Origin: an uncultured Bacteroidota bacterium
GTDB lineage: Bacteria > Bacteroidota > Bacteroidia > Bacteroidales > P3
Assembly: GCA_902774395.1 (NCBI GenBank)
Contig: CACYIK010000001.1
Location: forward strand, 62,001 to 126,000
Direction of reading: 5' to 3'
Length of the DNA stretch: 64,000 bases
In this document: positions 1 through 64,000 of the stretch, one piece after another
Layout of the letters: the number at the start of each line of letters is the position of its first letter
How positions within the stretch are numbered: the first letter of the stretch is position 1
Made by a program: the position numbers and the translations under genes
The notes under the pieces: generated by a model
Told to the model about the DNA's origin: nothing
What the model saw: the letters and a program-made list of their open reading frames with translations, nothing else
Database searches by the model: none

Positions 1-2527
<2,527 letters not shown>

Positions 2528-2547
<20 letters not shown>

Positions 2548-3421
2548 AAAGAAGGTATAATTGTCTATTATTTGATTTTGCAAAAGTACTACAAATATTT
2601 CTATTGCAACTTCTGTGCCAACGTTTCTTTTCAACAACGGTTTGTGAATTAGCGCTTAGGGACTGCTCCTCCGGCTCCAGTGCCCCGATATACACTGTCT
2701 CCGAGGCGCGGCCCTTGTAGTCTGTGACGAAGCCGTAGAGGTGCACCGCCATGCCCTGCCAACGCTCAGGGAGAGTGATTCTTACGCTCTTGCTGCGGCG
2801 TGTGGCCGGCATCGACAGCACCCCCTCGCCGGCCTCGGGACAGAAGGCCCACAGGTACACCTCGTCGTCGCCGCAGGCTCGTTCGCCTTCGGCGTGGGGA
2901 AGGAATGAGAACGTCATTGTAGCCCCCACCCCGGCGCCTTGCGCCACCCCTCCCTCCAGGGAGGGGACGGGCTGCCGCATCACGTTGTCGTTCTGCAAGG
3001 TCGTCCTTTCAGCCTGCGTAGCCATCCCCTCCCTGCAGGGAGGGGTGGGGGTGGGGGCTATAAAGATCGGCGTCGCTAGCTCCCCCTCGCTGATAATCAG
3101 CTGCTCCCACTTCACGTCCATTTTTCCTTCCTGAGATAGTGCGAAGCACTCCTTGTTCCTCTTCACGAAGAGGTTGCACTCCGTCAGATGCTCTGCCAGT
3201 GCCACGTGGTGCATGCCCTTGCGCAGCGCCTGCTTGAAGGCCGACGCCAGGAAGACCATCTGCTTGAAAAGCTCGCGGTTGTGCTGCTGTTTCTCGGTGC
3301 GCGGATTGCGCACGCTGCGCGGCCGTGCCCGCAGGCACCATCTGCCGCGCCACATATACCCGATGACGGTACCCACCGTTCCGCGGTACCCGTCGTTGAT
3401 TCCATAACGTTGCTTTGCCAT
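2528..3421 (-). CDS. DUF6266 family protein with an in-frame repeat insertion
   Basis: Protein of unknown function, 297 residues. The N-terminal part (GYRGTVGTVIGYMWRGRWCL, then an RxxRTEKQQHNRELFKQM-type stretch) and the C-terminal part (VYLWAFCPEAGEGVLSM, MAVHLYGFVTDYKGRASET) resemble DUF6266 proteins of Bacteroidota, which are usually near 200-220 residues. The excess has two sources. A 141-bp GC-rich element (2920-3060) is read through in frame and gives a Pro/Gly-rich linker. The last 40 or so residues, after YIGALEPEE, are encoded by the clpC promoter region and look like read-through rather than a folded domain. Its stop lies 20 bases inside clpC. Function unknown; family assignment is from memory of the family pattern. 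Confidence 0.7.
2581..2609 (-). promoter_or_regulatory. clpC promoter
   Basis: On the minus strand TTG (2609-2607), an 18-base spacer and TACTTTTG (2588-2581) fit the Bacteroidota consensus TTG-N19-TAnnTTTG. Transcription would begin near 2574, about 27 bases before the clpC ATG. The site lies inside the 3' part of the DUF6266 reading frame. Confidence 0.6.
2920..3060. repeat. MITE-like GC-rich element, copy A (inside DUF6266 gene)
   Basis: The ends are inverted: TAGCCCCCACCCC at 2920-2932 and its complement at 3048-3060, each beginning with TA. Inside lie two imperfect copies of the palindrome CCCTCCCTGCAGGGAGGG (one with CCAGG at its centre). The 141 bases equal 47 codons, so the host frame is not broken. 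A related element is at 25430-25689. Confidence 0.7.
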
Positions 3422-3428
3422 AACTTTT

Positions 3429-3463
3429 GAATTAAGAATTAAAAATTAAAAATTAAGAATTTT
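3429..3463. repeat. Heptamer array (GAATTAA/AAATTAA type)
   Basis: Tandem AT-rich 7-mers just upstream of the DUF6266 start codon. The same kind of array recurs at many gene borders in this window. It is followed by a short palindrome around AAGGACCTTAAGGTCTTTA. The rest of 3422-3814 holds a second palindrome (3569-3645) and the promoter of the next gene, and no reading frame that I can support. Confidence 0.7.
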
Positions 3464-3568
3464 GGGACTTTAAGGACCTTAAGGTCTTTAAGCTCCCTAA
3501 TGTCGCTATATAATATAACCCCAAACCGTGTTACCGTCAAGTAAAAAAATGTTAAAACCGTAAAAAAC

Positions 3569-3645
3569 ACCTATCAACTCCTACCGTGGTAGGACTTGAT
3601 AGGGCGATGGTAGGTCGTTCGTAGGGTGAAGATGAGGCGTTGAAC
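3569..3645. repeat. Palindromic repeat family CTCCTACC-N2-GGTAGGA, copy A
   Basis: ATCAACTCCTACCGTGGTAG followed by GACTTGATAGGG forms an imperfect inverted repeat and continues into ATGGTAGGTCGTTCGTAGGG units. Related copies are at 25726-25815 and 45358-45463. Confidence 0.65.
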
Positions 3646-3695
3646 GATATTTTTTGGATATTTTCATTTTTTTCGCATCTTTGCACTATTATTTT

Positions 3696-3727
3696 TTGTA
3701 GAATTCAAAATAAAATGTGTATCTTTG
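3696..3727 (+). promoter_or_regulatory. Promoter of the YhcG-like nuclease gene
   Basis: TTG at 3696-3698 and TATCTTTG at 3720-3727, spacer 21. Transcription would begin near 3734, giving a leader of about 80 bases. Confidence 0.55.
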
Positions 3728-3814
3728 CACCGTGAAAACAGAAAAAAATTAGTAAAAGAAACAACATAAAACCAGAAATTAAAAGGGAGCAATAAGAAAG
3801 CGCTCTTTGTGTGT

Positions 3815-4981
3815 ATGGCAGATAACGACAACATAAAAAATAATGAAATAGCGGTGAAATATAATTTGCCGAAGAATTGGAACGAAGAGACATCCTTTTC
3901 GTTCGATTATCTGTCTGATGTTGTTTTGCGGCTTCACGAATCTGCGTATAGTTCAGCTGTCAAAGCCATAAATCGTTTCTCCACGGTTAGAAATTATGTT
4001 ATTGGTTACTATATTGTGGAATATGAGCAGCATGGGAGTGACAGAGCCAAGTATGGTGACCGTCTGCTCAAACGTTTAGCCGAGAGTGTCAACAAACGAG
4101 GTATCAACGAAACTCTTTTAAAGGTATCTCGATCATTCTATATTAATTATCCGCAGATAAAAGAGTATCTAGGAGGGAAAAGTGCGACGGCATCGCACCT
4201 TTTCTCGCAAAAAAGTGCGATGGCGTCGCACAAATTCAAAAAAAGTCCGGCGACATCAGACAAATTTGTCACTCCTGCTGAAATAATAATTACGCAACTC
4301 TCTTTTTCCCATATTAGGGAAATTCTGACTGTTGATAACCCGTCTGCTCGATTCTTCTACGAGACGGAATGCATACGTTGTTGTTGGAGCGTCACGGAAC
4401 TGCGTCGTCAGATATCCACCAACCTGTATTTTCGTGCTGGGGTAAGCAAGAATCCGGAACTATTGCTGCAACGTACCGAGATGGGTATCACCCCGGCATT
4501 GTCGATAAAAGAACCATTTTCATTCGAGTTTCTCGGCCTGCGTCCTGAGACTTTCACGGAAAACGATTTGGAGAACGCCCTTATCTCTCATCTGCAAGAT
4601 TTCCTTCTTGAGCTAGGCAAAGGGTTCTGTTTTGAAAAAAGGCAGAAGCGCATGATTATCGACGATGAATATTATTATGCCGACTTGGTGTTCTATAACC
4701 GCATCCTGCATTGTAATGTGATTATAGAACTGAAAGACGACGAGTTCCGACATGCCGATCTAAGCCAACTTAACGCTTATGTATCATACTTTAGGGAAAA
4801 TGAGATGAACGAGGGCGACAATCCACCGATAGGCATTTTGCTCTGTACGCGAAAAGGTAAGAAGATGGTGGAGTATGCCCTTGCTGGTATGGACAACCAA
4901 TTATTTGTTTCTACCTATATGCTTGCATTGCCAGACAAGAAAATTTTACAGGATTTTTTGTTGCGCGAGGTTGAGAGGTAG
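3815..4981 (+). CDS. YhcG/DUF1016 family PDDEXK nuclease domain protein
   Basis: 388 residues. The N-terminal DUF1016 helical region (RNYVIGYYIVEYEQHG, LLKRLAESVNKRG) is followed by a linker and a C-terminal PDDEXK-type domain, with DLVFYNRILHCNVIIELKDD supplying the D and ExK residues and DEFRHADLSQLNAYVSYF after it. These proteins are found in or beside defence islands and restriction-modification loci; the molecular target is unknown. The linker (about residues 122-150) holds near-repeats KSATASHLFSQ / KSAMASHKFKK / KSPATSDKF, encoded by DNA with two small GTGCGA-N5-TCGCAC hairpins (4182-4198, 4215-4231). I use the ATG at 3815; a GTG at 3809 is also in frame. The region looks AT-richer than its neighbours, consistent with transfer. 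Confidence 0.88.
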   Translation: MADNDNIKNNEIAVKYNLPKNWNEETSFSFDYLSDVVLRLHESAYSSAVKAINRFSTVRNYVIGYYIVEYEQHGSDRAKYGDRLLKRLAESVNKRGINETLLKVSRSFYINYPQIKEYLGGKSATASHLFSQKSAMASHKFKKSPATSDKFVTPAEIIITQLSFSHIREILTVDNPSARFFYETECIRCCWSVTELRRQISTNLYFRAGVSKNPELLLQRTEMGITPALSIKEPFSFEFLGLRPETFTENDLENALISHLQDFLLELGKGFCFEKRQKRMIIDDEYYYADLVFYNRILHCNVIIELKDDEFRHADLSQLNAYVSYFRENEMNEGDNPPIGILLCTRKGKKMVEYALAGMDNQLFVSTYMLALPDKKILQDFLLREVER

Positions 4982-5071
4982 AAGCTGATATCGTAAATAT
5001 ATCGCACAAAATTCGTATTCAAAAATAACAATATATGGCATAAAACAACAGATTAGATAAAAAGACATATT

Positions 5072-5091
5072 AAAGCGTTTTCGCTTTTCTT
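5072..5091 (+). terminator. Terminator-like hairpin after the YhcG-like gene
   Basis: AAAGCG (5072-5077), four-base loop, CGCTTT (5082-5087), then TTCTT. The stem is short, so the call is tentative. Confidence 0.4.
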
Positions 5092-5144
5092 AGCTATCGG
5101 GAAATCTGGTAAATTTCACAATTAGTACACAAGAGAAGGAAAGC

Positions 5145-5171
5145 GCTCACGGATTTCCGTGAGCTTTTCTT
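5145..5171 (+). terminator. Terminator-like hairpin upstream of the methyltransferase gene
   Basis: GCTCACGGA (5145-5153) pairs perfectly with TCCGTGAGC (5156-5164), followed by TTTTCTT. Flanking bases (GTACACAAGAGAA and TTTTCTTGTTTGTAC) extend the symmetry. The motif CTCACGGATT recurs at 5217-5226. It could stop transcription from the nuclease gene or act as a leader element for the next gene. Nothing else is seen in 4982-5241. Confidence 0.55.
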
Positions 5172-5241
5172 GTTTGTACTAAGGGTTTACCAGAGCCTCC
5201 GATGGAACAGAGATGTCTCACGGATTCTTTTTTTATGCTAT

Positions 5242-7731
5242 ATGAATACAAGAAAAGCAATGGAACCAATTGCCACTATACGAGAAGAAGAGATAAAGAA
5301 TGCCCTGCGTGATCGTTTTTTCTCTGCATACGACGCCACCCCGATTCTCGGCGATGTTGATTTCGCCGTCACCTCGCGTCGTGACGACCCCACGCAGACG
5401 GAACTGTTTGAGCGAGAGTGGTTCCTTTGGGCCGAGGCTAAGAAAGGTTCCTCTCACAGCATCGTTGACTCCTTTATTCAACTTATTATCACCATCGGAA
5501 AGGCACATACTCACGAGAAGCATATGCCGCCGATGTTCCTCGGAGCTTTCGACGCAGAGAAGATTGCTTTTATCGAGTTTCACCACGTTGTGAGCATTTT
5601 CTACCAGAACGACTTTAATTGGAATGTCACTCCAAGCAATCACCAGACAAAGGAGTTTAAGCAGTTGAAGTCAATGCTCGAAGGCACGTTGCATGAGCAT
5701 ATCGCCACCTTCAGCCTCAAAAAAGATGAGAAAGCCCTACATCAGTTCATTAAAAAGAACTTCCGCGACGGTCGTAAGACCGACGGTGTGGCCATCACTC
5801 GCAATAACTACCTTTTCGTCTTCCAGCGTTGGGTGGAAGAGGTGAAGCCCACTATTGACGCAGATTGGAGCGATATTCCTGCCACCCGTGTGGCAGATTT
5901 CTTCTTCGCCGACCTCATTTCGCGTGGTGACTACACGCTTCGATCAGACCTCGCCGTTGTACTTCGGGGCGATGAATACAAAATACTTGAACAGATAATG
6001 CAGAGCGGCAAGGTACTCTTCAGCGAATGTACCTTCACCGACGGGATGAAAGCCTACCGCGCTTTCTGGAATATATACAAGCGTCCTCCACGACAGGAAG
6101 CCATCGACATCATCCTGGAGCGTCGCGACTTGCTTATCCCTCACGACCTGCGGCAGTACCAAGGGGCATTCTTTACCCCTCCCCAGTGGGTGGAACTCTC
6201 GCAGCGTTACCTCGCCGACGAGTTGGGCGAAGACTGGCAGCAGCAATACTATGTGTGGGATTGTTGTGCCGGTACGGGCAACCTGCTTTTTGGCCTCACC
6301 GAGCCTTACCGTGTATGGGCTTCGACTCTCGACCACGGAGATGTGCAAGTGATGAAAAATCGTGCTGCTGATGGCGAGTTGAACTTGCTGGAAAAGCACA
6401 TCTTCCAGTTTGATTTTCTTAACGATGATTTCAAAGATTTGCCCGAAAGCCTTCGTGCCGTCATTGAAGACCCCGAGGAACGCAAACGACTAATAGTGTA
6501 TATTAACCCGCCGTACGCAGAAGCCAGCAATGCACAGCAAAGAAGCAATACAGGAGAGAATCGGCCTAATATTACTAAAGAGAAAGCCACGTATAACAAA
6601 TACTTTGGAGAGATAAAGACAGCAGCAAGAGAGTTGTTCGCATTGTTTTTCTACCGCATCTATCGTGAGCTCCCATCAGTAACGCTTGCAGAATTTTCAA
6701 CCTTGAAAATTCTGCAAGCGTCAAACTTCCGCGAGTTTAGAAAAGCATTCAAAGCGCGGCTAGGTCGAAATTTTTTGGTGCCCGCATCCACTTTTGACAA
6801 TGTAAAAGGCAAATTCCCGATAGGCTTCTTCATTTGGCATCTTGGTATCCCTGAGCAATTTGCAGGAACAAAAACAACTTTGTATGTATATGATGGGGAG
6901 GCAATTGGAGAGAAAGATATTGTTTGCTATGACAACGAAAAACTAGTTATAGAATGGCTGCGCCAATTCTATGACAAAACCAGCCATCCAATAGGATATT
7001 TGTGTATGGTGGGAACAGATATGCAGCATAACAACTGTATCTTTATTGCAAACAGACTTTCTCCAAACGACATCAAGAAGAAGCTATACACAACAATCAC
7101 TGAAAAGAACATTGTGCCGATGTGCATCTATTGGGCTATCCGGCACGTTGTAGACGAGACATGGTATAACGACCGAGACCAATTCCTTTATCCAAATGAT
7201 GGTTGGCAGAATGACTATGAGTTTCAAACAGATTGCCTAGTATATGCACTGTTTGGCAACAACATCAGCCTCGCCCACGGCACAAACCACTGGATACCAT
7301 TTACCGAACAGGAGGTGGGGGCAAAGGACAACTTTACCAGTCATTTTATGAGTGACTACCTCAACAATACCCATACAGTCACCCAACAAGCAATGCAGAC
7401 CGACCTATTCTCCGGCCAGCCCGAACAGGGACAAGCAGGAGTTTACCGTCATCTTGACTACCTTTCGCATGAGGCCGAAACCGCACTGGCCGCAGCGCGA
7501 AACCTATGGAACTATTATCACCAGCAGCCAGGCGCAAATCCCAATGCCAGCTACTACGATATAAGGCTCCACTTCCAAGGAATCAAAACGACTAAGAGCG
7601 GTAAAGAGCAGATGAATACTGATAGTATGGATGCTCAGTATACAACTTTGAATAATAACTTACGACAAGCGATGCGCCAACTAGCTGCTCATATCGAGCC
7701 CAAAGTTTACCAATATGGTTTCTTGAAATAA
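5242..7731 (+). CDS. Fused PD-(D/E)XK-like nuclease and N6-adenine DNA methyltransferase (type IIG-like restriction-modification enzyme)
   Basis: 829 residues. The N-terminal region has D near residue 36 (GDVDFAV) and WAEAKKG near 62, fitting a PD-ExK nuclease core. The central methyltransferase has the AdoMet motif DCCAGTGNLL near residue 340 and the gamma-class catalytic motif INPPY near 421. The C-terminal third has no catalytic motif that I recognise and would be the target-recognition part. No separate specificity or restriction subunit is adjacent, which suits a single-chain type IIG-like enzyme, probably functioning with or beside the YhcG-like gene. I chose MNTRKAMEP as start; ATG at 5260 is possible and the frame extends upstream only through a TTG. 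A perfect 19-bp inverted repeat lies in the coding sequence at 6682-6721. Confidence 0.82.
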   Translation: MNTRKAMEPIATIREEEIKNALRDRFFSAYDATPILGDVDFAVTSRRDDPTQTELFEREWFLWAEAKKGSSHSIVDSFIQLIITIGKAHTHEKHMPPMFLGAFDAEKIAFIEFHHVVSIFYQNDFNWNVTPSNHQTKEFKQLKSMLEGTLHEHIATFSLKKDEKALHQFIKKNFRDGRKTDGVAITRNNYLFVFQRWVEEVKPTIDADWSDIPATRVADFFFADLISRGDYTLRSDLAVVLRGDEYKILEQIMQSGKVLFSECTFTDGMKAYRAFWNIYKRPPRQEAIDIILERRDLLIPHDLRQYQGAFFTPPQWVELSQRYLADELGEDWQQQYYVWDCCAGTGNLLFGLTEPYRVWASTLDHGDVQVMKNRAADGELNLLEKHIFQFDFLNDDFKDLPESLRAVIEDPEERKRLIVYINPPYAEASNAQQRSNTGENRPNITKEKATYNKYFGEIKTAARELFALFFYRIYRELPSVTLAEFSTLKILQASNFREFRKAFKARLGRNFLVPASTFDNVKGKFPIGFFIWHLGIPEQFAGTKTTLYVYDGEAIGEKDIVCYDNEKLVIEWLRQFYDKTSHPIGYLCMVGTDMQHNNCIFIANRLSPNDIKKKLYTTITEKNIVPMCIYWAIRHVVDETWYNDRDQFLYPNDGWQNDYEFQTDCLVYALFGNNISLAHGTNHWIPFTEQEVGAKDNFTSHFMSDYLNNTHTVTQQAMQTDLFSGQPEQGQAGVYRHLDYLSHEAETALAAARNLWNYYHQQPGANPNASYYDIRLHFQGIKTTKSGKEQMNTDSMDAQYTTLNNNLRQAMRQLAAHIEPKVYQYGFLK
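6682..6721. repeat. Perfect 19-bp inverted repeat inside the methyltransferase gene
   Basis: Arms at 6682-6700 and 6703-6721 are exact complements with a 2-base loop (CC). It encodes residues around LAEFSTLKILQASN, just after the catalytic motif. Confidence 0.9.
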
Positions 7732-7777
7732 TTAGCGATAAAGGTTTTTCATAAAACCCTATTTTTTAATGTGAAGC

Positions 7778-7808
7778 GGGATGGCCTTGTACGGGCCGTC
7801 CCTTTTTT
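7778..7808 (+). terminator. Rho-independent terminator after the methyltransferase gene
   Basis: GGGATGGCC (7778-7786) pairs with GGCCGTCCC (7794-7802) with one G-T pair, followed by TTTTTT. Confidence 0.8.
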
Positions 7809-7888
7809 GTATTCGGACATTCCCGGTATCTAAAGATGTACTTTACAAAAAAATATAATCTTTTCGGTGATTTGAATCTTAAATAATG

Positions 7889-7920
7889 GATATTAACTTA
7901 ATGTGCGTTAAGTTAATATC
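7889..7920. promoter_or_regulatory. 13-bp palindrome upstream of gyrA
   Basis: GATATTAACTTAA (7889-7901) and its exact complement (7908-7920) with a 6-base loop TGTGCG. It has no clear T-run on either side, so an operator or a leader hairpin fits better than a terminator. The rest of 7732-8121 is AT-rich and has a possible -7 element, TATTTTTG, at 8041-8048 without a well-placed TTG. Confidence 0.5.
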
Positions 7921-8121
7921 GATTATAAAAAATAGAAACAACTTTCGGGTTGCAAAAAATATTTTTCTCAGAGGGCATTTTGTTTGGAGTTTTTGTTGAT
8001 AAAAAAGCAGTTTTCTTTTCGGTATGTCGAAAAAAAATTGTATTTTTGTTTTTTAGTGCGAGGGTTTGGTGTGGGGTTAATAAATTAGTATACAATAATA
8101 TAATATAATAATAGACTACCG

Positions 8122-10683
8122 ATGGCTATTGAAAACGAAAGAATCAAACGGGTCGATATTGAGCAGACGATGAAGACTGCCTATATCGACTATGCCATGT
8201 CGGTCATCGTGGCGAGGGCACTGCCGGATGTGCGCGACGGCTTCAAGCCGGTGCACCGCCGCATCCTCTACTCGATGAACGAGAACGGCATTCTCTACAA
8301 CACTCCTACGAAGAAGAGCGCCCGCATCGTGGGTGACGTGATGGGTAAATACCATCCCCACGGTGACTCGAGTATCTATGGCGCGTTGGTGCGTCTGGCC
8401 CAGGATTGGTCGATGCGCTACACGCTGGTGGACGGCCAGGGTAACTTCGGCTCCATCGACGGCGACTCGCCGGCAGCCATGCGTTACACCGAGGCTCGCC
8501 TGAAGCAGATTTCCAACGAGCTGGTGGCCGATATCGACAAGAATACCGTCGATATGGTGCCCACCTACGACAACGAGGGTGAGGAGCCCAGTGTGCTGCC
8601 CGCCAAGTTGCCGAACCTGCTCATCAACGGCTCCAACGGTATCGCCGTGGGTATGGCCACCAATATGCCGACGCACAACCTGCGCGAGGTGCTCGACGGC
8701 TGCATGGCGTTCATCGACAACCGCGACATCACCATCGAGGAGCTGATGCAGTATGTGAAGGCTCCCGACTTCCCGCTGGGTGGCATCATCTATGGCTACA
8801 ACGGCGTGCGCGAGGCTTACACCACCGGCCGCGGCAGCATCATCATCCGTGCCATCACCGAGATTGAGGAGGACGCCAAGGGCCGCAATATGATTGTGGC
8901 TTCGACCATCCCCTACGGCGTGAACAAGGCCGAGATGATCAAGAAGACCGCCGAGCTGGTGAAGTCCGGCAAAATCGAGGGTATCACCGATATCCGCGAC
9001 GAGAGCGACAAGGACGGTATCCGTGTGGTGTACATGCTGCGCCACGATGTGGTGCCCAACGTGATATTGAACAAGCTGTTCCAGCTCACCGAGTTACAGA
9101 GCAGCTTCCCGGTGAACAACATCGCCCTGGTGCATGGTCGTCCGCAGCTGCTGAACCTCAAGCAGCTCATCCAGTACTTCGTGGAGCACCGCGAGGATGT
9201 GGTGACACGCCGCACGCAGTTCGAGATGGACGAGGCCATGAAACGTGCCCACATCCTGGAGGGTCTGTTGCGCGCCATCGACATCATCGACGAGATTGTG
9301 GCCCTGATCCGTGCCAGCAAGACTCCCGACGAGGCCCGTCAGGGACTGATGGACAAGTACCAGTTCAGCGACCTGCAGGCCCGCGCCATCGTCGACATGC
9401 GTCTGGCACAGCTCACCGGCTTGCAGCACCAGAAGCTGCAGGACGAGTATGACGAGAAGATGCGCTTCATCGAGCGCTGCAAGGAGATTCTCGGCAACCA
9501 CGACGTGCTGATGGAGGTCATCAAGGGCGAGTTGGCCGAACTGAAGGAGAAGTACGGCGACGAGCGCCGCACCATCATCAAGTATGATGCCGCCAACTTC
9601 CGCATCGAGGACACCATCCCCGACGAGCAGGTGGTCATCACCATCTCGCACATGGGCTACATCAAGCGCACCCCGCTCACCGAATACCGCGCCCAGAGCC
9701 GCGGTGGCGTGGGCTCGAAGGGCAGCGCCGTGCGTAGCGAGGACTTCGTGGAGCATATCTTCACCTGCACCAACCACAACTACCTGCTGTTCTTCACCGA
9801 GAAGGGCCGCTGCTACTGGATGCGCGCCTTCGAGGTGCCCGAGGGCGAGAAGAACACCAAGGGACGTCCCATCCTGAACTGCATCAATATCGAGCCCGAC
9901 GACAAGGTGAAGGCCTATGTCAACGTGGAGACCTTGAGCGACAGCGAGTATGTGGGCAACCACTATATCGTGCTCTGTACGAAGAACGGCATCGTGAAGA
10001 AGACCTCGCTGGAGGCCTACTCGCGTCCGCGCACCAACGGCATCATCGCCGTGGGTATCCGCGAGGGCGACGAGTTGCTGACGGCCTGCCTCACCGACGG
10101 CGAGAGCTACATGCTCATCGCCTCGAAGAAGGGCAAGGTGGTGATCTGCCCCGAGAAGGAGTTCCGCTCGATGGGCCGTGGCGCCAGCGGCGTCAAGGGC
10201 ATGGAGCTCGACGGCGACGACGATGCCGCCATCGAGATGCTGTGTCTGCCCAGCGAGGAGGAGAACCTGCTGGTGGTCACCGAGCACGGCTACGGCAAGC
10301 GTTCGAGCCTGAAGGACTACCGCGCCACCGTGCACCGCGGTGGCAAGGGCGTCAAGGCCATGCAGATTACCGAGAAGACCGGTCCGCTGGTGGCCGTGAC
10401 CAACGTCACCGAGGACCACGACCTGATGATCATCACCCGCTCGGGCATCACCATCCGCATGAAGGTGGCCGACCTGCGCGTCCTCGGACGTGCCACGCAG
10501 GGCGTGAAACTCATCGACCTCCGCGGCAAGAACTTTATCGCCTCCATCACCAAGGTTCCGACAGACAATGAGGAAGAGAACCAGGAGACTTCGGAGAATG
10601 CGGAGAACACTGAGGTGTCGGAGAATTCGGAGAATTTGACTCCCGAGAGCAATAATTCCGAAGAAAACGATACTAAAGAGTAA
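8122..10683 (+). CDS. gyrA: DNA gyrase subunit A
   Basis: Breakage-reunion subunit of the A2B2 gyrase, 853 residues. The winged-helix/tower core runs from residue 1 to about 500 with the catalytic tyrosine Y122 in [10 protein letters not shown] and the KYHPHGDSS quinolone region at 76-84. The six-bladed C-terminal wrapping domain carries the GyrA-box variant QSRGGVG and later [10 protein letters not shown] repeats, supporting GyrA rather than ParC. Residue 87 (E. coli numbering coincides here) is Gly, where E. coli has Asp. The last 45 residues are an acidic low-complexity tail with SENxENxE repeats. A TPR protein follows 87 bases downstream. Confidence 0.97.
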
Positions 10684-10685
10684 GT

Positions 10686-10724
10686 AACGGTTAACGATTA
10701 ATGGTTAATGATTAATGGTTAACG
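10686..10724. repeat. Heptamer array (GGTTAAC/GATTAAT)
   Basis: Five or more 7-bp units alternate between GGTTAAC/GGTTAAT and GATTAAT right after the gyrA stop codon (10681-10683). Confidence 0.75.
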
Positions 10725-10770
10725 AACGGATAAAGGATAAAAGAATTAAATAAACCTTAAAATAAACAAA

Positions 10771-12006
10771 ATGAAAATGAAAAAGTTTGTCATGACCGCC
10801 GCTTTCGCGGCTTTCGCCCTGGCCGCCAGCGCCCAGTCGCTGAATGTGTCGAGCGCATTTCAGGACATGAGAAAGAACTACCTCAACAAGGCAAAGGCTG
10901 AGATCGACGCCGCCTGTCTGCATGAGGACACTAAGGACGACGCCAAGACGTGGTGCTACAAGGCCCTCATCTATAGCCGTATCGGTGGCGACGCCCAGAG
11001 CAAGAAGCCTAAATACCCCAACCTGGCTCCCGACTGGGCCGAGCAGGCCTACACCGCCGCCAGAGAGTGCAAGCGTCTCGACAGCAAGTCGGAGTTCGCC
11101 CAGCAGGTGAACGAGGTGTTCAGCTTCGTTGGCCAGGAGTACTACAACCAGGCTGAGGCCGCCTACAAGGCCAAGGACTATGCCAAAGCTATCGAGATTG
11201 CCGACAAGTCGATGACCGCCTTCAACGAGTCGGGCAAGAGCAACTTCGCCACGAACGCCATGTACATCGCCGGTCTGAGCTCGGTGGCCACGCAGGACAC
11301 CGCCAATGTGTTGAAGTACTTCAACCAGATGACCAACAAGCGTACCAACATCAACTATGTGTACACTTCGCTCTTCAACATCTACAAGGCCAAGGGTGAC
11401 AACGCCAACGCCATGAAGGTGGCCACGCGCTACACCAAGAACTGCAAGAACGACTACAAGGCCTTCTTGCTGCTCGCCGAGGGTTACCTGCTCGACAATA
11501 ATGTGGAGAAGAGCAAGGAACAGCTGAACATCGTGGGCGAGATGACCAAGGACTCGGTCGACCTCTATCCTCTGGTGCTGGTGCTTTCCGCCCAGGTGTT
11601 GGAGAACAGTGGTGACTACGATGGCGCTATCGCCAAGTACAATGAGAGCCTCACCCTCAAGCCCAACCAGTTCGAGGCCAACTTCGGTCTGGGTGGCATG
11701 TACTACAACCGCGCTATTGACAAGACCCTTGCCGCCAGCAAGCTCGATGTCTTCGACGAGGAGAATCAGGCCCTCATCGAAAAGCTGGAGTCCGAGGCCA
11801 AGGAACTGTATCGTCAGTCGATCACCTACTTGGAGAAGTCTGTGACTTTCATCGACAACATGACCGACGAGAACGCCAAGGCCGCCATGCGCGTCAACCT
11901 CTTCAACGCCCTCGGCGCTCTGGAGAAAGCCTATACCAAGGTGGATATGCTGAACGAGGCACGGGCCATCAAGGCTCGTCGCGAGCAGATCGCCAAGCAG
12001 CAGTAA
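10771..12006 (+). CDS. Exported tetratricopeptide-repeat protein
   Basis: 411 residues with a signal peptide (MKMKKFVMTAAFAAFALAASAQ) and Sec-type cleavage after AQ. Helical TPR-like pairs run through most of the chain; the clearest is DYDGAIAKYNESLTLKPNQFEANFGLGGMYYNRA near residues 270-310, and AAYKAKDYAKAIEIADKSM near 130. A periplasmic scaffold or assembly role is likely, but the partner is unknown. A TPR protein next to gyrA is common in Bacteroidota. A 16-bp hairpin 55 bases after the stop may terminate its transcript. Confidence 0.85.
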   Translation: MKMKKFVMTAAFAAFALAASAQSLNVSSAFQDMRKNYLNKAKAEIDAACLHEDTKDDAKTWCYKALIYSRIGGDAQSKKPKYPNLAPDWAEQAYTAARECKRLDSKSEFAQQVNEVFSFVGQEYYNQAEAAYKAKDYAKAIEIADKSMTAFNESGKSNFATNAMYIAGLSSVATQDTANVLKYFNQMTNKRTNINYVYTSLFNIYKAKGDNANAMKVATRYTKNCKNDYKAFLLLAEGYLLDNNVEKSKEQLNIVGEMTKDSVDLYPLVLVLSAQVLENSGDYDGAIAKYNESLTLKPNQFEANFGLGGMYYNRAIDKTLAASKLDVFDEENQALIEKLESEAKELYRQSITYLEKSVTFIDNMTDENAKAAMRVNLFNALGALEKAYTKVDMLNEARAIKARREQIAKQQ

Positions 12007-12061
12007 TGAATGTATGATGCGTTGATGCATCAATGATATTTGTCCGAAGAGGACACAATAA

Positions 12062-12102
12062 AAAAGACGTTTCATTGTTATTAAGGCAATGAAACGTCTT
12101 TT
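12062..12102 (+). promoter_or_regulatory. 16-bp hairpin spanning the start codon of the TonB-dependent receptor
   Basis: Arms 12062-12077 and 12087-12102 are exact complements; the loop is 12078-12086. The right arm contains the ATG (12089-12091) and the first codons of the receptor, and the loop contains the purine-rich AAGG that could serve as a ribosome site. It may end the upstream transcript, hide the start codon, or both. Confidence 0.7.
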
Positions 12103-14551
12103 CCTATATATTGTGTTGCTCGTGGCCGGTGGCCAGTGGCTGGAGGCCGGTGCGCAGGGAGTGGTGGAAGGAGTGGTGACCGACGCCAAGAGCGGGGCGC
12201 CGCTGGAGTATGTGAATGTGGGTGTGCCGGGCAACAGCACGGGTGCCGTCACCAATGCGAAAGGCTACTACCGCCTGGAGTTGGGAAAGGGCGACAGCGT
12301 GACGGTGCGTTTCTCGTTCACGGGTTACGAGGCCGAGCATCGCCGTGTGGCGCGCCGCGGCCGCACGGAGCTCGACGTGCAGCTCAAGCCCATGGCCACG
12401 CAGATACAGACCATCGAGGTGAGTGACGAGAAGAACCGTCAGAGCACCTTCACCAAGATAGAGACCGAGAAGCTGGATGTGGCGGTAGGCCCGACGGGCG
12501 GTGTCGAGGCCGTGCTCAAGATGCTGCCCGACGTGCAGTCGAACAACGAACTCTCGAGCCAGTACTCGGTGCGTGGTGGCTCGTTCGACGAGAACCTCGT
12601 CTATATTAACGATGTGGAGGTCTTCCGTCCGATGCTGATCCGCAGCGGCCAGCAGGAGGGCATGAGCATCATCAACCCCGACATGGTGGATTATATCCAG
12701 TTCTCGCCTGGCGGTTTCGATGCCGTCTACGGAGACAAACTGTCGTCGGTGCTCGACATCATCTACCGTCGGCGGACGGACTCCGTCTTTTCCGGCAAGG
12801 TCAGCGCCAGCCTGCTTGGCGCCTCGGCCACCCTGCAGGGCAGGGCAGGGGAGAAGCTGTCGTACAGCGTGGGGTTCCGTCGCCACAGCAACCAGTACCT
12901 GCTGAGCAGCCTCGACACCAAGGGTAGCTATACCACCGCCTATACCGACATGCAGGCCCTGCTGGGCTATAAGGTCAACGAGAAGCTCGACCTGGGTGTG
13001 CTGGCGGTGTGGACGAACAATGTCTACGGCCTGGTGCCCGAGAGCCAGACCACAGCCTTCGGCAGCGCCTTGCAGCCGGGCATGGAGATAGACATTTATT
13101 TCGACGGTCAGGAGCAGGACCGCTACAACACGCTGCTCGGCGCCCTGTCGGCCGACTGGCGCCCCAACGAAGACTGGCGCGTGAAGGGCCATGTCGCCGT
13201 GCAGCACATCAACGAGGGCGAACGCTACGACATCCAGAGCCAGTACTGGCTGAGGCAGATCTCGCAGGGCGCGTCGTCCAATGATACCGCCGACTTCGGC
13301 GTGGGCACCTTCCTCGAGCATGCCCGCAACCGCCTCTCTACCGACATCGTCACGCTCGACCTCAAGGCCAGCCGCTATGCGCAGCTGGGCAGTTGGGATA
13401 TGGGTATCAAGGTACAGATGGAGGACATCAGCGACCATCTGCGCGAATGGAAATGGGTCGACTCGTCGGGCTACTCGCTGCCGTCAGTCATCCTTCCGTT
13501 GGGCGACAGCACCAATATGCCGGTCAGCCCGATACTGCAGCAGTTTGTACGTTCCAACAGTGACATGAGGACCTGGCGTGCGGCGGCTTATCTGCAGCGC
13601 GAGTTGAACTTCCATACGCGCCGGGGCGACGACATAAAGGTGCTTTTGGGCGTGCGTGGCCATGTCTATGGCAGCCACATGGAGAGCAACGGTGTGCGCT
13701 CGGACGTCGGTCCGGAGTGGATGGTCAGTCCGCGTGGCAGCGTGAACTACAAGCCTGCCGTCGAAGCCGACCTGCTGTTCCGCCTGGCGGCCGGCATGTA
13801 CTGCCAGTCGCCCTTCTACCGCGAGTACCGCGGAATGGATGGCCAGCTGACGCCCAACGTGGAGCCGCAGCGCTCGTGGCAGGTGTCGGGTACCACCGAC
13901 TGGCGCTTCCGCCTGTGGGACAAGCCCTGCACACTCACCGCCGACCTCTACTACAAACACCTGTCCAACCTTATCCCTTATGTCGTCGACAATCTGCGCA
14001 TACGCTATATGCCCGACAAGACGGCCGTGGGGTATGCCGCAGGACTCAGCCTCAGGCTCAACGCCGAGCTGATAGAGGGTCTTGAGTCGTGGGCCAGCCT
14101 CTCCATCATGAAGACCCAGGAGGACATCGAGGGTGATGGCTACGGATGGCTCGACCGCCCCACCGACCAGCGTGTGTCGTTCAAGGTTTTCCTGCAGGAC
14201 AACGTGCCGGATATGCCGTGGTGGCGCATGAGCCTCAACCTGGTCTTTGCCACGGGTACTCCCATCTCGTCGCCTTATGGCACCAACGGCGGCGACCAGC
14301 TGAGACTGCCGTCGTACTACCGCGTCGACTGGGGCAACACCGTGCGCCTGTCGCAGTTCGAGAAGCTGAAGCACAAGCCCATCTTCCGCAAGATTGAGGA
14401 CATACAGATAAGTCTTGAGGTGTTCAACCTTTTCAACTTCCGCAATGTGGTGTCATACCTCTGGGTGACGGACATCGACAACATCCCGCGGCGTGTGCCC
14501 AACTACCTCACCGCCCGTCAGCTGAATCTCAAACTGACCGTCCTCTTCTAA
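12089..14551 (+). CDS. TonB-dependent outer-membrane receptor with carboxypeptidase-regulatory-like N-domain
   Basis: 820 residues. Signal peptide MKRLFLYIVLLVAGGQWLEA, then a CarboxypepD_reg-like/CNA-B-like domain (VVEGVVTDAKSGAPLEYVNV, about 25-110), a TonB plug (VLKMLPDVQSNNELSSQYSV, RGGSFDENLVYINDV, about 135-240), then a beta-barrel ending in QLNLKLTVLF with the usual terminal aromatic. It should import a substrate in a TonB-ExbBD-driven manner; the substrate cannot be read from the sequence and no SusD partner is present. The start codon lies in the arm of a 16-bp hairpin. The next gene begins 17 bases downstream and is probably cotranscribed. Confidence 0.92.
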   Translation: MKRLFLYIVLLVAGGQWLEAGAQGVVEGVVTDAKSGAPLEYVNVGVPGNSTGAVTNAKGYYRLELGKGDSVTVRFSFTGYEAEHRRVARRGRTELDVQLKPMATQIQTIEVSDEKNRQSTFTKIETEKLDVAVGPTGGVEAVLKMLPDVQSNNELSSQYSVRGGSFDENLVYINDVEVFRPMLIRSGQQEGMSIINPDMVDYIQFSPGGFDAVYGDKLSSVLDIIYRRRTDSVFSGKVSASLLGASATLQGRAGEKLSYSVGFRRHSNQYLLSSLDTKGSYTTAYTDMQALLGYKVNEKLDLGVLAVWTNNVYGLVPESQTTAFGSALQPGMEIDIYFDGQEQDRYNTLLGALSADWRPNEDWRVKGHVAVQHINEGERYDIQSQYWLRQISQGASSNDTADFGVGTFLEHARNRLSTDIVTLDLKASRYAQLGSWDMGIKVQMEDISDHLREWKWVDSSGYSLPSVILPLGDSTNMPVSPILQQFVRSNSDMRTWRAAAYLQRELNFHTRRGDDIKVLLGVRGHVYGSHMESNGVRSDVGPEWMVSPRGSVNYKPAVEADLLFRLAAGMYCQSPFYREYRGMDGQLTPNVEPQRSWQVSGTTDWRFRLWDKPCTLTADLYYKHLSNLIPYVVDNLRIRYMPDKTAVGYAAGLSLRLNAELIEGLESWASLSIMKTQEDIEGDGYGWLDRPTDQRVSFKVFLQDNVPDMPWWRMSLNLVFATGTPISSPYGTNGGDQLRLPSYYRVDWGNTVRLSQFEKLKHKPIFRKIEDIQISLEVFNLFNFRNVVSYLWVTDIDNIPRRVPNYLTARQLNLKLTVLF

Positions 14552-14568
14552 CTATTAACGAATACCAG

Positions 14569-15831
14569 ATGATTGAAATTCCTGCCATATCGACACTCCT
14601 TCCCGAGGAGCACCGTCTTTCTAACGGCCGCAAGCTCTATGCTTTCCCCTCGTCTACCGAGTTGGTGAAGCTGGACCTGTTGTTTGAAGCCGGTACGGCC
14701 TATCAGACGCTGAAACTGTCGGCCGGCGCCGCCAACAGGCTCTATGTCACCGCCAGCGAGGCCATGGATGCTGCGCAGCTGTCGGAGTTTCTCGACTACC
14801 GCGGCATCATCGTCGACAGCAATGCCGACGCGCTGCGCTGTTCGACGAGTTTCTACACGCTGCATCGTCACCTCGACGACCTGCTGCCGGTGGTGGACGA
14901 CTTGGTGCACAGGCCGTCGTTCCCGCAAGGGGAGCTTGAGGTTTTCAAGAACAAGCGCCGTCAGGAACTGATGGCGTTGCGGCAGAAGTCGCATGAGGTG
15001 GCACGGAGGCTTTTTTACGAGTCTTTGTTCGGCCGGGAGCATCCGTTGGGACGCTATGCCGATGTGCCGGATGTCGACCTGCTGACACGTGAGTCGGTGA
15101 AGGCTTTCTACGACCGCTATCACCGCGTAGGTGACATGACGATAGTGGTTAGCGGTAAGGTTGACGACAGGCTGCTGGCGGCACTCGACGAACGTTTCGG
15201 ACACGAATGTCCGTCGGAGGAGGTGCCCCACATGGTCTTCTCGCCATCCCAGTCGCTCTGCCATCCTGCTGCCGAGTCGCATATCGTAAAACCTGTCTCC
15301 GGGTCGGTGCAGACCACGGTCCGTGTGGGGCGTGTGCTGCCGCTGGCGTGGGAATCGGCCGACTATGCCCGATTCATGATTCTCACCACCCTGCTGGGCG
15401 GCTATTTCGGCTCGCGCCTGATGCAGAACCTTCGCGAGGACAAGGGTTATACCTATGGCATCTACGCCCGCACACAGCTCTACCGCGGCGTGATAGTGTT
15501 CTATATCACCGCCGATGTGGCGGGCAGCGTGGCCAAGGAGGCCGAGCAGGAGATAATCCATGAACTGCGCCGTCTGGCCGAGAAACCTGTGGGTGAGGAG
15601 GAACTGAACCTAGTGAAGGTGGTGCTGGCTGGCGACTTCATCCGTTCGGTCGACGGCATCTTCGAGCGGTCGGCACGTTTCTGCGACATGCTGGGCACCG
15701 ATATCACGGAGCAGTTTACCGAGAACCTGCGCACGGCCCTGAACGAGACAACCGCCGAGCAGCTACGGGAACTGGCGCAGCGATTGCTCAATCCTGACGA
15801 CATGACGGTCTGTTTGGCCGGTGCAGTTTGA
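14569..15831 (+). CDS. M16 family peptidase homologue lacking the zinc site
   Basis: 420 residues with the two-lobed M16 layout: N-terminal lobe (about 1-190) and the C-terminal M16_C region with GGYFGSRLMQNLREDKGYTY near 275-295, a very typical M16 signature. Where active members have HxxEH, this protein reads GAANRLYVTASEAM (about 62-75), so both histidines and the glutamate are missing. It is therefore probably a structural or regulatory partner, like the inactive subunits of heterodimeric M16 peptidases. No signal peptide is seen. It follows the TonB receptor by 17 bases, which suggests a shared transcript. Confidence 0.88.
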   Translation: MIEIPAISTLLPEEHRLSNGRKLYAFPSSTELVKLDLLFEAGTAYQTLKLSAGAANRLYVTASEAMDAAQLSEFLDYRGIIVDSNADALRCSTSFYTLHRHLDDLLPVVDDLVHRPSFPQGELEVFKNKRRQELMALRQKSHEVARRLFYESLFGREHPLGRYADVPDVDLLTRESVKAFYDRYHRVGDMTIVVSGKVDDRLLAALDERFGHECPSEEVPHMVFSPSQSLCHPAAESHIVKPVSGSVQTTVRVGRVLPLAWESADYARFMILTTLLGGYFGSRLMQNLREDKGYTYGIYARTQLYRGVIVFYITADVAGSVAKEAEQEIIHELRRLAEKPVGEEELNLVKVVLAGDFIRSVDGIFERSARFCDMLGTDITEQFTENLRTALNETTAEQLRELAQRLLNPDDMTVCLAGAV

Positions 15832-15860
15832 TCATTCCTCAGTGTTGTTATTCATGAGAC

Positions 15861-15905
15861 AAAAAAAAATGCCCACGGCTTGTACCGTGGGCATATTTTT
15901 TTTTA
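15861..15905. terminator. Bidirectional terminator
   Basis: ATGCCCACGG (15869-15878) and CCGTGGGCAT (15885-15894) form a 10-bp stem with the loop CTTGTA. It has an A-run on the left and a T-run on the right, so it serves both the M16 gene (plus) and the minus-strand operon that ends at 15922. Confidence 0.9.
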
Positions 15906-15921
15906 AAGGGGTTGTCCCTTG

Positions 15922-16308
15922 CTACTGTTGACTGTTCTTTCTCTGCCGGTTGACGAAAATCACCAAGGCTACGGTCTCGAAAACCAGTAAGGCGGCGAAG
16001 CCGATGCAGAAGGTGATGGCGAAGGCTTTTGCCTGATGGGGATGAGTGAACAGGTAGGCGGCAAAGACCACCAGGTGGAGCAGCAGTGTTGCTACCGTGG
16101 CTCCCATGAAATACTGGACGAACTGACGGGGCGATTTCTTCATGTTCTTCACCACCACAAAATGCTGGACTCCGGCCACGACGCCGAAGTAGACTGCCAG
16201 CAACGGCATGAAGAGGTGGAACTGCGGGGCGTCGAACAGCCGTACGGCGATGCTCGCTGCCAGCAACAGCAGTGTCAGAATGGACAATGCGATGTAATAA
16301 CGCTTCAT
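15922..16308 (-). CDS. Small four-helix membrane protein of unknown function
   Basis: 128 residues starting MKRYYIALSILTLLLLAAS. Four hydrophobic segments are visible (about 5-22, 33-50, 66-86, 94-117) with a basic loop (KNMKKSPRQ) and a charged tail. I do not recognise the family. The ATG shares one base with the pyrI stop (TAATG), so translation is probably coupled to pyrI. It is the last gene of the long minus-strand run, ended by the terminator at 15861-15905. The frame can be extended upstream into pyrI, but that part is a pyrI shadow. Confidence 0.75.
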   Translation of the reverse strand: MKRYYIALSILTLLLLAASIAVRLFDAPQFHLFMPLLAVYFGVVAGVQHFVVVKNMKKSPRQFVQYFMGATVATLLLHLVVFAAYLFTHPHQAKAFAITFCIGFAALLVFETVALVIFVNRQRKNSQQ

Positions 16309-16769
16309 TATTCGCAGAATTTCATCGTTTCCTTGGTGGTGAACTTCTCGCAGTAGTGGCAGCGGAGCTTCAGGTTCTCCTTGTCGACCACGTCGAACTT
16401 GGTGGGTACCACCTCGGCGTTGGTGATGCACTTGGGGTTGGCGCAGCGCACGAAGTTCTCGATATGGTCGGGAATCTCGGCGTTGAACTTCTTCACCACC
16501 TTATAGTCCTCGATGTCGATGATGGTGGCGAAGGGTGCCACGAGGGCAATCTTGCTGACCTCCTCGACGGAGAAGTGCTTGTTTTTGATTTTGACGATAC
16601 CTTTCTTGCCCAGCTTGGCGCTGTCGAGGTAGTTGCCGATGAGTACTTCGTCTTTATATTTCTCCAGGCCAAGGATGCGGATGACCTGATAGACCGATTC
16701 GGTGGGGATGTGGTCGATGGCGGTGCCGTTCTCAATGGCGCTGACGACCATTTCTTTCTTGCTTTCCAT
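16308..16769 (-). CDS. pyrI: Aspartate carbamoyltransferase regulatory subunit
   Basis: 153 residues. PyrI holds the nucleotide effector site and the zinc domain that bridges catalytic trimers in the ATCase dodecamer, the first committed step of pyrimidine synthesis. The N-terminal allosteric domain (AIENGTAIDHIP) and the zinc cysteines CANPKC and CHYC in the C-terminal domain are all present. It lies downstream of pyrB, separated by 115 bases, and overlaps the small membrane protein gene by one base. Confidence 0.96.
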   Translation of the reverse strand: MESKKEMVVSAIENGTAIDHIPTESVYQVIRILGLEKYKDEVLIGNYLDSAKLGKKGIVKIKNKHFSVEEVSKIALVAPFATIIDIEDYKVVKKFNAEIPDHIENFVRCANPKCITNAEVVPTKFDVVDKENLKLRCHYCEKFTTKETMKFCE

Positions 16770-16774
16770 TGTAT

Positions 16775-16880
16775 TAAGTTTAAAAGTTTTTAGGGGGTTT
16801 AAAGGTTTTAGAGGTGACAGGTCGTAGCTAGACCCTTTTTACCTTTTAAGCGAAGCGAACCTTTATAACCCTTTTAACAT
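16775..16880. repeat. Imperfect array between pyrB and pyrI
   Basis: On the plus strand, units like GTTTTTAGGGGGTTTAAAGG and, in inverse, CCTTTTAAG, CCTTTATAACCC flank a core with AGGTCGTAGCTAGACC. The layout (array, core, inverted array) matches the other inverted arrays in this window, though the units are more diverged. Confidence 0.45.
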
Positions 16881-16884
16881 ATTA

Positions 16885-17802
16885 TTATCTGACGCCGAGG
16901 ATGGCCGCCATAAGAGCCTGACGGACGTAGACGCCGTTCTGAGCCTGCTGGAAGTAGTAGGCATAGGGCGTTGCGTCGACGTCGGTGGTAATCTCGTTGA
17001 CGCGGGGCAGGGGATGGAGCACACGCATATTCTCCTTGCAGCCCTTCAGCATGTCGGCGCTGAGGATGCAGCTGTCTTTGACGCGCTCGTACTCCATGGG
17101 ATCCGGGAAGCGCTCGCGCTGCACGCGGGTCATGTAGATGATGTCGGCTGTCGAGATGACGTCCTTGAGGTCGGTATATTGGTAGTACTTCAGGCCGGCG
17201 TTCTTGATGCTCATCTTCACGCTGCTGGGGAGTTTCAGCTCCTGCGGCGAGACAAGGTGGAATGTGGCGTTGAAGTTGCACATGGCCTGGACGAGGCTGT
17301 GCACGGTGCGTCCGTATTTTAGGTCGCCCACGCAGGCAATCTGCAGGTTCTCCAGCGTTCCCTGGGTCTTGCGGATGCTGTAGAGGTCGAGCATGCACTG
17401 GGTGGGGTGCTGGTTGGCGCCGTCGCCGGCGTTGATGACGGGCACCGAGGCCACCTCGGAGGCGTAGCGCGACGAACCCTCTTTGGGGTTGCGCATGACG
17501 ATGAGGTCACTGTACGAGCTCACCATCACGATGGTGTCGTGCAGGCTCTCGCCTTTCTGGACGCTCGTGCCACCCGGGTCGGAGAAGCCGATGATGCGTG
17601 CACCCAGTTGGTTGGCGGCGCTCTCGAAGCTCAGACGGGTACGGGTGGAAGGCTCGAAGAAGAGTGTGGCCACCACTTTGTCGCTCAGGATTTTCTGTTT
17701 GGGATTCTTCTCGAATCCTTCGGCGATGTCCAGCACCTGGATGTACTCCTCCTTGGAGAAGTCGGTGATGGAAATCAGGTTGCGTCCTTTTAATGTACTC
17801 AT
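16885..17802 (-). CDS. pyrB: Aspartate carbamoyltransferase catalytic subunit
   Basis: 305 residues. It condenses carbamoyl phosphate and aspartate to N-carbamoyl-aspartate. The carbamoyl-phosphate motif FFEPSTRTRLSF (about 48-59), HPTQCMLDLYSI (about 133-144) and the aspartate-binding HPLPRVNEI loop near the C-terminus are intact. Length is normal. pyrI follows, so the usual class B holoenzyme can be formed; pyrE is elsewhere in the window (58795). Confidence 0.97.
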   Translation of the reverse strand: MSTLKGRNLISITDFSKEEYIQVLDIAEGFEKNPKQKILSDKVVATLFFEPSTRTRLSFESAANQLGARIIGFSDPGGTSVQKGESLHDTIVMVSSYSDLIVMRNPKEGSSRYASEVASVPVINAGDGANQHPTQCMLDLYSIRKTQGTLENLQIACVGDLKYGRTVHSLVQAMCNFNATFHLVSPQELKLPSSVKMSIKNAGLKYYQYTDLKDVISTADIIYMTRVQRERFPDPMEYERVKDSCILSADMLKGCKENMRVLHPLPRVNEITTDVDATPYAYYFQQAQNGVYVRQALMAAILGVR

Positions 17803-17848
17803 GGTATTATTGTTTGATTGTTTGAATGCTATATTGTTTTAGTTGATG

Positions 17849-18856
17849 TTATTTTACACGTTTCATGCCTTCGACGGCGGGCTGGTAGGCGGCATTGAGG
17901 CTGAGGGCCGCCTCGAAGTCGGCTTTGGCCTTCTGGCGGTCGCCCTTGTTCTCATAGGCGATGCCGCGGTTGGCGTAGGCCTCGATATATCCGCTGTTGG
18001 CCTCGATGGCTTTGGTGAAGAACTCGATGGCACGGTCGAGGTTATGGTAGAAGAAGAGTTCTATCCATCCCATGTTGTGCCATGCGTCGGCACTCTCCGG
18101 CTTCAGGTCCAGTATCTGACGATAGAGCGACTCGGCCTTCTCCATGTCGTCATGGTCTTGGTAGAAGAGCGCGAGGGCGTACATCACGTTCGTATTGTTG
18201 GGCTCCAGCTGCAAGGCGGTGCCGAGATACTCCAAGGCCATGTTGTCGCCCAACTCGGCATATAGCACGCCCAGCTGCTCGAACGAGGGGGCATAGTCGG
18301 GGAACTTGTCGCACACGCGGCGGAACAGCTGCACGGCATTGGCGGTGTCGCCCTTTTCCTTGTAGATGAAGCCTTTCATGAAGAGGGCCGTGCGGTTGTT
18401 GGCATCCTTCTCGGTGACTTTGGTGAGATGTGCCATCGCGCGGTCGTAGTCGTGGTTGTAGTAGGTGATTTCGCCCAGCTTCAGCTGCACCTCTTGGCTC
18501 TCGGGATTGAGGGCTTCGGCCTGTTCGAGGGCGTTGTAGCTACCCTTGACGTCGCCGTTGCGGAAGCAGATGTCGGCCTTCAGGAGCAGATATTCGACGG
18601 TCTCGGGGGCCAGGCGGAGGGCCTTGTCGATGTCGGCGGCGGCCTCGTTGACACGTCCCAGGTTCAGCAGCACACGGGCGCGTGCCGCCAGCAACTCGTG
18701 GTCGTCGGGGTTGCGCTCGATATTGATATCCAGTGCCTCGAGCTTCACGCTGTCGGGCATCGAGTCGTTGAGTTCTTGCGGTTGCGAGCATCCGGAGGCT
18801 ATCGCCGCTATGAGTGCGGCGGTCATCAAAATCCGCAGTATTGGCATAACATTCAT
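17849..18856 (-). CDS. TPR lipoprotein
   Basis: About 335 residues from MNVMPILRIL (an ATG at 18880 is also in frame). The signal peptide ends in the lipobox IASGC, so it is likely anchored in an outer or inner membrane leaflet. At least six TPR pairs follow, the clearest being VQLKLGEITYYNHDYDRAMA and AYANRGIAYENKGDRQKAKA. The partner is unknown. It lies between dus and pyrB in a tightly packed minus-strand run. Confidence 0.85.
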   Translation of the reverse strand: MNVMPILRILMTAALIAAIASGCSQPQELNDSMPDSVKLEALDINIERNPDDHELLAARARVLLNLGRVNEAAADIDKALRLAPETVEYLLLKADICFRNGDVKGSYNALEQAEALNPESQEVQLKLGEITYYNHDYDRAMAHLTKVTEKDANNRTALFMKGFIYKEKGDTANAVQLFRRVCDKFPDYAPSFEQLGVLYAELGDNMALEYLGTALQLEPNNTNVMYALALFYQDHDDMEKAESLYRQILDLKPESADAWHNMGWIELFFYHNLDRAIEFFTKAIEANSGYIEAYANRGIAYENKGDRQKAKADFEAALSLNAAYQPAVEGMKRVK

Positions 18857-18883
18857 TAAAGGTATTACGTAAAAAAGCATCTT

Positions 18884-19825
18884 TTATTGTAATAAATCGC
18901 AAATCATTTTTTCAACAATTGTCAATTTCTCCTCGCGTAGCACTGCACGGGCTTGCATCTCACTGATGGGTAGCGACTTCCAAAAGAGACACCAATACTC
19001 TTTCATCTTGTGGATGCGTGTCTCTTCGTTGGGTACACGGGCGTTGATCTCCTCCATCATGCGGCGGATGAAATGTGACACGAGTGAAGACCGTTGGTCA
19101 GTGAGGGAAGCGCCAGCGATTTCCATTGGCAGGGTAGGGTTGTAGAGTACGCCGCGGCCAATCATGAGGTCGACCACTTGTGGGAATCGTTCGTGGATAT
19201 GGCGGGCGTCGGCGGCGGTGACGATGTCGCCGTTGTAGATGACGGGGGCTTTCAGTAGTGGCAGTACCTGTCCGAAGGTGTCGAGGTCGGGATGGCCGCC
19301 ATACTGCTGGCGTCCCAGCCGTGGGTGCACGGTGACGGAGGTAAGGGGGTAGTCGTTCAGCACGGGGATGAGCCGGAAGATCTCGTCTTTCTCCTTCAGG
19401 CCCAGCCTGACTTTGACACTCAGGGAGGGCTTCAGCTCGGGCATCACTTTGTCGAGGATGGCGCGAACCTCGTCGGGGTAGGGCAGTATGCCGCTGCCGC
19501 GGTGCTTGGCGGCGACCTTGCGCATGGGGCATCCCATGTTCCAGTTTATCTCTTTGTAGCCCAGCTCATAGAGACGGTTACCTAAAGTGATGAATTCATT
19601 GGGCTCTTTGCCCAGGATTTGGGGGATGATGGGGATGGAACCCTCGTTGTTCTCGGGCAGCACGTCGTCGAGCAGCGAGGTGCGGATGCCGCTGCGGGCA
19701 CTCTCGAGGTTATGGGTCAGCGACAGAAAGGGTGTGATGGCCAATGCGATGGCGCCGGGGAAACATTCCTCGTAGACTCGGCGGAAAAGCACCTCGGTCA
19801 GTCCTTGCATCGGCGCTAGAATCAT
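18884..19825 (-). CDS. tRNA-dihydrouridine synthase family protein
   Basis: 313 residues. A flavoenzyme that reduces specific uridines in tRNA. The TIM barrel starts with MILAPMQGLTEVLFRR. The catalytic cysteine is in NMGCPMRKVAAKHRGSG (about 93-109), followed by VKVRLGLKEKDE, VTVHPRLGRQQYGG and the FMN phosphate site PVIYNGDI and MIGRGVLYNP. The closest fit is the DusC-like group, but the exact position modified is not certain. Its ATG overlaps the cvpA stop (ATGA), indicating coupling. Confidence 0.92.
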   Translation of the reverse strand: MILAPMQGLTEVLFRRVYEECFPGAIALAITPFLSLTHNLESARSGIRTSLLDDVLPENNEGSIPIIPQILGKEPNEFITLGNRLYELGYKEINWNMGCPMRKVAAKHRGSGILPYPDEVRAILDKVMPELKPSLSVKVRLGLKEKDEIFRLIPVLNDYPLTSVTVHPRLGRQQYGGHPDLDTFGQVLPLLKAPVIYNGDIVTAADARHIHERFPQVVDLMIGRGVLYNPTLPMEIAGASLTDQRSSLVSHFIRRMMEEINARVPNEETRIHKMKEYWCLFWKSLPISEMQARAVLREEKLTIVEKMICDLLQ

Positions 19826-20349
19826 TCTTCCTCCGTTTCTTTTTTGATGATTTTGTCGGTCACCTCTTGGTGCTCCTCGATGAACTCCTTGAGTGACGAA
19901 GTGAGCTTGTTGCCCGTGGCGTAGACAGGCTTGTAGAGGAGGCTCGACTCGCGGGCGCTGGCGCTGATGAAACTCTCGTTCTTGTCGAGCATGATGATGC
20001 CGTTGAGCACCACGGAGAGTATGCAGAGGGCTTTCACCATGCCCAGTGTGGCGCCGGCAAGCTTGTTGACGAGGTTGAGTTTTACCGCCTTCAGCGCACG
20101 TTCGGCTATGCGGCCCAGCATAAAGGCCAGTACCAGCGTGCCGATGAGGATGACGAAGAAGGCTATCAGTATGGCGTTCTCGCCGGTAAGTCCCAGGAGC
20201 GAGGCTATCAGCTGTGCGAAGTTGACGGCGGTCCAGATGCCTATCAGCACGCCCGCCAGGGTGGCGGCTTCGCGCACCACGCCGCGTTTCCATCCCAGGA
20301 AGACCAGGATGCCTATCGGCAGGGCAATGATTAAATCCAGAAGTGTCAT
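19822..20349 (-). CDS. CvpA family membrane protein
   Basis: 175 residues with four hydrophobic segments (about 3-20, 27-50, 60-82, 100-118) and a charged C-terminal tail ending KIIKKETEEE. The opening LDLIIALPIGILVFLGWKRG and the GxLxxxxF-like third helix match the CvpA/colicin V production family, whose role is unclear in Bacteroidota. A terminator-like hairpin lies just upstream (20377-20404), so transcription into this gene may be partial read-through. Confidence 0.88.
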   Translation of the reverse strand: MTLLDLIIALPIGILVFLGWKRGVVREAATLAGVLIGIWTAVNFAQLIASLLGLTGENAILIAFFVILIGTLVLAFMLGRIAERALKAVKLNLVNKLAGATLGMVKALCILSVVLNGIIMLDKNESFISASARESSLLYKPVYATGNKLTSSLKEFIEEHQEVTDKIIKKETEEE

Positions 20350-20370
20350 TGTTCGACGTTTAGGGGTATA

Positions 20371-20404
20371 AAAACAAGCGCCCTGTCGTTGCCGACATGG
20401 CGCT
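20371..20404 (-). terminator. Terminator-like hairpin between PAP2 and cvpA genes
   Basis: On the minus strand, AGCGCC-A-TGTCG pairs with CGACA-G-GGCGCT (one mismatch) around a GCAA loop, then TTGTTTT. It sits 22 bases before the cvpA start. Confidence 0.55.
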
Positions 20405-20473
20405 CAAATAACACATTTCTTTCTCTATCAACAAGGATAGAAATAAGCAAGCACGTATTATATAACGAAAGAT

Positions 20474-21061
20474 TCATTTTTTTGTTTCACGTTGTTGCAA
20501 CTTTTTTTCTATCCAGCTGGCAATCAGGTGTACCATGTAGCCCATAAGGATGCCCAGCAGGGCGCCGCAGACCACATCGCCGGGGTAGTGCTTGCCCAGG
20601 TAGGGGCGGCTGTAGCAGGTGATGACCGCCCATGCCAGCAAGCCTACTGCCACCCAGTTGGTCTTGCTCTTCTTCCGGTATCTGAACCAGAAGAAGGCCA
20701 CCAGGGCGAAGGCGTTGGCGGCATGCGACGAGACGAAGCCGTATTGTCCGCCTTTCTTGGTGTGGAACATCACTACGTCGTCGAGGGCCCAGCAGGGGCG
20801 CAGGCGGCAGACGCTGTCCTTGATCCAGTTCGACGTCTGGTCGGCAAAGAGGAAGCAGAGACCCATGGCCGCTATCGGCAGCCACCACAGTCGGCGGTCC
20901 TCCTGGTGGCGGAGGAGTGTGAAGAGGTAGGCCAGCACCATGGCCAACATCCAGCTCCACTTGCTGCTGAAGAACCACATCACGTAGTCCATCACGGTGC
21001 AATGGTGATGGTTGATGAGGTAGAATAGCTCGGTGTCGATATTATTCAGAGTCTCAAACAT
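20474..21061 (-). CDS. PAP2 family membrane phosphatase
   Basis: 195 residues with about five transmembrane helices. The three phosphatase motifs are KDSVCRLRP (about 81-89), SSHAANAF (about 111-118, where the family has PSGH; the essential His is kept) and SRPYLGKHYPGD (about 150-161). It likely dephosphorylates lipid diphosphates such as undecaprenyl diphosphate or a phosphatidylglycerophosphate-type lipid; the substrate is not decided by sequence. It lies downstream of obgE, separated by a decamer array. Confidence 0.9.
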   Translation of the reverse strand: MFETLNNIDTELFYLINHHHCTVMDYVMWFFSSKWSWMLAMVLAYLFTLLRHQEDRRLWWLPIAAMGLCFLFADQTSNWIKDSVCRLRPCWALDDVVMFHTKKGGQYGFVSSHAANAFALVAFFWFRYRKKSKTNWVAVGLLAWAVITCYSRPYLGKHYPGDVVCGALLGILMGYMVHLIASWIEKKLQQRETKK

Positions 21062-21065
21062 TTGT

Positions 21066-21113
21066 CATTTCACTCCTTTTCACTCCCTCTCACTCCTTTT
21101 CACTCCCTATCAG
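21066..21113. repeat. Decamer array GGGAGTGAAA at the obgE 3' end
   Basis: On the minus strand, four or more 10-bp units (GGGAGTGAAA, AGGAGTGAGA) begin inside obgE and run up to the PAP2 start. The units supply the last codons of obgE (GSEKE) and its TGA. The same unit is found inside the lipoprotein gene at 46748-46791 and 47092-47133. Confidence 0.8.
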
Positions 21114-22091
21114 GTTTTTGTAGATTAGGTCTTTCAGCTCTTGGATATTCTGTCCGCTGACGGCGCTGATGAAGATGCTCTCCACGCCTTTGGGCAGGTG
21201 GCGTTTCAACTGCTTCTGCATCTCTTCGTCCATCATGTCGCACTTGGTGACGGCCAGGATACGCTGTTTGTCGAGCAATTCGGGATTGTACTTCTTCAGC
21301 TCGTCGAGCAGCACATGGTACTCTTTGGCAATCTCCAGCTGTTCGCAGCTGACCATGAAGAGCAGTATGGAGTTGCGCTCGATGTGACGCAGGAAGCGCA
21401 GACCCAGTCCTTTGCCCTCGGCGGCACCCTCGATGATGCCGGGGATGTCGGCGATGCAGAACGAGCGGTCGTCGCGGTATTTCACGATGCCCAGGTTCGG
21501 CACGAGGGTGGTGAAGGGGTAGTTGGCAATCTCGGGCTTGGCGGCGCTGACGACGCTGAGGAAAGTGCTCTTTCCGGCATTGGGGAAGCCCACAAGACCC
21601 ACATCGGCCAGCACCTTGAGCTCGATGATGACCCAGCGTTCCACGGCGGGTTCGCCGGGCTGGGCGTAGCGCGGTGTCTGGTTGGTGGCGCTCTTGAAGT
21701 GGTCGTTGCCCAAGCCTCCGCGGCCGCCCTTGGCGATGATGAGCTCCTGGCCTTCCTCGGTCACCTCGCCCAACACCTCGCCGGTCTCGGCGTCGCGGCA
21801 GACGCAGCCCAGCGGCACCTCGAGAATCTGGTCGCGGCCGGTGCGGCCGGTGCAGAGGTTCTCGCCGCCATGCTCGCCGTCTTCGGCAAAGACATGCTTG
21901 GTGTATTTCAAGTGCAGCAGTGTCCAGCGCTGCGTGGTGCCGCGCAGGATGACATGGCCACCGCGGCCGCCGTCGCCGCCGTCGGGACCCGCCTTGGCAT
22001 TGTACTTGACACGCAGCAGGTGGGCGCTACCGGCGCCACCCTTGCCGCTCCGCACCAAGATCTTGACATAGTCTACGAAGTTCGAGGTCAT
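21090..22091 (-). CDS. obgE: Obg GTPase (ribosome assembly)
   Basis: 333 residues. The glycine-rich Obg fold (about 1-158; [15 protein letters not shown]) precedes the G domain with G1 GFPNAGKST, switch [18 protein letters not shown] and G4 VTKCDMMDE. No long C-terminal OCT domain. It acts in 50S assembly and stress signalling. The gene order adk-obgE is conserved in Bacteroidota. The extreme C-terminus and stop codon come from a decamer array. Confidence 0.96.
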
Positions 22092-22107
22092 TGATGATGA
22101 TTGATTA

Positions 22108-22139
22108 TAGGATTGCCTAGGACCTCCTAGGCAATCCTA
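22108..22139. promoter_or_regulatory. 15-bp palindrome between adk and obgE
   Basis: TAGGATTGCCTAGGA (22108-22122) and its exact complement (22125-22139), 2-base loop. It contains CCTAGG three times. It has no T-run, so an operator, a processing site or a repeat copy is more likely than a terminator. Confidence 0.55.
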
Positions 22140-22147
22140 GGAAATAT

Positions 22148-22705
22148 TTATCCAATTGCCTGGCGGATGCGGGCGGCGATGTCCTCGATGGTGCCGAGGC
22201 CGTCGACGACGCGTTGCTTGCCCTGCTTGGCGTAGTAGTCGGCCACGGGCTTGGTTTTGTTGTTATACTCCTGCAGGCGGTTGTTGATGGTGGCCTCGTT
22301 GTCGTCGGCGCGGCCCTGAATCTTGGCGCGCTCCAGCAGACGGCGCATCAGCTCGTCCTTCGGCACTTCGAGCTGCACCATGCAAGTGAGCTCGCGGCCG
22401 TGCTTGGCCAGCAGCTTGTCGAGGGTCTCGGCCTGCGCCACGGTGCGGGGGAAGCCGTCGAAGAGCATGCCTTTGGTGTCGGCGGCGATGGCTTTGTCCA
22501 TCATCTCGACGACGATGTCGTCGCTCACCAGCTGGCCGTTGTCCATGATGCTTTTGATACGTTTGCCGAGTTCGGTCTGGTCGGCAATCTCCTTGCGCAG
22601 CAGGTCGCCGGTGGAGACATGGGTGAGACCGTAGGTCTCGACGATGAAATCGCTCTGGGTGCCTTTACCGGCACCGGGGGCTCCGAAAATGACTATATTC
22701 TTCAT
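22148..22705 (-). CDS. adk: Adenylate kinase, short-lid form
   Basis: 185 residues. It converts ATP + AMP to 2 ADP. P-loop GAPGAGKGTQ at 8-17, AMP site STGDLLRKE, DGFPRT (about 84-89), and a minimal lid (KIQGRADDNE) lacking the 30-residue zinc or long lid insert. This is the usual Bacteroidota form. The start overlaps the FKBP lipoprotein stop by four bases (ATGA). A second adk is at 34222. Confidence 0.96.
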   Translation of the reverse strand: MKNIVIFGAPGAGKGTQSDFIVETYGLTHVSTGDLLRKEIADQTELGKRIKSIMDNGQLVSDDIVVEMMDKAIAADTKGMLFDGFPRTVAQAETLDKLLAKHGRELTCMVQLEVPKDELMRRLLERAKIQGRADDNEATINNRLQEYNNKTKPVADYYAKQGKQRVVDGLGTIEDIAARIRQAIG

Positions 22706-23670
22706 TTCACACTGACGATTTGGATGTCGAACACGAGGGGAGAGTAGGGGAGGATGCGGCCGTCGGGGGTACCCTTGGGACCATAGGCGAGAGCCGAGGG
22801 GATGACCACCTGGAGGACGGTGCCTTCGGGCTGGCCCATGACGGCTTTCTCCCAGCCGGGGATGAGGCTCATCTTGCCCACGACATAGGTCAGGGGCTCA
22901 TACTTGCGCTGCGGATTGTAGATCTCGCCGCTGCGGGCGTCGCCCTCGACGCTGCTGTCGAACATCGTGCCGTCGAGCAGGCGGCCGGTGTAGTTCATGG
23001 ACACGGTCTTGCCCATGGCCACCTTCGGACCGTTGCCGCGCTTTTTGATGGTGATGTAGAGGCCGTCTGCAGTGGGCTTGGCGGTGATGTGGTTCTCCTG
23101 CACATACTCGGCGATGGCCTCAGGTTCCTCGTTCTTGCGCTCGGCGCTGGCTTTGATGTAGTTGTCCTGCTCGGCGGCAAGTTCGTCCTTGGTCACGATG
23201 TCCTGCACGTTGAGCTCGTAGTAGAACTTCTGGCCCTGGCCTTCGACATAACCCTCGGGCATGCGCTCGGCACCGACATATTTGGCGGCGGTGTCGGCCT
23301 CCATGGCGAAGACGGCGATGTCACCCACATGCAGCAGCGTGAGGCCGGCGCCGACTCTGATTTCGAAGTTGGGGATAGCCTTGGCGATGCGGGCCACCTG
23401 TCCCTTGTTGCTGAACAGCTCGACGGAGTCGAATCTCACCGTCATCTCGCCGACAATCATGTCGCCCTCCTCCACCTTCTGTGCGGTGGGGTTTTCTTTC
23501 TCGAACTTGTAGTAGAGACCCGTGGGAATCTCGTTCTCGAAGTAGGCGGTGTAGCCAGCGTCGATCATCTTCTGGTCGACATTCTTGCTAGCGCTGTCAC
23601 CTTGTTTGCAGGCGACCATCGTCGCCACTCCCGCCACCAACAGGGCGGCCAATTTGATACTTTTTTTCAT
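22702..23670 (-). CDS. FKBP-type peptidyl-prolyl isomerase lipoprotein
   Basis: 322 residues. Lipoprotein signal MKKSIKLAALLVAGVATMVAC. Two FKBP-like units are suggested: a diverged one in the N-terminal half (EEGDMIVGEMTVRFDS near 65-80) and a clear C-terminal one (GKTVSMNYTGRLLDGTMFDS, LIPGWEKAVMGQPEGT, PSALAYGPKGTPDGRIL). It should fold exported proteins in the periplasm. It overlaps adk and follows the nrnA-FKBP fusion gene, so two FKBP lipoproteins are encoded side by side. Confidence 0.92.
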   Translation of the reverse strand: MKKSIKLAALLVAGVATMVACKQGDSASKNVDQKMIDAGYTAYFENEIPTGLYYKFEKENPTAQKVEEGDMIVGEMTVRFDSVELFSNKGQVARIAKAIPNFEIRVGAGLTLLHVGDIAVFAMEADTAAKYVGAERMPEGYVEGQGQKFYYELNVQDIVTKDELAAEQDNYIKASAERKNEEPEAIAEYVQENHITAKPTADGLYITIKKRGNGPKVAMGKTVSMNYTGRLLDGTMFDSSVEGDARSGEIYNPQRKYEPLTYVVGKMSLIPGWEKAVMGQPEGTVLQVVIPSALAYGPKGTPDGRILPYSPLVFDIQIVSVK

Positions 23671-23692
23671 GTTATTAATTAGTGTATGTTTA

Positions 23693-23735
23693 TTTATTCA
23701 TCATTATTCATCATTCATCACTCATCGTTCATCAC
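23693..23735. repeat. Heptamer array (GTGATGA/ATGATGA)
   Basis: On the minus strand the array begins at the TGA stop of the nrnA-FKBP frame and fills the gap to the next gene. Confidence 0.7.
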
Positions 23736-25327
23736 TTTAATTTTCTCACTTTTAAGATTTTGACGTCGAACAGCAGCTCCATCGAGTGACCTATGCGGTT
23801 GCCGTCGCCCGGCACGCCGTAGGCCTGTTCCGAGGGCAGTATCACTTTGGCGCGGCTGCCTTCGCGCAGGGTGCGCACTGCGGCGTCGAGTCCCGGCACG
23901 GGCTCCATGCGACCGGCCACCACGGTGGTCTCCACACTGTCGTAGATTACCGTACCTTCCAGAGCCTCAACGCTGTAACGGAGGGTGACGGTGTCTTCGT
24001 AGTTCACCTGCGGTCCGTGGCCGTGCTCGGTCTCCATGACACGCACGCCCGAGCCCAGGGAGGTCATCTCCCACCCGCGGCGGGATATATAAGCCTCGAT
24101 AGTAGTCTCTTGGCGGCTGGCATTGATACGGTTCGAGTTGATCATGTGCTCCTTCAGCGTGTCGCCCTTGTCCTGCTGCAGGTCCACCACGGGCACATCG
24201 CCGCAGGAGGCGAAAAGCGTGATGTTGAGAACGAGGAGCAGCAGGGTGGGGAGAAGGCTGAGACGTTGCTTGACTTTCTTCACGGTCTCCGCCAGCGACA
24301 GGTGGCTGGTGGCGCCGGCGGCGCGGGTGTGGCCGCCGCCATCGAAAAGCTCGCCGGCCAGGTGGTTGACGTCGGTGCTGTGTTTCGAGCGCAGCGAGAG
24401 GCGCACCTTGTCGTCCTCTTCGCGCACCAGGATGGAGCATTCCACGTCGCGGAGCTTCATCACCTCGTTGATGAGACCCGTGAGTTCGGCGCTCTCCACG
24501 CCGTAGGCCTCCATGTCCTCGCGGCGGATGACCATCAGGGCGGTGCCCTGCTCGGGGTATACCGTCAGCAGCTCGCTCATGGCGTGGCCGAAAAACTTCA
24601 GGCGGCGCTCGGTGAAGACGTTCTTGATTTGCTGGTTGATAGCCATGGGGTCGATGCCCATCTGCGACAGCTCGGCGGCGGCGAGGTAGAGGCTGGCCTG
24701 CCGGTTGCTGTAGCTGAAGGTGCCGGTGTCGGTGCAGAGCCCCGTGAAAAGGCTCGTGGCGGCGTCGGTGTCGAACACCTCGTGGCCGTAGGCTATGCGG
24801 AAGGCCCAGTAGATCAGTTCGCAGGTGCTCGAAATCTCAGGGTCCGACACCACAAGGTCGAAGCGTTCGCGGTCGGGGCCGATATGATGGTCGAAGAGCA
24901 GGCGCTTGGCGCGGCAGGCCTTGAAGGCCTCGGCCAGCACACCTGTGCGGTCCAGGTTGTTGAGGTCCATGGCCACCAGCAGGTCGGCCTCGTCGATGGC
25001 CTTGCGACAGCGGTCGGCGTCGGCTTTGCCGCTGAGGATGAGGTCGGTATGAGGAAGCCATGCCAGGTCGTCGGGACAGCCGTCCGGCAGCAGGGGGGTG
25101 ATGGTGACTGAGTGACTAAGTGGCTGAGTGGCTGAGTGGCAGGAAGATTCGGTCACTCTGCGAAGCAGCGAGTACATGGCGGTGAGGGAGCCCACGGCGT
25201 CGCCGTCGGCGTTGGTGTGGGCCACAAGCACGATGCGGCGGGCGTCGGCCAGCAGCCCTCTCAGGGCCGCGGGGTCCCATCCGTCGGCGAATTGCAGCGT
25301 GTGTCTGTAGTCAATCTCCATGTACAT
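23732..25327 (-). CDS. DHH phosphoesterase (NrnA-like) fused in frame to an FKBP lipoprotein
   Basis: About 531 residues. Part 1 (about 1-345) is a DHH-DHHA1 phosphoesterase that degrades nanoRNA or pAp: HTNADGDAVGS, VAMDLNNLDR, LLFDHHIGPD, GLCTDTGTFSYSN and DGGGHTRAAGA. Part 2 (about 350-531) starts with KKVKQRLSLLPTLLLL and a lipobox LFASC, then an FKBP domain (SRAKVILPSEQAYGVPGDGN). No stop separates the two. A GTG inside the junction (just before KKVKQRL, about 24281) with GGAG upstream could start the lipoprotein separately in the same frame. A repeat-derived insert (ESSCHSATQPLSHSVT, about 62-77) lies in the DHH part. Start: ATG at 25327; ATG 25321 is also possible. Confidence 0.85.
   Translation of the reverse strand: MYMEIDYRHTLQFADGWDPAALRGLLADARRIVLVAHTNADGDAVGSLTAMYSLLRRVTESSCHSATQPLSHSVTITPLLPDGCPDDLAWLPHTDLILSGKADADRCRKAIDEADLLVAMDLNNLDRTGVLAEAFKACRAKRLLFDHHIGPDRERFDLVVSDPEISSTCELIYWAFRIAYGHEVFDTDAATSLFTGLCTDTGTFSYSNRQASLYLAAAELSQMGIDPMAINQQIKNVFTERRLKFFGHAMSELLTVYPEQGTALMVIRREDMEAYGVESAELTGLINEVMKLRDVECSILVREEDDKVRLSLRSKHSTDVNHLAGELFDGGGHTRAAGATSHLSLAETVKKVKQRLSLLPTLLLLVLNITLFASCGDVPVVDLQQDKGDTLKEHMINSNRINASRQETTIEAYISRRGWEMTSLGSGVRVMETEHGHGPQVNYEDTVTLRYSVEALEGTVIYDSVETTVVAGRMEPVPGLDAAVRTLREGSRAKVILPSEQAYGVPGDGNRIGHSMELLFDVKILKVRKLK
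25098..25155. repeat. Heptamer-type array inside the nrnA part
   Basis: GTGACTGAGTGACTAAGTGG and following GCTGAGTGGCTGAGTGGC are tandem 7-8 bp units, ending with an inverted GGTCACTC. They encode the Ser/Thr/His-rich insert SATQPLSHSVT. The unit resembles that at 47362-47430. Confidence 0.75.
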
Positions 25328-25429
25328 CAACAATTTATCCGCATCATTCCTGCGGAATCAAAATGCAAATATACACTTTTTTCAGCTATTATATGTATTT
25401 ATTCTATAAAAAAATTATCAACCGCTCAA

Positions 25430-25689
25430 TACCCCCACCCCGACCCCTGACGGGGCCACCCCTCCCTGCAGGGAGGGGACGCTACGCAGCCCATTTCTAC
25501 GAGTCATTTGTACGGACCTCGCCAGTCATCCCCTCCCAGTAGAACAGGCCTCTTCACCATCCCCTCCCAGTAGAACAGGCCTTCTCATCATCCCCTCCCT
25601 GCAGGACAGACCTCTTCACCATCCTCTCCCTGCAGGACAGACCTCTTCACCATCCCCTCCCTGCAGGGAGGGGGCAGGGGGAGGGGGTA
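25430..25689. repeat. MITE-like GC-rich element, copy B
   Basis: It begins TACCCCCACCCC and ends GGGGGAGGGGGTA, the same type of TA-bounded inverted ends as the element at 2920-3060, and includes CACCCCTCCCTGCAGGGAGG with GCTACGCAG after it, as in copy A. Its right half has expanded into a 31-bp tandem repeat. No gene is seen in 25334-25913. Confidence 0.7.
25527..25669. repeat. 31-bp minisatellite
   Basis: Four consecutive 31-bp units start at 25527, 25558, 25589 and 25620, with a partial fifth at 25651. Units begin CATCCCCTCCC and end near CCTCTTCAC; units 1-2 have AGTAGAACAGG and units 3-4 TGCAGGACAGA in the middle. No spacers lie between units, so this is not a CRISPR. Confidence 0.85.
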
Positions 25690-25725
25690 AAGTTTGGGTT
25701 AAAGTGGTGTGAAGTACCTATGAAG

Positions 25726-25815
25726 ACCCTACCAACACCCTATCATCTCCTATCATGGTAGGAGTTGGGTAGGAGTTGGTACGGTGTTGGGTAGGAGTTG
25801 GTAAGGCGTTGGTGT
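25726..25815. repeat. Palindromic repeat family, copy B
   Basis: CCTACCAACACCCTATCATC and CCTATCATGGTAGGAGTTGG, then repeated GGGTAGGAGTTGGTA units. Related to 3569-3645 and 45358-45463. Confidence 0.7.
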
Positions 25816-25841
25816 TAAGTATCAGTGAGATACAAAAGACC

Positions 25842-25869
25842 AAAAAAGCACCCCTTTTGCAAGGGGTGC
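25842..25869 (-). terminator. Terminator of the BspA-like gene 1
   Basis: GCACCCCTT (25848-25856) and AAGGGGTGC (25861-25869), loop TTGC. On the minus strand it is followed by TTTTTT. Confidence 0.85.
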
Positions 25870-25913
25870 CTAACCATTTTAAAATGATATATCTATTTGA
25901 TTATCTTGGCTTT

Positions 25914-28109
25914 TTATCTTATCACCACCACCTTTCTTGCTTGATAGTTGCCAATTTTAATCATATAGGTACCGCTGGCCGGAGCATCGAAGCGCAGTGG
26001 CGTGCCGTAGTCCTGCTTGGTGGCGAGGATGCGGCCGGTGACATCGTACAGCGTCACCATATTGCCGTCGGCACCCTCAACGACCACCTGACCGTTGCTG
26101 GAGTAGACTTTGGCGTTGATGCCATCTACACCGTCGATGCCCTCTTGGGTGATGTAGATGGTGTCGTAGTGATGAGTGGTGATATAGACGGTGTCATAGT
26201 AATGGTTGTTGACGATAAGCGTGTCGAAGTGGTAGGTGTTGTAGATGGCGGTGTCGAAGTAGAAGACATTCACTATCGTGGTGTCGAACATCTGCGTGGT
26301 CATCCTGACGGTGTCGTGGATGTAGTTGTTGATGAAGGTGGTGTCGTGAACGTACTGGTTGACGTACTGCGTCATCGTGTCGTGCACATAGTTATTGATG
26401 TAGGTTGTGTCGTGGATGTACTGGCTCACGTACTGAATCATCGTATCATGGACGTAGTTGTTGACGAAGGTGGTGTCGTGGATGTAGTGGTTGATATACT
26501 CGATGGTGGTGTCGTGTACCGGCACGTAGGTCGTATCGTGCACTGGCACGTAGACGGTATCATATACCACGAGGGTGTCAGGTAGGGTGAACATGGCCTG
26601 CAGTGTGGTGTCGGAGTTGACGGTGAGGGTGTAGGGGTTGTTGCGAACGCCGTTGCTCCAGCAGAGGAAAATATTGTCGTCAGTTGGAATGGCAGTGAGT
26701 GTCGTTGTGCCGCCCAGAGGCACCACGCCGCCGCCCATTACCGTGCCTTTAGTGGGGTTAGCCGATGTCGCTCTGACCAACACACTGTCGATGGCGAAGA
26801 TTGCGGTGAGGGTGGTGTTGCCGTTCAGCACTAGGGAGTATGGGTTTTGCGTGCTGCCGTCGCTCCAGCGGACAAAGTGATAGTGTTCCTCGGTGGTGGT
26901 AGCACTGACGGTGGCTGTGTCGTTGCCGCAGGAAGGATAGGTCATCACAGTAGCGGTGCCATGCTCTGCATTTACCGAGATTTGAGGAGTTTCTATTTCG
27001 TGTAAGTTGGTGAATTGACTCCAGAAATTTGAAGCTTGATATGCCGACAATGAATTGCAGGGTACAATGATGGGCGTTGAATAATTAACACCATCCATGC
27101 AATTAACCATATAGGCTGGTGGCGTATCCGTAAGAATCTGGATGGTGTCGAATATTAATCCATCAAAACGAAAACCTATAATTGGGGAACTTATTACTAC
27201 CTTTCTAATATGTGTCCCATATGATTCAACAAACAATACTGAACTGGGTAAAGCTAGCTGGTCGAAAGTATAGTCCCAATCCCATAATGGCCATCCGATA
27301 ATTCTTAAAACACCGTCAGGAACAACTGTATTTCTGCAACCCAGTATCAAATCGCCATAGCTGGTGATAATGGCATTGCAATTGTCTCTGCTGTCATAAT
27401 ACGGATTGTTGGGGTCAACTATTATTGAGGTAAGTGTAGATACACTTGCACAAGGGATAACACCCCAGCCGCTTGCAATAGCTTTAACAGAGGCTGGAAT
27501 ATACAAAGAGGTAAATGGATTACCCATCAAACACCCTTCCCCAAGCGTTTCAATGGAATCATTTAACGTTATACTTGTTACGTTAGCATTAATCATGGCG
27601 CCACTTTCCAGAACGCGTACAGACGGAGGCAATACCACGTCGCCCAGATAGCATCCACGAAAAGCATCTCTACCAATAAATCGCAAAGAATTAGAGAATG
27701 TTACATTCGACAAAACCGAACAAAAACAAAAAGCTCCTGTACACAAACTATCTATGGTATTAGACATTACAATCGAGGTGATAAGACAATGAGAAAAAGT
27801 ATAGCATCCAATGGCCTTTACAGTATAAGTTATTCCGTTGTAGGATACAGTATCGGGCAAAACTATAGAACCCATTGGTTTTGGATTGCTTCCCCAAAGC
27901 ATTTCGGCTGACACATCCCAAATGCCTAGTCCACAAGCATCAATTTGTGCATCATTAGGATAGGTGACTTTGACATAATGATTAAAAGAATCGATGATTT
28001 TGTAATACAGCGTTTGCCCCGACGGAGCTACCGCAGAGAAGTCATAGGCAAAAGCATTTTGCCCCATCGCCATTAAGGCGGCAATCAAAAGGAATAATTT
28101 TTTCTTCAT
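25914..28109 (-). CDS. BspA-like leucine-rich-repeat surface protein with C-terminal sorting domain (copy 1)
   Basis: 731 residues. Signal peptide MKKKLFLLIAALMAMGQNAFA. Residues about 90-260 hold diverged BspA/LRR_5 repeats (SLRFIGRDAFRGCYLGDVVL, IETLGEGCLMGNPFTSLYIP). Two Listeria-Bacteroides-type repeats follow (HYHFVRWSDGSTQNPYSL, IFLCWSNGVRNNPYTL, about 410-500), then a long stalk of about 10-residue repeats of the form HDTTxxNNYxHDT (about 505-640). The end has a type IX-like sorting domain (VTLYDVTGRILATKQDYG ... MIKIGNYQARKVVVIR). It is expected on the cell surface as an adhesin-like protein. It is paralogous to 52481-54811, with the same leader and sorting domain. Confidence 0.88.
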   Translation of the reverse strand: MKKKLFLLIAALMAMGQNAFAYDFSAVAPSGQTLYYKIIDSFNHYVKVTYPNDAQIDACGLGIWDVSAEMLWGSNPKPMGSIVLPDTVSYNGITYTVKAIGCYTFSHCLITSIVMSNTIDSLCTGAFCFCSVLSNVTFSNSLRFIGRDAFRGCYLGDVVLPPSVRVLESGAMINANVTSITLNDSIETLGEGCLMGNPFTSLYIPASVKAIASGWGVIPCASVSTLTSIIVDPNNPYYDSRDNCNAIITSYGDLILGCRNTVVPDGVLRIIGWPLWDWDYTFDQLALPSSVLFVESYGTHIRKVVISSPIIGFRFDGLIFDTIQILTDTPPAYMVNCMDGVNYSTPIIVPCNSLSAYQASNFWSQFTNLHEIETPQISVNAEHGTATVMTYPSCGNDTATVSATTTEEHYHFVRWSDGSTQNPYSLVLNGNTTLTAIFAIDSVLVRATSANPTKGTVMGGGVVPLGGTTTLTAIPTDDNIFLCWSNGVRNNPYTLTVNSDTTLQAMFTLPDTLVVYDTVYVPVHDTTYVPVHDTTIEYINHYIHDTTFVNNYVHDTMIQYVSQYIHDTTYINNYVHDTMTQYVNQYVHDTTFINNYIHDTVRMTTQMFDTTIVNVFYFDTAIYNTYHFDTLIVNNHYYDTVYITTHHYDTIYITQEGIDGVDGINAKVYSSNGQVVVEGADGNMVTLYDVTGRILATKQDYGTPLRFDAPASGTYMIKIGNYQARKVVVIR

Positions 28110-28414
28110 AATGTTTATTGTATAAAGGGTTAATACTTTCGTTCAATAAACACATAAAAAAGAAGCGCGGACATCTAACTTTCGTTACTTATCCCGCGCG
28201 TAAGGCTCTGGTATGCCCATCAACCGAAGATAAGCAACGCCGAAGCCCACGCTGACGATATATACAGAAAAGCGTATATACACAACAATGGACGTTGACT
28301 GTTGCTTTATCGTGCGGTTGATTGTGAATTTACCAGATTCTACGCGCCGCAGATAAAACGTCTACAACGTCTTATTTATATGTCTCGCCGTCAGGCCCAC
28401 TTCGGAGTCAAACG
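28110..28414 (-). ncRNA. Structured leader RNA of BspA-like gene 1 (candidate attenuator)
   Basis: About 300 bases between the promoter (28421-28451) and the ATG, closely similar to 54812-55106. Features on the RNA strand: a 9-bp hairpin at 28353-28375 (loop UGUAG); a UGCGG/CCGCA helix enclosing GAAU/AUUC; an AU-rich UAUAUA hairpin inside an AGCAAC/GUUGCU helix; then a terminator-like stem (28165-28199, GCGCGGG/UCCGCGC) with UUCUUUUUU. The bases GAUAAG (28188-28193), next to and overlapping the terminator 5' arm, can instead pair with CUUAUC (28229-28234). A last 9-bp stem UGUUUAUUG/CAAUAAACA (28112-28152) ends two bases before the ATG. The ligand or signal is unknown. Confidence 0.6.
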
Positions 28415-28420
28415 ACGATG

Positions 28421-28451
28421 CAAAAATACGAAATTATTTCGAACCTACCAA
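28421..28451 (-). promoter_or_regulatory. Promoter of BspA-like gene 1
   Basis: Minus strand: TTG (28451-28449), 20-base spacer, TATTTTTG (28428-28421). Confidence 0.7.
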
Positions 28452-28459
28452 AAATAAAT

Positions 28460-28491
28460 TTCCCCGCCAGCAAAAAACACTGGCGGGGAAA
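28460..28491. terminator. Bidirectional terminator-like hairpin
   Basis: TTCCCCGCCAG (28460-28470) pairs with CTGGCGGGGAA (28480-28490). It has T-rich or A-rich flanks on both sides and ends the nucleotidyltransferase transcript (minus). Confidence 0.8.
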
Positions 28492-28513
28492 AACTTTTGT
28501 TGGTGATTTTTTT

Positions 28514-28552
28514 TTATCCTATCCTTCCCGGGTCACGCGCTTCTTCTCTCAT
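28514..28552 (-). pseudogene. Remnant of a hepT start (MREEARD)
   Basis: An ATG overlapping the end of the nucleotidyltransferase gene opens MREEARDPGRIG and then a stop. The first seven residues match the start of the broken hepT at 55759 (MRETARD). It is the expected position of the HepT partner, so most of that gene appears to be lost here. Confidence 0.55.
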
Positions 28553-28835
28553 AGATTAGTTTTTTGTCTTGATTTGCAGTTTTTTCTGCCCATGGAAGTA
28601 GTGCTCCCTCTTCTACCAAATCCACCGCACGGTTCAATATTTTCTCAAGGTCCATCATCATGGAAGCGTACTTCAATAGACCTACCTTGGCATGTTCACG
28701 GTCGAACTTGACAAGAATGTCGATGTCACTGTCGGGGCGTTCTTCGCCACGGGCAAAAGAGCCAAAGACCCATGCTTTCTGTACGGGTTGGGTGGCGAGA
28801 TAATCGCTAATCTTTTTATTTATATCGGCATTCAT
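28533..28835 (-). CDS. MntA-type minimal nucleotidyltransferase (antitoxin-like)
   Basis: 100 residues from MNADINKKI. Nucleotidyltransferase fold with GSFARGEERPDSDIDILV (about 24-41), i.e. GSxARG followed by the metal-binding DxD. Such proteins pair with HEPN/HepT RNases in MntA-HepT toxin-antitoxin modules, where MntA inactivates HepT by adding AMP. The HepT frame expected to overlap its end is only a seven-codon remnant. It is a close paralogue of 55740-56036 (same INKKISDYxATQPVxKAWVF start and DKKLIYER end). Promoter at 28855-28885. The frame continues upstream of 28835 but that part precedes the promoter. Confidence 0.85.
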   Translation of the reverse strand: MNADINKKISDYLATQPVQKAWVFGSFARGEERPDSDIDILVKFDREHAKVGLLKYASMMMDLEKILNRAVDLVEEGALLPWAEKTANQDKKLIYERRSA

Positions 28836-28854
28836 GCTGTGATGATTTATTTTG

Positions 28855-28885
28855 CAAAAATACATAATATTTTTGAACCCACCAA
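28855..28885 (-). promoter_or_regulatory. Promoter of the nucleotidyltransferase gene (copy 1)
   Basis: Minus strand: TTG (28885-28883), 20-base spacer, TATTTTTG (28862-28855). The same arrangement precedes the paralogue at 56056-56085. Confidence 0.65.
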
Positions 28886-28928
28886 ATAAAAATGCCTCGG
28901 CAAGCTTTTTTTTGCAGGTCGAGGCATT
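28884..28928 (-). terminator. Terminator of prfB
   Basis: AATGCCTCG (28891-28899) pairs with CGAGGCATT (28920-28928). The minus-strand product continues in TTTTTATTT. Confidence 0.8.
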
Positions 28929-28949
28929 GGGATGGGCTTTGAAAAACAA

Positions 28950-30065
28950 TCAAATTTCGGCACCGCCGAATTCCATCAAGTAGGCTTTGATGAAGTCGTC
29001 GAGTTTGCCGTCGAGGACGCCGGCGACGTCGGAAGTCTGGTAGTTGGTGCGGTGGTCTTTGACACGGCGGTCGTCCATGACGTAACTGCGTATCTGTGAG
29101 CCCCATTCGATCTTTTTCTGGCTGGCTTTGATCTTGTCTTTCTCCTCCATGCGGTGTTTGAGCTCGCGGTCGTAGAGCTGTGAGCGGAGCAGGCGCATGG
29201 CGTTCTCCTTGTTCTTGGGCTGGTCGCGGGTCTCGGTGTTCTCGATGAGTATCTCTTCCTCTTCGCCGGTGTAGGGGTCCTTGTACTGATAGCGCAGGCG
29301 CACACCCGACTCCACTTTGTTGACATTCTGTCCTCCGGCGCCGCCGCTACGGAAGGTGTCCCACGAGAGTTTCGACATATCAACCACCACTTCAATAGAG
29401 TCGTCGACAAGCGGTGTGACACTGACACTTGTGAAACTCGTCATACGCTTGCCTTGGGCGTTGAAGGGGGAGACGCGGACGAGGCGGTGGACGCCAGTTT
29501 CGGACTTGAGGTAGCCGTAGGCGAAGTCGCCCTCGATTTGCAGGGTGCAGCTCTTGATGCCGGCGCCGTCGCCGTCGAGGGAGTTGGAGATGACGACCTT
29601 GTAGCCGTGGGTCTCGGCGTAGCGTATGTACATGCGCATGAGCATCTCGGCCCAGTCCTGGGCTTCCACGCCGCCGGCACCGGCATTGATGGAGAGCACG
29701 GCGTCGAGGCGGTCGCTATCGGAGCGCAGCATGTTCTTGAATTCCAGCTCTTCGACCTTCTTCTGCGTGGTGGCAATCTGGGCGAGGAGTTCCTCTTCGG
29801 AGGCGTCGCCGCTCTCGAAGAACTCGCCCATGACCTCGAGGTCACCGCACGACTCCTCGACATCCTTATAGGCTGTCACCCAGCTCTTTTTGGCGTTTAT
29901 GCCCTTGACGACTTTCTGTGCCTCCTTGGGGTCGGACCAGAAGTCGGGGGCCTCGGTCTTCTTCTCTTCTTCGGCAATCCAAGCCGCGGTCTTGTCGATA
30001 TCGAGGAATTTCTTCAGCGCGTCCTTGCGCGAAATGAGGTCTTTTATCTGTTCTTGGTTGGTCAT
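28950..30065 (-). CDS. prfB: Peptide chain release factor 2
   Basis: 371 residues. It releases finished chains at UGA and UAA. The PCRF domain (about 80-200), the RF2 tripeptide SPF in VRVSPFNAQGKR (about 205) and the peptidyl-transferase motif SGGAGGQNVNK (about 244-254) are present. The frame is open from the ATG with no internal TGA: the segment that in most bacteria carries the autoregulatory +1 frameshift (CTT TGA C) reads KKFLDID in one frame here. The gene is followed by a clear terminator and preceded by a long heptamer array. Confidence 0.97.
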   Translation of the reverse strand: MTNQEQIKDLISRKDALKKFLDIDKTAAWIAEEEKKTEAPDFWSDPKEAQKVVKGINAKKSWVTAYKDVEESCGDLEVMGEFFESGDASEEELLAQIATTQKKVEELEFKNMLRSDSDRLDAVLSINAGAGGVEAQDWAEMLMRMYIRYAETHGYKVVISNSLDGDGAGIKSCTLQIEGDFAYGYLKSETGVHRLVRVSPFNAQGKRMTSFTSVSVTPLVDDSIEVVVDMSKLSWDTFRSGGAGGQNVNKVESGVRLRYQYKDPYTGEEEEILIENTETRDQPKNKENAMRLLRSQLYDRELKHRMEEKDKIKASQKKIEWGSQIRSYVMDDRRVKDHRTNYQTSDVAGVLDGKLDDFIKAYLMEFGGAEI

Positions 30066-30072
30066 CTTCTGA

Positions 30073-30168
30073 GAATTATGATTTATGAGTTATGATTTAT
30101 GAGTTATGATTTATGAGTTATGAATTATGAGTTATGAATTATGAGTTATGAATTATGAGTTATGAGTG
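30073..30168. repeat. Heptamer array (GAGTTAT/GATTTAT/GAATTAT)
   Basis: About thirteen 7-bp units on the plus strand fill the gap between the ZIP transporter stop and prfB. It is one of the longest arrays in the window. Confidence 0.85.
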
Positions 30169-30169
30169 T

Positions 30170-30913
30170 TTAGTATATTTCGGTGCAGCCGGGGGTGAAG
30201 TAGGCGGCGGCGAATGCGATGATGATGAGCAGCACCTTGGCCCATGAGAAGCGGTTGTCGTGGTGGTCGAAGAGAATGGAGGAACTGACGTGCAGGAGGA
30301 TACCGACGACGATGCCGATGATGAAGGTCTGCAGTTCTTCGTCGGGGGGCAGCAGCATGAGGTTGAAGAGCGATCCCAGCGGCGTCATGACGGCGAAGAC
30401 GGAGAGCAGTGCCAGGACGCGCCAGAAGCCGTAGCCGCGGGCGGTCATGAGGGAGACGAAGATGAGCGCCATGGGGATGTTGTGCAGCACGATGCCGTAG
30501 AGGAGTCCCTGGTGGATGTCGCCGTCGGTGTCGACGAGGGGCATGCCCTCGAAGAAGGCGTGCAGCGAGAGTCCCAGGAGGAGTCCCCAAAGGGTGTAGC
30601 CTTCGTGCTTGTGGCCGGCATGGGCGTGCTCGTCGAGGTGGCCGTGCTCGACGTGCGAGGAGAGTTGCTCGAGGAGTGTCTGGATGAGGAATCCCAGCGG
30701 GATGGCGGCGGCATATTTGAGTCCGAGGGTGGGCGAGGTGAAGCCGTTGAGGAAGACGTGGGGGAGGAGGTTGATGAAGCATACGGCGAGGAGGTAGGCA
30801 CCGCCGAAGACGGTGACGGCACGCATCAGCCGCGGCGGGAGGCCTTTGCCGATGGGCTGGACCACGGCCCAGGCCACCACTCCGAGGAATATCAGTATAT
30901 ATGCTCCGATCAT
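30170..30913 (-). CDS. ZIP family metal transporter
   Basis: 247 residues, about eight transmembrane helices. The central histidine-rich loop (SSHVEHGHLDEHAHAGHKHE, about 108-127) and the conserved LHNIPMALIF helix (about 160-169) with HAFFEGMPL before it match the ZIP/GufA family, which move zinc or other divalent metals into the cytoplasm. I take the ATG at 30913 (MIGAYILIF). The longer frame upstream would run into the SRP RNA gene. Confidence 0.88.
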   Translation of the reverse strand: MIGAYILIFLGVVAWAVVQPIGKGLPPRLMRAVTVFGGAYLLAVCFINLLPHVFLNGFTSPTLGLKYAAAIPLGFLIQTLLEQLSSHVEHGHLDEHAHAGHKHEGYTLWGLLLGLSLHAFFEGMPLVDTDGDIHQGLLYGIVLHNIPMALIFVSLMTARGYGFWRVLALLSVFAVMTPLGSLFNLMLLPPDEELQTFIIGIVVGILLHVSSSILFDHHDNRFSWAKVLLIIIAFAAAYFTPGCTEIY

Positions 30914-30976
30914 TCTTTTTAGCTGGTAGCTGGAAGCAGGTAGCTTGTAGCCGCTGCTTACAGCACAAATAAAAAA

Positions 30977-31072
30977 GGGCAAGCTGTTTATATCGCACCG
31001 CTACAACCAAACACCCTTGCTGTATTCCTACCCTGGGGGATTCAATGGGAGCTGGTCGTATAAGACTTGCCC
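30977..31072 (-). ncRNA. ffs: SRP RNA (4.5S-type)
   Basis: 96 nt. The ends pair perfectly (GGGCAAG with CUUGCCC). The apical domain IV is intact: CAGG, a 3-bp stem GUA/UAC closing the tetraloop GGAA, then AGCA. This is the binding site of Ffh. The transcript ends in a T-run (TTTTTTATTT, 30976-30967), i.e. the RNA stem doubles as terminator. No Alu domain, as in most Gram-negative bacteria. Confidence 0.9.
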
Positions 31073-31151
31073 TAACTCTCTTTTATCGTTTTTCGGCTAT
31101 TGACTCGGGGTTATTGAGGAATCGCATGTTGTTCTGCATCAACTCTCTATA

Positions 31152-31177
31152 ACCGCTAGTCGCTAACCGCTAACCTT
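31152..31177. repeat. Heptamer array (GGTTAGC)
   Basis: On the minus strand GGTTAGC, GGTTAGC, GACTAGC, GGTTATAG lie between the putative promoter and the SRP RNA, hence in a possible 5' precursor. Confidence 0.6.
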
Positions 31178-31189
31178 TTTTTCGAGTTG

Positions 31190-31220
31190 CAAAGATACAA
31201 CCTTTTTTTATATTGGCCAA
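31190..31220 (-). promoter_or_regulatory. Promoter upstream of SRP RNA
   Basis: Minus strand: TTG (31220-31218), 20-base spacer, TATCTTTG (31197-31190). The start would be about 110 bases before the mature SRP RNA, so processing or a nearer unseen promoter must be assumed. Confidence 0.5.
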
Positions 31221-31229
31221 ATTTTTTTA

Positions 31230-31940
31230 CTAGTGAAGAAAGAGTCGCCGAGCCTCTTTGCGGGCTTCCGCCATCAGTTTGAGGAAACGCTCGTCGGCAT
31301 GCAGGCGTGCTACGGCAGCACTGGCCACCAGGCGGCCGGCGTCGACGTCGCTCTGCCAGTGGAAGCCTGCTATCACGCGGCTCTGTCCGAAGCGGTATCC
31401 CACAGCCATGATGGCGTCGGCGCTGTCGGGGTTCACCTCGGAGAGCAGCAGTGCGGCACTCCATCCGAGGATGGTGTGGCCGGAGGGGTAGGAGCCGTTG
31501 TGGCTCAGCTCCTCCTCGTCGCCGGGCACTATGGTGGGCTCGCCGAAGAAGACGTAGGGGCGTGTGCGCATGTAATGCTCTTTGGGCCGCTTGCCTGCTT
31601 GGTCGGCGGTCATGATGCCCACGCTCAGCATCTCATAGATGGCAGGGGTGGTCTCCTTGCTGATGGTCATGCCGAAGGGCTCGCTCATCACGCGACAGAT
31701 ATTGTCCACGCTCCAAATGGCGTCGCTCACCGCCACGGCGCGGCGCGCGCTGTCCTTGCGCTGCTCCAGACCCCAGCGGTACTGCGCTTTGTCGTATTGG
31801 AACCTTGCGCTGGCGGTGTCCGGTGGTGCCGGCAGGAAGTATACCGCGTTGGGCATCTGCATCGAGTCCAACAAGGGCTTCTGTGCCGTAGCTGTCAGGC
31901 AAAGGCCAAGAATCAGGAATGAGAGGATGACTCTTTTCAT
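31230..31940 (-). CDS. Class A-like non-specific acid phosphatase (PAP2 superfamily)
   Basis: 236 residues. Signal peptide MKRVILSFLILGLCLTATAQ. The PAP2 active site is complete: KRPKEHYMRTRP (about 116-127), GSYPSGHT (about 147-154) and SRVIAGFHWQSDVDAGR (about 186-202). These match periplasmic PhoN-type phosphatases that hydrolyse many organic phosphoesters. It lies downstream of nfnAB, with a heptamer array forming the nfn stop region between them. Confidence 0.92.
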   Translation of the reverse strand: MKRVILSFLILGLCLTATAQKPLLDSMQMPNAVYFLPAPPDTASARFQYDKAQYRWGLEQRKDSARRAVAVSDAIWSVDNICRVMSEPFGMTISKETTPAIYEMLSVGIMTADQAGKRPKEHYMRTRPYVFFGEPTIVPGDEEELSHNGSYPSGHTILGWSAALLLSEVNPDSADAIMAVGYRFGQSRVIAGFHWQSDVDAGRLVASAAVARLHADERFLKLMAEARKEARRLFLH

Positions 31941-31980
31941 TTCAATTTTCGATTCTCAATTCTCCATTTTCAATTTCTCC
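31941..31980. repeat. Heptamer array (GAATTGA/AAATTGA) at the nfnAB 3' end
   Basis: On the minus strand the units supply the last codons EKLKMEN and the TGA of nfnAB. Confidence 0.7.
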
Positions 31981-34217
31981 ATGATGGCTTTAGCGGCCTT
32001 GCGTCCGGCGCCCATGGCGAGGATGACTGTGGCGGCGCCGCTGACGGCGTCGCCGCCGGCGAAGATGAGCTTGCGGCTGGTCTGTCCGTTCTCGTCGGCC
32101 TTGATGCCGCCCCAGGTCTCGCATTCGAGGCCGGGAGTGCTGGTGCGGATGAGCGGGTTGGGGCTGGTGCCGAGGGCGGCGACGATGGTGTCGGCCTCGA
32201 CGTCGCACTCGCTGCCTTCGATGGGGCTGAATTTCCTTCTGCCTTTCTCGTCGGGGGCACCCATCTCCATCTTGATGCAGCGCAGGGCGCGGACGGTGCC
32301 GTCCTCGTTGCCGAGAATCTCGAGCGGGGCGGTCTGGAACATGAACTGCACGCCTTCCTCCATGGCGTGGTGCACCTCTTCGCGGCGGGCGGGCATGTCC
32401 ATCTCGCCACGGCGGTAGACGACGGTGACCTCGCTGCCGAGGCGCAGGGCGGTGCGGGCGGCATCCATGGCCACGTTGCCGCCACCCACCACGATCACCT
32501 TCTTGCCGAGGTAGATGGGGGTGTCGTACTGCTCGTCGTAGCCGTGCATGAGGTTGGTGCGGGTGAGGAGCTCGTTGGCGGAGATGACGCCGATGAGGGT
32601 CTCGCCCTTGACACCCATGAACTTGGGCAGGCCGGCGCCCGAGGCGATGTAGACGGCGTCGTACTCCATGTCGTCGAAGAGCTGGTCGATGGTGATGCTC
32701 TTGCCGATGATGACGTTGGTGCGTATCTCGACGCCGAGGCGGCGGAGGTTCTCGATCTCGGGCTCGACGACGCGCTGCTTGGGCAGGCGGAACTCGGGGA
32801 TGCCGTAGACCAGCACGCCTCCGGCGTGGTGCAGGGCCTCGAAGACGGTGACCTGGTAGCCGTGTTTGGCGAGGTCGCCGGCGCAGGTGAGTCCGCTGGG
32901 GCCGGAGCCGATGACCGCCACCTTGCGGCCGGCGGGGTAGCAGGGGCTCTGCGGCTTGGACTTGGCGCGGTGGTTGTCGGCCACGAAGCGCTCCAGCGCA
33001 CCGATGGCGATAGGCTCGCTCTTGACGCCCATCACGCAGCTGCCCTCACACTGTGTCTCTTGCGGACAGACGCGTCCGCAGACGGCGGGCAGGGCGGAAT
33101 CCATGCTGATGGTGATATAGGCTTGGTTGAAGTTCTCTTCCTTGATATTCTGGATGAAACGCGGGATGTTGATGCCCACGGGGCAGGCCTCGACGCAGCG
33201 GGGCTTCTTGCACTGGAGGCAACGGGAGGCTTCCAGCAGGGCCTGGTGCTCGGTGAGGCCGAAGGAGACCTCGTCGAAGTTGCGGGCGCGGACCTTGGGG
33301 TCCTGCTCGCGGGGCTTCTGACGCTGTTGTGCCTCAGCCATGGCGCTCTCCACGGCAGGTGCGAGGTTGCACTTGTGGCCGCTCTCGGCGGTGGCTATGC
33401 GGTAGCGGCGGGCGTCGGGAGTTTTGAGCTTGCGGGCGGCCTCGTCGAAGTCGACGAGATGACCGTCGAACTCGGGTCCGTCGACGCAGCAGAACTTCAC
33501 CTCGTCGCCCACACGGACGCGGCAGGCGCCGCACATGCCGGTGCCGTCGACCATCATGCAGTTGAGGCTCACAATGGTGGGCAGGTCGTACTTCTTGGTG
33601 GTGAGGCTGACGAACTTCATCATCGGCAGGGGACCGATGGCTACGCAGTGGCTGTATTCCACACCCTTGGTGCAGAGCTCGTCGACCTTGGCGGTGACGA
33701 GACCTTGCTCGCCGTAGCTGCCGTCGTCGGTCATGATGTGCAGGTTGTGGCACACGGCACGCAGCTCGTCCTCATAGAAGAGGAGGTCCTTGGAGCGGGC
33801 GCCGATGATGACGTCGGTGGGGATGCCCTGACGGAAGGCCCACTTCACCTGCGGGAACACGGGGGCAATGCCCACGCCGCCGGCCACGAAGAGCAGGCGC
33901 TTCAGTTCGCCATTCTCATGCTTCTCGATGAGTTCGGAGGGACGGCCGAGGGGTCCGACGATGGTGTAGAGGTCGTCGCCCTCGTTCATCTCAGCCAGTT
34001 GGCGTGTGGTCTCGCCGACGACCTGGAAGACGATGACCACCGACTGGCGCTGGTAGACGATGTCGCTGATGGTGAGCGGGATGCGCTCGCCGTTCTCGTG
34101 GGGGATGACGATGACAAACTGGCCCGGCTTGCCGCTAAGCGATATCCATGGAGCGTGGATCTCCATGCGGTAAATTTCGTGGCTGTTGAGCAGCCGCTTG
34201 CTGATAATCTCGTACAT
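31956..34217 (-). CDS. Fused NfnAB: NADH-dependent ferredoxin:NADP+ oxidoreductase
   Basis: 753 residues. The N-terminal third is a ferredoxin-NAD reductase-like module with FAD and NAD sites (FVIVIPHENGERIPLTISD; LLFVAGGVGIAPVFPQV) and a [2Fe-2S] cluster (CGACRVRVGDEVKFCC near 226-241). The rest is the GltD-like NfnB module with two [4Fe-4S] sets (CLQCKKPRCVEACP; CGRVCPQETQCEGSC) and two nucleotide-binding folds (VAVIGSGPSGLTCAGDLA; VIVVGGGNVAMDAARTA). Together they match the electron-bifurcating Nfn complex, which links NADH, ferredoxin and NADPH; the fused form is usual in Bacteroidota. It follows the second adk by four bases, probably in one transcript. Confidence 0.92.
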   Translation of the reverse strand: MYEIISKRLLNSHEIYRMEIHAPWISLSGKPGQFVIVIPHENGERIPLTISDIVYQRQSVVIVFQVVGETTRQLAEMNEGDDLYTIVGPLGRPSELIEKHENGELKRLLFVAGGVGIAPVFPQVKWAFRQGIPTDVIIGARSKDLLFYEDELRAVCHNLHIMTDDGSYGEQGLVTAKVDELCTKGVEYSHCVAIGPLPMMKFVSLTTKKYDLPTIVSLNCMMVDGTGMCGACRVRVGDEVKFCCVDGPEFDGHLVDFDEAARKLKTPDARRYRIATAESGHKCNLAPAVESAMAEAQQRQKPREQDPKVRARNFDEVSFGLTEHQALLEASRCLQCKKPRCVEACPVGINIPRFIQNIKEENFNQAYITISMDSALPAVCGRVCPQETQCEGSCVMGVKSEPIAIGALERFVADNHRAKSKPQSPCYPAGRKVAVIGSGPSGLTCAGDLAKHGYQVTVFEALHHAGGVLVYGIPEFRLPKQRVVEPEIENLRRLGVEIRTNVIIGKSITIDQLFDDMEYDAVYIASGAGLPKFMGVKGETLIGVISANELLTRTNLMHGYDEQYDTPIYLGKKVIVVGGGNVAMDAARTALRLGSEVTVVYRRGEMDMPARREEVHHAMEEGVQFMFQTAPLEILGNEDGTVRALRCIKMEMGAPDEKGRRKFSPIEGSECDVEADTIVAALGTSPNPLIRTSTPGLECETWGGIKADENGQTSRKLIFAGGDAVSGAATVILAMGAGRKAAKAIMEKLKMEN

Positions 34218-34221
34218 GGTT

Positions 34222-34875
34222 TTATTTTTTTGTTTTCAGGTTCATGACGCGCTCGAGGGTCTGGCAGATGCGGCCGTTGGTCTCGGCAATCTCGCCGCTG
34301 CCGTCGACGGTGATGAGGAGTCCGGAGACACGGTAGTAGTCGAGCACGGGCGTGGTCTGTTGGTCGTAGAGGTCGAGGCGGTGGCGGATGACATCTTCGG
34401 TATCGTCGGCGCGGCCGCTGATAGCGGCACGTTCGTGGATGCGTCGCACCAGTTCTTCGCGTGGCACGTCGATGGCGACGACACAGTCGATCTTCCGTTT
34501 CAGTTTAGAGAAGAGGAACTCGAGGGTCTGGGCCTGCGAGACGGTTCGGGGGAATCCGTCGATGATGCACCCTTCGGGGCGGTGGGGCATGCCGTTGCGT
34601 TCGACATCCCAGGGATCGAGTGCGGCGTCGGGGTCGGGGAGGGTGGAGCGCAGCTCGAGGGCGCGTCCGAGGAGCGACACCACGATGTCGTCGCCCACTA
34701 GGTCGCCACGGTTCATGATGGCCTGGGCGCGCTGTCCCAGGTGGGTGCCCAGGGAGACTTCCTGCCGCAGCAGGTCGCCGGTGGAGATGTGGAGGAAGTC
34801 ATACTTCTCGGCCAGCAGCTTGGCCTGGGTGCCTTTGCCGGCGCCGGGGGCGCCAAAGATAACGATGTTGATCAT
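34222..34875 (-). CDS. Second adenylate kinase-like protein
   Basis: 217 residues, paralogue of the adk at 22148. P-loop GAPGAGKGTQ, STGDLLRQE, DGFPRTVSQ and SGRADDTE are kept, so it should be active as a nucleoside monophosphate kinase. It differs by an insert of about 26 residues (roughly LRSTLPDPDAALDPW through HRPEG, 75-100) just before the DGFPRT motif, i.e. near the NMP-binding side. It sits between a LytTR regulator and nfnAB. Specificity for AMP versus another NMP is uncertain. Confidence 0.85.
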   Translation of the reverse strand: MINIVIFGAPGAGKGTQAKLLAEKYDFLHISTGDLLRQEVSLGTHLGQRAQAIMNRGDLVGDDIVVSLLGRALELRSTLPDPDAALDPWDVERNGMPHRPEGCIIDGFPRTVSQAQTLEFLFSKLKRKIDCVVAIDVPREELVRRIHERAAISGRADDTEDVIRHRLDLYDQQTTPVLDYYRVSGLLITVDGSGEIAETNGRICQTLERVMNLKTKK

Positions 34876-34887
34876 GGTTTTATTTAT

Positions 34888-35637
34888 TTATTTGGTGTAC
34901 CATTGTTTGAACTCGGCGACGCGGGCTTTGGAGATGATGATACGGTCGGGCGTAGGCACGGAGAGTGTGAGGGCCAGCTTGGAGATGGGCCAGATGGATA
35001 TTTCGCGTATGGCGTCGTGCGAGACGATATACTGCCGGTTGGCGCGGAAGAAGCGGTCTGGGTCTAGGTGCTCCATGATGATGTCGAGCGGGCGGTCGAT
35101 GATCTGTTCGCGGCCGTCGAGGAGGATGGCGCGCGAGATTTTGTCTTCGAGGTAGAGGCATGCCACCTGCTTGACTTCCACGGGGATGAGCTTGTCGCGC
35201 ATGGGGATGAGGAAATGCGACTGGTAGTGCTTCTGCTTCAGCTGGGTGCTGAGTGTGTTGATCTGACTGGCGGAGGGCGCCTGGAGGCGTTCGAGTCGTG
35301 AGAGGGTGTTCTGCAGGTCGTCGCGGTTGATGGGTTTGAGGAGGTAGTCGAATCCGCCGGCCTTGAAGGCGTCAAGAGCGTATTGGTCGTAGGCGGTGGT
35401 GAAGACGATGGGGCAGTCGATGCTGATGGAGTCGAAGATGCGGAAGGAGAGGCCGTCGGCCAGGTGTATATCGAGGAAGACCAGGTCGGGATGGGCGCCG
35501 CCTTTGAAGTATTCGACACTTTCCTCGATACTCTGGAGGATGCTGTCGACCTGGGCGTCGGGGATTACGTCGTGGAGTGTGCGCTCGAGGTGCTGGGCGG
35601 CGATGGACTCGTCTTCAATGATGAGAATATGTTTCAT
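34888..35637 (-). CDS. LytTR-type response regulator
   Basis: 249 residues. Receiver domain (1-120) with phosphoacceptor D in LVFLDIHLADG (about 56) and TTAYDQYALDAF, then a LytTR DNA-binding domain (about 145-245; VACLYLEDKISRAILLDG, FFRANRQYIVSHDAI). Its ATG overlaps the stop of the kinase gene (ATGA), so the pair is translationally coupled. It may control the efflux operon upstream on the same strand. Confidence 0.94.
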   Translation of the reverse strand: MKHILIIEDESIAAQHLERTLHDVIPDAQVDSILQSIEESVEYFKGGAHPDLVFLDIHLADGLSFRIFDSISIDCPIVFTTAYDQYALDAFKAGGFDYLLKPINRDDLQNTLSRLERLQAPSASQINTLSTQLKQKHYQSHFLIPMRDKLIPVEVKQVACLYLEDKISRAILLDGREQIIDRPLDIIMEHLDPDRFFRANRQYIVSHDAIREISIWPISKLALTLSVPTPDRIIISKARVAEFKQWYTK

Positions 35638-36677
35638 ATAAGGGGTATTTCGACGGAGAATTTTTTGGCGCTCTCGTTAATTTTGATGTCGCGATGGTAG
35701 AGCAGCTGGTAGCGCTGGGAGAGGTTGTTGAGGCCGATGCCGGTGCTCTCCTCGCTGTCGCTCTTGGGTTGTATGGGATTGGTCACGATGAGGGTGTTGA
35801 CGCCGCTTTTGATGGTGATAGTCAGGGGGTGGCGTGAGGAGATGACGTTATGCTTGATGGCGTTCTCGACAAGCAGCTGGAGGCTGATGGAGGGCATGCG
35901 TCGCGAGAGGAGGGAGGGGTCGATACGCTCCTTGATAATAAGGTTTTCGCCGTGGCGTATCTGCATCATGTAGATATAGGCGTGGGTAAACTCCAGCTCG
36001 TCGGCCAGCGACACCTCGTGCTGCTCCTGCATCGAGTAGCGGAAGGTGGCGGCGAGTTGCTGCAGGTAGCTGTGGGCTCGATCGGTGTCGAGGCCTATCA
36101 GTCCGTCGAGGGTGTTGAGCGAGTTGAAGAAATAATGTGGCGATATCTGCTGCTGCATGGTCTGGTAGCGGTTCAGGAGGTTCTCTCTCTGGAGTCGCTC
36201 GTTCTCGAGCACGATGCGCTGGTGCTGCATGATATTGCTTATGAGCATCGAGATGAGGAAGGCAATCAGTCCCGCCGCCATGTTGGCGATGAGAGTGATG
36301 CTGAAACTGTTGGATGTCTTGCCTTCGCCATAGATGAGTGTCTCGATGCGGAAGCTTAGTTCAGTGTATACCCAGGCGATGGCAAAGAAGGCAACAAAGC
36401 ATATCGCAGCCTTGTAGGGGTCGGACAAGGCGATGCGCATAATCCAGAAGTTCGTCAGGTAGAGCAGTATCAGCAGGATAGCATTGGAGATGCAGAGGAA
36501 AGGAATGTTGAAGTGGTTGAGCGAGGGAGTATAGGCGTGGACGCTTCCATTCTGGCTGTCGGTGGTCAGAACACCTAGGATCATCACTGCGGAAAGGATT
36601 AGTGACGAGGCAATGCCAATCCATACCGCCCATGAGGTGCGGTAAGGCTGGAAGGTATAGTGCCGGGCAGCGGTCAT
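35634..36677 (-). CDS. LytS-type sensor histidine kinase
   Basis: 347 residues. Four hydrophobic segments in the first 165 residues, a short coiled coil (QHQRIVLENERLQRENLLNR), then the His_kinase domain with the phosphoacceptor in QQISPHYFFNSLNTLDGL (His about 180) and the ATPase N-box LVENAIKHNV. No extra sensor domain, so the signal is probably membrane-borne. It is cotranscribed with the LytTR regulator. Confidence 0.93.
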   Translation of the reverse strand: MTAARHYTFQPYRTSWAVWIGIASSLILSAVMILGVLTTDSQNGSVHAYTPSLNHFNIPFLCISNAILLILLYLTNFWIMRIALSDPYKAAICFVAFFAIAWVYTELSFRIETLIYGEGKTSNSFSITLIANMAAGLIAFLISMLISNIMQHQRIVLENERLQRENLLNRYQTMQQQISPHYFFNSLNTLDGLIGLDTDRAHSYLQQLAATFRYSMQEQHEVSLADELEFTHAYIYMMQIRHGENLIIKERIDPSLLSRRMPSISLQLLVENAIKHNVISSRHPLTITIKSGVNTLIVTNPIQPKSDSEESTGIGLNNLSQRYQLLYHRDIKINESAKKFSVEIPLI

Positions 36678-36733
36678 CAGTGGTTAGTGTTTAGTGTTCA
36701 GTGTTAAGTGTTAAGTGTTTAGTGTTAAGTTAT
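36678..36733. repeat. Heptamer array (AGTGTTA/AGTGTTT)
   Basis: Seven or so units lie between the ABC permease stop and the kinase start; the array reaches into the permease 3' end. Confidence 0.8.
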
Positions 36734-37921
36734 GTTGAATAGCTTGAGTTTCTTGATGAAGCGGAGCGAGAAGCAGGCGGTGACGAAGTAGAAGCCTGTC
36801 TGGAACCATAGGGCGATATACTCAGTCCGCACGTCGGACAGCGAGGCTCCCATGGTGGAAATCTTGATGAATCCCTGCACGCCAGGGGTGGAGGGGAAGA
36901 TTAGCGAGAAGTTGTACCAGAAGCGCGGCATGTTGCACTGCGGCCACACCATACCTGTGGAGAAGAACAGCACTAGGCTGAAGAAGGCGAAGCAGAGCAG
37001 GGGAGACACCTTGTAGCGGACGAAGATGTTGCCCACCGTCATGCCGAAGAAGATGACGGCCAGGACGAAGGGCAGGAGGAAGATGAGGATGGAATAGAGG
37101 TTTCCGAGTTGCGGCAACTGGAATATCCGTGGGATGAACCATAGGGTGATGATGGTGATGGGGGTGTAGATGATGAGGTAGCAGAGGGAACGTCCGATGG
37201 TGACGCGGTGGGTGCAGCGGGTGCGCAGACGGGCGGGGATGACGAGCAGCGAGCGCTTGTTCTCGCGGGCGTCGCCGCAGAGGAGGCAGATGCCTAGGAA
37301 GAGGGTCTGGTGGACCACCAGCATCATCAGTGCCGGCAGCAGGAAGGCTCCATAGCCGTTGGTGGGGTTGAAGGCGGTGATCTCTTCATACGCCACGGGT
37401 TGCATCTGCTCTTTGGCCTGCAGGCCCGTCAGGCCGTCGGCGGCATAGCGCTCCAGCTGGATGGTGTGCATCTCGTCGATGAGCACCGCGTTGGAGCCCA
37501 GCAGGGCGGCTTTGTAGTAGTAGAACGAGCTCATGTCGGCAAACACCGCCACATGGGCTGTGCGTTTGGCGGCAAGGTCGGTGGCGAAGTCCTTGGGGAA
37601 GAAGAAGATGGCGTGTACGTCGCAGTGCCGCATCAGTTGTTCCGCTTCTGCCATCGTGGCACACTTGTATTTTACCGTAATCTCCGGCGTGGCGTCCATC
37701 TTGTGGATGAAACGGCGGCTCTCGTCGCAGAGCGCCTGGTCGACCACGGCGACCGGCAGGTTGGTCACGTTCTCCTTCTCGTACATGAAGCAGAAGATGA
37801 CGGGGTAGAGTAGGGGGGCGATGAAGAAGATAAGCAGCACGGTACTGTCGTGGAACACACGACCGAACTCGGCGTACAGCACCTCGCGAATATCATATAA
37901 TATAATCCTTATCTTTTTCAC
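36725..37921 (-). CDS. ABC-2 type transporter permease (second)
   Basis: 398 residues. One N-terminal helix near 25-45 (LLIFFIAPLLYPVIFCFMY), a periplasmic domain (about 50-175), then five helices in the C-terminal half, the ABC2_membrane_3 layout. The start codon is GTG (37919-37921), overlapping the stop of the other permease (GTGA). Both permeases, HlyD and TolC form an export system; no ATPase gene is nearby. Confidence 0.88.
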   Translation of the reverse strand: MKKIRIILYDIREVLYAEFGRVFHDSTVLLIFFIAPLLYPVIFCFMYEKENVTNLPVAVVDQALCDESRRFIHKMDATPEITVKYKCATMAEAEQLMRHCDVHAIFFFPKDFATDLAAKRTAHVAVFADMSSFYYYKAALLGSNAVLIDEMHTIQLERYAADGLTGLQAKEQMQPVAYEEITAFNPTNGYGAFLLPALMMLVVHQTLFLGICLLCGDARENKRSLLVIPARLRTRCTHRVTIGRSLCYLIIYTPITIITLWFIPRIFQLPQLGNLYSILIFLLPFVLAVIFFGMTVGNIFVRYKVSPLLCFAFFSLVLFFSTGMVWPQCNMPRFWYNFSLIFPSTPGVQGFIKISTMGASLSDVRTEYIALWFQTGFYFVTACFSLRFIKKLKLFNIT

Positions 37922-39132
37922 TTTTCGCTTTCACTTAATACTGTCTGTTTCTTTTTTACCTCTCTCTTCACCTCGGCGGTGTTGTTGTTGATCTGCCATT
38001 TCAACACCATGGCACCCAGCAGGAGCAGCAGTCCGAAGCCTAGCAAGGCGCAGAAGTGGGGCCAGCATTGGTGCAGGTTGTTCCCGTTAATGGCTATATC
38101 GGTGTAGTTGAGGAAGTAGTGTCTGATGGGGTAGAGCCATGAGAAGCTCTGGAAGAATCCCGGCATGGCGTCGATGGGGAAGGAGAATCCGCTCAGTGAG
38201 AACGACATGGCGCTGTAGAGCGTGCTGACGCTCATGGCCAGGGAGGGGTCGTTGATACAACCGGCTATCAGGCAGGCCGCACACTGGGCGGCGACGATGA
38301 GCAGCACGCTGTTGAGGGCCATCAGCAGCCAGCTGCCGTTCATGGGGAAGTCCATGAAGCCGAACATGATGAGGTTGGCCGTCAGCGCCAGCAGCGAATA
38401 CCAGAGGGTGTAGGGAAGCATCTTGCCCAGAAGGGCGTAGACCGTGCTTCCGTGGGCTTTCTTCAGCCAGTGCTTCACCGTGCGGCGCTGTCTTTCGCGC
38501 ACGATGGAGAACGCCGTGTGCATCAGTGCTATGAATGCGATGACGGCGGGTATGAGGGTCGTCATCAGGTAGACGCCATAGTTGATCCAGGGGTTGCTGA
38601 TGTTGCGGGTCTCGAAGGCCACGGGCTGTATGAGTCCCATGATCTGTTTCTCGCCGACGCCTTTCTTGCGCAGCACCTCGCGTTGCACGCCGCCGGCCGC
38701 CAGCATGCCCATGGTGGCCAGTTGCTTGTAGCACAGCGTGCCTGCCAGCAGGTAGGCGGCATTGTTGTAGAGCACGAACTTGGGTGCGTGGAACTGCAGC
38801 ACCTCGTTGTAGGTGTTTTTCGGTATCTCGTAGAAGGCGAAGATCTCGCCCCGCTGCATGGCGCGGCGTGCCGCCATGTGGTTGTCGAAGACCTCCTTCA
38901 CCTGCACGCCGGGGGTGGCGTTGAGCTCATGGCAGATACGGCGCGAGAGGTAGCTCCCGTCCATGTCCACCACACCCACCGGCAGCCGTTGCGGCTGTCC
39001 TTCGTCGGTCATCGTGGCGAAGAATACAAATGTCAGCACTGCCCCGAAGGTGAGAATCACCAGGTAGCGCGGGTAGGCTATCAGCCTCTTGTATTCCCGC
39101 ATGAAAACCCTATATACCGGATTAGAATTCAA
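37918..39132 (-). CDS. ABC-2 type transporter permease (first)
   Basis: 404 residues, the same layout as its neighbour (helix about 22-42, periplasmic domain, then five helices). The frame opens at a TTG (39130-39132) that lies in a heptamer array (ATTGAATTC). The first ATG in frame is at 39102, which would drop NSNPVYRVF. Homologues usually have a VYRVxxREYKRL-like start, so I favour the TTG with low certainty. Confidence 0.85.
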   Translation of the reverse strand: MNSNPVYRVFMREYKRLIAYPRYLVILTFGAVLTFVFFATMTDEGQPQRLPVGVVDMDGSYLSRRICHELNATPGVQVKEVFDNHMAARRAMQRGEIFAFYEIPKNTYNEVLQFHAPKFVLYNNAAYLLAGTLCYKQLATMGMLAAGGVQREVLRKKGVGEKQIMGLIQPVAFETRNISNPWINYGVYLMTTLIPAVIAFIALMHTAFSIVRERQRRTVKHWLKKAHGSTVYALLGKMLPYTLWYSLLALTANLIMFGFMDFPMNGSWLLMALNSVLLIVAAQCAACLIAGCINDPSLAMSVSTLYSAMSFSLSGFSFPIDAMPGFFQSFSWLYPIRHYFLNYTDIAINGNNLHQCWPHFCALLGFGLLLLLGAMVLKWQINNNTAEVKREVKKKQTVLSESEK

Positions 39133-39172
39133 TTCTCAGTTTCAATTTTCAATTCTCAATTTTCAATTCTCC
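39125..39172. repeat. Heptamer array (GAATTGA/AAATTGA) between hlyD and permease genes
   Basis: On the minus strand it supplies the last codons (EN) and the TGA of the HlyD gene and continues to the TTG start of the permease. Confidence 0.8.
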
Positions 39173-40179
39173 AGGATGGCCGTCATGCCGGGACGGAGGC
39201 CTTTGATTTCGTCCAGAGGCACCACTTTCACGTCGAAGCTCTTGACGTCGTACTGGCCGTTGGTCTTCGTGGCGCGCCAGGTGGCGTAGCTGGCCATGGC
39301 CTGTACGCGACGCACCACGCCTTTGTAGTGTTCTTTGTCGCTCAGCGCGGGAATCTGTATGTCAACGGTGTCGCCGGGGTTGATGCCTTTGAGCAGGTCC
39401 TCTCTCACGGCGAAGAAGAACCAGCAGTCGCTCATGTCGAGGATCGACATCACGGGGCTGCCGGTACCTATGAGGTCGCCCATCTTGCAGTAAATCTCCA
39501 CCACCTGGCCGTTGCTCGGGGCGATGAGGTAGCTGTCGTCGAGGTAGCTCTGCACCTCGGCCACGGCTCCGCCGGCCTGCTTCACCAGGGCTTCCGCGGC
39601 GTCGATGTCCTCGCGGCGGGCACCCTCTTCGGCCATCAGGTACTGCTGTTCGGCAGCGGCACAGTCGGCCTGCGCTACCTTGTACTGGGCTTCCACCTCG
39701 TCGAGTTTCTGGGCGGGAAGGACACCTTTCTCGTGGAGTCCTTTCACGCGCTCATAGCTCTTGCGGTAGATTTCCACGGCGGCCTGGGCTTTCTGCCACA
39801 CCTGGTAGGCCATCTGCTTCTGCTGGTCGCGGGCACCACCTTGGGCCTTGCGGCTCTGGGCGCTGGCGGCATTCTTCACGGCGGTAGCCTGCTTCATCTT
39901 GGCGGCCACCTGCTTCGAACCGATGTGGGCCAGCGTGTCACCTTTCTTCACGATGTCGCCCTCGTTCACATAGATGGAATCGACATGTCCGGGTACCATG
40001 TTGCTCACACGGTATTCCGTGGCATCGGCCTCGCCGGTCACCAGCTCTTTCTGCGGATTGATGGCGAACAGACCCACGAGAGCCACAATGCCTATTGCCG
40101 AGATGATCACGGCCAGACCTCCTAACAACGATTTACTGTTCTCTTTCATATCTTTTATCTCTTTTATTTCTTTTATCAT
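39163..40179 (-). CDS. HlyD family periplasmic adaptor
   Basis: 338 residues. One N-terminal membrane anchor (LLGGLAVIISAIGIVALVGL, about 19-38), a biotinyl-lipoyl half-motif (GHVDSIYVNEGDIVKKGDTL), an alpha-helical coiled-coil hairpin rich in Ala/Gln/Lys (about 95-200), then the second lipoyl half (SNGQVVEIYCKMGDLIGTGS) and a beta-barrel. It bridges inner-membrane permease and TolC. The opening MIKEIKEIKDMKEN is itself a tandem AT-rich repeat (AAAGAAATA/AAAGAGATA); an ATG at residue 11 is an alternative start. Confidence 0.92.
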   Translation of the reverse strand: MIKEIKEIKDMKENSKSLLGGLAVIISAIGIVALVGLFAINPQKELVTGEADATEYRVSNMVPGHVDSIYVNEGDIVKKGDTLAHIGSKQVAAKMKQATAVKNAASAQSRKAQGGARDQQKQMAYQVWQKAQAAVEIYRKSYERVKGLHEKGVLPAQKLDEVEAQYKVAQADCAAAEQQYLMAEEGARREDIDAAEALVKQAGGAVAEVQSYLDDSYLIAPSNGQVVEIYCKMGDLIGTGSPVMSILDMSDCWFFFAVREDLLKGINPGDTVDIQIPALSDKEHYKGVVRRVQAMASYATWRATKTNGQYDVKSFDVKVVPLDEIKGLRPGMTAILEN

Positions 40180-40260
40180 TCATCACTCCTCACTCATCAC
40201 TCATCGTTCATCACTCCTCACTCATCACTCATCACTCCTCACTCATCACTCATCACTCAC
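40178..40260. repeat. Heptamer array (GTGATGA/GTGAGGA) between tolC-like and hlyD-like genes
   Basis: About ten units fill the gap. It starts at the TolC stop codon (GAGTGATGAG on the minus strand) and ends at the HlyD ATG. Confidence 0.85.
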
Positions 40261-41722
40261 CCATCGCTTGCTTCAGGTAGAGTTTGCTCATCTCTATCTC
40301 TATCTGGGCGTCGAGCACTTCGCTTTTGGCCTTGATCCAAGCCGTCTGGGCGGCCATGAGGTCGCTGCTGCTGCAGACACCGGCCTTGAAGCTCTCGTCG
40401 GCCAGTTTGAGGTTCTCGTCGGCGTTCTCAAGGTTGCTGTTGGCCTGCGCCAGCTTCTTGTAGGCCAGGTCAAGCTCGAACTTCACCTTGTTGACCTGCA
40501 GCTCGATCATCTCCTTGGCCTCTTCCATCTGGTAGCCCACTTCCATGCGTTTATGCTTGGCGGCTTTCACGGCGTAGGCTCCACCGGGGTGGAAGATGGG
40601 GATGTTCACCACCACGCCGGCAGTGAAGGTGCCGCCGAACTCTTTCTGGTAACCATTGAAGAGGTTGGGGTTCGACACCAGGTAGCCCCCCGTTGCCAGT
40701 ACGTTGGGCAGCAAAGTACTGCGGGCCATGACCACGGCGTTCTGTGCCACGCTGTCGCTGATGCGCAGCATACGCATCTCTTTGCGGTTGGCCCACACGC
40801 TTTCCATGTCGATGGCAGGGGTGTTCAGATAATCAGGATTACTCGGAATGCCCTCCACGTCATAGACGGTGTCCAGGGGCATGCCGCAGCGCTGCGCCAG
40901 CAGCATCTTGGCCAGCACCAGGCCGTTGGTGGCCTTGGTGAGGCTCATCTGGGCTTCGTTGAGTTTCACGCGCACCTTCGTCAGGTCGCCCTTCGTGGCC
41001 ACATCGGCGGCCACCATCTCTTCCACGTTCTTGTTCAGCGTGTCCAGCAGCGCCGCATATTGCTCGGCAAGTTCTTTCTTCTGCTTCACGCTCACCACCT
41101 GCCAGTAGGCCTCGTCGATGGCGATGAGCATCTCTTCTTTCTTCTTGTCGTATTCTATGCCGCTCAGTTCATCCATCAGGCTAGCGGTCTTGTACATGGC
41201 GCGGAGTTTGCCGCCTAGGTAGATGGGCTGCGTCACTGTTACCGTGCCGGCCATCACGTTGCGTGTGTCGGTCTCGAGGGCGTCGACGATGCGGTGACCT
41301 GCGTTGTCGATATTGGTGGCAAGCTGGCCGTTACTCAGGATGTTGATGATGCCGTTGGCAATGGCATCGCCGATAAGGGGCAAGCCGCCGAATTCCTGCA
41401 TGATGGACGCGGAGATGTCGGCCTCCACCACATCGCTCAGGTTGTTCAGGTGGTCCTTCTGTTCGTCGCTCAGCAGGTTGGTGCTCTTCTGCATCCAGGT
41501 GTAGGCGCCGTTGGCGCTCACCTTCGGCAGCATCTGCCACAGTGCCACCTTCTTCAAAGCCTCGGCCTCGGCCTTCTTCTCCTTCGCCATCTTCAACCCT
41601 TTGTTGGCTTCCAACGCACGGCGGTGGCATTCCGCCAATGTCAACTTCTCCTGTGCCGCCACCTCGGCAGGCATCAGCGTCAACAAAAGCAACGAGCCAA
41701 TTATCAGTGTCTTATTCATCAT
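40253..41722 (-). CDS. TolC family outer-membrane efflux protein
   Basis: 489 residues from MMNKTLIIGS; ATG 41719 is equally possible, and an upstream extension to 41758 precedes the promoter region. Signal peptide ending MPAEVAAQ. Two OEP repeats with long Ala/Glu/Lys-rich helices (ECHRRALEANKGLKMAKEKK; KLAQANSNLENADENLKLAD) fit the TolC barrel-tunnel. It exports with the HlyD adaptor and two permeases downstream. Promoter at 41756-41786. Confidence 0.93.
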   Translation of the reverse strand: MMNKTLIIGSLLLLTLMPAEVAAQEKLTLAECHRRALEANKGLKMAKEKKAEAEALKKVALWQMLPKVSANGAYTWMQKSTNLLSDEQKDHLNNLSDVVEADISASIMQEFGGLPLIGDAIANGIINILSNGQLATNIDNAGHRIVDALETDTRNVMAGTVTVTQPIYLGGKLRAMYKTASLMDELSGIEYDKKKEEMLIAIDEAYWQVVSVKQKKELAEQYAALLDTLNKNVEEMVAADVATKGDLTKVRVKLNEAQMSLTKATNGLVLAKMLLAQRCGMPLDTVYDVEGIPSNPDYLNTPAIDMESVWANRKEMRMLRISDSVAQNAVVMARSTLLPNVLATGGYLVSNPNLFNGYQKEFGGTFTAGVVVNIPIFHPGGAYAVKAAKHKRMEVGYQMEEAKEMIELQVNKVKFELDLAYKKLAQANSNLENADENLKLADESFKAGVCSSSDLMAAQTAWIKAKSEVLDAQIEIEMSKLYLKQAMGE

Positions 41723-41755
41723 TCTTATCGTGTGAGGTCCTTTAAAAACAGCCTG

Positions 41756-41786
41756 CAAAATTAAACAAAATATTCCGTTCTGACAA
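41756..41786 (-). promoter_or_regulatory. Promoter of the efflux operon
   Basis: Minus strand: TTG (41786-41784), 20-base spacer, TAATTTTG (41763-41756). It is the only good promoter seen upstream of the run from TolC to nfnAB. Confidence 0.6.
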
Positions 41787-41953
41787 ATATTTGTTCGCCT
41801 AAATATATAATATTATTACCGAAATGTTAAAATTCCTTGCCGAAATGTACTTTATGCTCCCTCAGCTGCAGTTTTCTATATTTTTTCTCGTCCACATAAT
41901 ATTTCGTCCATCATGGCGTTATCCTTTCATATTAATATTAAATAGTACTAATT

Positions 41954-43186
41954 ATGAAAAGCATTGCAATACTCACTGGCGGCGGTCCCGCCCCTGGAAT
42001 GAACACTGTGGTGGCCTCTGTGGCCAAGACCTTCCTCCGCGACGGCTATCGCGTCATCGGTCTGCATGGCGGCTACAGCGCCCTGTTCACCGACAAGCCC
42101 CGCATGCAGGACCTCGACTTCCTCACCGCTGACGAGATTTTCAATAAAGGCGGCAGCATCCTCAAGATGAGCCGCTTCAAACCTACGCCCGAGGACTTCG
42201 AGCAGCGCTTCAACCTCAAGCTCTTCACCGACAACGAGATTAAGCTCCTCGTCACCGTGGGTGGCGACGACACCGCCTCGACGGCCAACCGTATCGCCAA
42301 GTTCTTGGCCGACAAGCACTATCCCATCGCCAATATCCACGTCCCCAAGACCATCGACAACGACCTGCCGCTGCCCAACAGCAGCCCCACCTTCGGCTAC
42401 AACAGCGCCAAGGCCCAGGGTTGTGTGCTGGCTACCGCCGTCATGGAGGATGCCCGCACCAGCGAGAACTGGTTCGTCGTCAGCGCTATGGGTCGTTCCG
42501 CCGGCCACCTTGCCCTCGGCATCGCCGGCGCCTGCCACTATCCCATGGTCATCATCCCCGAGTTCTTCAACAAGACCGAGATTACCGTCGACAAGATCAT
42601 CAATATGGTCGTCTCCTGCATCATCAAGCGCAGGCTGATGGGCATCAACTACGGCGCCGCCATGATTAGCGAGGGCGTTTTCCACTCGCTGAGCGACGAG
42701 GAAATCAAGAACTCCGGCATCCACTTCAGCTACGACGAGCACGGCCATCCCGAGCTGGGCAAGGTTTCCAAGGCCCACATCTTCAACGACCTGCTCGAGC
42801 GTAAAGCCAAGGAGATCGGCCTCAAGGTGAAGACCCGTCCCGTGGAGGTCGGCTACGAGATCCGTTGCCATACCCCCATCGCTTTCGACCTCACCTATTG
42901 CTCGCTGATGGGCATGGGCGTGCACACCCTCTTCAACCAGGGCTGCACCGGCTGCATGGTGTATGTCGACCAGCAGGGCAACGTCAGCCCGCTGTACCTC
43001 AAGGACCTGCAGGATCCCACCACCGGCAAGATTCCGCCGCGCCTGGTCAATGTCAACAGCAACAAGGTGATGTCCTACGTCAACGACATCATGGACTACA
43101 TCACTCCCGCCGACTACGAGGCTGCGAAGAAATACGTTGCCAACCCCGAAGAATATGACTTCAAGAAGATTCTTAACTGGAACTAA
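41954..43186 (+). CDS. 6-phosphofructokinase, probably pyrophosphate-dependent
   Basis: 410 residues. It phosphorylates fructose 6-phosphate in glycolysis. TGGGPAPGMN (8-17), the donor site VGGDDT (about 101-106) and VPKTIDNDL (about 127-135) are seen. The second Asp of GGDD and the Lys of PKTIDND are the residues that mark PPi-using enzymes, whereas ATP-PFK has GGDG and PGTIDND. The prediction is therefore reversible PPi-PFK (EC 2.7.1.90-type). A membrane pyrophosphatase in the same window (56176) fits PPi-linked metabolism. Confidence 0.92.
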   Translation: MKSIAILTGGGPAPGMNTVVASVAKTFLRDGYRVIGLHGGYSALFTDKPRMQDLDFLTADEIFNKGGSILKMSRFKPTPEDFEQRFNLKLFTDNEIKLLVTVGGDDTASTANRIAKFLADKHYPIANIHVPKTIDNDLPLPNSSPTFGYNSAKAQGCVLATAVMEDARTSENWFVVSAMGRSAGHLALGIAGACHYPMVIIPEFFNKTEITVDKIINMVVSCIIKRRLMGINYGAAMISEGVFHSLSDEEIKNSGIHFSYDEHGHPELGKVSKAHIFNDLLERKAKEIGLKVKTRPVEVGYEIRCHTPIAFDLTYCSLMGMGVHTLFNQGCTGCMVYVDQQGNVSPLYLKDLQDPTTGKIPPRLVNVNSNKVMSYVNDIMDYITPADYEAAKKYVANPEEYDFKKILNWN

Positions 43187-44450
43187 AAAGGTGAAAGGTG
43201 AAAGGTTAAAGGTGAGAGGTGGCTGGCGCATATTATTGTATGCACTAATTTTCACCTTTCACCTCTCACCTTTCACCTTGAACGCGCAGTCGAAGAAGCA
43301 GCTCGAGAAGGACAAGGCCAAGGTCGAGCAGGAGATCAAGAAGCTCAACAACGACCTGGCCAAGGCCAAGAAGAACAGCAAGGCCGGCCAGCAGCAGCTG
43401 AACATCCTGGGTAAGAAAATCGACGAGCGCACCAAGCTCATCAACGTCATCAACGGCGAGATGAACCTGCTGGGCGAGAAGATGTCGCGCACCGAGGACA
43501 GCATCCGTCTGATGCGTGGCCAGGTCGACAGCATGAAGCTCGAATACGGCAAGGTGGTGCGCGTGCTCTATGCCGAGCGCGGCAACATCGACCCCATGTC
43601 AATGCTCTTCGACAACAAGTCGTACAACGTCGCCTACCTGCGCCAGAAATACTTCCGTGACTATAGCCGCTACCGCCGCCGTCAGGCCGCCTTCATCCGC
43701 GAGAAGGAGCAGGAGCTGAACGACGTGGGCGTGGAACTGAAGCGTCAGCAGCGCGAGCAGTCGACGCTCCTCGAGCAGCACCGCCGCCAGAAGGCTGAAC
43801 TCGCCCGCGAGCAGAAGGAGCAGCAGAAGAACCTGAAGAACAGCCGTCAGCAGGAGCAGCAGCTGAAGAACCAGATCGCCAAGAAGGAGAAGCAGAAACG
43901 CGAGCTGCAGCAGCAGATACAGCGCATCATCAACGAGGAGATTGCCAAGGCTGCCAAAGCGAAGACCAACTCGACAGACAAGAGTGGTAAGACGGGTGGC
44001 AGCGGCAACACTGCCTCTCCCGCCCCCAGTGCCGCCGAGGTGGCGCTGAGCAACGACTTCGCCTCCAACAAAGGCCGTCTGCCGTGGCCCGTGAGCTACA
44101 CCAAGGTGTCGCGCGAATATGGTCGCTACCAGCATGCCTCCGGAGGACAGAACATGAACAACGGCATCGATCTCATGTGCTCCGGCGGCGCCGGCGTGAA
44201 GTGCGTCTTCAACGGCACCGTGTCGCGCGTCTTCACCTGTCCCAACGGCACCAAGGGCATCATCGTTCGCCATGGCGACTACATGACCGTCTATGCCAAC
44301 ATGGGCAATGTCGCAGTCGGCGAAGGCCAGTCGGTGAAGACGGGTCAGAACCTCGGCGCCGTCTACACCAACAGCGACGGCACGGCCGAGTTCTCTTTCC
44401 AACTCTGGAAGGGCAAGTCCTCGCAGAACCCACGTTCTTGGTTGAGATAA
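43155..44450 (+). CDS. EnvC-like murein hydrolase activator (degenerate M23/LytM)
   Basis: About 430 residues. The signal-peptide core LLYALIFTFHLSPFTLNAQS is followed by long coiled coils (KKQLEKDKAKVEQEIKKLNN; KKEKQKRELQQQIQRIINEE), an Ser/Gly-rich linker and a LytM domain (about 315-431). The zinc ligands of active M23 enzymes are not kept: NNGIDL replaces HxGxD, HGDYMTVYANMG lacks the second His, and EFSFQLW replaces LHFEIW. So it should activate amidases rather than cut itself. The start is uncertain: ATG 43155 lies inside the PFK gene; GTG 43191 and GTG 43212 lie in a heptamer array. Confidence 0.85.
   Translation: MTSRRFLTGTKKVKGERLKVRGGWRILLYALIFTFHLSPFTLNAQSKKQLEKDKAKVEQEIKKLNNDLAKAKKNSKAGQQQLNILGKKIDERTKLINVINGEMNLLGEKMSRTEDSIRLMRGQVDSMKLEYGKVVRVLYAERGNIDPMSMLFDNKSYNVAYLRQKYFRDYSRYRRRQAAFIREKEQELNDVGVELKRQQREQSTLLEQHRRQKAELAREQKEQQKNLKNSRQQEQQLKNQIAKKEKQKRELQQQIQRIINEEIAKAAKAKTNSTDKSGKTGGSGNTASPAPSAAEVALSNDFASNKGRLPWPVSYTKVSREYGRYQHASGGQNMNNGIDLMCSGGAGVKCVFNGTVSRVFTCPNGTKGIIVRHGDYMTVYANMGNVAVGEGQSVKTGQNLGAVYTNSDGTAEFSFQLWKGKSSQNPRSWLR
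43189..43281. repeat. Inverted heptamer arrays (GGTGAAA) around the EnvC-like start
   Basis: AGGTGAAAGGTGAAAGG and following units (43189-43220) and the inverse TTTCACCTTTCACCTCTCAC (43250-43281) flank a core GCTGGCGCATATTATTGTAT. The right arm encodes part of the signal peptide. Confidence 0.85.
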
Positions 44451-44487
44451 TAGTTAATAGATAATAGATAATAGTTGAGAGATAAGG
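44449..44487. repeat. Heptamer array (ATAATAG) between EnvC-like and lpxH genes
   Basis: TTGAGATAATAG, TTAATAG, ATAATAG, ATAATAG, TTGAGAGATAAG. It contains the stop of the first gene and the TTG start of the second. Confidence 0.8.
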
Positions 44488-45293
44488 TATATTTTGTTTC
44501 GGATGCGCATCTGGGTAGCGGGGCGGACACCCTCGAGCGGGAACGCCAGCTCTGCCAGTGGCTCGATAGCATCAAGGATGACTGTGGAAAACTCTTCCTC
44601 CTGGGCGATATCTTCGACTTCTGGTTCACCTACCGCTACCTTGTGCCCCGGGGCCACACACGGCTCCTCGGCAAGCTGGCCGAGCTGGCCGACAGCGGCG
44701 TCGAGATACACTTCTTTATCGGCAACCACGACATGTGGATGTTCGACTACCTCACCCAGGAGTTCGGTGCCATCCTCCATGACGATCCCGAGGTCTTCGA
44801 GCTCTATGGCAAACGCATCCTGATAGGCCACGGCGACGGCCTCGGACATACCGACCGTTGGTTCGACTTCGTGCGCGTGCTCTTCCGCAGTCGCCTCTGC
44901 CAGAAGCTTTTCAAGATGTTCCCGTCGGCGCTCACCTTCGGCATCGCCCACCGCTGGAGCGATGGCAACAAGCGCAAGCATGCCCGCCGCGACATGCTGC
45001 ACTACCTCGGCGACGACCGCGAGGGCATCGTCATCTACATCAAACAACGTCTCCAGAAAGAACCCCTCGACTACTGCGTCTTCGGCCACCGCCACACGCC
45101 CCTGACTAAAGTGTTTAGTGGTCAGTGTTCAGTGATTAGTGATGCTACGCAGTCCGCTGCCGACCAACTAAACACTCAACACTCAACACTAAACACTGTT
45201 TACGTCAACACCGGCGACTGGTTCCACAACCGCAACTACGCCGTCCTTACACCGGATGGCGAGCTGAAACTCTGCGATTTTTTAGTTGATTGA
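44475..45293 (+). CDS. lpxH: UDP-2,3-diacylglucosamine diphosphatase-like metallophosphoesterase
   Basis: 272 residues. It cleaves UDP-2,3-diacylglucosamine to lipid X in lipid A synthesis. Calcineurin-like motifs DAHLG (10-14), GDIFDFW, GNHDMW, GHGDGLGH and FGHRHTPLT are in order. The only plausible start is TTG (44475-44477), since stop codons of the upstream array precede it in frame. Between TPLTKV and VYVNTGDWF an insert of about 29 residues (FSGQCSVISDATQS ... NTQHSTLNT) is encoded by an inverted repeat array; it adds a Ser/Thr/Gln loop near the C-terminus. Confidence 0.88.
   Translation: MRDKVYFVSDAHLGSGADTLERERQLCQWLDSIKDDCGKLFLLGDIFDFWFTYRYLVPRGHTRLLGKLAELADSGVEIHFFIGNHDMWMFDYLTQEFGAILHDDPEVFELYGKRILIGHGDGLGHTDRWFDFVRVLFRSRLCQKLFKMFPSALTFGIAHRWSDGNKRKHARRDMLHYLGDDREGIVIYIKQRLQKEPLDYCVFGHRHTPLTKVFSGQCSVISDATQSAADQLNTQHSTLNTVYVNTGDWFHNRNYAVLTPDGELKLCDFLVD
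45111..45198. repeat. Inverted heptamer arrays inside lpxH
   Basis: GTGTTTAGTGGTCAGTGTTC and the inverse AACACTCAACACTAAACACT flank a core GATGCTACGCAGTCCGCTGC. The whole lies in frame. Confidence 0.85.
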
Positions 45294-45357
45294 TTATCAG
45301 TGTATTGTCTATTTGGTCGTAGATGATACGTAAGACACTGATATTCTGCGTCTTTTC

Positions 45358-45463
45358 CCTATCAACACCGTACCAACACCGTATCAAAACCGTATCAACA
45401 CCGTACCAACTCCTACCATGGTCGGAGATGATACGGTGTTGGTAGGTTGTTGGTAGGGTTATC
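45358..45463. repeat. Palindromic repeat family, copy C
   Basis: Tandem ATCAACACCGT/ACCAACACCGT units, then CCAACTCCTACCATGGTCGG and inverse units ATACGGTGTTGGTAGG. It covers most of the gap between the convergent genes lpxH and the lipoprotein gene and includes the lipoprotein stop codon. It may work as a bidirectional terminator. Confidence 0.7.
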
Positions 45464-47165
45464 GGGCGATTTTGACGTGGCGCAGGTCGAGGTTATTCAT
45501 CGCGTTGGAGCGGAGACCTGTGACGTTCTTGTGTGTGAAGTGGAGAATCTGGTCGTAGTAGAGCACTATGACGGGCGCTTCCGCCATGACGAGACTGTCA
45601 ATGCGGTGGTAGAGTGCGGTGCGTTGCTCGGGGTCGGTGGTGGAGCGTGCGCGGGTGTAGAGGCGGTCGACCTCGGGATTGTTGAAGCGTGTGTAGTTGG
45701 GACCTGCGGGTGCGCGGTTAGGCGAGTAGAAGAGCGAGAGGTAGTTCTCCGCGTCGGGGTAGTCGGCCACCCACGAGCCGCGGAACCACGGCAGTTTACC
45801 CTCGGACATCTGCTGGCGCAGAGGCGCCGGCGGGTTGACGTCGACCTCGACGGTGAGGCCCAGCAGTCCCAGCTGCTGCTGGATGTACTTGCAGAGGTCC
45901 ACATAGTTGCTTGTGGTCGACAGCTTCAGTGGCGGAATCTCTTTGCCGCCAAGGCTTTTCTTTACCTCGGCTATCAGCGTGCGGGCCCGCCCGGGGTCGT
46001 ACTCGTAGAGGGGTTGCTCGGCGGCACCCGGCAAGCCGCGGGGGATGAAGCCGTAGACGCCGGGCTCACCCACGTTGTTGCGCAGGTATTTCATCATCTT
46101 GCGGCGGTCGAATCCCAGGGCTATGGCCTGGCGCAGCCGGCGGTCGTGCAGGACGCTGTTGTGGTCCTCCATGTTGAAGCCCAGGTACTCGGTGTTGAGG
46201 TAGGGGGTGGAGACCATGTCGATACGGTCGGCATACTTCTCTTTCAGCCGTCCGTCGGGGGTGAGGATCTCGTCTTTGTAGCTGGCGTCGAGCGAGTTCA
46301 TGAAGTCGAGGTTGCCCTTGACGAACTCCAGGAAGACAGTCTGGCGGTCGACGATAAAGGTCACCGCCACCGCATCCAAATAGGGGAGACGGTGGGTTGA
46401 TATAACTTCAAAATATAGCGGGTTCTTGCGGAGGACGAGTTTCACGCCTTCTTTCCAGTATTGGAACTGGAAGGGGCCGGTGCCGCAGGGGTGCGAGCGG
46501 AAGTCTTTGCCGTAGTGCTCTACCACCTCGTGGGGCACCACGGAGCAGTAGACCATGCCGAGGAGCGAGAGGAAGGGGGCGAAGGGTTCTTTGAGGCGGA
46601 TGATGAAAGTGGTGTCGGTGGGTGCGTAGAAGGTGTCGACCTCGCTGAACACCCAGGCGCCGGGCGAGAGCACCGTGGGGTCGACGATACGGTGAAACGA
46701 GTAGACGAAGTCGGAGGCGATGACGCGGCGTGTACTGTCGTGTTTTGGGGAGTGAGAGGGAGTGAGAGGGAGTGAAAGGGAGTGAGAGGACGAATGATCG
46801 CTGCTTGCAAATAACTCGTTTTTATGGAAGTATACGTCGTCTCTTAATATAAAGGTATAGGTGAGTCCGTCGTCGCTGATGGTCCAGCGTTTGGCTATGG
46901 AGGGCTGCACCTCGAGGGCGGTGTCGAGTTCGATGAGGCCGTTGTAAAGCTGACGGCAGGGCCAGATGATGCTCTGGTCCTTGGCGAACGCCGGGTCGAG
47001 GGTGGCGATGCCCGCCGTCTCGTTGTAGCGGAAGATCATCTTGTCCTCGTGACGGTGACCGCCGCAAGCAGCGAGAAGGATGACAAGCGTAAGGAGTGAA
47101 AGGGAGTGAGAGGGAGTGAAAGGGAGTGAAAGGACAAATGACTTCATTGTTGTTATTTTATTCAT
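45459..47165 (-). CDS. Oligopeptide-binding lipoprotein (SBP family 5)
   Basis: About 568 residues from MNKITTMKSF (ATG 47147 is an alternative). Signal peptide with lipobox LLAAC. Solute-binding family 5 signatures: ATLDPAFAKDQSI, YNGLIELD, TYTFILRDDVYFH, GTGPFQFQYWKEG, DRRLRQAIALGFDR. It binds peptides or similar solutes; no permease or ATPase is adjacent, so the partner is elsewhere. Two parts come from the decamer GGGAGTGAAA array: the signal-peptide segment LSLPFTPSHSLSLLTL and an insert SSHSLSLPLTPSHSPKHD (about 136-153). Confidence 0.9.
   Translation of the reverse strand: MNKITTMKSFVLSLPFTPSHSLSLLTLVILLAACGGHRHEDKMIFRYNETAGIATLDPAFAKDQSIIWPCRQLYNGLIELDTALEVQPSIAKRWTISDDGLTYTFILRDDVYFHKNELFASSDHSSSHSLSLPLTPSHSPKHDSTRRVIASDFVYSFHRIVDPTVLSPGAWVFSEVDTFYAPTDTTFIIRLKEPFAPFLSLLGMVYCSVVPHEVVEHYGKDFRSHPCGTGPFQFQYWKEGVKLVLRKNPLYFEVISTHRLPYLDAVAVTFIVDRQTVFLEFVKGNLDFMNSLDASYKDEILTPDGRLKEKYADRIDMVSTPYLNTEYLGFNMEDHNSVLHDRRLRQAIALGFDRRKMMKYLRNNVGEPGVYGFIPRGLPGAAEQPLYEYDPGRARTLIAEVKKSLGGKEIPPLKLSTTSNYVDLCKYIQQQLGLLGLTVEVDVNPPAPLRQQMSEGKLPWFRGSWVADYPDAENYLSLFYSPNRAPAGPNYTRFNNPEVDRLYTRARSTTDPEQRTALYHRIDSLVMAEAPVIVLYYDQILHFTHKNVTGLRSNAMNNLDLRHVKIAR
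46748..46791. repeat. Decamer array inside the SBP gene (insert)
   Basis: Four 10-bp units of GGGAGTGAGA/GGGAGTGAAA in tandem; in frame on the minus strand they read S-H-S-L-S-L-P-L-T-P. Confidence 0.85.
47092..47133. repeat. Decamer array in the SBP signal peptide
   Basis: Four 10-bp units of the same GGGAGTGAAA type, coding for the h-region of the lipoprotein signal peptide. Confidence 0.85.
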
Positions 47166-47179
47166 TGTTTTCAATAAAT

Positions 47180-47293
47180 AATGGTTAACGATTAACGGTT
47201 AACGAGGAGGCTACGCTGTCTCCGTGTGGCGTCAGCCCTCTATAACCTATAACCCATAACCAATAACCTTTAATCATTAATCGTTAATCATTA
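47180..47293. repeat. Inverted heptamer arrays between SBP and amidohydrolase genes
   Basis: GGTTAACGATTAACGGTTAA at the left and CATAACCAATAACCTTTAAT at the right flank a core GAGGCTACGCTGTCTCCGTG. The right arm runs into the 3' end of the amidohydrolase gene. Confidence 0.8.
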
Positions 47294-48516
47294 CGATAAA
47301 CAATTTTCCCGTCGACGATGGTCATGGCTACGCTCTCGCCGTGAGTGGCATAAATCAAGTTGCTGAGTGACTGGGTGGCAGAGTGGCTAAGAGACTCGGT
47401 CACTTTGTCACTTAGTGACTCAGTCACTTTTACTAAAAACAGGTCGGCGGGTTGGCCGGGGGCGATGGAGTGGCCGAGGGTGGCGAGGGAGAGAATCTGC
47501 TCGGCGGGGACGACGGTGGGGTCGCCGCGCCAGCCTTTCTGCAGCAGGGCGGCGGTCTTCATCACCTCGATCATGTCGAGGTTGTTGCTCGAGGCGCTGC
47601 CGTCAGTGCCCAGTGTCACTTTGGCTCCTGCCTCCAGCAGCTCGAGCATGGGGAAGCGGTAGCCGCTGCCGAGCTTGAGGTTGCTGTTGGGGCAGTGGAC
47701 GCAGGTGATGCCGTGGTCGCCGATGAGGCGTATCTCGTGGTCCGACAGGTGGAGGCAGTGGGCGGCGATGATGTTGCTGCCTAGTTTGTCCAGTATGCCT
47801 AGTTTGTCCAGCCACTCCCATGGGCGGCAGCCGTGTTCGCGGAGGCAGTCGTCGACCTCCTTCTGCGTCTCGCTCATGTGGATATGCATGGACAGCTGGA
47901 GGTCGGCGCAGGCGTCGGCGCAACGCCGCAGCCCCTTCTCAGTGACGGTATAGATGGAGTGGGGGGCGATGGAGAGTGTGATTGTGTTAGAGTGTGATTG
48001 TGTTATTGCGTTAGTGTTTGTCGTGTCATCACTAGCGCAATCACGCATTAACGCATTAACGCATTCTAAGTCGTCGGCGTCGCAGAAGAAATTCTGTCCC
48101 AGTCGGGCTTTGATGCCGCTGTCATTTACGGCCTGGGCCATGGCGGGGAGGCGGAAGTACATGTCGTTGAAGAAGGTGGTGCCGCTGGCCAGCATCTCGC
48201 GGCATGCCTGCAGGGTGCCCTCGTAGACGAGCTCGTCGGTGAGCTTCTGTTCGGCGGGCCAGATGTAGTCGTTGAGCCAGACGTCCAGCGGCTGGTCGTC
48301 GCCCAGTCCGCGGAAGAGGGTCATGGGCGCATGGGAGTGCATGTTGCAGAGGCCGGGGAACACGGCGAGGCCATGTGCGTCAATAAGGTGAGAGGTGAGA
48401 GGTGAAAGATGAGAGGTGTGTGGCTGTATAACGGAAATGGTGCCCTCGTTGATAGTAATATCAACGAGGGCACCATTAAGCAGTGCGTTGCTGATTACAG
48501 TTGTTTCACCTTTCAC
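47284..48516 (-). CDS. Amidohydrolase family deaminase (S-adenosylhomocysteine/5'-methylthioadenosine deaminase-like)
   Basis: About 410 residues. The metal ligands are in NMHSHAPM (about 58-65; HxH), HIHMSETQ, AAHCLHLSD and GTDGSASSNN, the pattern of MtaD/TrzN-like deaminases. The start is a GTG (48514-48516) in a heptamer array. Three in-frame repeat inserts are visible: HTSHLSPLTSHL (about 33-44), SDDTTNTNAITQSHSNTITL (about 162-181) and KVTESLSDKVTESLSHSATQ (about 363-382). A perfect 19-bp inverted repeat (48436-48477) encodes NGALVDITINEGTI. It lies downstream of atpC. Confidence 0.85.
   Translation of the reverse strand: MKGETTVISNALLNGALVDITINEGTISVIQPHTSHLSPLTSHLIDAHGLAVFPGLCNMHSHAPMTLFRGLGDDQPLDVWLNDYIWPAEQKLTDELVYEGTLQACREMLASGTTFFNDMYFRLPAMAQAVNDSGIKARLGQNFFCDADDLECVNALMRDCASDDTTNTNAITQSHSNTITLSIAPHSIYTVTEKGLRRCADACADLQLSMHIHMSETQKEVDDCLREHGCRPWEWLDKLGILDKLGSNIIAAHCLHLSDHEIRLIGDHGITCVHCPNSNLKLGSGYRFPMLELLEAGAKVTLGTDGSASSNNLDMIEVMKTAALLQKGWRGDPTVVPAEQILSLATLGHSIAPGQPADLFLVKVTESLSDKVTESLSHSATQSLSNLIYATHGESVAMTIVDGKIVYRND
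47362..47430. repeat. Inverted array inside the amidohydrolase gene (C-terminal insert)
   Basis: Units GAGTGACTGGGTGGCAGAGT then, inverted, GTCACTTAGTGACTCAGTCAC. In frame. Confidence 0.8.
47972..48067. repeat. Inverted array inside the amidohydrolase gene (central insert)
   Basis: GAGTGTGATTGTGTTAGAGT and the inverse ACGCATTAACGCATTAACGC around TTTGTCGTGTCATCAC. Confidence 0.8.
48384..48420. repeat. Heptamer array GGTGAGA, left arm (in the amidohydrolase gene)
   Basis: AAGGTGAGAGGTGAGAGGTG on the plus strand; its inverse is at 48503-48537. In frame it reads HTSHLSPLTSHL. Confidence 0.8.
48436..48477. repeat. Perfect 19-bp inverted repeat inside the amidohydrolase gene
   Basis: Arms 48436-48454 and 48459-48477 are exact complements with a 4-base loop GTAA. 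Confidence 0.9.
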
Positions 48517-48537
48517 CTTTCACCTCTCACCTTATTA
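48503..48537. repeat. Heptamer array GGTGAAA at the amidohydrolase start
   Basis: On the minus strand, GGTGAGAGGTGAAAGGTGAA runs from the atpC stop codon to the GTG start of the amidohydrolase. Confidence 0.85.
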
Positions 48538-48771
48538 TTGTACCAGGAGCATGAAGTCGTTCTGCTGACCTTTGACGACACCGCCGCGAATCGGGTAGGT
48601 CTGCTCTGTGTCGTCGGGCAGCACGATGCGTATGTTGCCGCTCTCGAGGGTGGAGATGATGGGGGCGTGGTTCTCGAGAATCTCGAACTTGCCACCCGTG
48701 CCGGGCAGCTGCACCAGCTTCACATCGCCCTCGAAGAGGATATTGTCGGGTTTGGTAATCTTTATCTTCAT
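48535..48771 (-). CDS. atpC: ATP synthase F1 epsilon subunit
   Basis: 78 residues, corresponding to the N-terminal beta-sandwich of epsilon (LFEGDVKLVQLPGTGGKFEI, NHAPIISTLESGNIRI). The C-terminal helical hairpin found in E. coli epsilon is absent, as is usual for the short Bacteroidota form. It follows atpD with a gap of 88 bases that holds an inverted heptamer array. The other ATP synthase genes are not in the window; the gene after it is an amidohydrolase. Confidence 0.93.
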   Translation of the reverse strand: MKIKITKPDNILFEGDVKLVQLPGTGGKFEILENHAPIISTLESGNIRIVLPDDTEQTYPIRGGVVKGQQNDFMLLVQ

Positions 48772-48773
48772 AG

Positions 48774-48858
48774 GGTCTAATGGGTTTAATGGGTCTAATG
48801 GGTTTAATGGGGGTTCTGTGAGGTGGCCACCTTATCCGTTAACCATTAACCGTTAACC
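48774..48858. repeat. Inverted arrays between atpD and atpC
   Basis: Nine-bp units GGTTTAATG/GGTCTAATG at the left and CCGTTAACCATTAACCGTTA at the right around a core TTCTGTGAGGTGGCCACCTT. Confidence 0.8.
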
Positions 48859-48859
48859 A

Positions 48860-50362
<1,503 letters not shown>

Positions 50363-50364
50363 TT

Positions 50365-50468
50365 ATTAAATGTTTAGTGGTTATGGGTTAGTGGTTATTG
50401 AGGGCTGCCGCTTTACAAGGCTGAGCAAGCGTCTATAACCCATAACCTATAACCTTTAACCTTTATTA
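50365..50468. repeat. Inverted heptamer arrays in the atpD leader
   Basis: TTTAGTGGTTATGGGTTAGTG at the left (20 of its bases quoted without the last) and CATAACCTATAACCTTTAAC at the right flank a core GCTGCCGCTTTACAAGGCTG. The remainder of 50363-50723 is AT-rich; a possible -7 element TATTTTTG is at 50688-50695 for the Na/Pi gene. Confidence 0.75.
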
Positions 50469-50723
50469 AATCGCGCTGCAAAGATACGAAAAAATATCCA
50501 TGCATCGCATTTTTTTTATTCACTTCCCTATTTTTTAACATTTCACGGCCAGTCGACCTCTTTTTCCAACAGCGAATCATGTCAAGTTTGGCAGTAGACG
50601 CACACATGCAGCCGGTCATAAAATGCCTGAAATGAAAACTTAACAAAAACTTAACCTTTTCGTAACAATTTTGAAACAATCTGTTTGTATTTTTGTTGCG
50701 TCAAATCAACAGTACAGACTGAT

Positions 50724-52397
50724 ATGGACTTTACGACAATTCTACTGATTATCATTAACTTTGCAGGTTCGTTGGCAGTATTTCTTTTCGCCATGAAAAT
50801 GATGAGCGAGGGCTTGCAGAAGGTGGCGGGTAGCAAGATGCGTGCAGTGCTTGGCCGCATGACGGGCAAACCGTTGAATGGTATTCTTACAGGCACGGCG
50901 GTGACGGCTGCCATCCAGTCGTCGAGTGCAACAACTGTGATGGTGGTGAGTTTCGTCAACGCCGGATTGCTGACGCTTAGTGGTGCGGTGGCGGTCATTA
51001 TGGGCGCCAATATCGGCACCACGGTGACGGCCTGGATTATCACCCTGCTGGGTCTCGGTAGCGGCTCTGGCTATTTTGACTTGCCACTATGCATTGCCGC
51101 TGCCAGCCTTGCCTTCTTTTTCATGAAGCGCGACAAGATGCATTCCATCGGTCAAACCATTATCGGCCTTGCGTTGCTGCTGGTCGGTATGCGTTGTCTG
51201 CAAAATGCGATGCCTGACCTCGGCAATTATCCGTCGATGCTGCACGGCCTCGCATCGTTGAGCGGTTATGGTTTCTGGTCGGTGATTCTCTTCGTGGCCA
51301 TCGGTGCGGTGCTGACTTGCGTGGTGCAAGCTTCTGCGGCGACGATGGCCATCACTCTGCTGATGCTTCACAACGGCTGGATTGGTCTCGATGTTGCCGT
51401 TGCACTGGTGATGGGCGAGAACATCGGCACCACAGTCACGGCCAATATCGCCGCCATGGTGGCGGGCATCAACGGCAAACGTGCCGCAAGGGCACACCTT
51501 GTGTTTAATGTGATAGGTGTCACTCTTACGCTCATACTTTTCCACCCCATCCTCTCAGTGGTGCAGACGGTCTTCCCCGACGATGCACCAATGGCTCTTT
51601 CGCTCTTCCACACTATGTTCAACGTGATGAACGTAGGTGTGCAGTCTTGGTTCGTGCCGCAGATTGTGTGGCTTGTCACACGCATGGTGCCAGAAAAGAA
51701 GGTGGAATCCGAGAGCGACGCCTACCGTCTTACCTACATCAGTCGTGGTCCAGTCGGTACCGCAGAACTCAATCTGCAAAGTGCCAAGAAGGAGTTGCAA
51801 CTCTTCTCCAAGCAGGTGTTGCGAATGTACGCCCTGCTACCCGAATTGCGGACCGTGCGCAACATGAAAGAAATGGAGGCTGTGGTGGGACGCATAGAAC
51901 GATATGAGCAACTGACCGACCAAATGGACATGGAATTGACCAAGTTCCTTACAGCTGTCGGCAGCGGAGGTATCAGCACCCATGGCTCCGAGCGTATCAG
52001 TGCCATGATGCGTGTCAGTGACAACCTTGAAAGCATTGGTGACAGCATCCTGCAAATAGCTTTGACACGAAAAAACAAATACTCCGACGCTGTGCATTTC
52101 AGTGCCGAACAAAACGCCAACCTCGCTGAGATGAGCGCATTAGTAGAGAACGCCTTGCTGGTGATGGATGGCAACCTCGTGGACTATGACCGAGCGGACC
52201 TTGATGCTGCCAACGCTGCCGAGAACGAAATCAACCTCTGTCGCGACCGCCTGCGCAACGAACACCTCGAAGCCCTCAAGCACAACCAATACGGCTATGA
52301 AGTCGGCAACGCCTACAGCAGCCTCTACGCTCAATATGAGAAGCTGGCCGACTTTGCCATCAACGTAACCGAAGCCGTCACCGGTGGCAAACGATGA
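50724..52397 (+). CDS. Na+/phosphate cotransporter family protein (NptA/YjbB-like, with PhoU-like tail)
   Basis: 557 residues from MDFTTILLI; the frame can be extended to 50685 but that would run through the -7 element at 50688. The two inverted Na_Pi_cotrans repeats show QSSSATTVMVVSFVNAG (about 69-85) and QASAATMAITLLM (about 205-217), each with following GANIGTTVTA / GENIGTTVTA. The C-terminal 200 residues are helical and PhoU-like (SDNLESIGDSILQIAL). Probably a phosphate transporter of the inner membrane. Confidence 0.92.
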   Translation: MDFTTILLIIINFAGSLAVFLFAMKMMSEGLQKVAGSKMRAVLGRMTGKPLNGILTGTAVTAAIQSSSATTVMVVSFVNAGLLTLSGAVAVIMGANIGTTVTAWIITLLGLGSGSGYFDLPLCIAAASLAFFFMKRDKMHSIGQTIIGLALLLVGMRCLQNAMPDLGNYPSMLHGLASLSGYGFWSVILFVAIGAVLTCVVQASAATMAITLLMLHNGWIGLDVAVALVMGENIGTTVTANIAAMVAGINGKRAARAHLVFNVIGVTLTLILFHPILSVVQTVFPDDAPMALSLFHTMFNVMNVGVQSWFVPQIVWLVTRMVPEKKVESESDAYRLTYISRGPVGTAELNLQSAKKELQLFSKQVLRMYALLPELRTVRNMKEMEAVVGRIERYEQLTDQMDMELTKFLTAVGSGGISTHGSERISAMMRVSDNLESIGDSILQIALTRKNKYSDAVHFSAEQNANLAEMSALVENALLVMDGNLVDYDRADLDAANAAENEINLCRDRLRNEHLEALKHNQYGYEVGNAYSSLYAQYEKLADFAINVTEAVTGGKR

Positions 52398-52480
52398 GGT
52401 ACCCGATAAAGTTCTTTCCCGTACCATGCACCGCAAAAAAAGTTATTTACAAGGGCTTTTTTTAACATTTCAGCCCGGGC

Positions 52481-54811
52481 TCACCTTATCACCACCACCT
52501 TTCTTGCTTGATAGTTGCCTATTTTAATCATATAGGTGCCGCTGGCGGGAATGTCGAAGTGCAAAGGTTTGCCGTAGTCCTGCTTGGTGGCAAGGATGCG
52601 GCCGGTGACATCGTACAGCGTCACCATGTTGCCGTCGGCGCCCTCTACCACTATGCGTCCATCGCGCTGGTAGATTTTGGCATTGACCGTCTCCACGCCG
52701 TTGATGCCCGTCTGGTCGACAAAGACCGTGTCGTGAATATAGACGGTGTCGAAGATGTAACGGTTCAGATAGATGGTGTCATAGACGTAGTTGTTGACAA
52801 TCACAGTGTCGTGGTAGTAGTTGGTAACGAAAACCGTATCGTAATACTGGTTGTTGACCATCGTGGTGTCGTACTGGTAGTAGTTGTTAATTACCGTGTC
52901 ATAGATGTTGACAATAGTGGTGTCGTACTGGTAGTAGTTGTTAATCACCGTGTCATAGATGTTGACGATTGTGGTATCGTACTGGTAGTAGTTGTTGGAG
53001 ATTCGTATCGTGTCGTGGACAAGTTTCATAAAGTAGGCCGAGAGAGTGGTGTCAGATATCACTGTGATGATATGAGGATTATCGATGCTGCCGTCACTCC
53101 AGTGGTCGAAGTAAAAGTCCTCATCCGCCGTGGCAGTGAGCGTGGCCGTGTTGTCTTCGCAGGTGGGCTGCACTATAGCCACACTGCCGTGGTAGCTGTC
53201 AGCGATAGAGACCGTGTACTCCATTTCTCCTTGAATATTGTTAAAACGTTTCCACTCGGGGGTAGTCTGATAGATTGAAATAGCATTGCAGGGGACATAG
53301 AGGGAAATATTGTATCTTCCAGATCCGCCAATGATATATGATGGATGTTCTACTGATGGAGGCTCGAATGACATGGAATGAATTTCGGTCAACATGCTGC
53401 AGTAACTGAAAGCCATACTGCCTATTGTGGTGACGCTGGATGGAATGGTGACGGAGGTCAGGCTGCTACAGTCAGAGAAAGCGCCACCGCCTATTGAGGT
53501 GACGCCGTCGAGGATGGTAACGGAGGTCAGACTGCTGCAGTAACTGAAAGCATAACCGCCTATCGCGGTGACGCTGGATGGAATGGTGACGGAGGTCAGG
53601 CTGCTACATTCAGAGAAAGCGCTATTGCCTATCGAGGTAACACCGTCGGGGATAGTGACGGAGGTCAGGCTGGTGCAGAAAGAGAATGCCCCATTGCCTA
53701 TCGTGGTGACGCTGGAAGGAATGGTGACGGAGGTCAGGCTGCTACAGCCAGAGAAAGCGTTATCGCCTATCGAGGTAACACCGTCGGGGATAGTGACGGA
53801 GGTCAGGCTGGTGCAGTAAGAGAATGCCCTATTGCCTATCGTGGTGACGCTGGAAGGAATGGTAACTTCCATGGCAGTTCCAATATACGCTATCAGTTCT
53901 GTCCTATTTTCGTCTGCATAGACAAAGTCTCCATCTATCACGCCATTCATAGTGCTTGCCCCCCAACGATCACCCGTTGCAGTCCCATGGTACTCAATGT
54001 GCCTTACCTCGCTGAAAGCCCGGGTTCCGATTGAAGTGACGCCGTCGGGAATGACGACGGAGGCCAGGCTACGACAGTAAGCGAAAGCCTCCTCTCCTAT
54101 CGAGGTGACAGTGGATGGAATGGAGACGGAGGTTAGGCTGGTACAGTAAGAGAATGCCCTATAGCCTATCGAGGTGACGATTGATGGAATAGTGACTTCT
54201 GTGGCATTTCCAATATACGCTATCAGTTCTGTCTTGCTTTCGTCAGCATAGACGAATCCTCCATCCGTCACTCCATTTATAGTGTAAGCTCCCCAAGGTG
54301 CACCTGTTGCTGTCCCGTGGTATTCAATGTGTCTTACTCCATAAAAAGTTTCGTTTACAATTGAGGTAACACCATTAGGGATGGTGACGGAGGCTAGTCT
54401 CCAGCAGTAACTGAAAGCCATACTGCCTATTGTGGTGACGCTGGATGGAATGGTGACGGAGGTCAGGCTGCTACAGTCAGAGAAAGCATTACTGCCTATT
54501 GTGGTGACGCTAGATGGAATGATGACGGATGTTAGGTCCGAGCAATCACAGAAAGCATAACTGCGTATCCTTATAACATTGTAGGTGACGTCATTGAATG
54601 TTACCGTCGCAGGTATGACAAGATCACCCGTTGGAGAAGTTGTATAATACGGGCCACTCCCGTATTCATATGTCACTTCAACAGTATTGTCGCTTAGTCT
54701 GTTAAAATACAGCGTTTGTCCGCTTGGGGCCACGACGGAAAAGTCGTAGGCCTGGACAGTTGGAATCATTGCCATACATGCGGCAATCAAAAGGAATAAT
54801 TTTTTCTTCAT
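52481..54811 (-). CDS. BspA-like leucine-rich-repeat surface protein with C-terminal sorting domain (copy 2)
   Basis: 776 residues. Signal peptide MKKKLFLLIAACMAMIPTVQA. About 14 BspA/LRR_5 repeats of 23 residues (VTIPSSVTTIGSNAFSDCSS type, about 85-480), with two interruptions reading HIEYHGTATG. A Listeria-Bacteroides-type repeat (YFDHWSDGSIDNPHIITV, about 565-582) and a stalk of NNYYQYDTTIVNIYDTVI-like repeats follow (about 600-700). The sorting domain VTLYDVTGRILATKQDYG ... MIKIGNYQARKVVVIR is almost identical to that of 25914-28109. It is expected on the surface as an adhesin-like protein. The DNA repeats are near-identical, so copy number may vary by recombination. Confidence 0.9.
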   Translation of the reverse strand: MKKKLFLLIAACMAMIPTVQAYDFSVVAPSGQTLYFNRLSDNTVEVTYEYGSGPYYTTSPTGDLVIPATVTFNDVTYNVIRIRSYAFCDCSDLTSVIIPSSVTTIGSNAFSDCSSLTSVTIPSSVTTIGSMAFSYCWRLASVTIPNGVTSIVNETFYGVRHIEYHGTATGAPWGAYTINGVTDGGFVYADESKTELIAYIGNATEVTIPSIVTSIGYRAFSYCTSLTSVSIPSTVTSIGEEAFAYCRSLASVVIPDGVTSIGTRAFSEVRHIEYHGTATGDRWGASTMNGVIDGDFVYADENRTELIAYIGTAMEVTIPSSVTTIGNRAFSYCTSLTSVTIPDGVTSIGDNAFSGCSSLTSVTIPSSVTTIGNGAFSFCTSLTSVTIPDGVTSIGNSAFSECSSLTSVTIPSSVTAIGGYAFSYCSSLTSVTILDGVTSIGGGAFSDCSSLTSVTIPSSVTTIGSMAFSYCSMLTEIHSMSFEPPSVEHPSYIIGGSGRYNISLYVPCNAISIYQTTPEWKRFNNIQGEMEYTVSIADSYHGSVAIVQPTCEDNTATLTATADEDFYFDHWSDGSIDNPHIITVISDTTLSAYFMKLVHDTIRISNNYYQYDTTIVNIYDTVINNYYQYDTTIVNIYDTVINNYYQYDTTMVNNQYYDTVFVTNYYHDTVIVNNYVYDTIYLNRYIFDTVYIHDTVFVDQTGINGVETVNAKIYQRDGRIVVEGADGNMVTLYDVTGRILATKQDYGKPLHFDIPASGTYMIKIGNYQARKVVVIR

Positions 54812-55106
54812 AATGTTTATTGTTTAAAGGGCTAATACTTTCGTTCAATAAACACATAAAAAAGAAGCGCGGACATCAACTTTCGTTACTTATCCCGCTC
54901 TATAAGGCTCTCGCATTGCCTGTCTTTCGAGGATAAGCAACACCGAGGCCCACGCTAACGATATATACTGAAACGTGTATATACGCAACAATGGACGTTG
55001 GATGCTGCTTTACCGTGCGAAAGACTATGAATTTGCGAGATTCTATAGAGCCGCAGATAAAACGTCTACAACGTCTTATTTATATGTCTGTCATTCCTAT
55101 CGAATG
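54812..55106 (-). ncRNA. Structured leader RNA of BspA-like gene 2 (candidate attenuator)
   Basis: About 295 bases, closely similar to 28110-28414. Kept features: the 9-bp hairpin (55057-55079), UGCGG paired with UCGCA (a G-U in place of G-C), the UAUAUA hairpin with one more pair than in copy 1, the terminator-like stem plus U-run (54858-54900, one A-G mismatch here), and an alternative pairing of CUUAUCC (54931-54937) with GGAUAAG (54889-54895). The 9-bp stem next to the ATG is unchanged. The 5' end differs (ATTCGATAGGAAT here). Confidence 0.6.
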
Positions 55107-55112
55107 ACGGTG

Positions 55113-55142
55113 CAAAGATACGAAAACTTTTTAAACTGACAA
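55113..55142 (-). promoter_or_regulatory. Promoter of BspA-like gene 2
   Basis: Minus strand: TTG (55142-55140), 19-base spacer, TATCTTTG (55120-55113). Confidence 0.7.
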
Positions 55143-55153
55143 AAAATAATTTA

Positions 55154-55181
55154 CCGCCGCAAGCTTTTCAGCCTGCGGCGG
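55154..55181. terminator. Terminator-like hairpin between nucleotidyltransferase and BspA-like gene 2
   Basis: CCGCCGCA (55154-55161) pairs with TGCGGCGG (55174-55181). The position matches 28460-28491 in the other copy. Confidence 0.7.
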
Positions 55182-55260
55182 CAATATACATTTTGCAGTA
55201 ATCAATCTTATATCTCGTTTATTTTTTCTCTGCTGTAAAGCATTAACTACCAGTTCTCAA

Positions 55261-55554
55261 TCAAACATAGCAACTCTCCTTTGTTATTCTGCTGCGGAGC
55301 AACGGATTCATGTTCTCCCTTACTCGCACGATGTCCACCTTGCATCCTAATAACTCTTCCAACTCACACTGAAGACTGTCCAGTGTTATCAAAGAAAGAG
55401 CTTTGCCTATATAGAAGACGTCGACGTCGCTCATTTCAGTCTGTTCCCCACGGGCCGCAGAACCAAACACGCCAAGTCTTTCAATACCGTAACGGTTTAC
55501 AGCATACGGCTTGAATTGTCCAAGAGTGTCTAATATTTCTCTCGTCGTCTTCAT
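55261..55554 (-). CDS. Minimal nucleotidyltransferase domain protein
   Basis: 97 residues. GVFGSAARGEQTEMSDVDVF (about 29-48) gives GSxARG and DxD of the pol-beta-like minimal nucleotidyltransferases. It is only distantly similar to the two MntA-like proteins in this window. Its ATG follows the stop of the broken hepT directly. A short frame MLYSREKINEI after its stop (about 55233-55198) could be the remnant of its own HEPN partner, but this is weak. Confidence 0.8.
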   Translation of the reverse strand: MKTTREILDTLGQFKPYAVNRYGIERLGVFGSAARGEQTEMSDVDVFYIGKALSLITLDSLQCELEELLGCKVDIVRVRENMNPLLRSRITKESCYV

Positions 55555-55759
55555 CTATTTATCTTCTTCAGAAAGATACTTGTCAATTTGTTCTTCCAGT
55601 TCTGGCAGGTCAAGGGTCAGTACTTCCTTTACAACGCCAAACTTTACCTGGAAATATTCATGTGTGATATAGTTGCGCATGCCGATAATCATCTTCCATT
55701 CTTCCGATGGCCTCTTTTATATGCAGCAGGCGTTCTCTGTCACGCGCGGTTTCTCTCAT
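55555..55759 (-). pseudogene. hepT with internal deletion and frameshift
   Basis: The ATG overlaps the end of the MntA-like gene (as in intact mntA-hepT pairs) and opens MRETARDRERLLHIKEAI. Then the frame shifts and continues as EEWKIIGMRNYITHEYFQVK, VLTLDLPELEEQIDKYLSEE and a stop at 55555-55557. The C-terminal part has the HEPN RNase motif R-x4-H (RNYITH) and its C-terminal helix. About 50-60 residues between the two parts that a HepT normally has are missing. Total 205 bases, not a multiple of three. Confidence 0.8.
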
Positions 55760-56036
55760 AGATCAGTTTCTTATCACGGTTAGCACTCTCTTCGGCATAG
55801 GTCATAAGACACCCCTCGGCCACCAAGTCCACCTCACGACCGAGCAGCTCCTTCAAGTCGACATACATTCCAAAGAATCTAATCCCGATGCGTTGACTTT
55901 CATCGAGTTCTACCAGCAAGTCGATATCGCTGTCTTCGCGCTCTTCGCCACGGGCATAAGACCCGAACACCCAGGCTTTCAACACCGGCTGGGTGGCGAA
56001 ATAATCGCTAATCTTCTTGTTTATTGAGGCATCCAT
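55740..56036 (-). CDS. MntA-type minimal nucleotidyltransferase (antitoxin-like), paralogue
   Basis: 98 residues. MDASINKKISDYFATQPVLK and GSYARGEEREDSDIDLLV, close to 28533-28835. In an intact module it would AMPylate HepT; here the HepT gene is broken. Promoter at 56056-56085. Confidence 0.86.
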   Translation of the reverse strand: MDASINKKISDYFATQPVLKAWVFGSYARGEEREDSDIDLLVELDESQRIGIRFFGMYVDLKELLGREVDLVAEGCLMTYAEESANRDKKLIYERNRA

Positions 56037-56055
56037 AACATTTTATTTCACGGTG

Positions 56056-56085
56056 CAAAAATACAAATTTATTTTGAACCAACAA
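56056..56085 (-). promoter_or_regulatory. Promoter of the nucleotidyltransferase gene (copy 2)
   Basis: Minus strand: TTG (56085-56083), 19-base spacer, TATTTTTG (56063-56056). The bases around it (ATTTTGAACC, GCAAAAATAC) match those before copy 1. Confidence 0.65.
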
Positions 56086-56105
56086 AAAAAAAGATGTTGT
56101 CATAC

Positions 56106-56139
56106 AAAAAAAAGCCTCCGGCAGAAATCAACCGGAGGC
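56106..56139 (-). terminator. Terminator of the membrane pyrophosphatase gene
   Basis: GCCTCCGG (56114-56121) pairs with CCGGAGGC (56132-56139); the minus-strand transcript ends in TTTTTTTT. Confidence 0.85.
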
Positions 56140-56175
56140 ATGAAAATTCTCTAATTCTCTAATTCTTGAAAAAGT

Positions 56176-58581
<2,406 letters not shown>

Positions 58582-58715
58582 ATTGAGATAATTTTAGGTT
58601 TCGTTGTGTAAAAAACGGGTGTACAAATATACTAAAATTTGTTAATTTGGCAGTTTTTTTTCAAAATCTGCCCGTTTTTAGCGCCACGTTGCGGATGTTT
58701 GCCTGTTGCCGGACA

Positions 58716-58747
58716 GGGGGTGGGGTAGAGGGGTGGTGGAGGGGAGG
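58716..58747 (+). promoter_or_regulatory. G-run cluster (possible G-quadruplex) between hppA and pyrE
   Basis: GGGGG-T-GGGG-TAGA-GGGG-TGGTGGA-GGGG: four runs of at least four G on the plus strand, with loops of 1, 4 and 7, about 36 bases before the pyrE -7 element. Nothing else is seen in 58582-58782 apart from the hppA -7 element. Confidence 0.5.
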
Positions 58748-58782
58748 GAAAAAGTTTTTTTTATTATATTCAAAAAAAAGTG

Positions 58783-58790
58783 TATTTTTG
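58783..58790 (+). promoter_or_regulatory. pyrE -7 element
   Basis: TATTTTTG. No well-placed TTG is seen upstream. The expected start of transcription (about 58797) is within or just after the first ATG (58795). Confidence 0.55.
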
Positions 58791-58794
58791 CAGC

Positions 58795-59451
58795 ATGATT
58801 ACAAACAAAGACATGGCCGCTAAGACGGCAGATTTTTTATTGACAGTGAAAGCAGTAAAGCTCAACAACGAGCATCCTTTCACATGGGCTTCGGGGCGTA
58901 AATCGCCCATTTATTGCGACAATCGCGTCACTTTGTCGTATCCCGAGATACGCACTTTCATCCGCCAGCGTTTCGTGGAGATTGTCAACGAGACGTGGGG
59001 TAACGTCGATGTGATTGCCGGTGTGGCAACGGGCGGCATTGCCCAGGGCGCACTGGTGGCACAGGAACTTGGCCGTCCCTTCGTGTACGTCCGTTCCGAG
59101 AGCAAGAGCCACGGTCTGACGAACCAGATCGAAGGCGAAATTCACGCCGGCCAGTCGGTGGTGGTCATCGAGGACCTGGTGTCGACGGGCAAGAGCTCGC
59201 TCATCGCCGTCAAGGCCCTGCGCGAGAAGGGCTGCATCGTGAAGGGCATGGCTGCCATCTTCACCTACGGTCTGCAGGTGGCTGCCGACAACTTCGAGAA
59301 CGAGAATGTGGAGCTGATGACGCTGACCGACTACGACACCCTCATTCAGGTGGCCCACGAGAAGGAGTATGTGCGTCCCGAGGACTTCGAGAGCCTCTCG
59401 GCCTGGCGCAAGAACCCCGAGCAGTGGAGCAAAGAGCACGGTGAAGAATGA
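58795..59451 (+). CDS. pyrE: Orotate phosphoribosyltransferase
   Basis: 218 residues from MITNKDMAAK. It makes OMP from orotate and PRPP. FTWASGRKSPIYCDNR (about 26-41), the PRPP loop region VYVRSESKSHG and the PRPP-binding motif VVVIEDLVSTGKSS (about 121-134) are typical. Because the -7 element ends four bases before ATG 58795, the mRNA may be leaderless or translation may begin at ATG 58813 (MAAKTADF). pyrB and pyrI are at 16308-17802. Confidence 0.95.
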   Translation: MITNKDMAAKTADFLLTVKAVKLNNEHPFTWASGRKSPIYCDNRVTLSYPEIRTFIRQRFVEIVNETWGNVDVIAGVATGGIAQGALVAQELGRPFVYVRSESKSHGLTNQIEGEIHAGQSVVVIEDLVSTGKSSLIAVKALREKGCIVKGMAAIFTYGLQVAADNFENENVELMTLTDYDTLIQVAHEKEYVRPEDFESLSAWRKNPEQWSKEHGEE

Positions 59452-59482
59452 TGAATTGAAAATTGAGAATTGAAAATTGAAA
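59452..59482. repeat. Heptamer array (GAATTGA/AAATTGA) after pyrE
   Basis: On the plus strand, directly after the pyrE stop. Its exact inverse type lies inside the next gene at 59541-59571. Confidence 0.8.
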
Positions 59483-59488
59483 ATAACT

Positions 59489-60301
59489 ATGGCTAAAAAT
59501 ACAATTGGAAGATTGTTGCTGCTTGTTTGCGCAAGCATATTTTTCAATTTTCAATTTTCAATTTTCAATTCGCTTCGGGCGCAGGAAAGCATGATATCTG
59601 TCCCGGTGGCCGAGGGCGTGACGGTCGATATGGTGTGGGTGAAAGGCGGCACGTTTACCATGGGCAACAACGAGACGCCCAAGGGCGTGAAGCTCACCTA
59701 CGAGGCATCGAAGCCTGAGCACCGCGTGACGGTGGACGGCTACTATATCGGGCGTTACGAGGTGACACAAGGCCTGTGGCGTGCCGTGATGGGCGAGGTG
59801 CCGTCGAAATTCAGCGGCAACGACAGCCTCCCGGTGGAGAATGTCTCGTGGGAGGAGGCGCAGCAGTTCACCATCATGCTCAGCCAGCTCACCGGCCGTC
59901 GCTTCCGTCTGCCTACCGAGGCGGAGTGGGAGTTCGCCGCCCGTGGCGGCAGCAAGAACCCCTTCGCCGGTTGCGACAGGGGCCAGCTGGACAAGTACTG
60001 CTGGTATTGCGTCAACAGCGAGCGCTTCCCGCACCCCGTGGGACAGCTTAAGGCTAACGCCTTGGGACTCTACGACATGAGCGGAAACGTTGCTGAATGG
60101 TGTCAGGACTGGATGGAGGCCTACAGCGCCGACGACCAGACCAATCCCCGCGGCCCGAAGAAAGGCGAAGCCAAGGTGCTGCGTGGCGGCCACTACAACG
60201 GCACGTCGCCGATGTGCACCGTCTACGACCGCAGCTGGTATGTGCCGTCGGGCAAGAGCGAGTACTATGGCCTGAGAGTAGTGATGGAGGTGGGAGAGTG
60301 A
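59489..60301 (+). CDS. SUMF1/formylglycine-generating-enzyme-like exported protein
   Basis: 270 residues. The signal peptide's hydrophobic part continues into FFNFQFSIFNSLRAQ, encoded by a heptamer array. The FGE-sulfatase domain covers the rest: MVWVKGGTFTMGNNE, RVTVDGYYIGRYEVTQGLWR, VENVSWEEAQQF, RFRLPTEAEWEFAARGG, NVAEWCQDWM, VLRGGHYN. Whether it generates formylglycine is doubtful: no sulfatase is adjacent, and most bacterial members serve other roles (e.g. gliding or T9SS accessory proteins such as GldK/GldJ). Start ATG 59489; a TTG at 59477 is in frame. Confidence 0.88.
   Translation: MAKNTIGRLLLLVCASIFFNFQFSIFNSLRAQESMISVPVAEGVTVDMVWVKGGTFTMGNNETPKGVKLTYEASKPEHRVTVDGYYIGRYEVTQGLWRAVMGEVPSKFSGNDSLPVENVSWEEAQQFTIMLSQLTGRRFRLPTEAEWEFAARGGSKNPFAGCDRGQLDKYCWYCVNSERFPHPVGQLKANALGLYDMSGNVAEWCQDWMEAYSADDQTNPRGPKKGEAKVLRGGHYNGTSPMCTVYDRSWYVPSGKSEYYGLRVVMEVGE
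59541..59571. repeat. Heptamer array (TTTTCAA/TTTTCAA) in the SUMF1-like signal peptide
   Basis: Four TTTTCAA units in tandem, the inverse of the array at 59452-59482. The RNA could fold over the start codon between them. Confidence 0.85.
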
Positions 60302-60394
60302 GGAGTGATGAATGAGGAGTGATGAGTGATGAGTGAGGAGTGATGAATGATGAATGATGAGTGATGAGTGATGAATTAGGAGTGATGAATTGAA
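60302..60394. repeat. Heptamer array (GTGATGA/ATGATGA) between SUMF1-like gene and hpt
   Basis: About thirteen units on the plus strand, starting at the stop codon of the SUMF1-like gene (GAGTGAGGAGTGATGAATG). Confidence 0.85.
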
Positions 60395-60397
60395 GTT

Positions 60398-60925
60398 ATG
60401 AAGATTAAGGACAAGGAATTCGAGGTGTTCATCTCCGAGGAGGAGCTGGGCGCCATTGTGGACCGGCTGGCCTGCCGCATCAGCGACGACTATGCCGGCA
60501 CCAACCTTGTGGTCTGTCCCGTACTCACCGGAGCCTACCTTTTCGCCGCCGACCTGCTGCGCAAGCTGACGATAGATGCCGAGGTGGCCTTTGTGAAATA
60601 CAGCTCCTATGAGGGTATGCACTCCACCGGCAAGGTAAGCTGTCAGCTGCCGTTCCCTGAGAGGGTGAAAGGACGTGACGTGCTTATCGTGGAGGATATC
60701 GTGGATACCGGCCTCTCCATGGGACACCTGCTGCAGGAAGTGGGCAAGCTCGGCCCTCGCAGCGTGCGTATCTGCACGCTCTTCTACAAGCCCGAGGCTT
60801 TCAAGGGCGACTACAAGGTGGACTATGTGGGCCGCGACATTGCCAACGACTTCATCGTCGGCTACGGCCTCGACTACGACGAGGAGGGCCGGACACTGAA
60901 GGAAGTATGGAAAACGAAGAACTAA
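60398..60925 (+). CDS. hpt: Hypoxanthine phosphoribosyltransferase
   Basis: 175 residues. Purine salvage: hypoxanthine (and often guanine) plus PRPP to IMP/GMP. VCPVLTGAYLFAADLLR, FVKYSSYEG, the PRPP motif VLIVEDIVDTGLSM (about 96-109) and YKVDYVGRDIANDFIVGYG are typical. In many Bacteroidota hpt stands next to adk and obgE; here it is 38 kb away. Confidence 0.95.
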   Translation: MKIKDKEFEVFISEEELGAIVDRLACRISDDYAGTNLVVCPVLTGAYLFAADLLRKLTIDAEVAFVKYSSYEGMHSTGKVSCQLPFPERVKGRDVLIVEDIVDTGLSMGHLLQEVGKLGPRSVRICTLFYKPEAFKGDYKVDYVGRDIANDFIVGYGLDYDEEGRTLKEVWKTKN

Positions 60926-60928
60926 AAA

Positions 60929-61363
60929 ATGAAGAAAGAAGGATTCACAATGATGGGTACGACAGCTGCTGTCACGGTGTGCAAAGGTATTTTGCGCAAG
61001 TCGTTGCTTCTTTTTTCATTCCTTGTTTTTCTCATTCCTCTGTCAGGTTGTGAGAAAGAGCAGCATCTCAACGTGAACCCTGCCGACCTTCATGGTCTGT
61101 GGGTGCGCAATCAGGAGTACTGGCGTTTCCTCGACAACGGCACCGGCGTGACGTGGGACGAGGCCGAGGATGTGTCGGAGCAGGAGAGCAACCTGCGCTT
61201 CGAGTGGACGCTTTCGCTCGACGAGCTGACTTGCGTGTTCCGCGGCGAGATGGGCAACCAGGCGGTCCCCAAACTCTATATCATCCGTGAGATTACGCCG
61301 ACAAGGCTGAGATGGGAGGACTATTACGGCGAAGAATATACGTTTTCGAAAGTTGTTGAGTAG
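60929..61363 (+). CDS. Small lipoprotein, lipocalin-like
   Basis: 144 residues. A long signal peptide ends in the lipobox IPLSGC (about 41-46; ATG 60950 or 60953 would shorten it). The mature part (about 100 residues: LHGLWVRNQEYWRFLDNGTG ... YEWTLSLDELTCVF-like strands) alternates in a way that fits the small lipocalin-like lipoproteins of Bacteroidota. Function unknown. It starts three bases after hpt and ends directly before the AsmA-like gene, so the three are probably one transcript. Confidence 0.78.
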   Translation: MKKEGFTMMGTTAAVTVCKGILRKSLLLFSFLVFLIPLSGCEKEQHLNVNPADLHGLWVRNQEYWRFLDNGTGVTWDEAEDVSEQESNLRFEWTLSLDELTCVFRGEMGNQAVPKLYIIREITPTRLRWEDYYGEEYTFSKVVE

Positions 61364-64000
61364 ATGAAGATAAAGAAGGGTTGGAAGATAACGTGGATCA
61401 CGTTGGGTTCGCTGCTGGGACTGATAGTGCTGGTGGTGGGTGTGGCGTTGTACGTGGTCTCCACCCCCAAGCACCTGACCAAGATAGTGAACAGCTTGGC
61501 AGGTGACTTCATCAACTGTGAGGCTCACTTCGAGAATGTGGACCTCACGCTGCTCTCCACCTTCCCCGATGTGGGACTGGAGGTGAAGAATGTGGTGCTG
61601 GTCAACAAGATGGAGGGCGCTCCATACGACACGCTGGCACATATCGAGAACCTCACCCTCGGCGTCGACCTCAAGGCCTACCTCTTCGACGACCGCGTCA
61701 TTGTCCACCAGGTGCTGGTGGACGGCGTGGAGGCCAACCTTTACGTCAATGCCGATGGCAAGGCCAACTTCGACATCTTCCCCTCGTCGGAAGAGGAGGA
61801 CACCTCCGCCGCCAAGCTGCCTGAAGTGATAGACCTCCGCGAGGTGTCGTTGAACCGTGTCTGCCTCGCATATGTCGACGACCTGTCGGGCATGAATGCC
61901 CGTGTCGACAACCTCGCTATGGCCCTCAACGGCAAGATGGAGGACGACAAAATCGATGCCGACCTCTCGATGGGCATCCCTAGGGTGAGTTTGAAAATGA
62001 ACACTTCGGGAAGCGGCGAGAGAATGCTGGTCTCGGTCAAGGACTTGTCGGTGAACATGGGTGGCGAAAAGAAAGGTGAAGCGTTGAACGCCTCGCTGCT
62101 CCTTGGGAGCGAAGAGATAAACTTCGACATGTCCGACTCTCTGGGACAGCCTGCGCTGAAGAGCAAGTTGGACGACCTTGAGATGGCGCTGTTATGGAAA
62201 GAGACGAGCGGCGAAGTGGATGTCGACATTCGCAAGGGACTGCTCAATGTCGGCGGCACCGAGATGGTGAACAACACGCTGCAGGCGTCGCCCCGCAAGC
62301 TGCTGACGGCGCGTCTCCCGTTTGCCGTCGACCAGAACGATATGAGAATTACGCTGGAGTCTTCCGAGCTCCAACTCGACGAATACAAGCTGCTGCTGGA
62401 AGGCATGGCCCAGCTGGCCAACGAGAACACCCCCCTGACGGTGGATATGAAGGTGCAGACCGACGGCGCTTGGCAATTGAAGCCGCTCTTGGCCATTATC
62501 CCCGACAGCTATGCCGGATTCAAGAAGGGCATGGATGTGGACGGCCGCGTGAGTCTGGCAGCCACAGCCAAAGGCACGCTGACCGATACCACGATGCCCA
62601 TGGTCGACGCCCGTGTGCAGATGGAGGGCGGCCGCTTCAGCTATCCCGCGGCATTGCCCTATACATTATATAATATAAGAGGTGACGTGGCGGCACATGT
62701 GGACATGAGCAGGGGAGGGGTGAGCGGTGCCCGCATCCACCGTCTCTCGGCCCAGACGCAGGGCAGCAAGGTGAGTGTCACCGGCCGTGCCGACAACCTG
62801 ATGGGCGACATGAAGGTCGATGCCCATGTCATCGGTGCGCTGCCCCTCGAGGACCTGCTGCCGCTGGTACCCGAAGGAATGGCGGTCGACGCCCTCGGCG
62901 ATGCCGACCTCGATGTGCAGGCCTGCTTCACGATGAGCCAGCTGAAGCGTCAAGCCTTCGACCAGATGAAGGCTACGGGAAGCCTCAAGTTGGCGAATGT
63001 CGACGTGACGCTCGACAGTATCCACGCCAGCGTGCCCCAATTCGACCTCTCGCTGCAGCTGCCGTCAACATGGGACAATAAGGTGGCCGACGTGACGCTG
63101 AAGACACAGAAATTGAGAATGGAGAGCGGCAACAGCATCAACGCCAAGCTCGAGTATGCAGACATCAATATCGGGGTGAACAACCTGCTGAAGGAAACGT
63201 TGCAGGCCGCATGGGGCATCAGCCTTGGCGAGGCAGAGGCCAAGATGGCTGAGACGCAGTTCTCGTCGGGCGGCCTTACCTGTGCGGGAGAGATGTATCT
63301 TGATACCACGGAGACACATCCGTTGCGCAGGTTCAACCCTCGCTTCCACTTCTTCACCAACAATGCCGTGCTGAGTAATCCCGACTTGCCCGACGCGCTA
63401 CGTATGGCGGAGTTCGACGTGAACTATGATGAAAATATTTTCGACCTCAAGAGCGCACAGTTGCAGCTGAGCCATACCGACTGCGAACTCTACGGCACCG
63501 TGGAGAACTTCAGGGAGTGGCTGGCCGACAAGGCTATGCTGCATGGCGACCTCAATTTCAAGTCGTCGTATACCGACGTGGACCAGCTGATGAACCTTTT
63601 CAGCGGTGTGGGCACCGACAAGGACAGCCTCGAGGCCATGCGCCGCGAGGACACCGTGCCGGCCGACGCCAACCCCTTCATCGTGCCTAAGAATGTCGAC
63701 ATCACCTTCAATACCCATATCCAGCGCAGCGTGGCCTTCGGCAACGACCTGAACGATGTGGCGGGCTCGCTGACGGTGAAAGACGGACAGGCCATCCTCG
63801 ACCAGATGGGCTTCGTCTGCAAGGCCGCGCGCATGCAGTTGACGGCCTACTACCGCTCGCCGCGTCCCAACCACCTCTTCACAGCCATCGACTTCCACCT
63901 GCTCGACATCGAAATTGACGAGCTCATCAATATGATTCCCACCATCGACACGCTGGTGCCTATGCTCAAGGCCTTCAATGGCAACGCCAACTTCCATCTG
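61364..64000 (+). CDS. AsmA-like family protein (3' end off window)
   Basis: The frame opens at ATG 61364, right after the TAG of the lipoprotein gene, and remains open for 879 codons to the right edge. One N-terminal membrane helix (ITWITLGSLLGLIVLVVGVA, about 9-28), then beta-rich repeats as in AsmA/TamB-like bridge proteins (FPDVGLEVKNVVLVN near 68-82; further VEANLYVNADGKANFDIFP). AsmA-like proteins span the periplasm and are linked to lipid transport or outer-membrane assembly. The C-terminal region is outside the window. Confidence 0.88.
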   Translation, partial: MKIKKGWKITWITLGSLLGLIVLVVGVALYVVSTPKHLTKIVNSLAGDFINCEAHFENVDLTLLSTFPDVGLEVKNVVLVNKMEGAPYDTLAHIENLTLGVDLKAYLFDDRVIVHQVLVDGVEANLYVNADGKANFDIFPSSEEEDTSAAKLPEVIDLREVSLNRVCLAYVDDLSGMNARVDNLAMALNGKMEDDKIDADLSMGIPRVSLKMNTSGSGERMLVSVKDLSVNMGGEKKGEALNASLLLGSEEINFDMSDSLGQPALKSKLDDLEMALLWKETSGEVDVDIRKGLLNVGGTEMVNNTLQASPRKLLTARLPFAVDQNDMRITLESSELQLDEYKLLLEGMAQLANENTPLTVDMKVQTDGAWQLKPLLAIIPDSYAGFKKGMDVDGRVSLAATAKGTLTDTTMPMVDARVQMEGGRFSYPAALPYTLYNIRGDVAAHVDMSRGGVSGARIHRLSAQTQGSKVSVTGRADNLMGDMKVDAHVIGALPLEDLLPLVPEGMAVDALGDADLDVQACFTMSQLKRQAFDQMKATGSLKLANVDVTLDSIHASVPQFDLSLQLPSTWDNKVADVTLKTQKLRMESGNSINAKLEYADINIGVNNLLKETLQAAWGISLGEAEAKMAETQFSSGGLTCAGEMYLDTTETHPLRRFNPRFHFFTNNAVLSNPDLPDALRMAEFDVNYDENIFDLKSAQLQLSHTDCELYGTVENFREWLADKAMLHGDLNFKSSYTDVDQLMNLFSGVGTDKDSLEAMRREDTVPADANPFIVPKNVDITFNTHIQRSVAFGNDLNDVAGSLTVKDGQAILDQMGFVCKAARMQLTAYYRSPRPNHLFTAIDFHLLDIEIDELINMIPTIDTLVPMLKAFNGNANFHL

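Follow-up and report, generated by a model that had tools for sequence, protein, structure and literature searches.

Two genes for BspA-type surface proteins, lying within a stretch of Bacteroidales DNA of 64,000 nucleotides (the window), share a long leader, which raises the question of what this leader is and what it does for the genes behind it. Gene 1 (positions 25914 to 28109; Pfam PF13306, E 1.1e-19) encodes an LRR_5 protein of 731 amino acids, and gene 2 (52481 to 54811; PF13306, E 5.7e-108) one of 776 amino acids. Both genes lie on the minus strand, as do all features of the leaders given below. A first-pass annotation had described similar leaders before divergent proteins. This held, since the leaders are alignable from the promoter to the start codon with a mean column identity of 88%, whereas the LRR_5 scores of the proteins are 71 and 356 bits. 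The conserved cores were located by profile match and alignment at 28151 to 28390 (copy 1) and 54853 to 55094 (copy 2), and both are members of one RNA family of ~240 nt.

Each leader begins just behind a TAnnTTTG motif, the Bacteroidetes-type promoter, and contains a hairpin at its 5' end, a second one formed by UAUAUA, and a GC stem with UUCUUUUUUA behind it. For copy 1 the predicted promoter occupies 28421 to 28452 (TTTG at 28449 to 28452, TATTTTTG at 28421 to 28428). The 5' hairpin at 28384 to 28418 is found in the fold at the expected transcript start, and its own arms fit each other better than those of other copies (z −16.9). Both hairpins had been drawn in the first-pass annotation, together with a terminator made of the GC stem and UUCUUUUUU and a second stem abutting the ATG. 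All four are legible in the sequence, the last at 28110 to 28148 (GTTTATTG ... CAATAAAC), with similar stems elsewhere (z −5.4 on 48). Copy 1 folds with a minimum free energy of −103.7 kcal/mol (z −5.87), a value that was reached by 0 of 200 dinucleotide shuffles. Just 5' of both leaders is a small nucleotidyltransferase gene (PF18765/PF01909, of the MNT/HEPN-pair kind; 28533 to 28949 and 55261 to 55554, minus strand). Such genes were considered as upstream partners of the RNA and rejected, as only 5 of the 151 copies examined elsewhere had the motif nearby.

A structure-free covariation scan of 137 unique cores (effective number 113) placed the pairs of three long-range helices, P3, P5, and P6, at the top of the ranking. 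Their best pairs showed up to four Watson-Crick types at 94–100% pairing. These strongest helices were absent from the earlier drawing, which had instead paired UGCGG with CCGCA. That helix did not hold, with 0–30% of homologues pairing at three of its five positions; the CCG of CCGCA pairs instead with a downstream CGG in P5. Among 98 sequences from the whole order, 95% of the cells in the 25 core pairs (P3, P4, P5, P4', and P6) were standard, and 20 of the 25 pairs exhibited double changes. The core helices contained 523 double-change cells compared with 162 (sd 12) in shuffles, a control that ignores relatedness among the sequences. In a second control that retains relatedness, core pairing fell to 26–42% once the partner was displaced by 1 to 3 columns. 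The compensatory changes thus go beyond both controls, as generally expected of a structured RNA, and it is as good as certain that the leaders are a conserved structured RNA family. Conservation and covariation outside the genome of origin, on which the first-pass annotation had staked its proposal, were both found.

The two window copies differ from each other by compensatory changes in all three long-range helices. In copy 1, P3 joins GCGCGTA (28341 to 28347, top-ranked covariation) to TACGCGC (28196 to 28202), replaced in copy 2 by GCTCTATA/TATAGAGC. P5 joins ATCAACCG (28315 to 28322) to CGGTTGAT (28219 to 28226), with double changes in 8 of 8 pairs across the alignment and GTCTTTCG/CGAAAGAC in copy 2. 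P6 joins TCTGGTA (28331 to 28337) to TACCAGA (28207 to 28213), is 99.6% paired with double changes in 5 of 7 pairs, and reads TCTCGCA/TGCGAGA in copy 2. The first P6 strand belongs to hairpin P4 (GAA...TTC, 28326 to 28340) and the second to hairpin P4' (GGC...GCC, 28204 to 28217; stem 100% paired). Because P6 connects two very small hairpins loop to loop, and their stems (GAA/UUC and GGC/GCC) are nearly invariant, it reads as a kissing loop, predicted to span the junction of P3, P4, P5, and P4'. A long-range helix P1 (GACG/CGUC) was paired in ~93% of cells and competes with the local hairpin 20–26/30–36; it was retained solely as an alternative pairing.

The distribution of the RNA was determined with a sequence-only model, R1, built from 33 copies, so weak relatives are probably undercounted in the following numbers. 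In the genome of origin a DNA search gave two full and two partial matches, which the profile resolved into four full copies. The RNA was present in 88 of 120 genomes of the same genus, at up to 8 copies per genome, and in 8 of the 12 genera of the family. An even draw across the order Bacteroidales contained it in 63 of 393 genomes and 34 of 206 genera, and matches outside the family reached E values down to 1e-47. No match was obtained in the ~293 genomes outside Bacteroidales in a phylum-wide Bacteroidota sample, which doubles as a test of specificity. In named genomes, at least 114 stretches matched a pattern scan. Among the pattern matches listed, nearly all came from uncultured Bacteroidales/Bacteroidetes metagenome-assembled genomes, mostly of rumen or herbivore gut and including 'bacterium F082'; the one Blastopirellula record among them looks like chance.

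Two similar copies in one window, before genes that are mutually unrelated among the copies, could also be produced by recent duplication, recombination, or a mobile repeat with no function as RNA. We regard this explanation as very improbable, given the compensatory changes across a bacterial order and the way the RNA keeps its position and direction with respect to genes. Phage and plasmid collections were likewise without match, and an origin from either was rejected on that ground. A single IMG/VR contig (L193, IMGVR_UViG_3300011002_000236) carries a copy before a fimbrillin-like gene and may be misfiled bacterial DNA.

The first-pass annotation had framed the RNA as the leader of surface-protein paralogues, and this framing proved too narrow. 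BspA LRR_5 domains were detected in 31 of 127 downstream proteins scanned. Conversely, the genome of origin has ~15 BspA-type LRR_5 genes (contigs C1, C2, C3, C5, C6, C14, C17, and C19), and the leader stands at two of them, both in the window, which also led us to reject the RNA as a general feature of BspA genes. The other downstream proteins included zinc ribbons, VWA, FHA, HtrA/MarP, PP2C, LytTR, PqqD, sigma-70, and T9SS-sorted proteins, and further genes encode a Tsp45I restriction enzyme, a D12 DNA methyltransferase, and radical-SAM peptide targets. These varied downstream genes gave no hint of a ligand. In several loci (L037, L054, L079, L120, L129, L160, and others) short open reading frames of ~50–80 amino acids with the motif 'EYxAPMVEVxxARVExGFxxSG' lie between the RNA and a gene for a fimbrillin-like lipoprotein, a name assigned by eye.

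A leader position before varied long genes would also suit a processive-antitermination signal, read by a NusG paralogue of the UpxY/LoaP kind and involving no switch. The genome does encode, besides a likely canonical NusG, a second NusG-domain open reading frame (G000:C7:5436-5714, 430 amino acids), a candidate antitermination factor. However, the size of the RNA and its two alternative covarying helices, described below, exceed a recognition hairpin, and the downstream genes lie mostly outside capsule or biosynthesis operons. We therefore consider such a signal improbable.

The position of the RNA relative to promoters and genes points to a role in cis. TAnnTTTG was found 20–90 nt upstream of the RNA in 138 of 163 copies and up to 100 nt downstream of it in 3 of the 163. 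The downstream gene was codirectional in 138 cases and opposed in 5, whereas the corresponding numbers for the upstream gene were 84 and 47. With this fixed position and orientation before a gene and a promoter upstream, a cis-regulatory role is likely. An own promoter, a 3' hairpin with U-tract, and pairing between the 5' and 3' ends (P0, see below) are also what a standalone small RNA would have, one that acts in trans while the downstream gene is controlled separately; its trans target could be the loop ahead of the start codon that matches the terminator flank. We consider this rather unlikely. It does not account for the strong bias in the orientation of the downstream gene or for the scarcity of promoter motifs between RNA and gene, and the loop complement fits the flank of its own copy better than those of other copies.

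The 3' part of the RNA contains strands with two possible partners. Alignment columns 154–163 can pair either with columns 82–92, forming P2x, by which the long arm is extended inward from P5, or with columns 200–208, forming P7. In copy 1 this switch strand is GTTGCTTATC at 28229 to 28238. Its first partner is the P2x 5' strand (GATAA + GCAAC, 28301 to 28311), and its second is the P7 3' strand GATAAGTAA (28185 to 28193, 98.2% paired); P2x and P7 each have covariation of their own. In alignment A3, column 280 covaries with column 125 specifically for P2x (GC 49, AU 25, GU 23), and the P7 partner stays G in nearly all sequences. Column 277 covaries with column 326 specifically for P7 (UA 61, CG 15, UG 17), and the P2x partner there is mostly A. 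Column 274 covaries with the partners in both helices (GCG 87, AUA 6). P2x and P7 are mutually exclusive on one strand and both covary, which is the mark of a switch. The pairing of GAUAAG with CUUAUC, which the first-pass annotation had offered as an alternative to the terminator, accordingly gained support in that it covaries and excludes another covarying helix.

A second choice concerns the predicted intrinsic terminator before the gene. The terminator hairpin T (28165 to 28197) has its 5' arm GCGGGA at 28192 to 28197 and its 3' arm at 28165 to 28172. It was 88% paired, and in 11 of 98 sequences both sides of a C-G pair have changed to give U-A. The 3' arm may pair locally in T or with the upstream GCGUGGG (28246 to 28252) in P8, which was 99% paired (99.1%) and nearly invariant. 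T and P8 share a strand as P2x and P7 do, and each of the four helices covaries to some degree; several of the pairs in P7, P8, and T hardly vary and carry little information. The stem of T is followed by the U-tract TTCTTTTTTA (28155 to 28164), and in 156 copies an average of 6.9 U occupy the first 8 nt behind the stem. The U-tract region (28151 to 28164) is complemented by the A-rich P0 5' strand ACATATAAATAA (28372 to 28383). The P0 duplex is present in the minimum free energy fold and is better with its own partner than with shuffled ones (z −7.9), so part of the conservation of the U-tract may be structural.

This pairing bears on the reading of the RNA as a translational regulator, in which the U-rich stretch would serve mainly as the 3' strand of P0 and the fold would decide, by way of the hairpin or stem that precedes the ATG, how accessible the start codon is. 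The P0 statistic, the stem abutting the ATG (z −5.4, as above), and the fact that many start codons closely follow a loop complementary to the flank of the terminator are consistent with such control. However, a GC hairpin that runs straight into a stretch with ~7 U in 8 nt is the classical form of an intrinsic terminator, and this arrangement persists in distant copies with a weak P0 strand. Translational control is thus an unlikely main function of the RNA.

Taking these results together, we consider it probable that the leaders represent a large, apparently undescribed Bacteroidales family of structured cis-regulatory RNAs, most likely acting by transcription attenuation. The best mechanism on offer is that of a transcriptional riboswitch or attenuator, judged from sequence and covariation. 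Covariation, a 5' promoter, a 3' hairpin with U-tract, and a codirectional downstream gene agree with the attenuator or riboswitch layout that had been proposed for the window copies. In 5' to 3' order, the promoter TAnnTTTG and the 5' hairpin are followed by the long arm, composed of P3, the kissing loop P6 between P4 and P4', P5, and P2x. P2x/T and P7/P8 would swap strands as RNA polymerase moves through the 3' end. With the arm closed, T would form and transcription would stop; with P7 and P8 formed, T would be dismantled and the polymerase might run on into the gene. Which of the two states prevails would depend on an effector, which may be a metabolite, protein, or RNA and perhaps binds at the kissing-loop junction.

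Folding programs applied to the 98 full-length copies returned the long arm in most of them and T in 40, with P7 in 2 and P8 in 2. Since P7 and P8 are rare in minimum free energy folds, it may be that the second state forms only with assistance or goes unpopulated. Folding of shortened RNAs indicated that P2x and P5 form early. P8 also adjoins the U-tract and could itself terminate, so the assignment of ON and OFF states may be reversed.

The 5' untranslated region behind the RNA may add a further element. Many copies, mostly not associated with BspA genes, have a hairpin before the start codon with the loop GGGUAUC, GGGAAUC, or GGGAGUC, and these loops complement nucleotides beside the terminator 3' arm (GAUACCC, GAUUCCC, and GACUCCC, respectively). 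Exact four-base matches between loop and terminator flank numbered 39, compared with 11.6 (sd 2.7) when the partners were shuffled, which suggests a putative further lock in the read-through mRNA. The BspA copies have the stem abutting the ATG in place of the loop hairpin. Two other motifs recur between RNA and start codon, GUUGCGCCCGACACG...GGG in four loci (L113, L030, L092, and L107) and GGGCCGAUGGUAUAUAAC...GGGC in three (L139, L154, and L033), each with a possible GCCC/GGGC stem. A more specific model can be put forward tentatively. It describes a riboswitch-like class in which the kissing-loop four-way junction would sense a signal and strand exchange at the terminator would control, throughout Bacteroidales, a regulon of adhesin, fimbria, protease, regulator, and defence genes. 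The downstream 5' untranslated region would in addition act on the terminator arm through a second kissing interaction.

The family was also compared with known RNAs. Rfam 15, applied at gathering thresholds over the window, reported SRP RNA only; this is the Bacteroidales small SRP RNA (RF04183, 113 bits) at 30973 to 31079 on the minus strand. Rfam searches of 28050 to 28500 at E values up to 10 returned nothing beyond chance, and those of 20 distant homologous loci returned no match. The T-box was without an Rfam match in the window and the 20 distant loci. The earlier remark that no named RNA family fits is in line with these searches. No prior description was found in the literature searched, namely the main text of papers open without subscription, two of which (PMC2864571 and PMC8040213) were screened for motifs from Bacteroidetes, and the family is apparently undescribed.

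A complex RNA with up to 8 copies per genome, present in roughly one in six Bacteroidales genomes sampled and lacking an Rfam family, points to a level of gene regulation in gut bacteria that has so far gone unrecognised. As it precedes adhesins, fimbrillin-like proteins, regulators, proteases, and a restriction enzyme, identifying the effector would tie a signal to functions at the cell surface and in conflict. The bases to mutate can be read off the covarying helices, so ordinary mutants can serve to test the model.

Several known systems resemble the RNA in part. The c-di-GMP riboswitches (GEMM-I and GEMM-II) likewise stand, as one class of RNA, in front of numerous genes with no relation to each other, adhesion genes among them, with several copies per genome, but they are much smaller, and neither has an Rfam match to the Bacteroidales RNA. 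The leaders associated with LoaP (PMC12691694) and UpxY and the EAR/epsC element (RF01735) are similar in that a leader RNA is thought to govern passage through terminators. Size and gene set differ, an Rfam match to epsC was absent, and a link to capsule operons was not found. Among the Bacteroidetes candidates of Weinberg et al. (2010), Bacteroidales-1 (RF01693), Bacteroid-trp (RF01692), and Bacteroides-1 (RF01694) are structured RNAs of the same phylum, some of the candidates being cis-regulatory (PMC2864571), yet none of the three matches the window or the 20 distant homologous loci. The purine riboswitch of Bacillus subtilis yxjA is transcriptional and works by cotranscriptional strand exchange (PMC9756952). 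Compared with it, the Bacteroidales RNA is about three times larger, has a four-way instead of a three-way junction and an unrelated sequence, precedes very varied genes, is so far confined to Bacteroidales, and is a candidate with no assigned ligand. The two have in common a 5' leader, a kissing loop of two hairpins near a junction, and a terminator arm that competes with an upstream helix (PMC9756952).

Follow-up and report, generated by a model that had tools for sequence, protein, structure and literature searches.

Palindromic elements with tandem-array arms lie in frame in an amidohydrolase gene and elsewhere in a gut-associated Bacteroidales genus

Results

The window analyzed here, a stretch of 64,000 nucleotides from an uncultured member of the Bacteroidales, contains on its minus strand an amidohydrolase open reading frame (positions 47284-48516; 410 amino acids, GTG start) that carries three in-frame palindromic array segments. 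The product falls into the ATZ/TRZ, cytosine-deaminase-like class (Pfam PF01979 at 9.4e-54) and is matched by NCBIfam models for N-ethylammeline chlorohydrolase and deaminases, all under their cut-offs; among the matches listed, which cover 25 families, no equivalog cut-off was reached, NF012037 scoring 215.6 bits against a cut-off of 779. The top PDB structure by both sequence and fold was 4f0r/4f0s, annotated as an MTA/SAH (adenosine-type) deaminase, and SAH/MTA deamination is a plausible activity because 4f0r is the best sequence match. Relatives of the gene came from rumen and gut Bacteroidales MAGs.

The preliminary description had reported three array-built, in-frame peptides rich in Ser, Thr, and His; these are indeed present, and they are rich in Asn as well. 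It had also counted four events from four array types; there are in fact three palindromes whose arrays form inverted pairs, because the array at the start codon pairs with insert 1 to make up a single inverted repeat. TRF placed arrays at 47399-47429 (8-mer), 47973-48005 (16 = 2x8), 48043-48065 (8), 48386-48418 (7, AGGTGAG), and 48504-48533 (7, TTTCACC). In inverted repeat 1, arm A is insert 1 itself (48382-48412; GGTGAGA heptamers; peptide HTSHLSPLTSHL at 48385-48420) and arm B (48506-48536; TTTCACC heptamers) has the GTG start codon (48514-48516) inside it; the arms are 31 nt long and 94% complementary, and the spacer is 93 nt of native coding sequence. The start codon thus does lie in an array, as had been stated, but at the same position as the ATG of relatives L043 and L051, in which the aligned N termini read MGGET and MEGDT as opposed to VKGET in this gene. 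The N-terminal spacer of native coding sequence itself contains a perfect 19-bp palindrome, LNGALVDITINEGTI (48436-48477; 100% complementary, 4-nt loop).

Inserts 2 and 3 each hold both of their own arms. Insert 2 (47976-48068, minus strand), a copy of a palindromic element of about 93 bp with 8-mer arms (47978-48008 and 48030-48060, 71% complementary), encodes the peptide ECVNALMRDCASDDTTNTNAITQSHSNTI on the coding strand. Insert 3 (47357-47429, minus strand) is an 8-mer palindrome of the GTGACTGA type that encodes KVTESLSDKVTESLSHSATQSLSNL; its arms are 29 nt with a 15-nt spacer, and the inverted-repeat search located them at 47366-47395 and 47399-47428 (73%). One near full-length second copy of insert 3 was found in this genome (G000:C8:50934-51001, 81%).

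When synonymous codons were shuffled, the only parts of the gene with Z values above 5 in this species were site 2 (9.3), site 3 (6.4), and the N-terminal site (5.6 and 6.5); three further shuffle windows gave values of 3.4 to 4.0, and one more, adjoining site 3, gave 3.5. Among the 30 orthologues of the shuffle set, the N-terminal hairpin exceeded synonymous expectation in 11 of 30 species. This coding hairpin (48436-48477) occurs in several registers among the relatives, with paired changes such as GTT..AAC versus GTC..GAC; the cause of its recurrence may be either selection or template-switch homogenization.

The enzyme itself shows the marks of a maintained protein. Its metal-site motifs MHSHAP, MHIHMSE, AAHC, and GTDGSASSN are all intact, in agreement with the earlier statement that the metal-binding residues had been preserved. 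The core is under purifying selection, with dN of 0.07 to 0.16 and dS of 0.57 to 1.63 (NG86; 8 comparisons over 290 core codons), values that do not support the relaxed selection first offered as one explanation of the inserts. An AlphaFold model built from 28 sequences had a mean pLDDT of 89 and a pTM of 0.90; pLDDT fell below 50 at residues 164-175 and in parts of 367-378, which lie within inserts 2 and 3, and averaged 75 in the block with insert 1. The fold is thus predicted to be retained, with the inserts modeled as low-confidence loops, and from its sequence the amidohydrolase appears neither to be decaying nor to be visibly harmed by them. Model confidence and low dN relative to dS together led us to reject a pseudogene or a gene under relaxed selection.

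The age of the inserts was judged at the species level, all comparisons being made on species representatives whose assembled genomes are largely MAGs; L063, a fragmentary match, was left out of the tree (32 rows), the table of sites, and the shuffle (30 species). An array-armed inverted repeat was present at site 1 in 3 of the 32 relatives (L001, L035, and L037), at site 2 in 5 (L001, L035, L036, L037, and L066; four unit types among them), and at site 3 in this gene alone. The inserts are young and not fixed and ancient, because such repeats occupy only these few rows of the 32; the outcome named beforehand as a refutation, with all three segments fixed and ancient in the family, was thus not seen at the species level. 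Different units at one site keep the inverted arrangement. On the gene tree, whose support is weak (stars on 5 of 29 inner branches), the site-2 state requires 4 changes, with a forced minimum of 1. L035 and L037 are not sisters in this weakly supported tree; their site-2 inserts were identical at 104 of 108 positions and the rest of the gene at 693 of 819 (p = 3e-4).

Paired arrays are frequent well beyond this gene. In the window, 17 of 44 arrays had an inverted partner within 150 bp (null, 4.8%) and 2 of 44 a direct partner, and 11 inverted repeats were found versus 0, 0, and 0 in three Markov controls. Among distant taxa, 5 of 36 arrays had inverted partners, and the inverted-repeat control, for which 2,000 bases were taken from the start of 32 of these 36 loci, contained one inverted repeat in 64 kb; because this control also has cases, the inverted arrangement is not exclusive to the genus, only far denser there. 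A genome sample of 304 kb (the window plus 12 stretches of 20 kb) contained 246 arrays, of which 72 had an inverted partner no more than 150 bp away (null, 4.8%) and 31 had a direct partner; in 272.6 kb from 20 genomes of other families there were 45 arrays, 4 with inverted partners. Array-armed inverted repeats numbered 36 in the 304 kb (14 of them in genes called with a simple codon-usage script) versus 2 in the 272.6 kb. The support for very active insertion, once ascribed to the amidohydrolase gene, concerns the genus as a whole and not that gene in particular. Chance low complexity was rejected on the basis of the synonymous shuffle, the Markov controls, and the comparison with other families.

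The array-armed elements measured 72 to 155 bp, with units of 7, 8, 9, 10, or 11 nt. Hosts supported by Pfam were an M23 peptidase, an LpxH-like phosphoesterase, a lipoate ligase (LplA-like), a nucleoside phosphorylase (two elements), a UvrD-like helicase, an AIR-synthase-related protein, a GH3 protein, and a WG-repeat protein. Two of these elements are in frame on the plus strand of the window: one with heptamer arms around the signal-peptide core of the M23 peptidase (43188-43279; PF01551) and one encoding the peptide KVFSGQCSVISDATQSAADQLNTQHSTLNT in the LpxH-like phosphoesterase (45110-45197; PF00149, with NCBIfam LpxH models below cut-off). Between the amidohydrolase and the next gene, overlapping the last 10 nt of the open reading frame, lies a palindrome of TTAACGA heptamers with a GC-rich core, GGCTACGC..GCGTCAGCC (47179-47293); another, of AATTGAA and TTTTCAA heptamers (59453-59571), is outside called genes.

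Repeats of other kinds also occur in the window. A solute-binding-protein-like open reading frame has two same-direction 10-mer arrays (46748-46789 and 47093-47133; GGGAGTGAGA and GGAGTGAAAG), one in the signal peptide and the other 100 residues on (SSHSLSLPLTPSHS), with no inverted partner to either. Positions 52852-54568 have long repeats of 54, 69, 138, and 330 bp, which resemble leucine-rich-repeat surface proteins. At 25527-25667, 2944-3048, and 25459-25673 there are repeats of the CATCCCCTCCCTGCAGG.. type together with inverted repeats rich in GC (CCCCTCCCTCCAGGGAGGGG), which probably make up a further palindrome family in this genome.

Insert 2 belongs to a dispersed family. A DNA search with it recovered copies at 75 to 82% identity, spanning the greater part of the element, at unrelated loci of this genome (G000) and of a second one (G003), and the aligned copies have in common both arms and a non-repetitive spacer near GCTGGCGCGTCAGC. 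A covariance model, R1 (93 positions, paired arms), was built from insert 2 and 15 other copies; its match to insert 2 (G000:C1:109976-110068) is by construction, because insert 2 is among the copies used. R1 matched in 27 of the 41 genomes of the genus and, when 119 genomes across the order were searched, in G000 and 6 of the 118 others. In G000 its 30 matches collapse to 17 places, at nonhomologous loci, because a palindrome matches on both strands. We read 36 copies in context, a set that includes orthologous pairs and so does not amount to 36 independent insertions. Sixteen lay within protein genes, where every copy had the same orientation and 15 of the 16 shared a frame; that orientation had an open frame in 16 of 16 genic copies and in 0 of the 20 others, which comprise 16 copies outside genes and 4 in same-strand open reading frames judged to be spurious antisense frames. 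Genic copies encode peptides like ECVNALMRxCVSADAxATNxITQSHNNAI, and their hosts include PheT and an ABC-F protein (both above NCBIfam cut-offs) and a Mur-ligase-family protein. A second family, of the CTTGAGTG type, is dispersed as well. Dispersal was shown only for these two families and, weakly, for a third; most of the 36 array palindromes have a unit of their own.

In these hosts the same loop may be occupied, empty, or otherwise filled. At PheT site A, 30 loci included the insert-2 family in 2, a heptamer palindrome of the GGAATGA type in 1, and a GTGGAAA-like half-array in 4 (L169, L171, L172, and L176), the other loops being of ordinary length. The ABC-F loop, likewise read in 30 loci, held the insert-2 family in 3, CCCCTCTCC-type palindromes in 2, and a GTGAAAGG-like segment in 1, with a short native form in many. 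The motif search matched 3 of 30 loci at PheT site B and 9 of the 30 given for the Mur ligase, where the element was clear in 2 of those 9. Orthologues without the insert-2 element therefore exist, and other species have different palindromic families in the same loop. At the PheT, ABC-F, and Mur-ligase junctions, where inverted arms are present, we recognized no target-site duplication and could read no clean junction; native loop residues seem to have been replaced, not interrupted. The PheT of this genome (L144) has a second element-like insert, CGNSGMCECGSQTNELTNSQINTLA, at residues ~350-370, and the same site in G003 has a copy of the 8-mer family.

Three Y1 (IS200/RAYT-like) transposase genes were found in G000, L253 (C19), L254 (C1), and L255 (C3), each adjoining its own family of GC-rich palindromes. 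No copies of the insert arrays were found flanking the transposase gene at these three Y1_Tnp loci; one array palindrome lies upstream of L253, as near many genes. No RAYT is shown to move the arrays, because each Y1 gene sits by its own palindrome family, and RAYT as their mobilizer was left unsupported. Near L255, GGGCGTACACGGG-type palindromes run into predicted open reading frames as ..GAYPRVRPNN.. peptides.

Perfect GC-rich palindromes GGCTGACGC..GCGNCAGCC with AAGAATT or ATCACTC arrays on both sides were seen at two further loci (L309 and L310; G000 C12:46077-46106 and 48352-48378), and their core is possibly the same as that in array spacers. A core-like motif, picked after the spacers had been seen, was present in 12 of 36 spacers versus a mean of 1.4 in random segments, and a pattern search of the genome found 3 perfect cores, 2 of them with flanking arrays. 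Unbiased k-mer tests gave only weak signals for spacers (CTACGC occurred in 5, with p = 1e-5 uncorrected for ~2,080 k-mers) and likewise for flanks; with such weak signals, a shared spacer core enters only into the speculative reading given in the Discussion.

Discussion

Our results suggest that the inserts probably represent a class of short palindromic elements (about 70-120 bp) whose arms are inverted arrays of 7-11-nt units, which are scattered in and between genes of the genus and act in the manner of Rickettsia palindromic elements (RPE); copies within genes would survive only in surface loops and in a stop-free orientation and frame, leaving the enzyme working. The inverted-array anatomy, the dispersal, the in-frame residence in unrelated genes, the turnover of loops, and the intact host proteins are direct observations, while placement in surface loops compatible with the fold is predicted from a structural model, for the amidohydrolase only. 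New copies may arise through copying of a hairpin intermediate, after which slippage would lengthen the arms and hairpin template switching would keep them matched; selection would then favor surface loops and a stop-free orientation and frame. An insertion would add a hydrophilic, probably disordered loop to an enzyme that is expected to stay functional.

A bolder version pictures a modular element, in which a GC-rich core hairpin (GGCTGNCGC..GCGNCAGCC) is clad in inverted 7-11-nt arrays whose unit can be swapped wholesale, and hairpin-templated copying keeps writing in-frame loops into housekeeping proteins; we regard this as speculative and somewhat unlikely.

Purely local mutation would dispense with anything mobile: arrays would grow by slippage in tolerant loops and be inverted by replication template switching, and their likeness would reflect low complexity. 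The unit is unique in most array palindromes, the native N-terminal hairpin recurs in several registers, no duplication is seen at the junctions, and template switching has been described as creating and maintaining hairpins (PMC8794818), all of which fits such an origin. So does the native 93-nt spacer of site 1; because that spacer is native coding sequence, the local route is the simpler one there, and the site-1 repeat probably arose by local hairpin-templated copying alone. Local birth does not predict, however, that members of the site-2 family can be aligned over ~93 nt, the non-repetitive spacer GCTGGCGCGTCAGC included, at unrelated places, and as a general account we consider it unlikely.

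A function for the hairpins themselves, which would be selected as DNA or RNA signals in attenuation, transcript stability, or start-site control with the peptides as a by-product, seems less probable still. It would accommodate the N-terminal hairpin, which stands above synonymous expectation in 11 of 30 species, and the inverted arrangement kept by different units at the same site, but orthologues without the hairpin are the majority (27 of 32 at site 2 and 31 of 32 at site 3), and the insertions lie at unrelated positions of unrelated genes. That arrays grew in a dying gene under relaxed selection, as three insertions and a GTG start in one gene might suggest, is highly improbable, given dN far under dS in 8 comparisons, intact motifs, a confidently predicted fold, and the same elements in PheT, ABC-F, Mur-ligase, UvrD-like, and LplA-like genes.

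The best-known in-frame palindromic elements are those of Rickettsia, an intracellular lineage whose genome is reduced and in which weak selection could account for them. That such elements, in a different build, reside in pheT and other genes of a Bacteroidales genus associated with the gut shows that endosymbionts are not alone in having them. With dozens of sibling species whose version of a loop is empty, filled, or filled by another family, it becomes directly testable how the elements spread and how often they turn into working protein loops. Annotators should take low-complexity segments of these MAG proteins as mobile or repeat DNA and not as domains.

Among known systems, the preferred reading, of dispersed palindromic elements, finds its closest counterpart in RPE. 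These, including the CGTC-tagged REPs (RPE-4 and RPE-6), are described as short dispersed palindromes, about half of them genic, that lie in frame in unrelated proteins and are tolerated by the fold (PMC10969869, PMC3733652). By that description, our elements are alike in being palindromic, of a length comparable with the roughly 100-150 bp expected of such repeats, dispersed, in frame in unrelated genes, and, in the amidohydrolase model, compatible with the fold; on our side stand the 93-position paired-arm model, the 17 places, the single frame of 15 of 16 genic copies, and the element-free orthologues. They differ from RPE in having tandem 7-11-nt arrays as arms, in the coexistence of many unit types that take each other's place at a single loop, and in their host, a free-living Bacteroidales genus of the gut. 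REP/RAYT systems (REPtrons) are also palindromic, dispersed, and sometimes intragenic, and this genome has three Y1 transposases with palindromes of their own, but the array elements are not beside these transposases and their arms are arrays.

Other systems resemble the elements in single respects. The TAACTGA heptamer direct repeats described from Beggiatoaceae, cyanobacteria, and five Bacteroidetes, mostly intergenic with a few in open reading frames, share the 7-nt unit arrays; as presented in that account, they are direct, of one unit, and mostly before start codons, whereas here there are inverted pairs and many units (PMC4679880). PARCELs are likewise coding DNA with dyad symmetry that has spread between genomes, but as portrayed in their source they consist of 25-residue domains arranged in tandem within surface proteins, whereas the elements here form single loops of housekeeping enzymes (PMC2996958). 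The coding palindromes of Nematomorpha mitochondria are inverted repeats within working protein genes; in the published description both arms encode conserved protein regions, while here the arms encode added loops (PMC6649704). In the open-access literature (PMC) we found no description of in-frame palindromic elements in Bacteroidales, nor of array arms, diversity of unit types, or exchange of units at one loop. The behavior of the elements is known from RPE and intragenic REPs; what appears new, judged by that literature, is the tandem-array arms, the number of unit types, and the swapping of units at a single loop.
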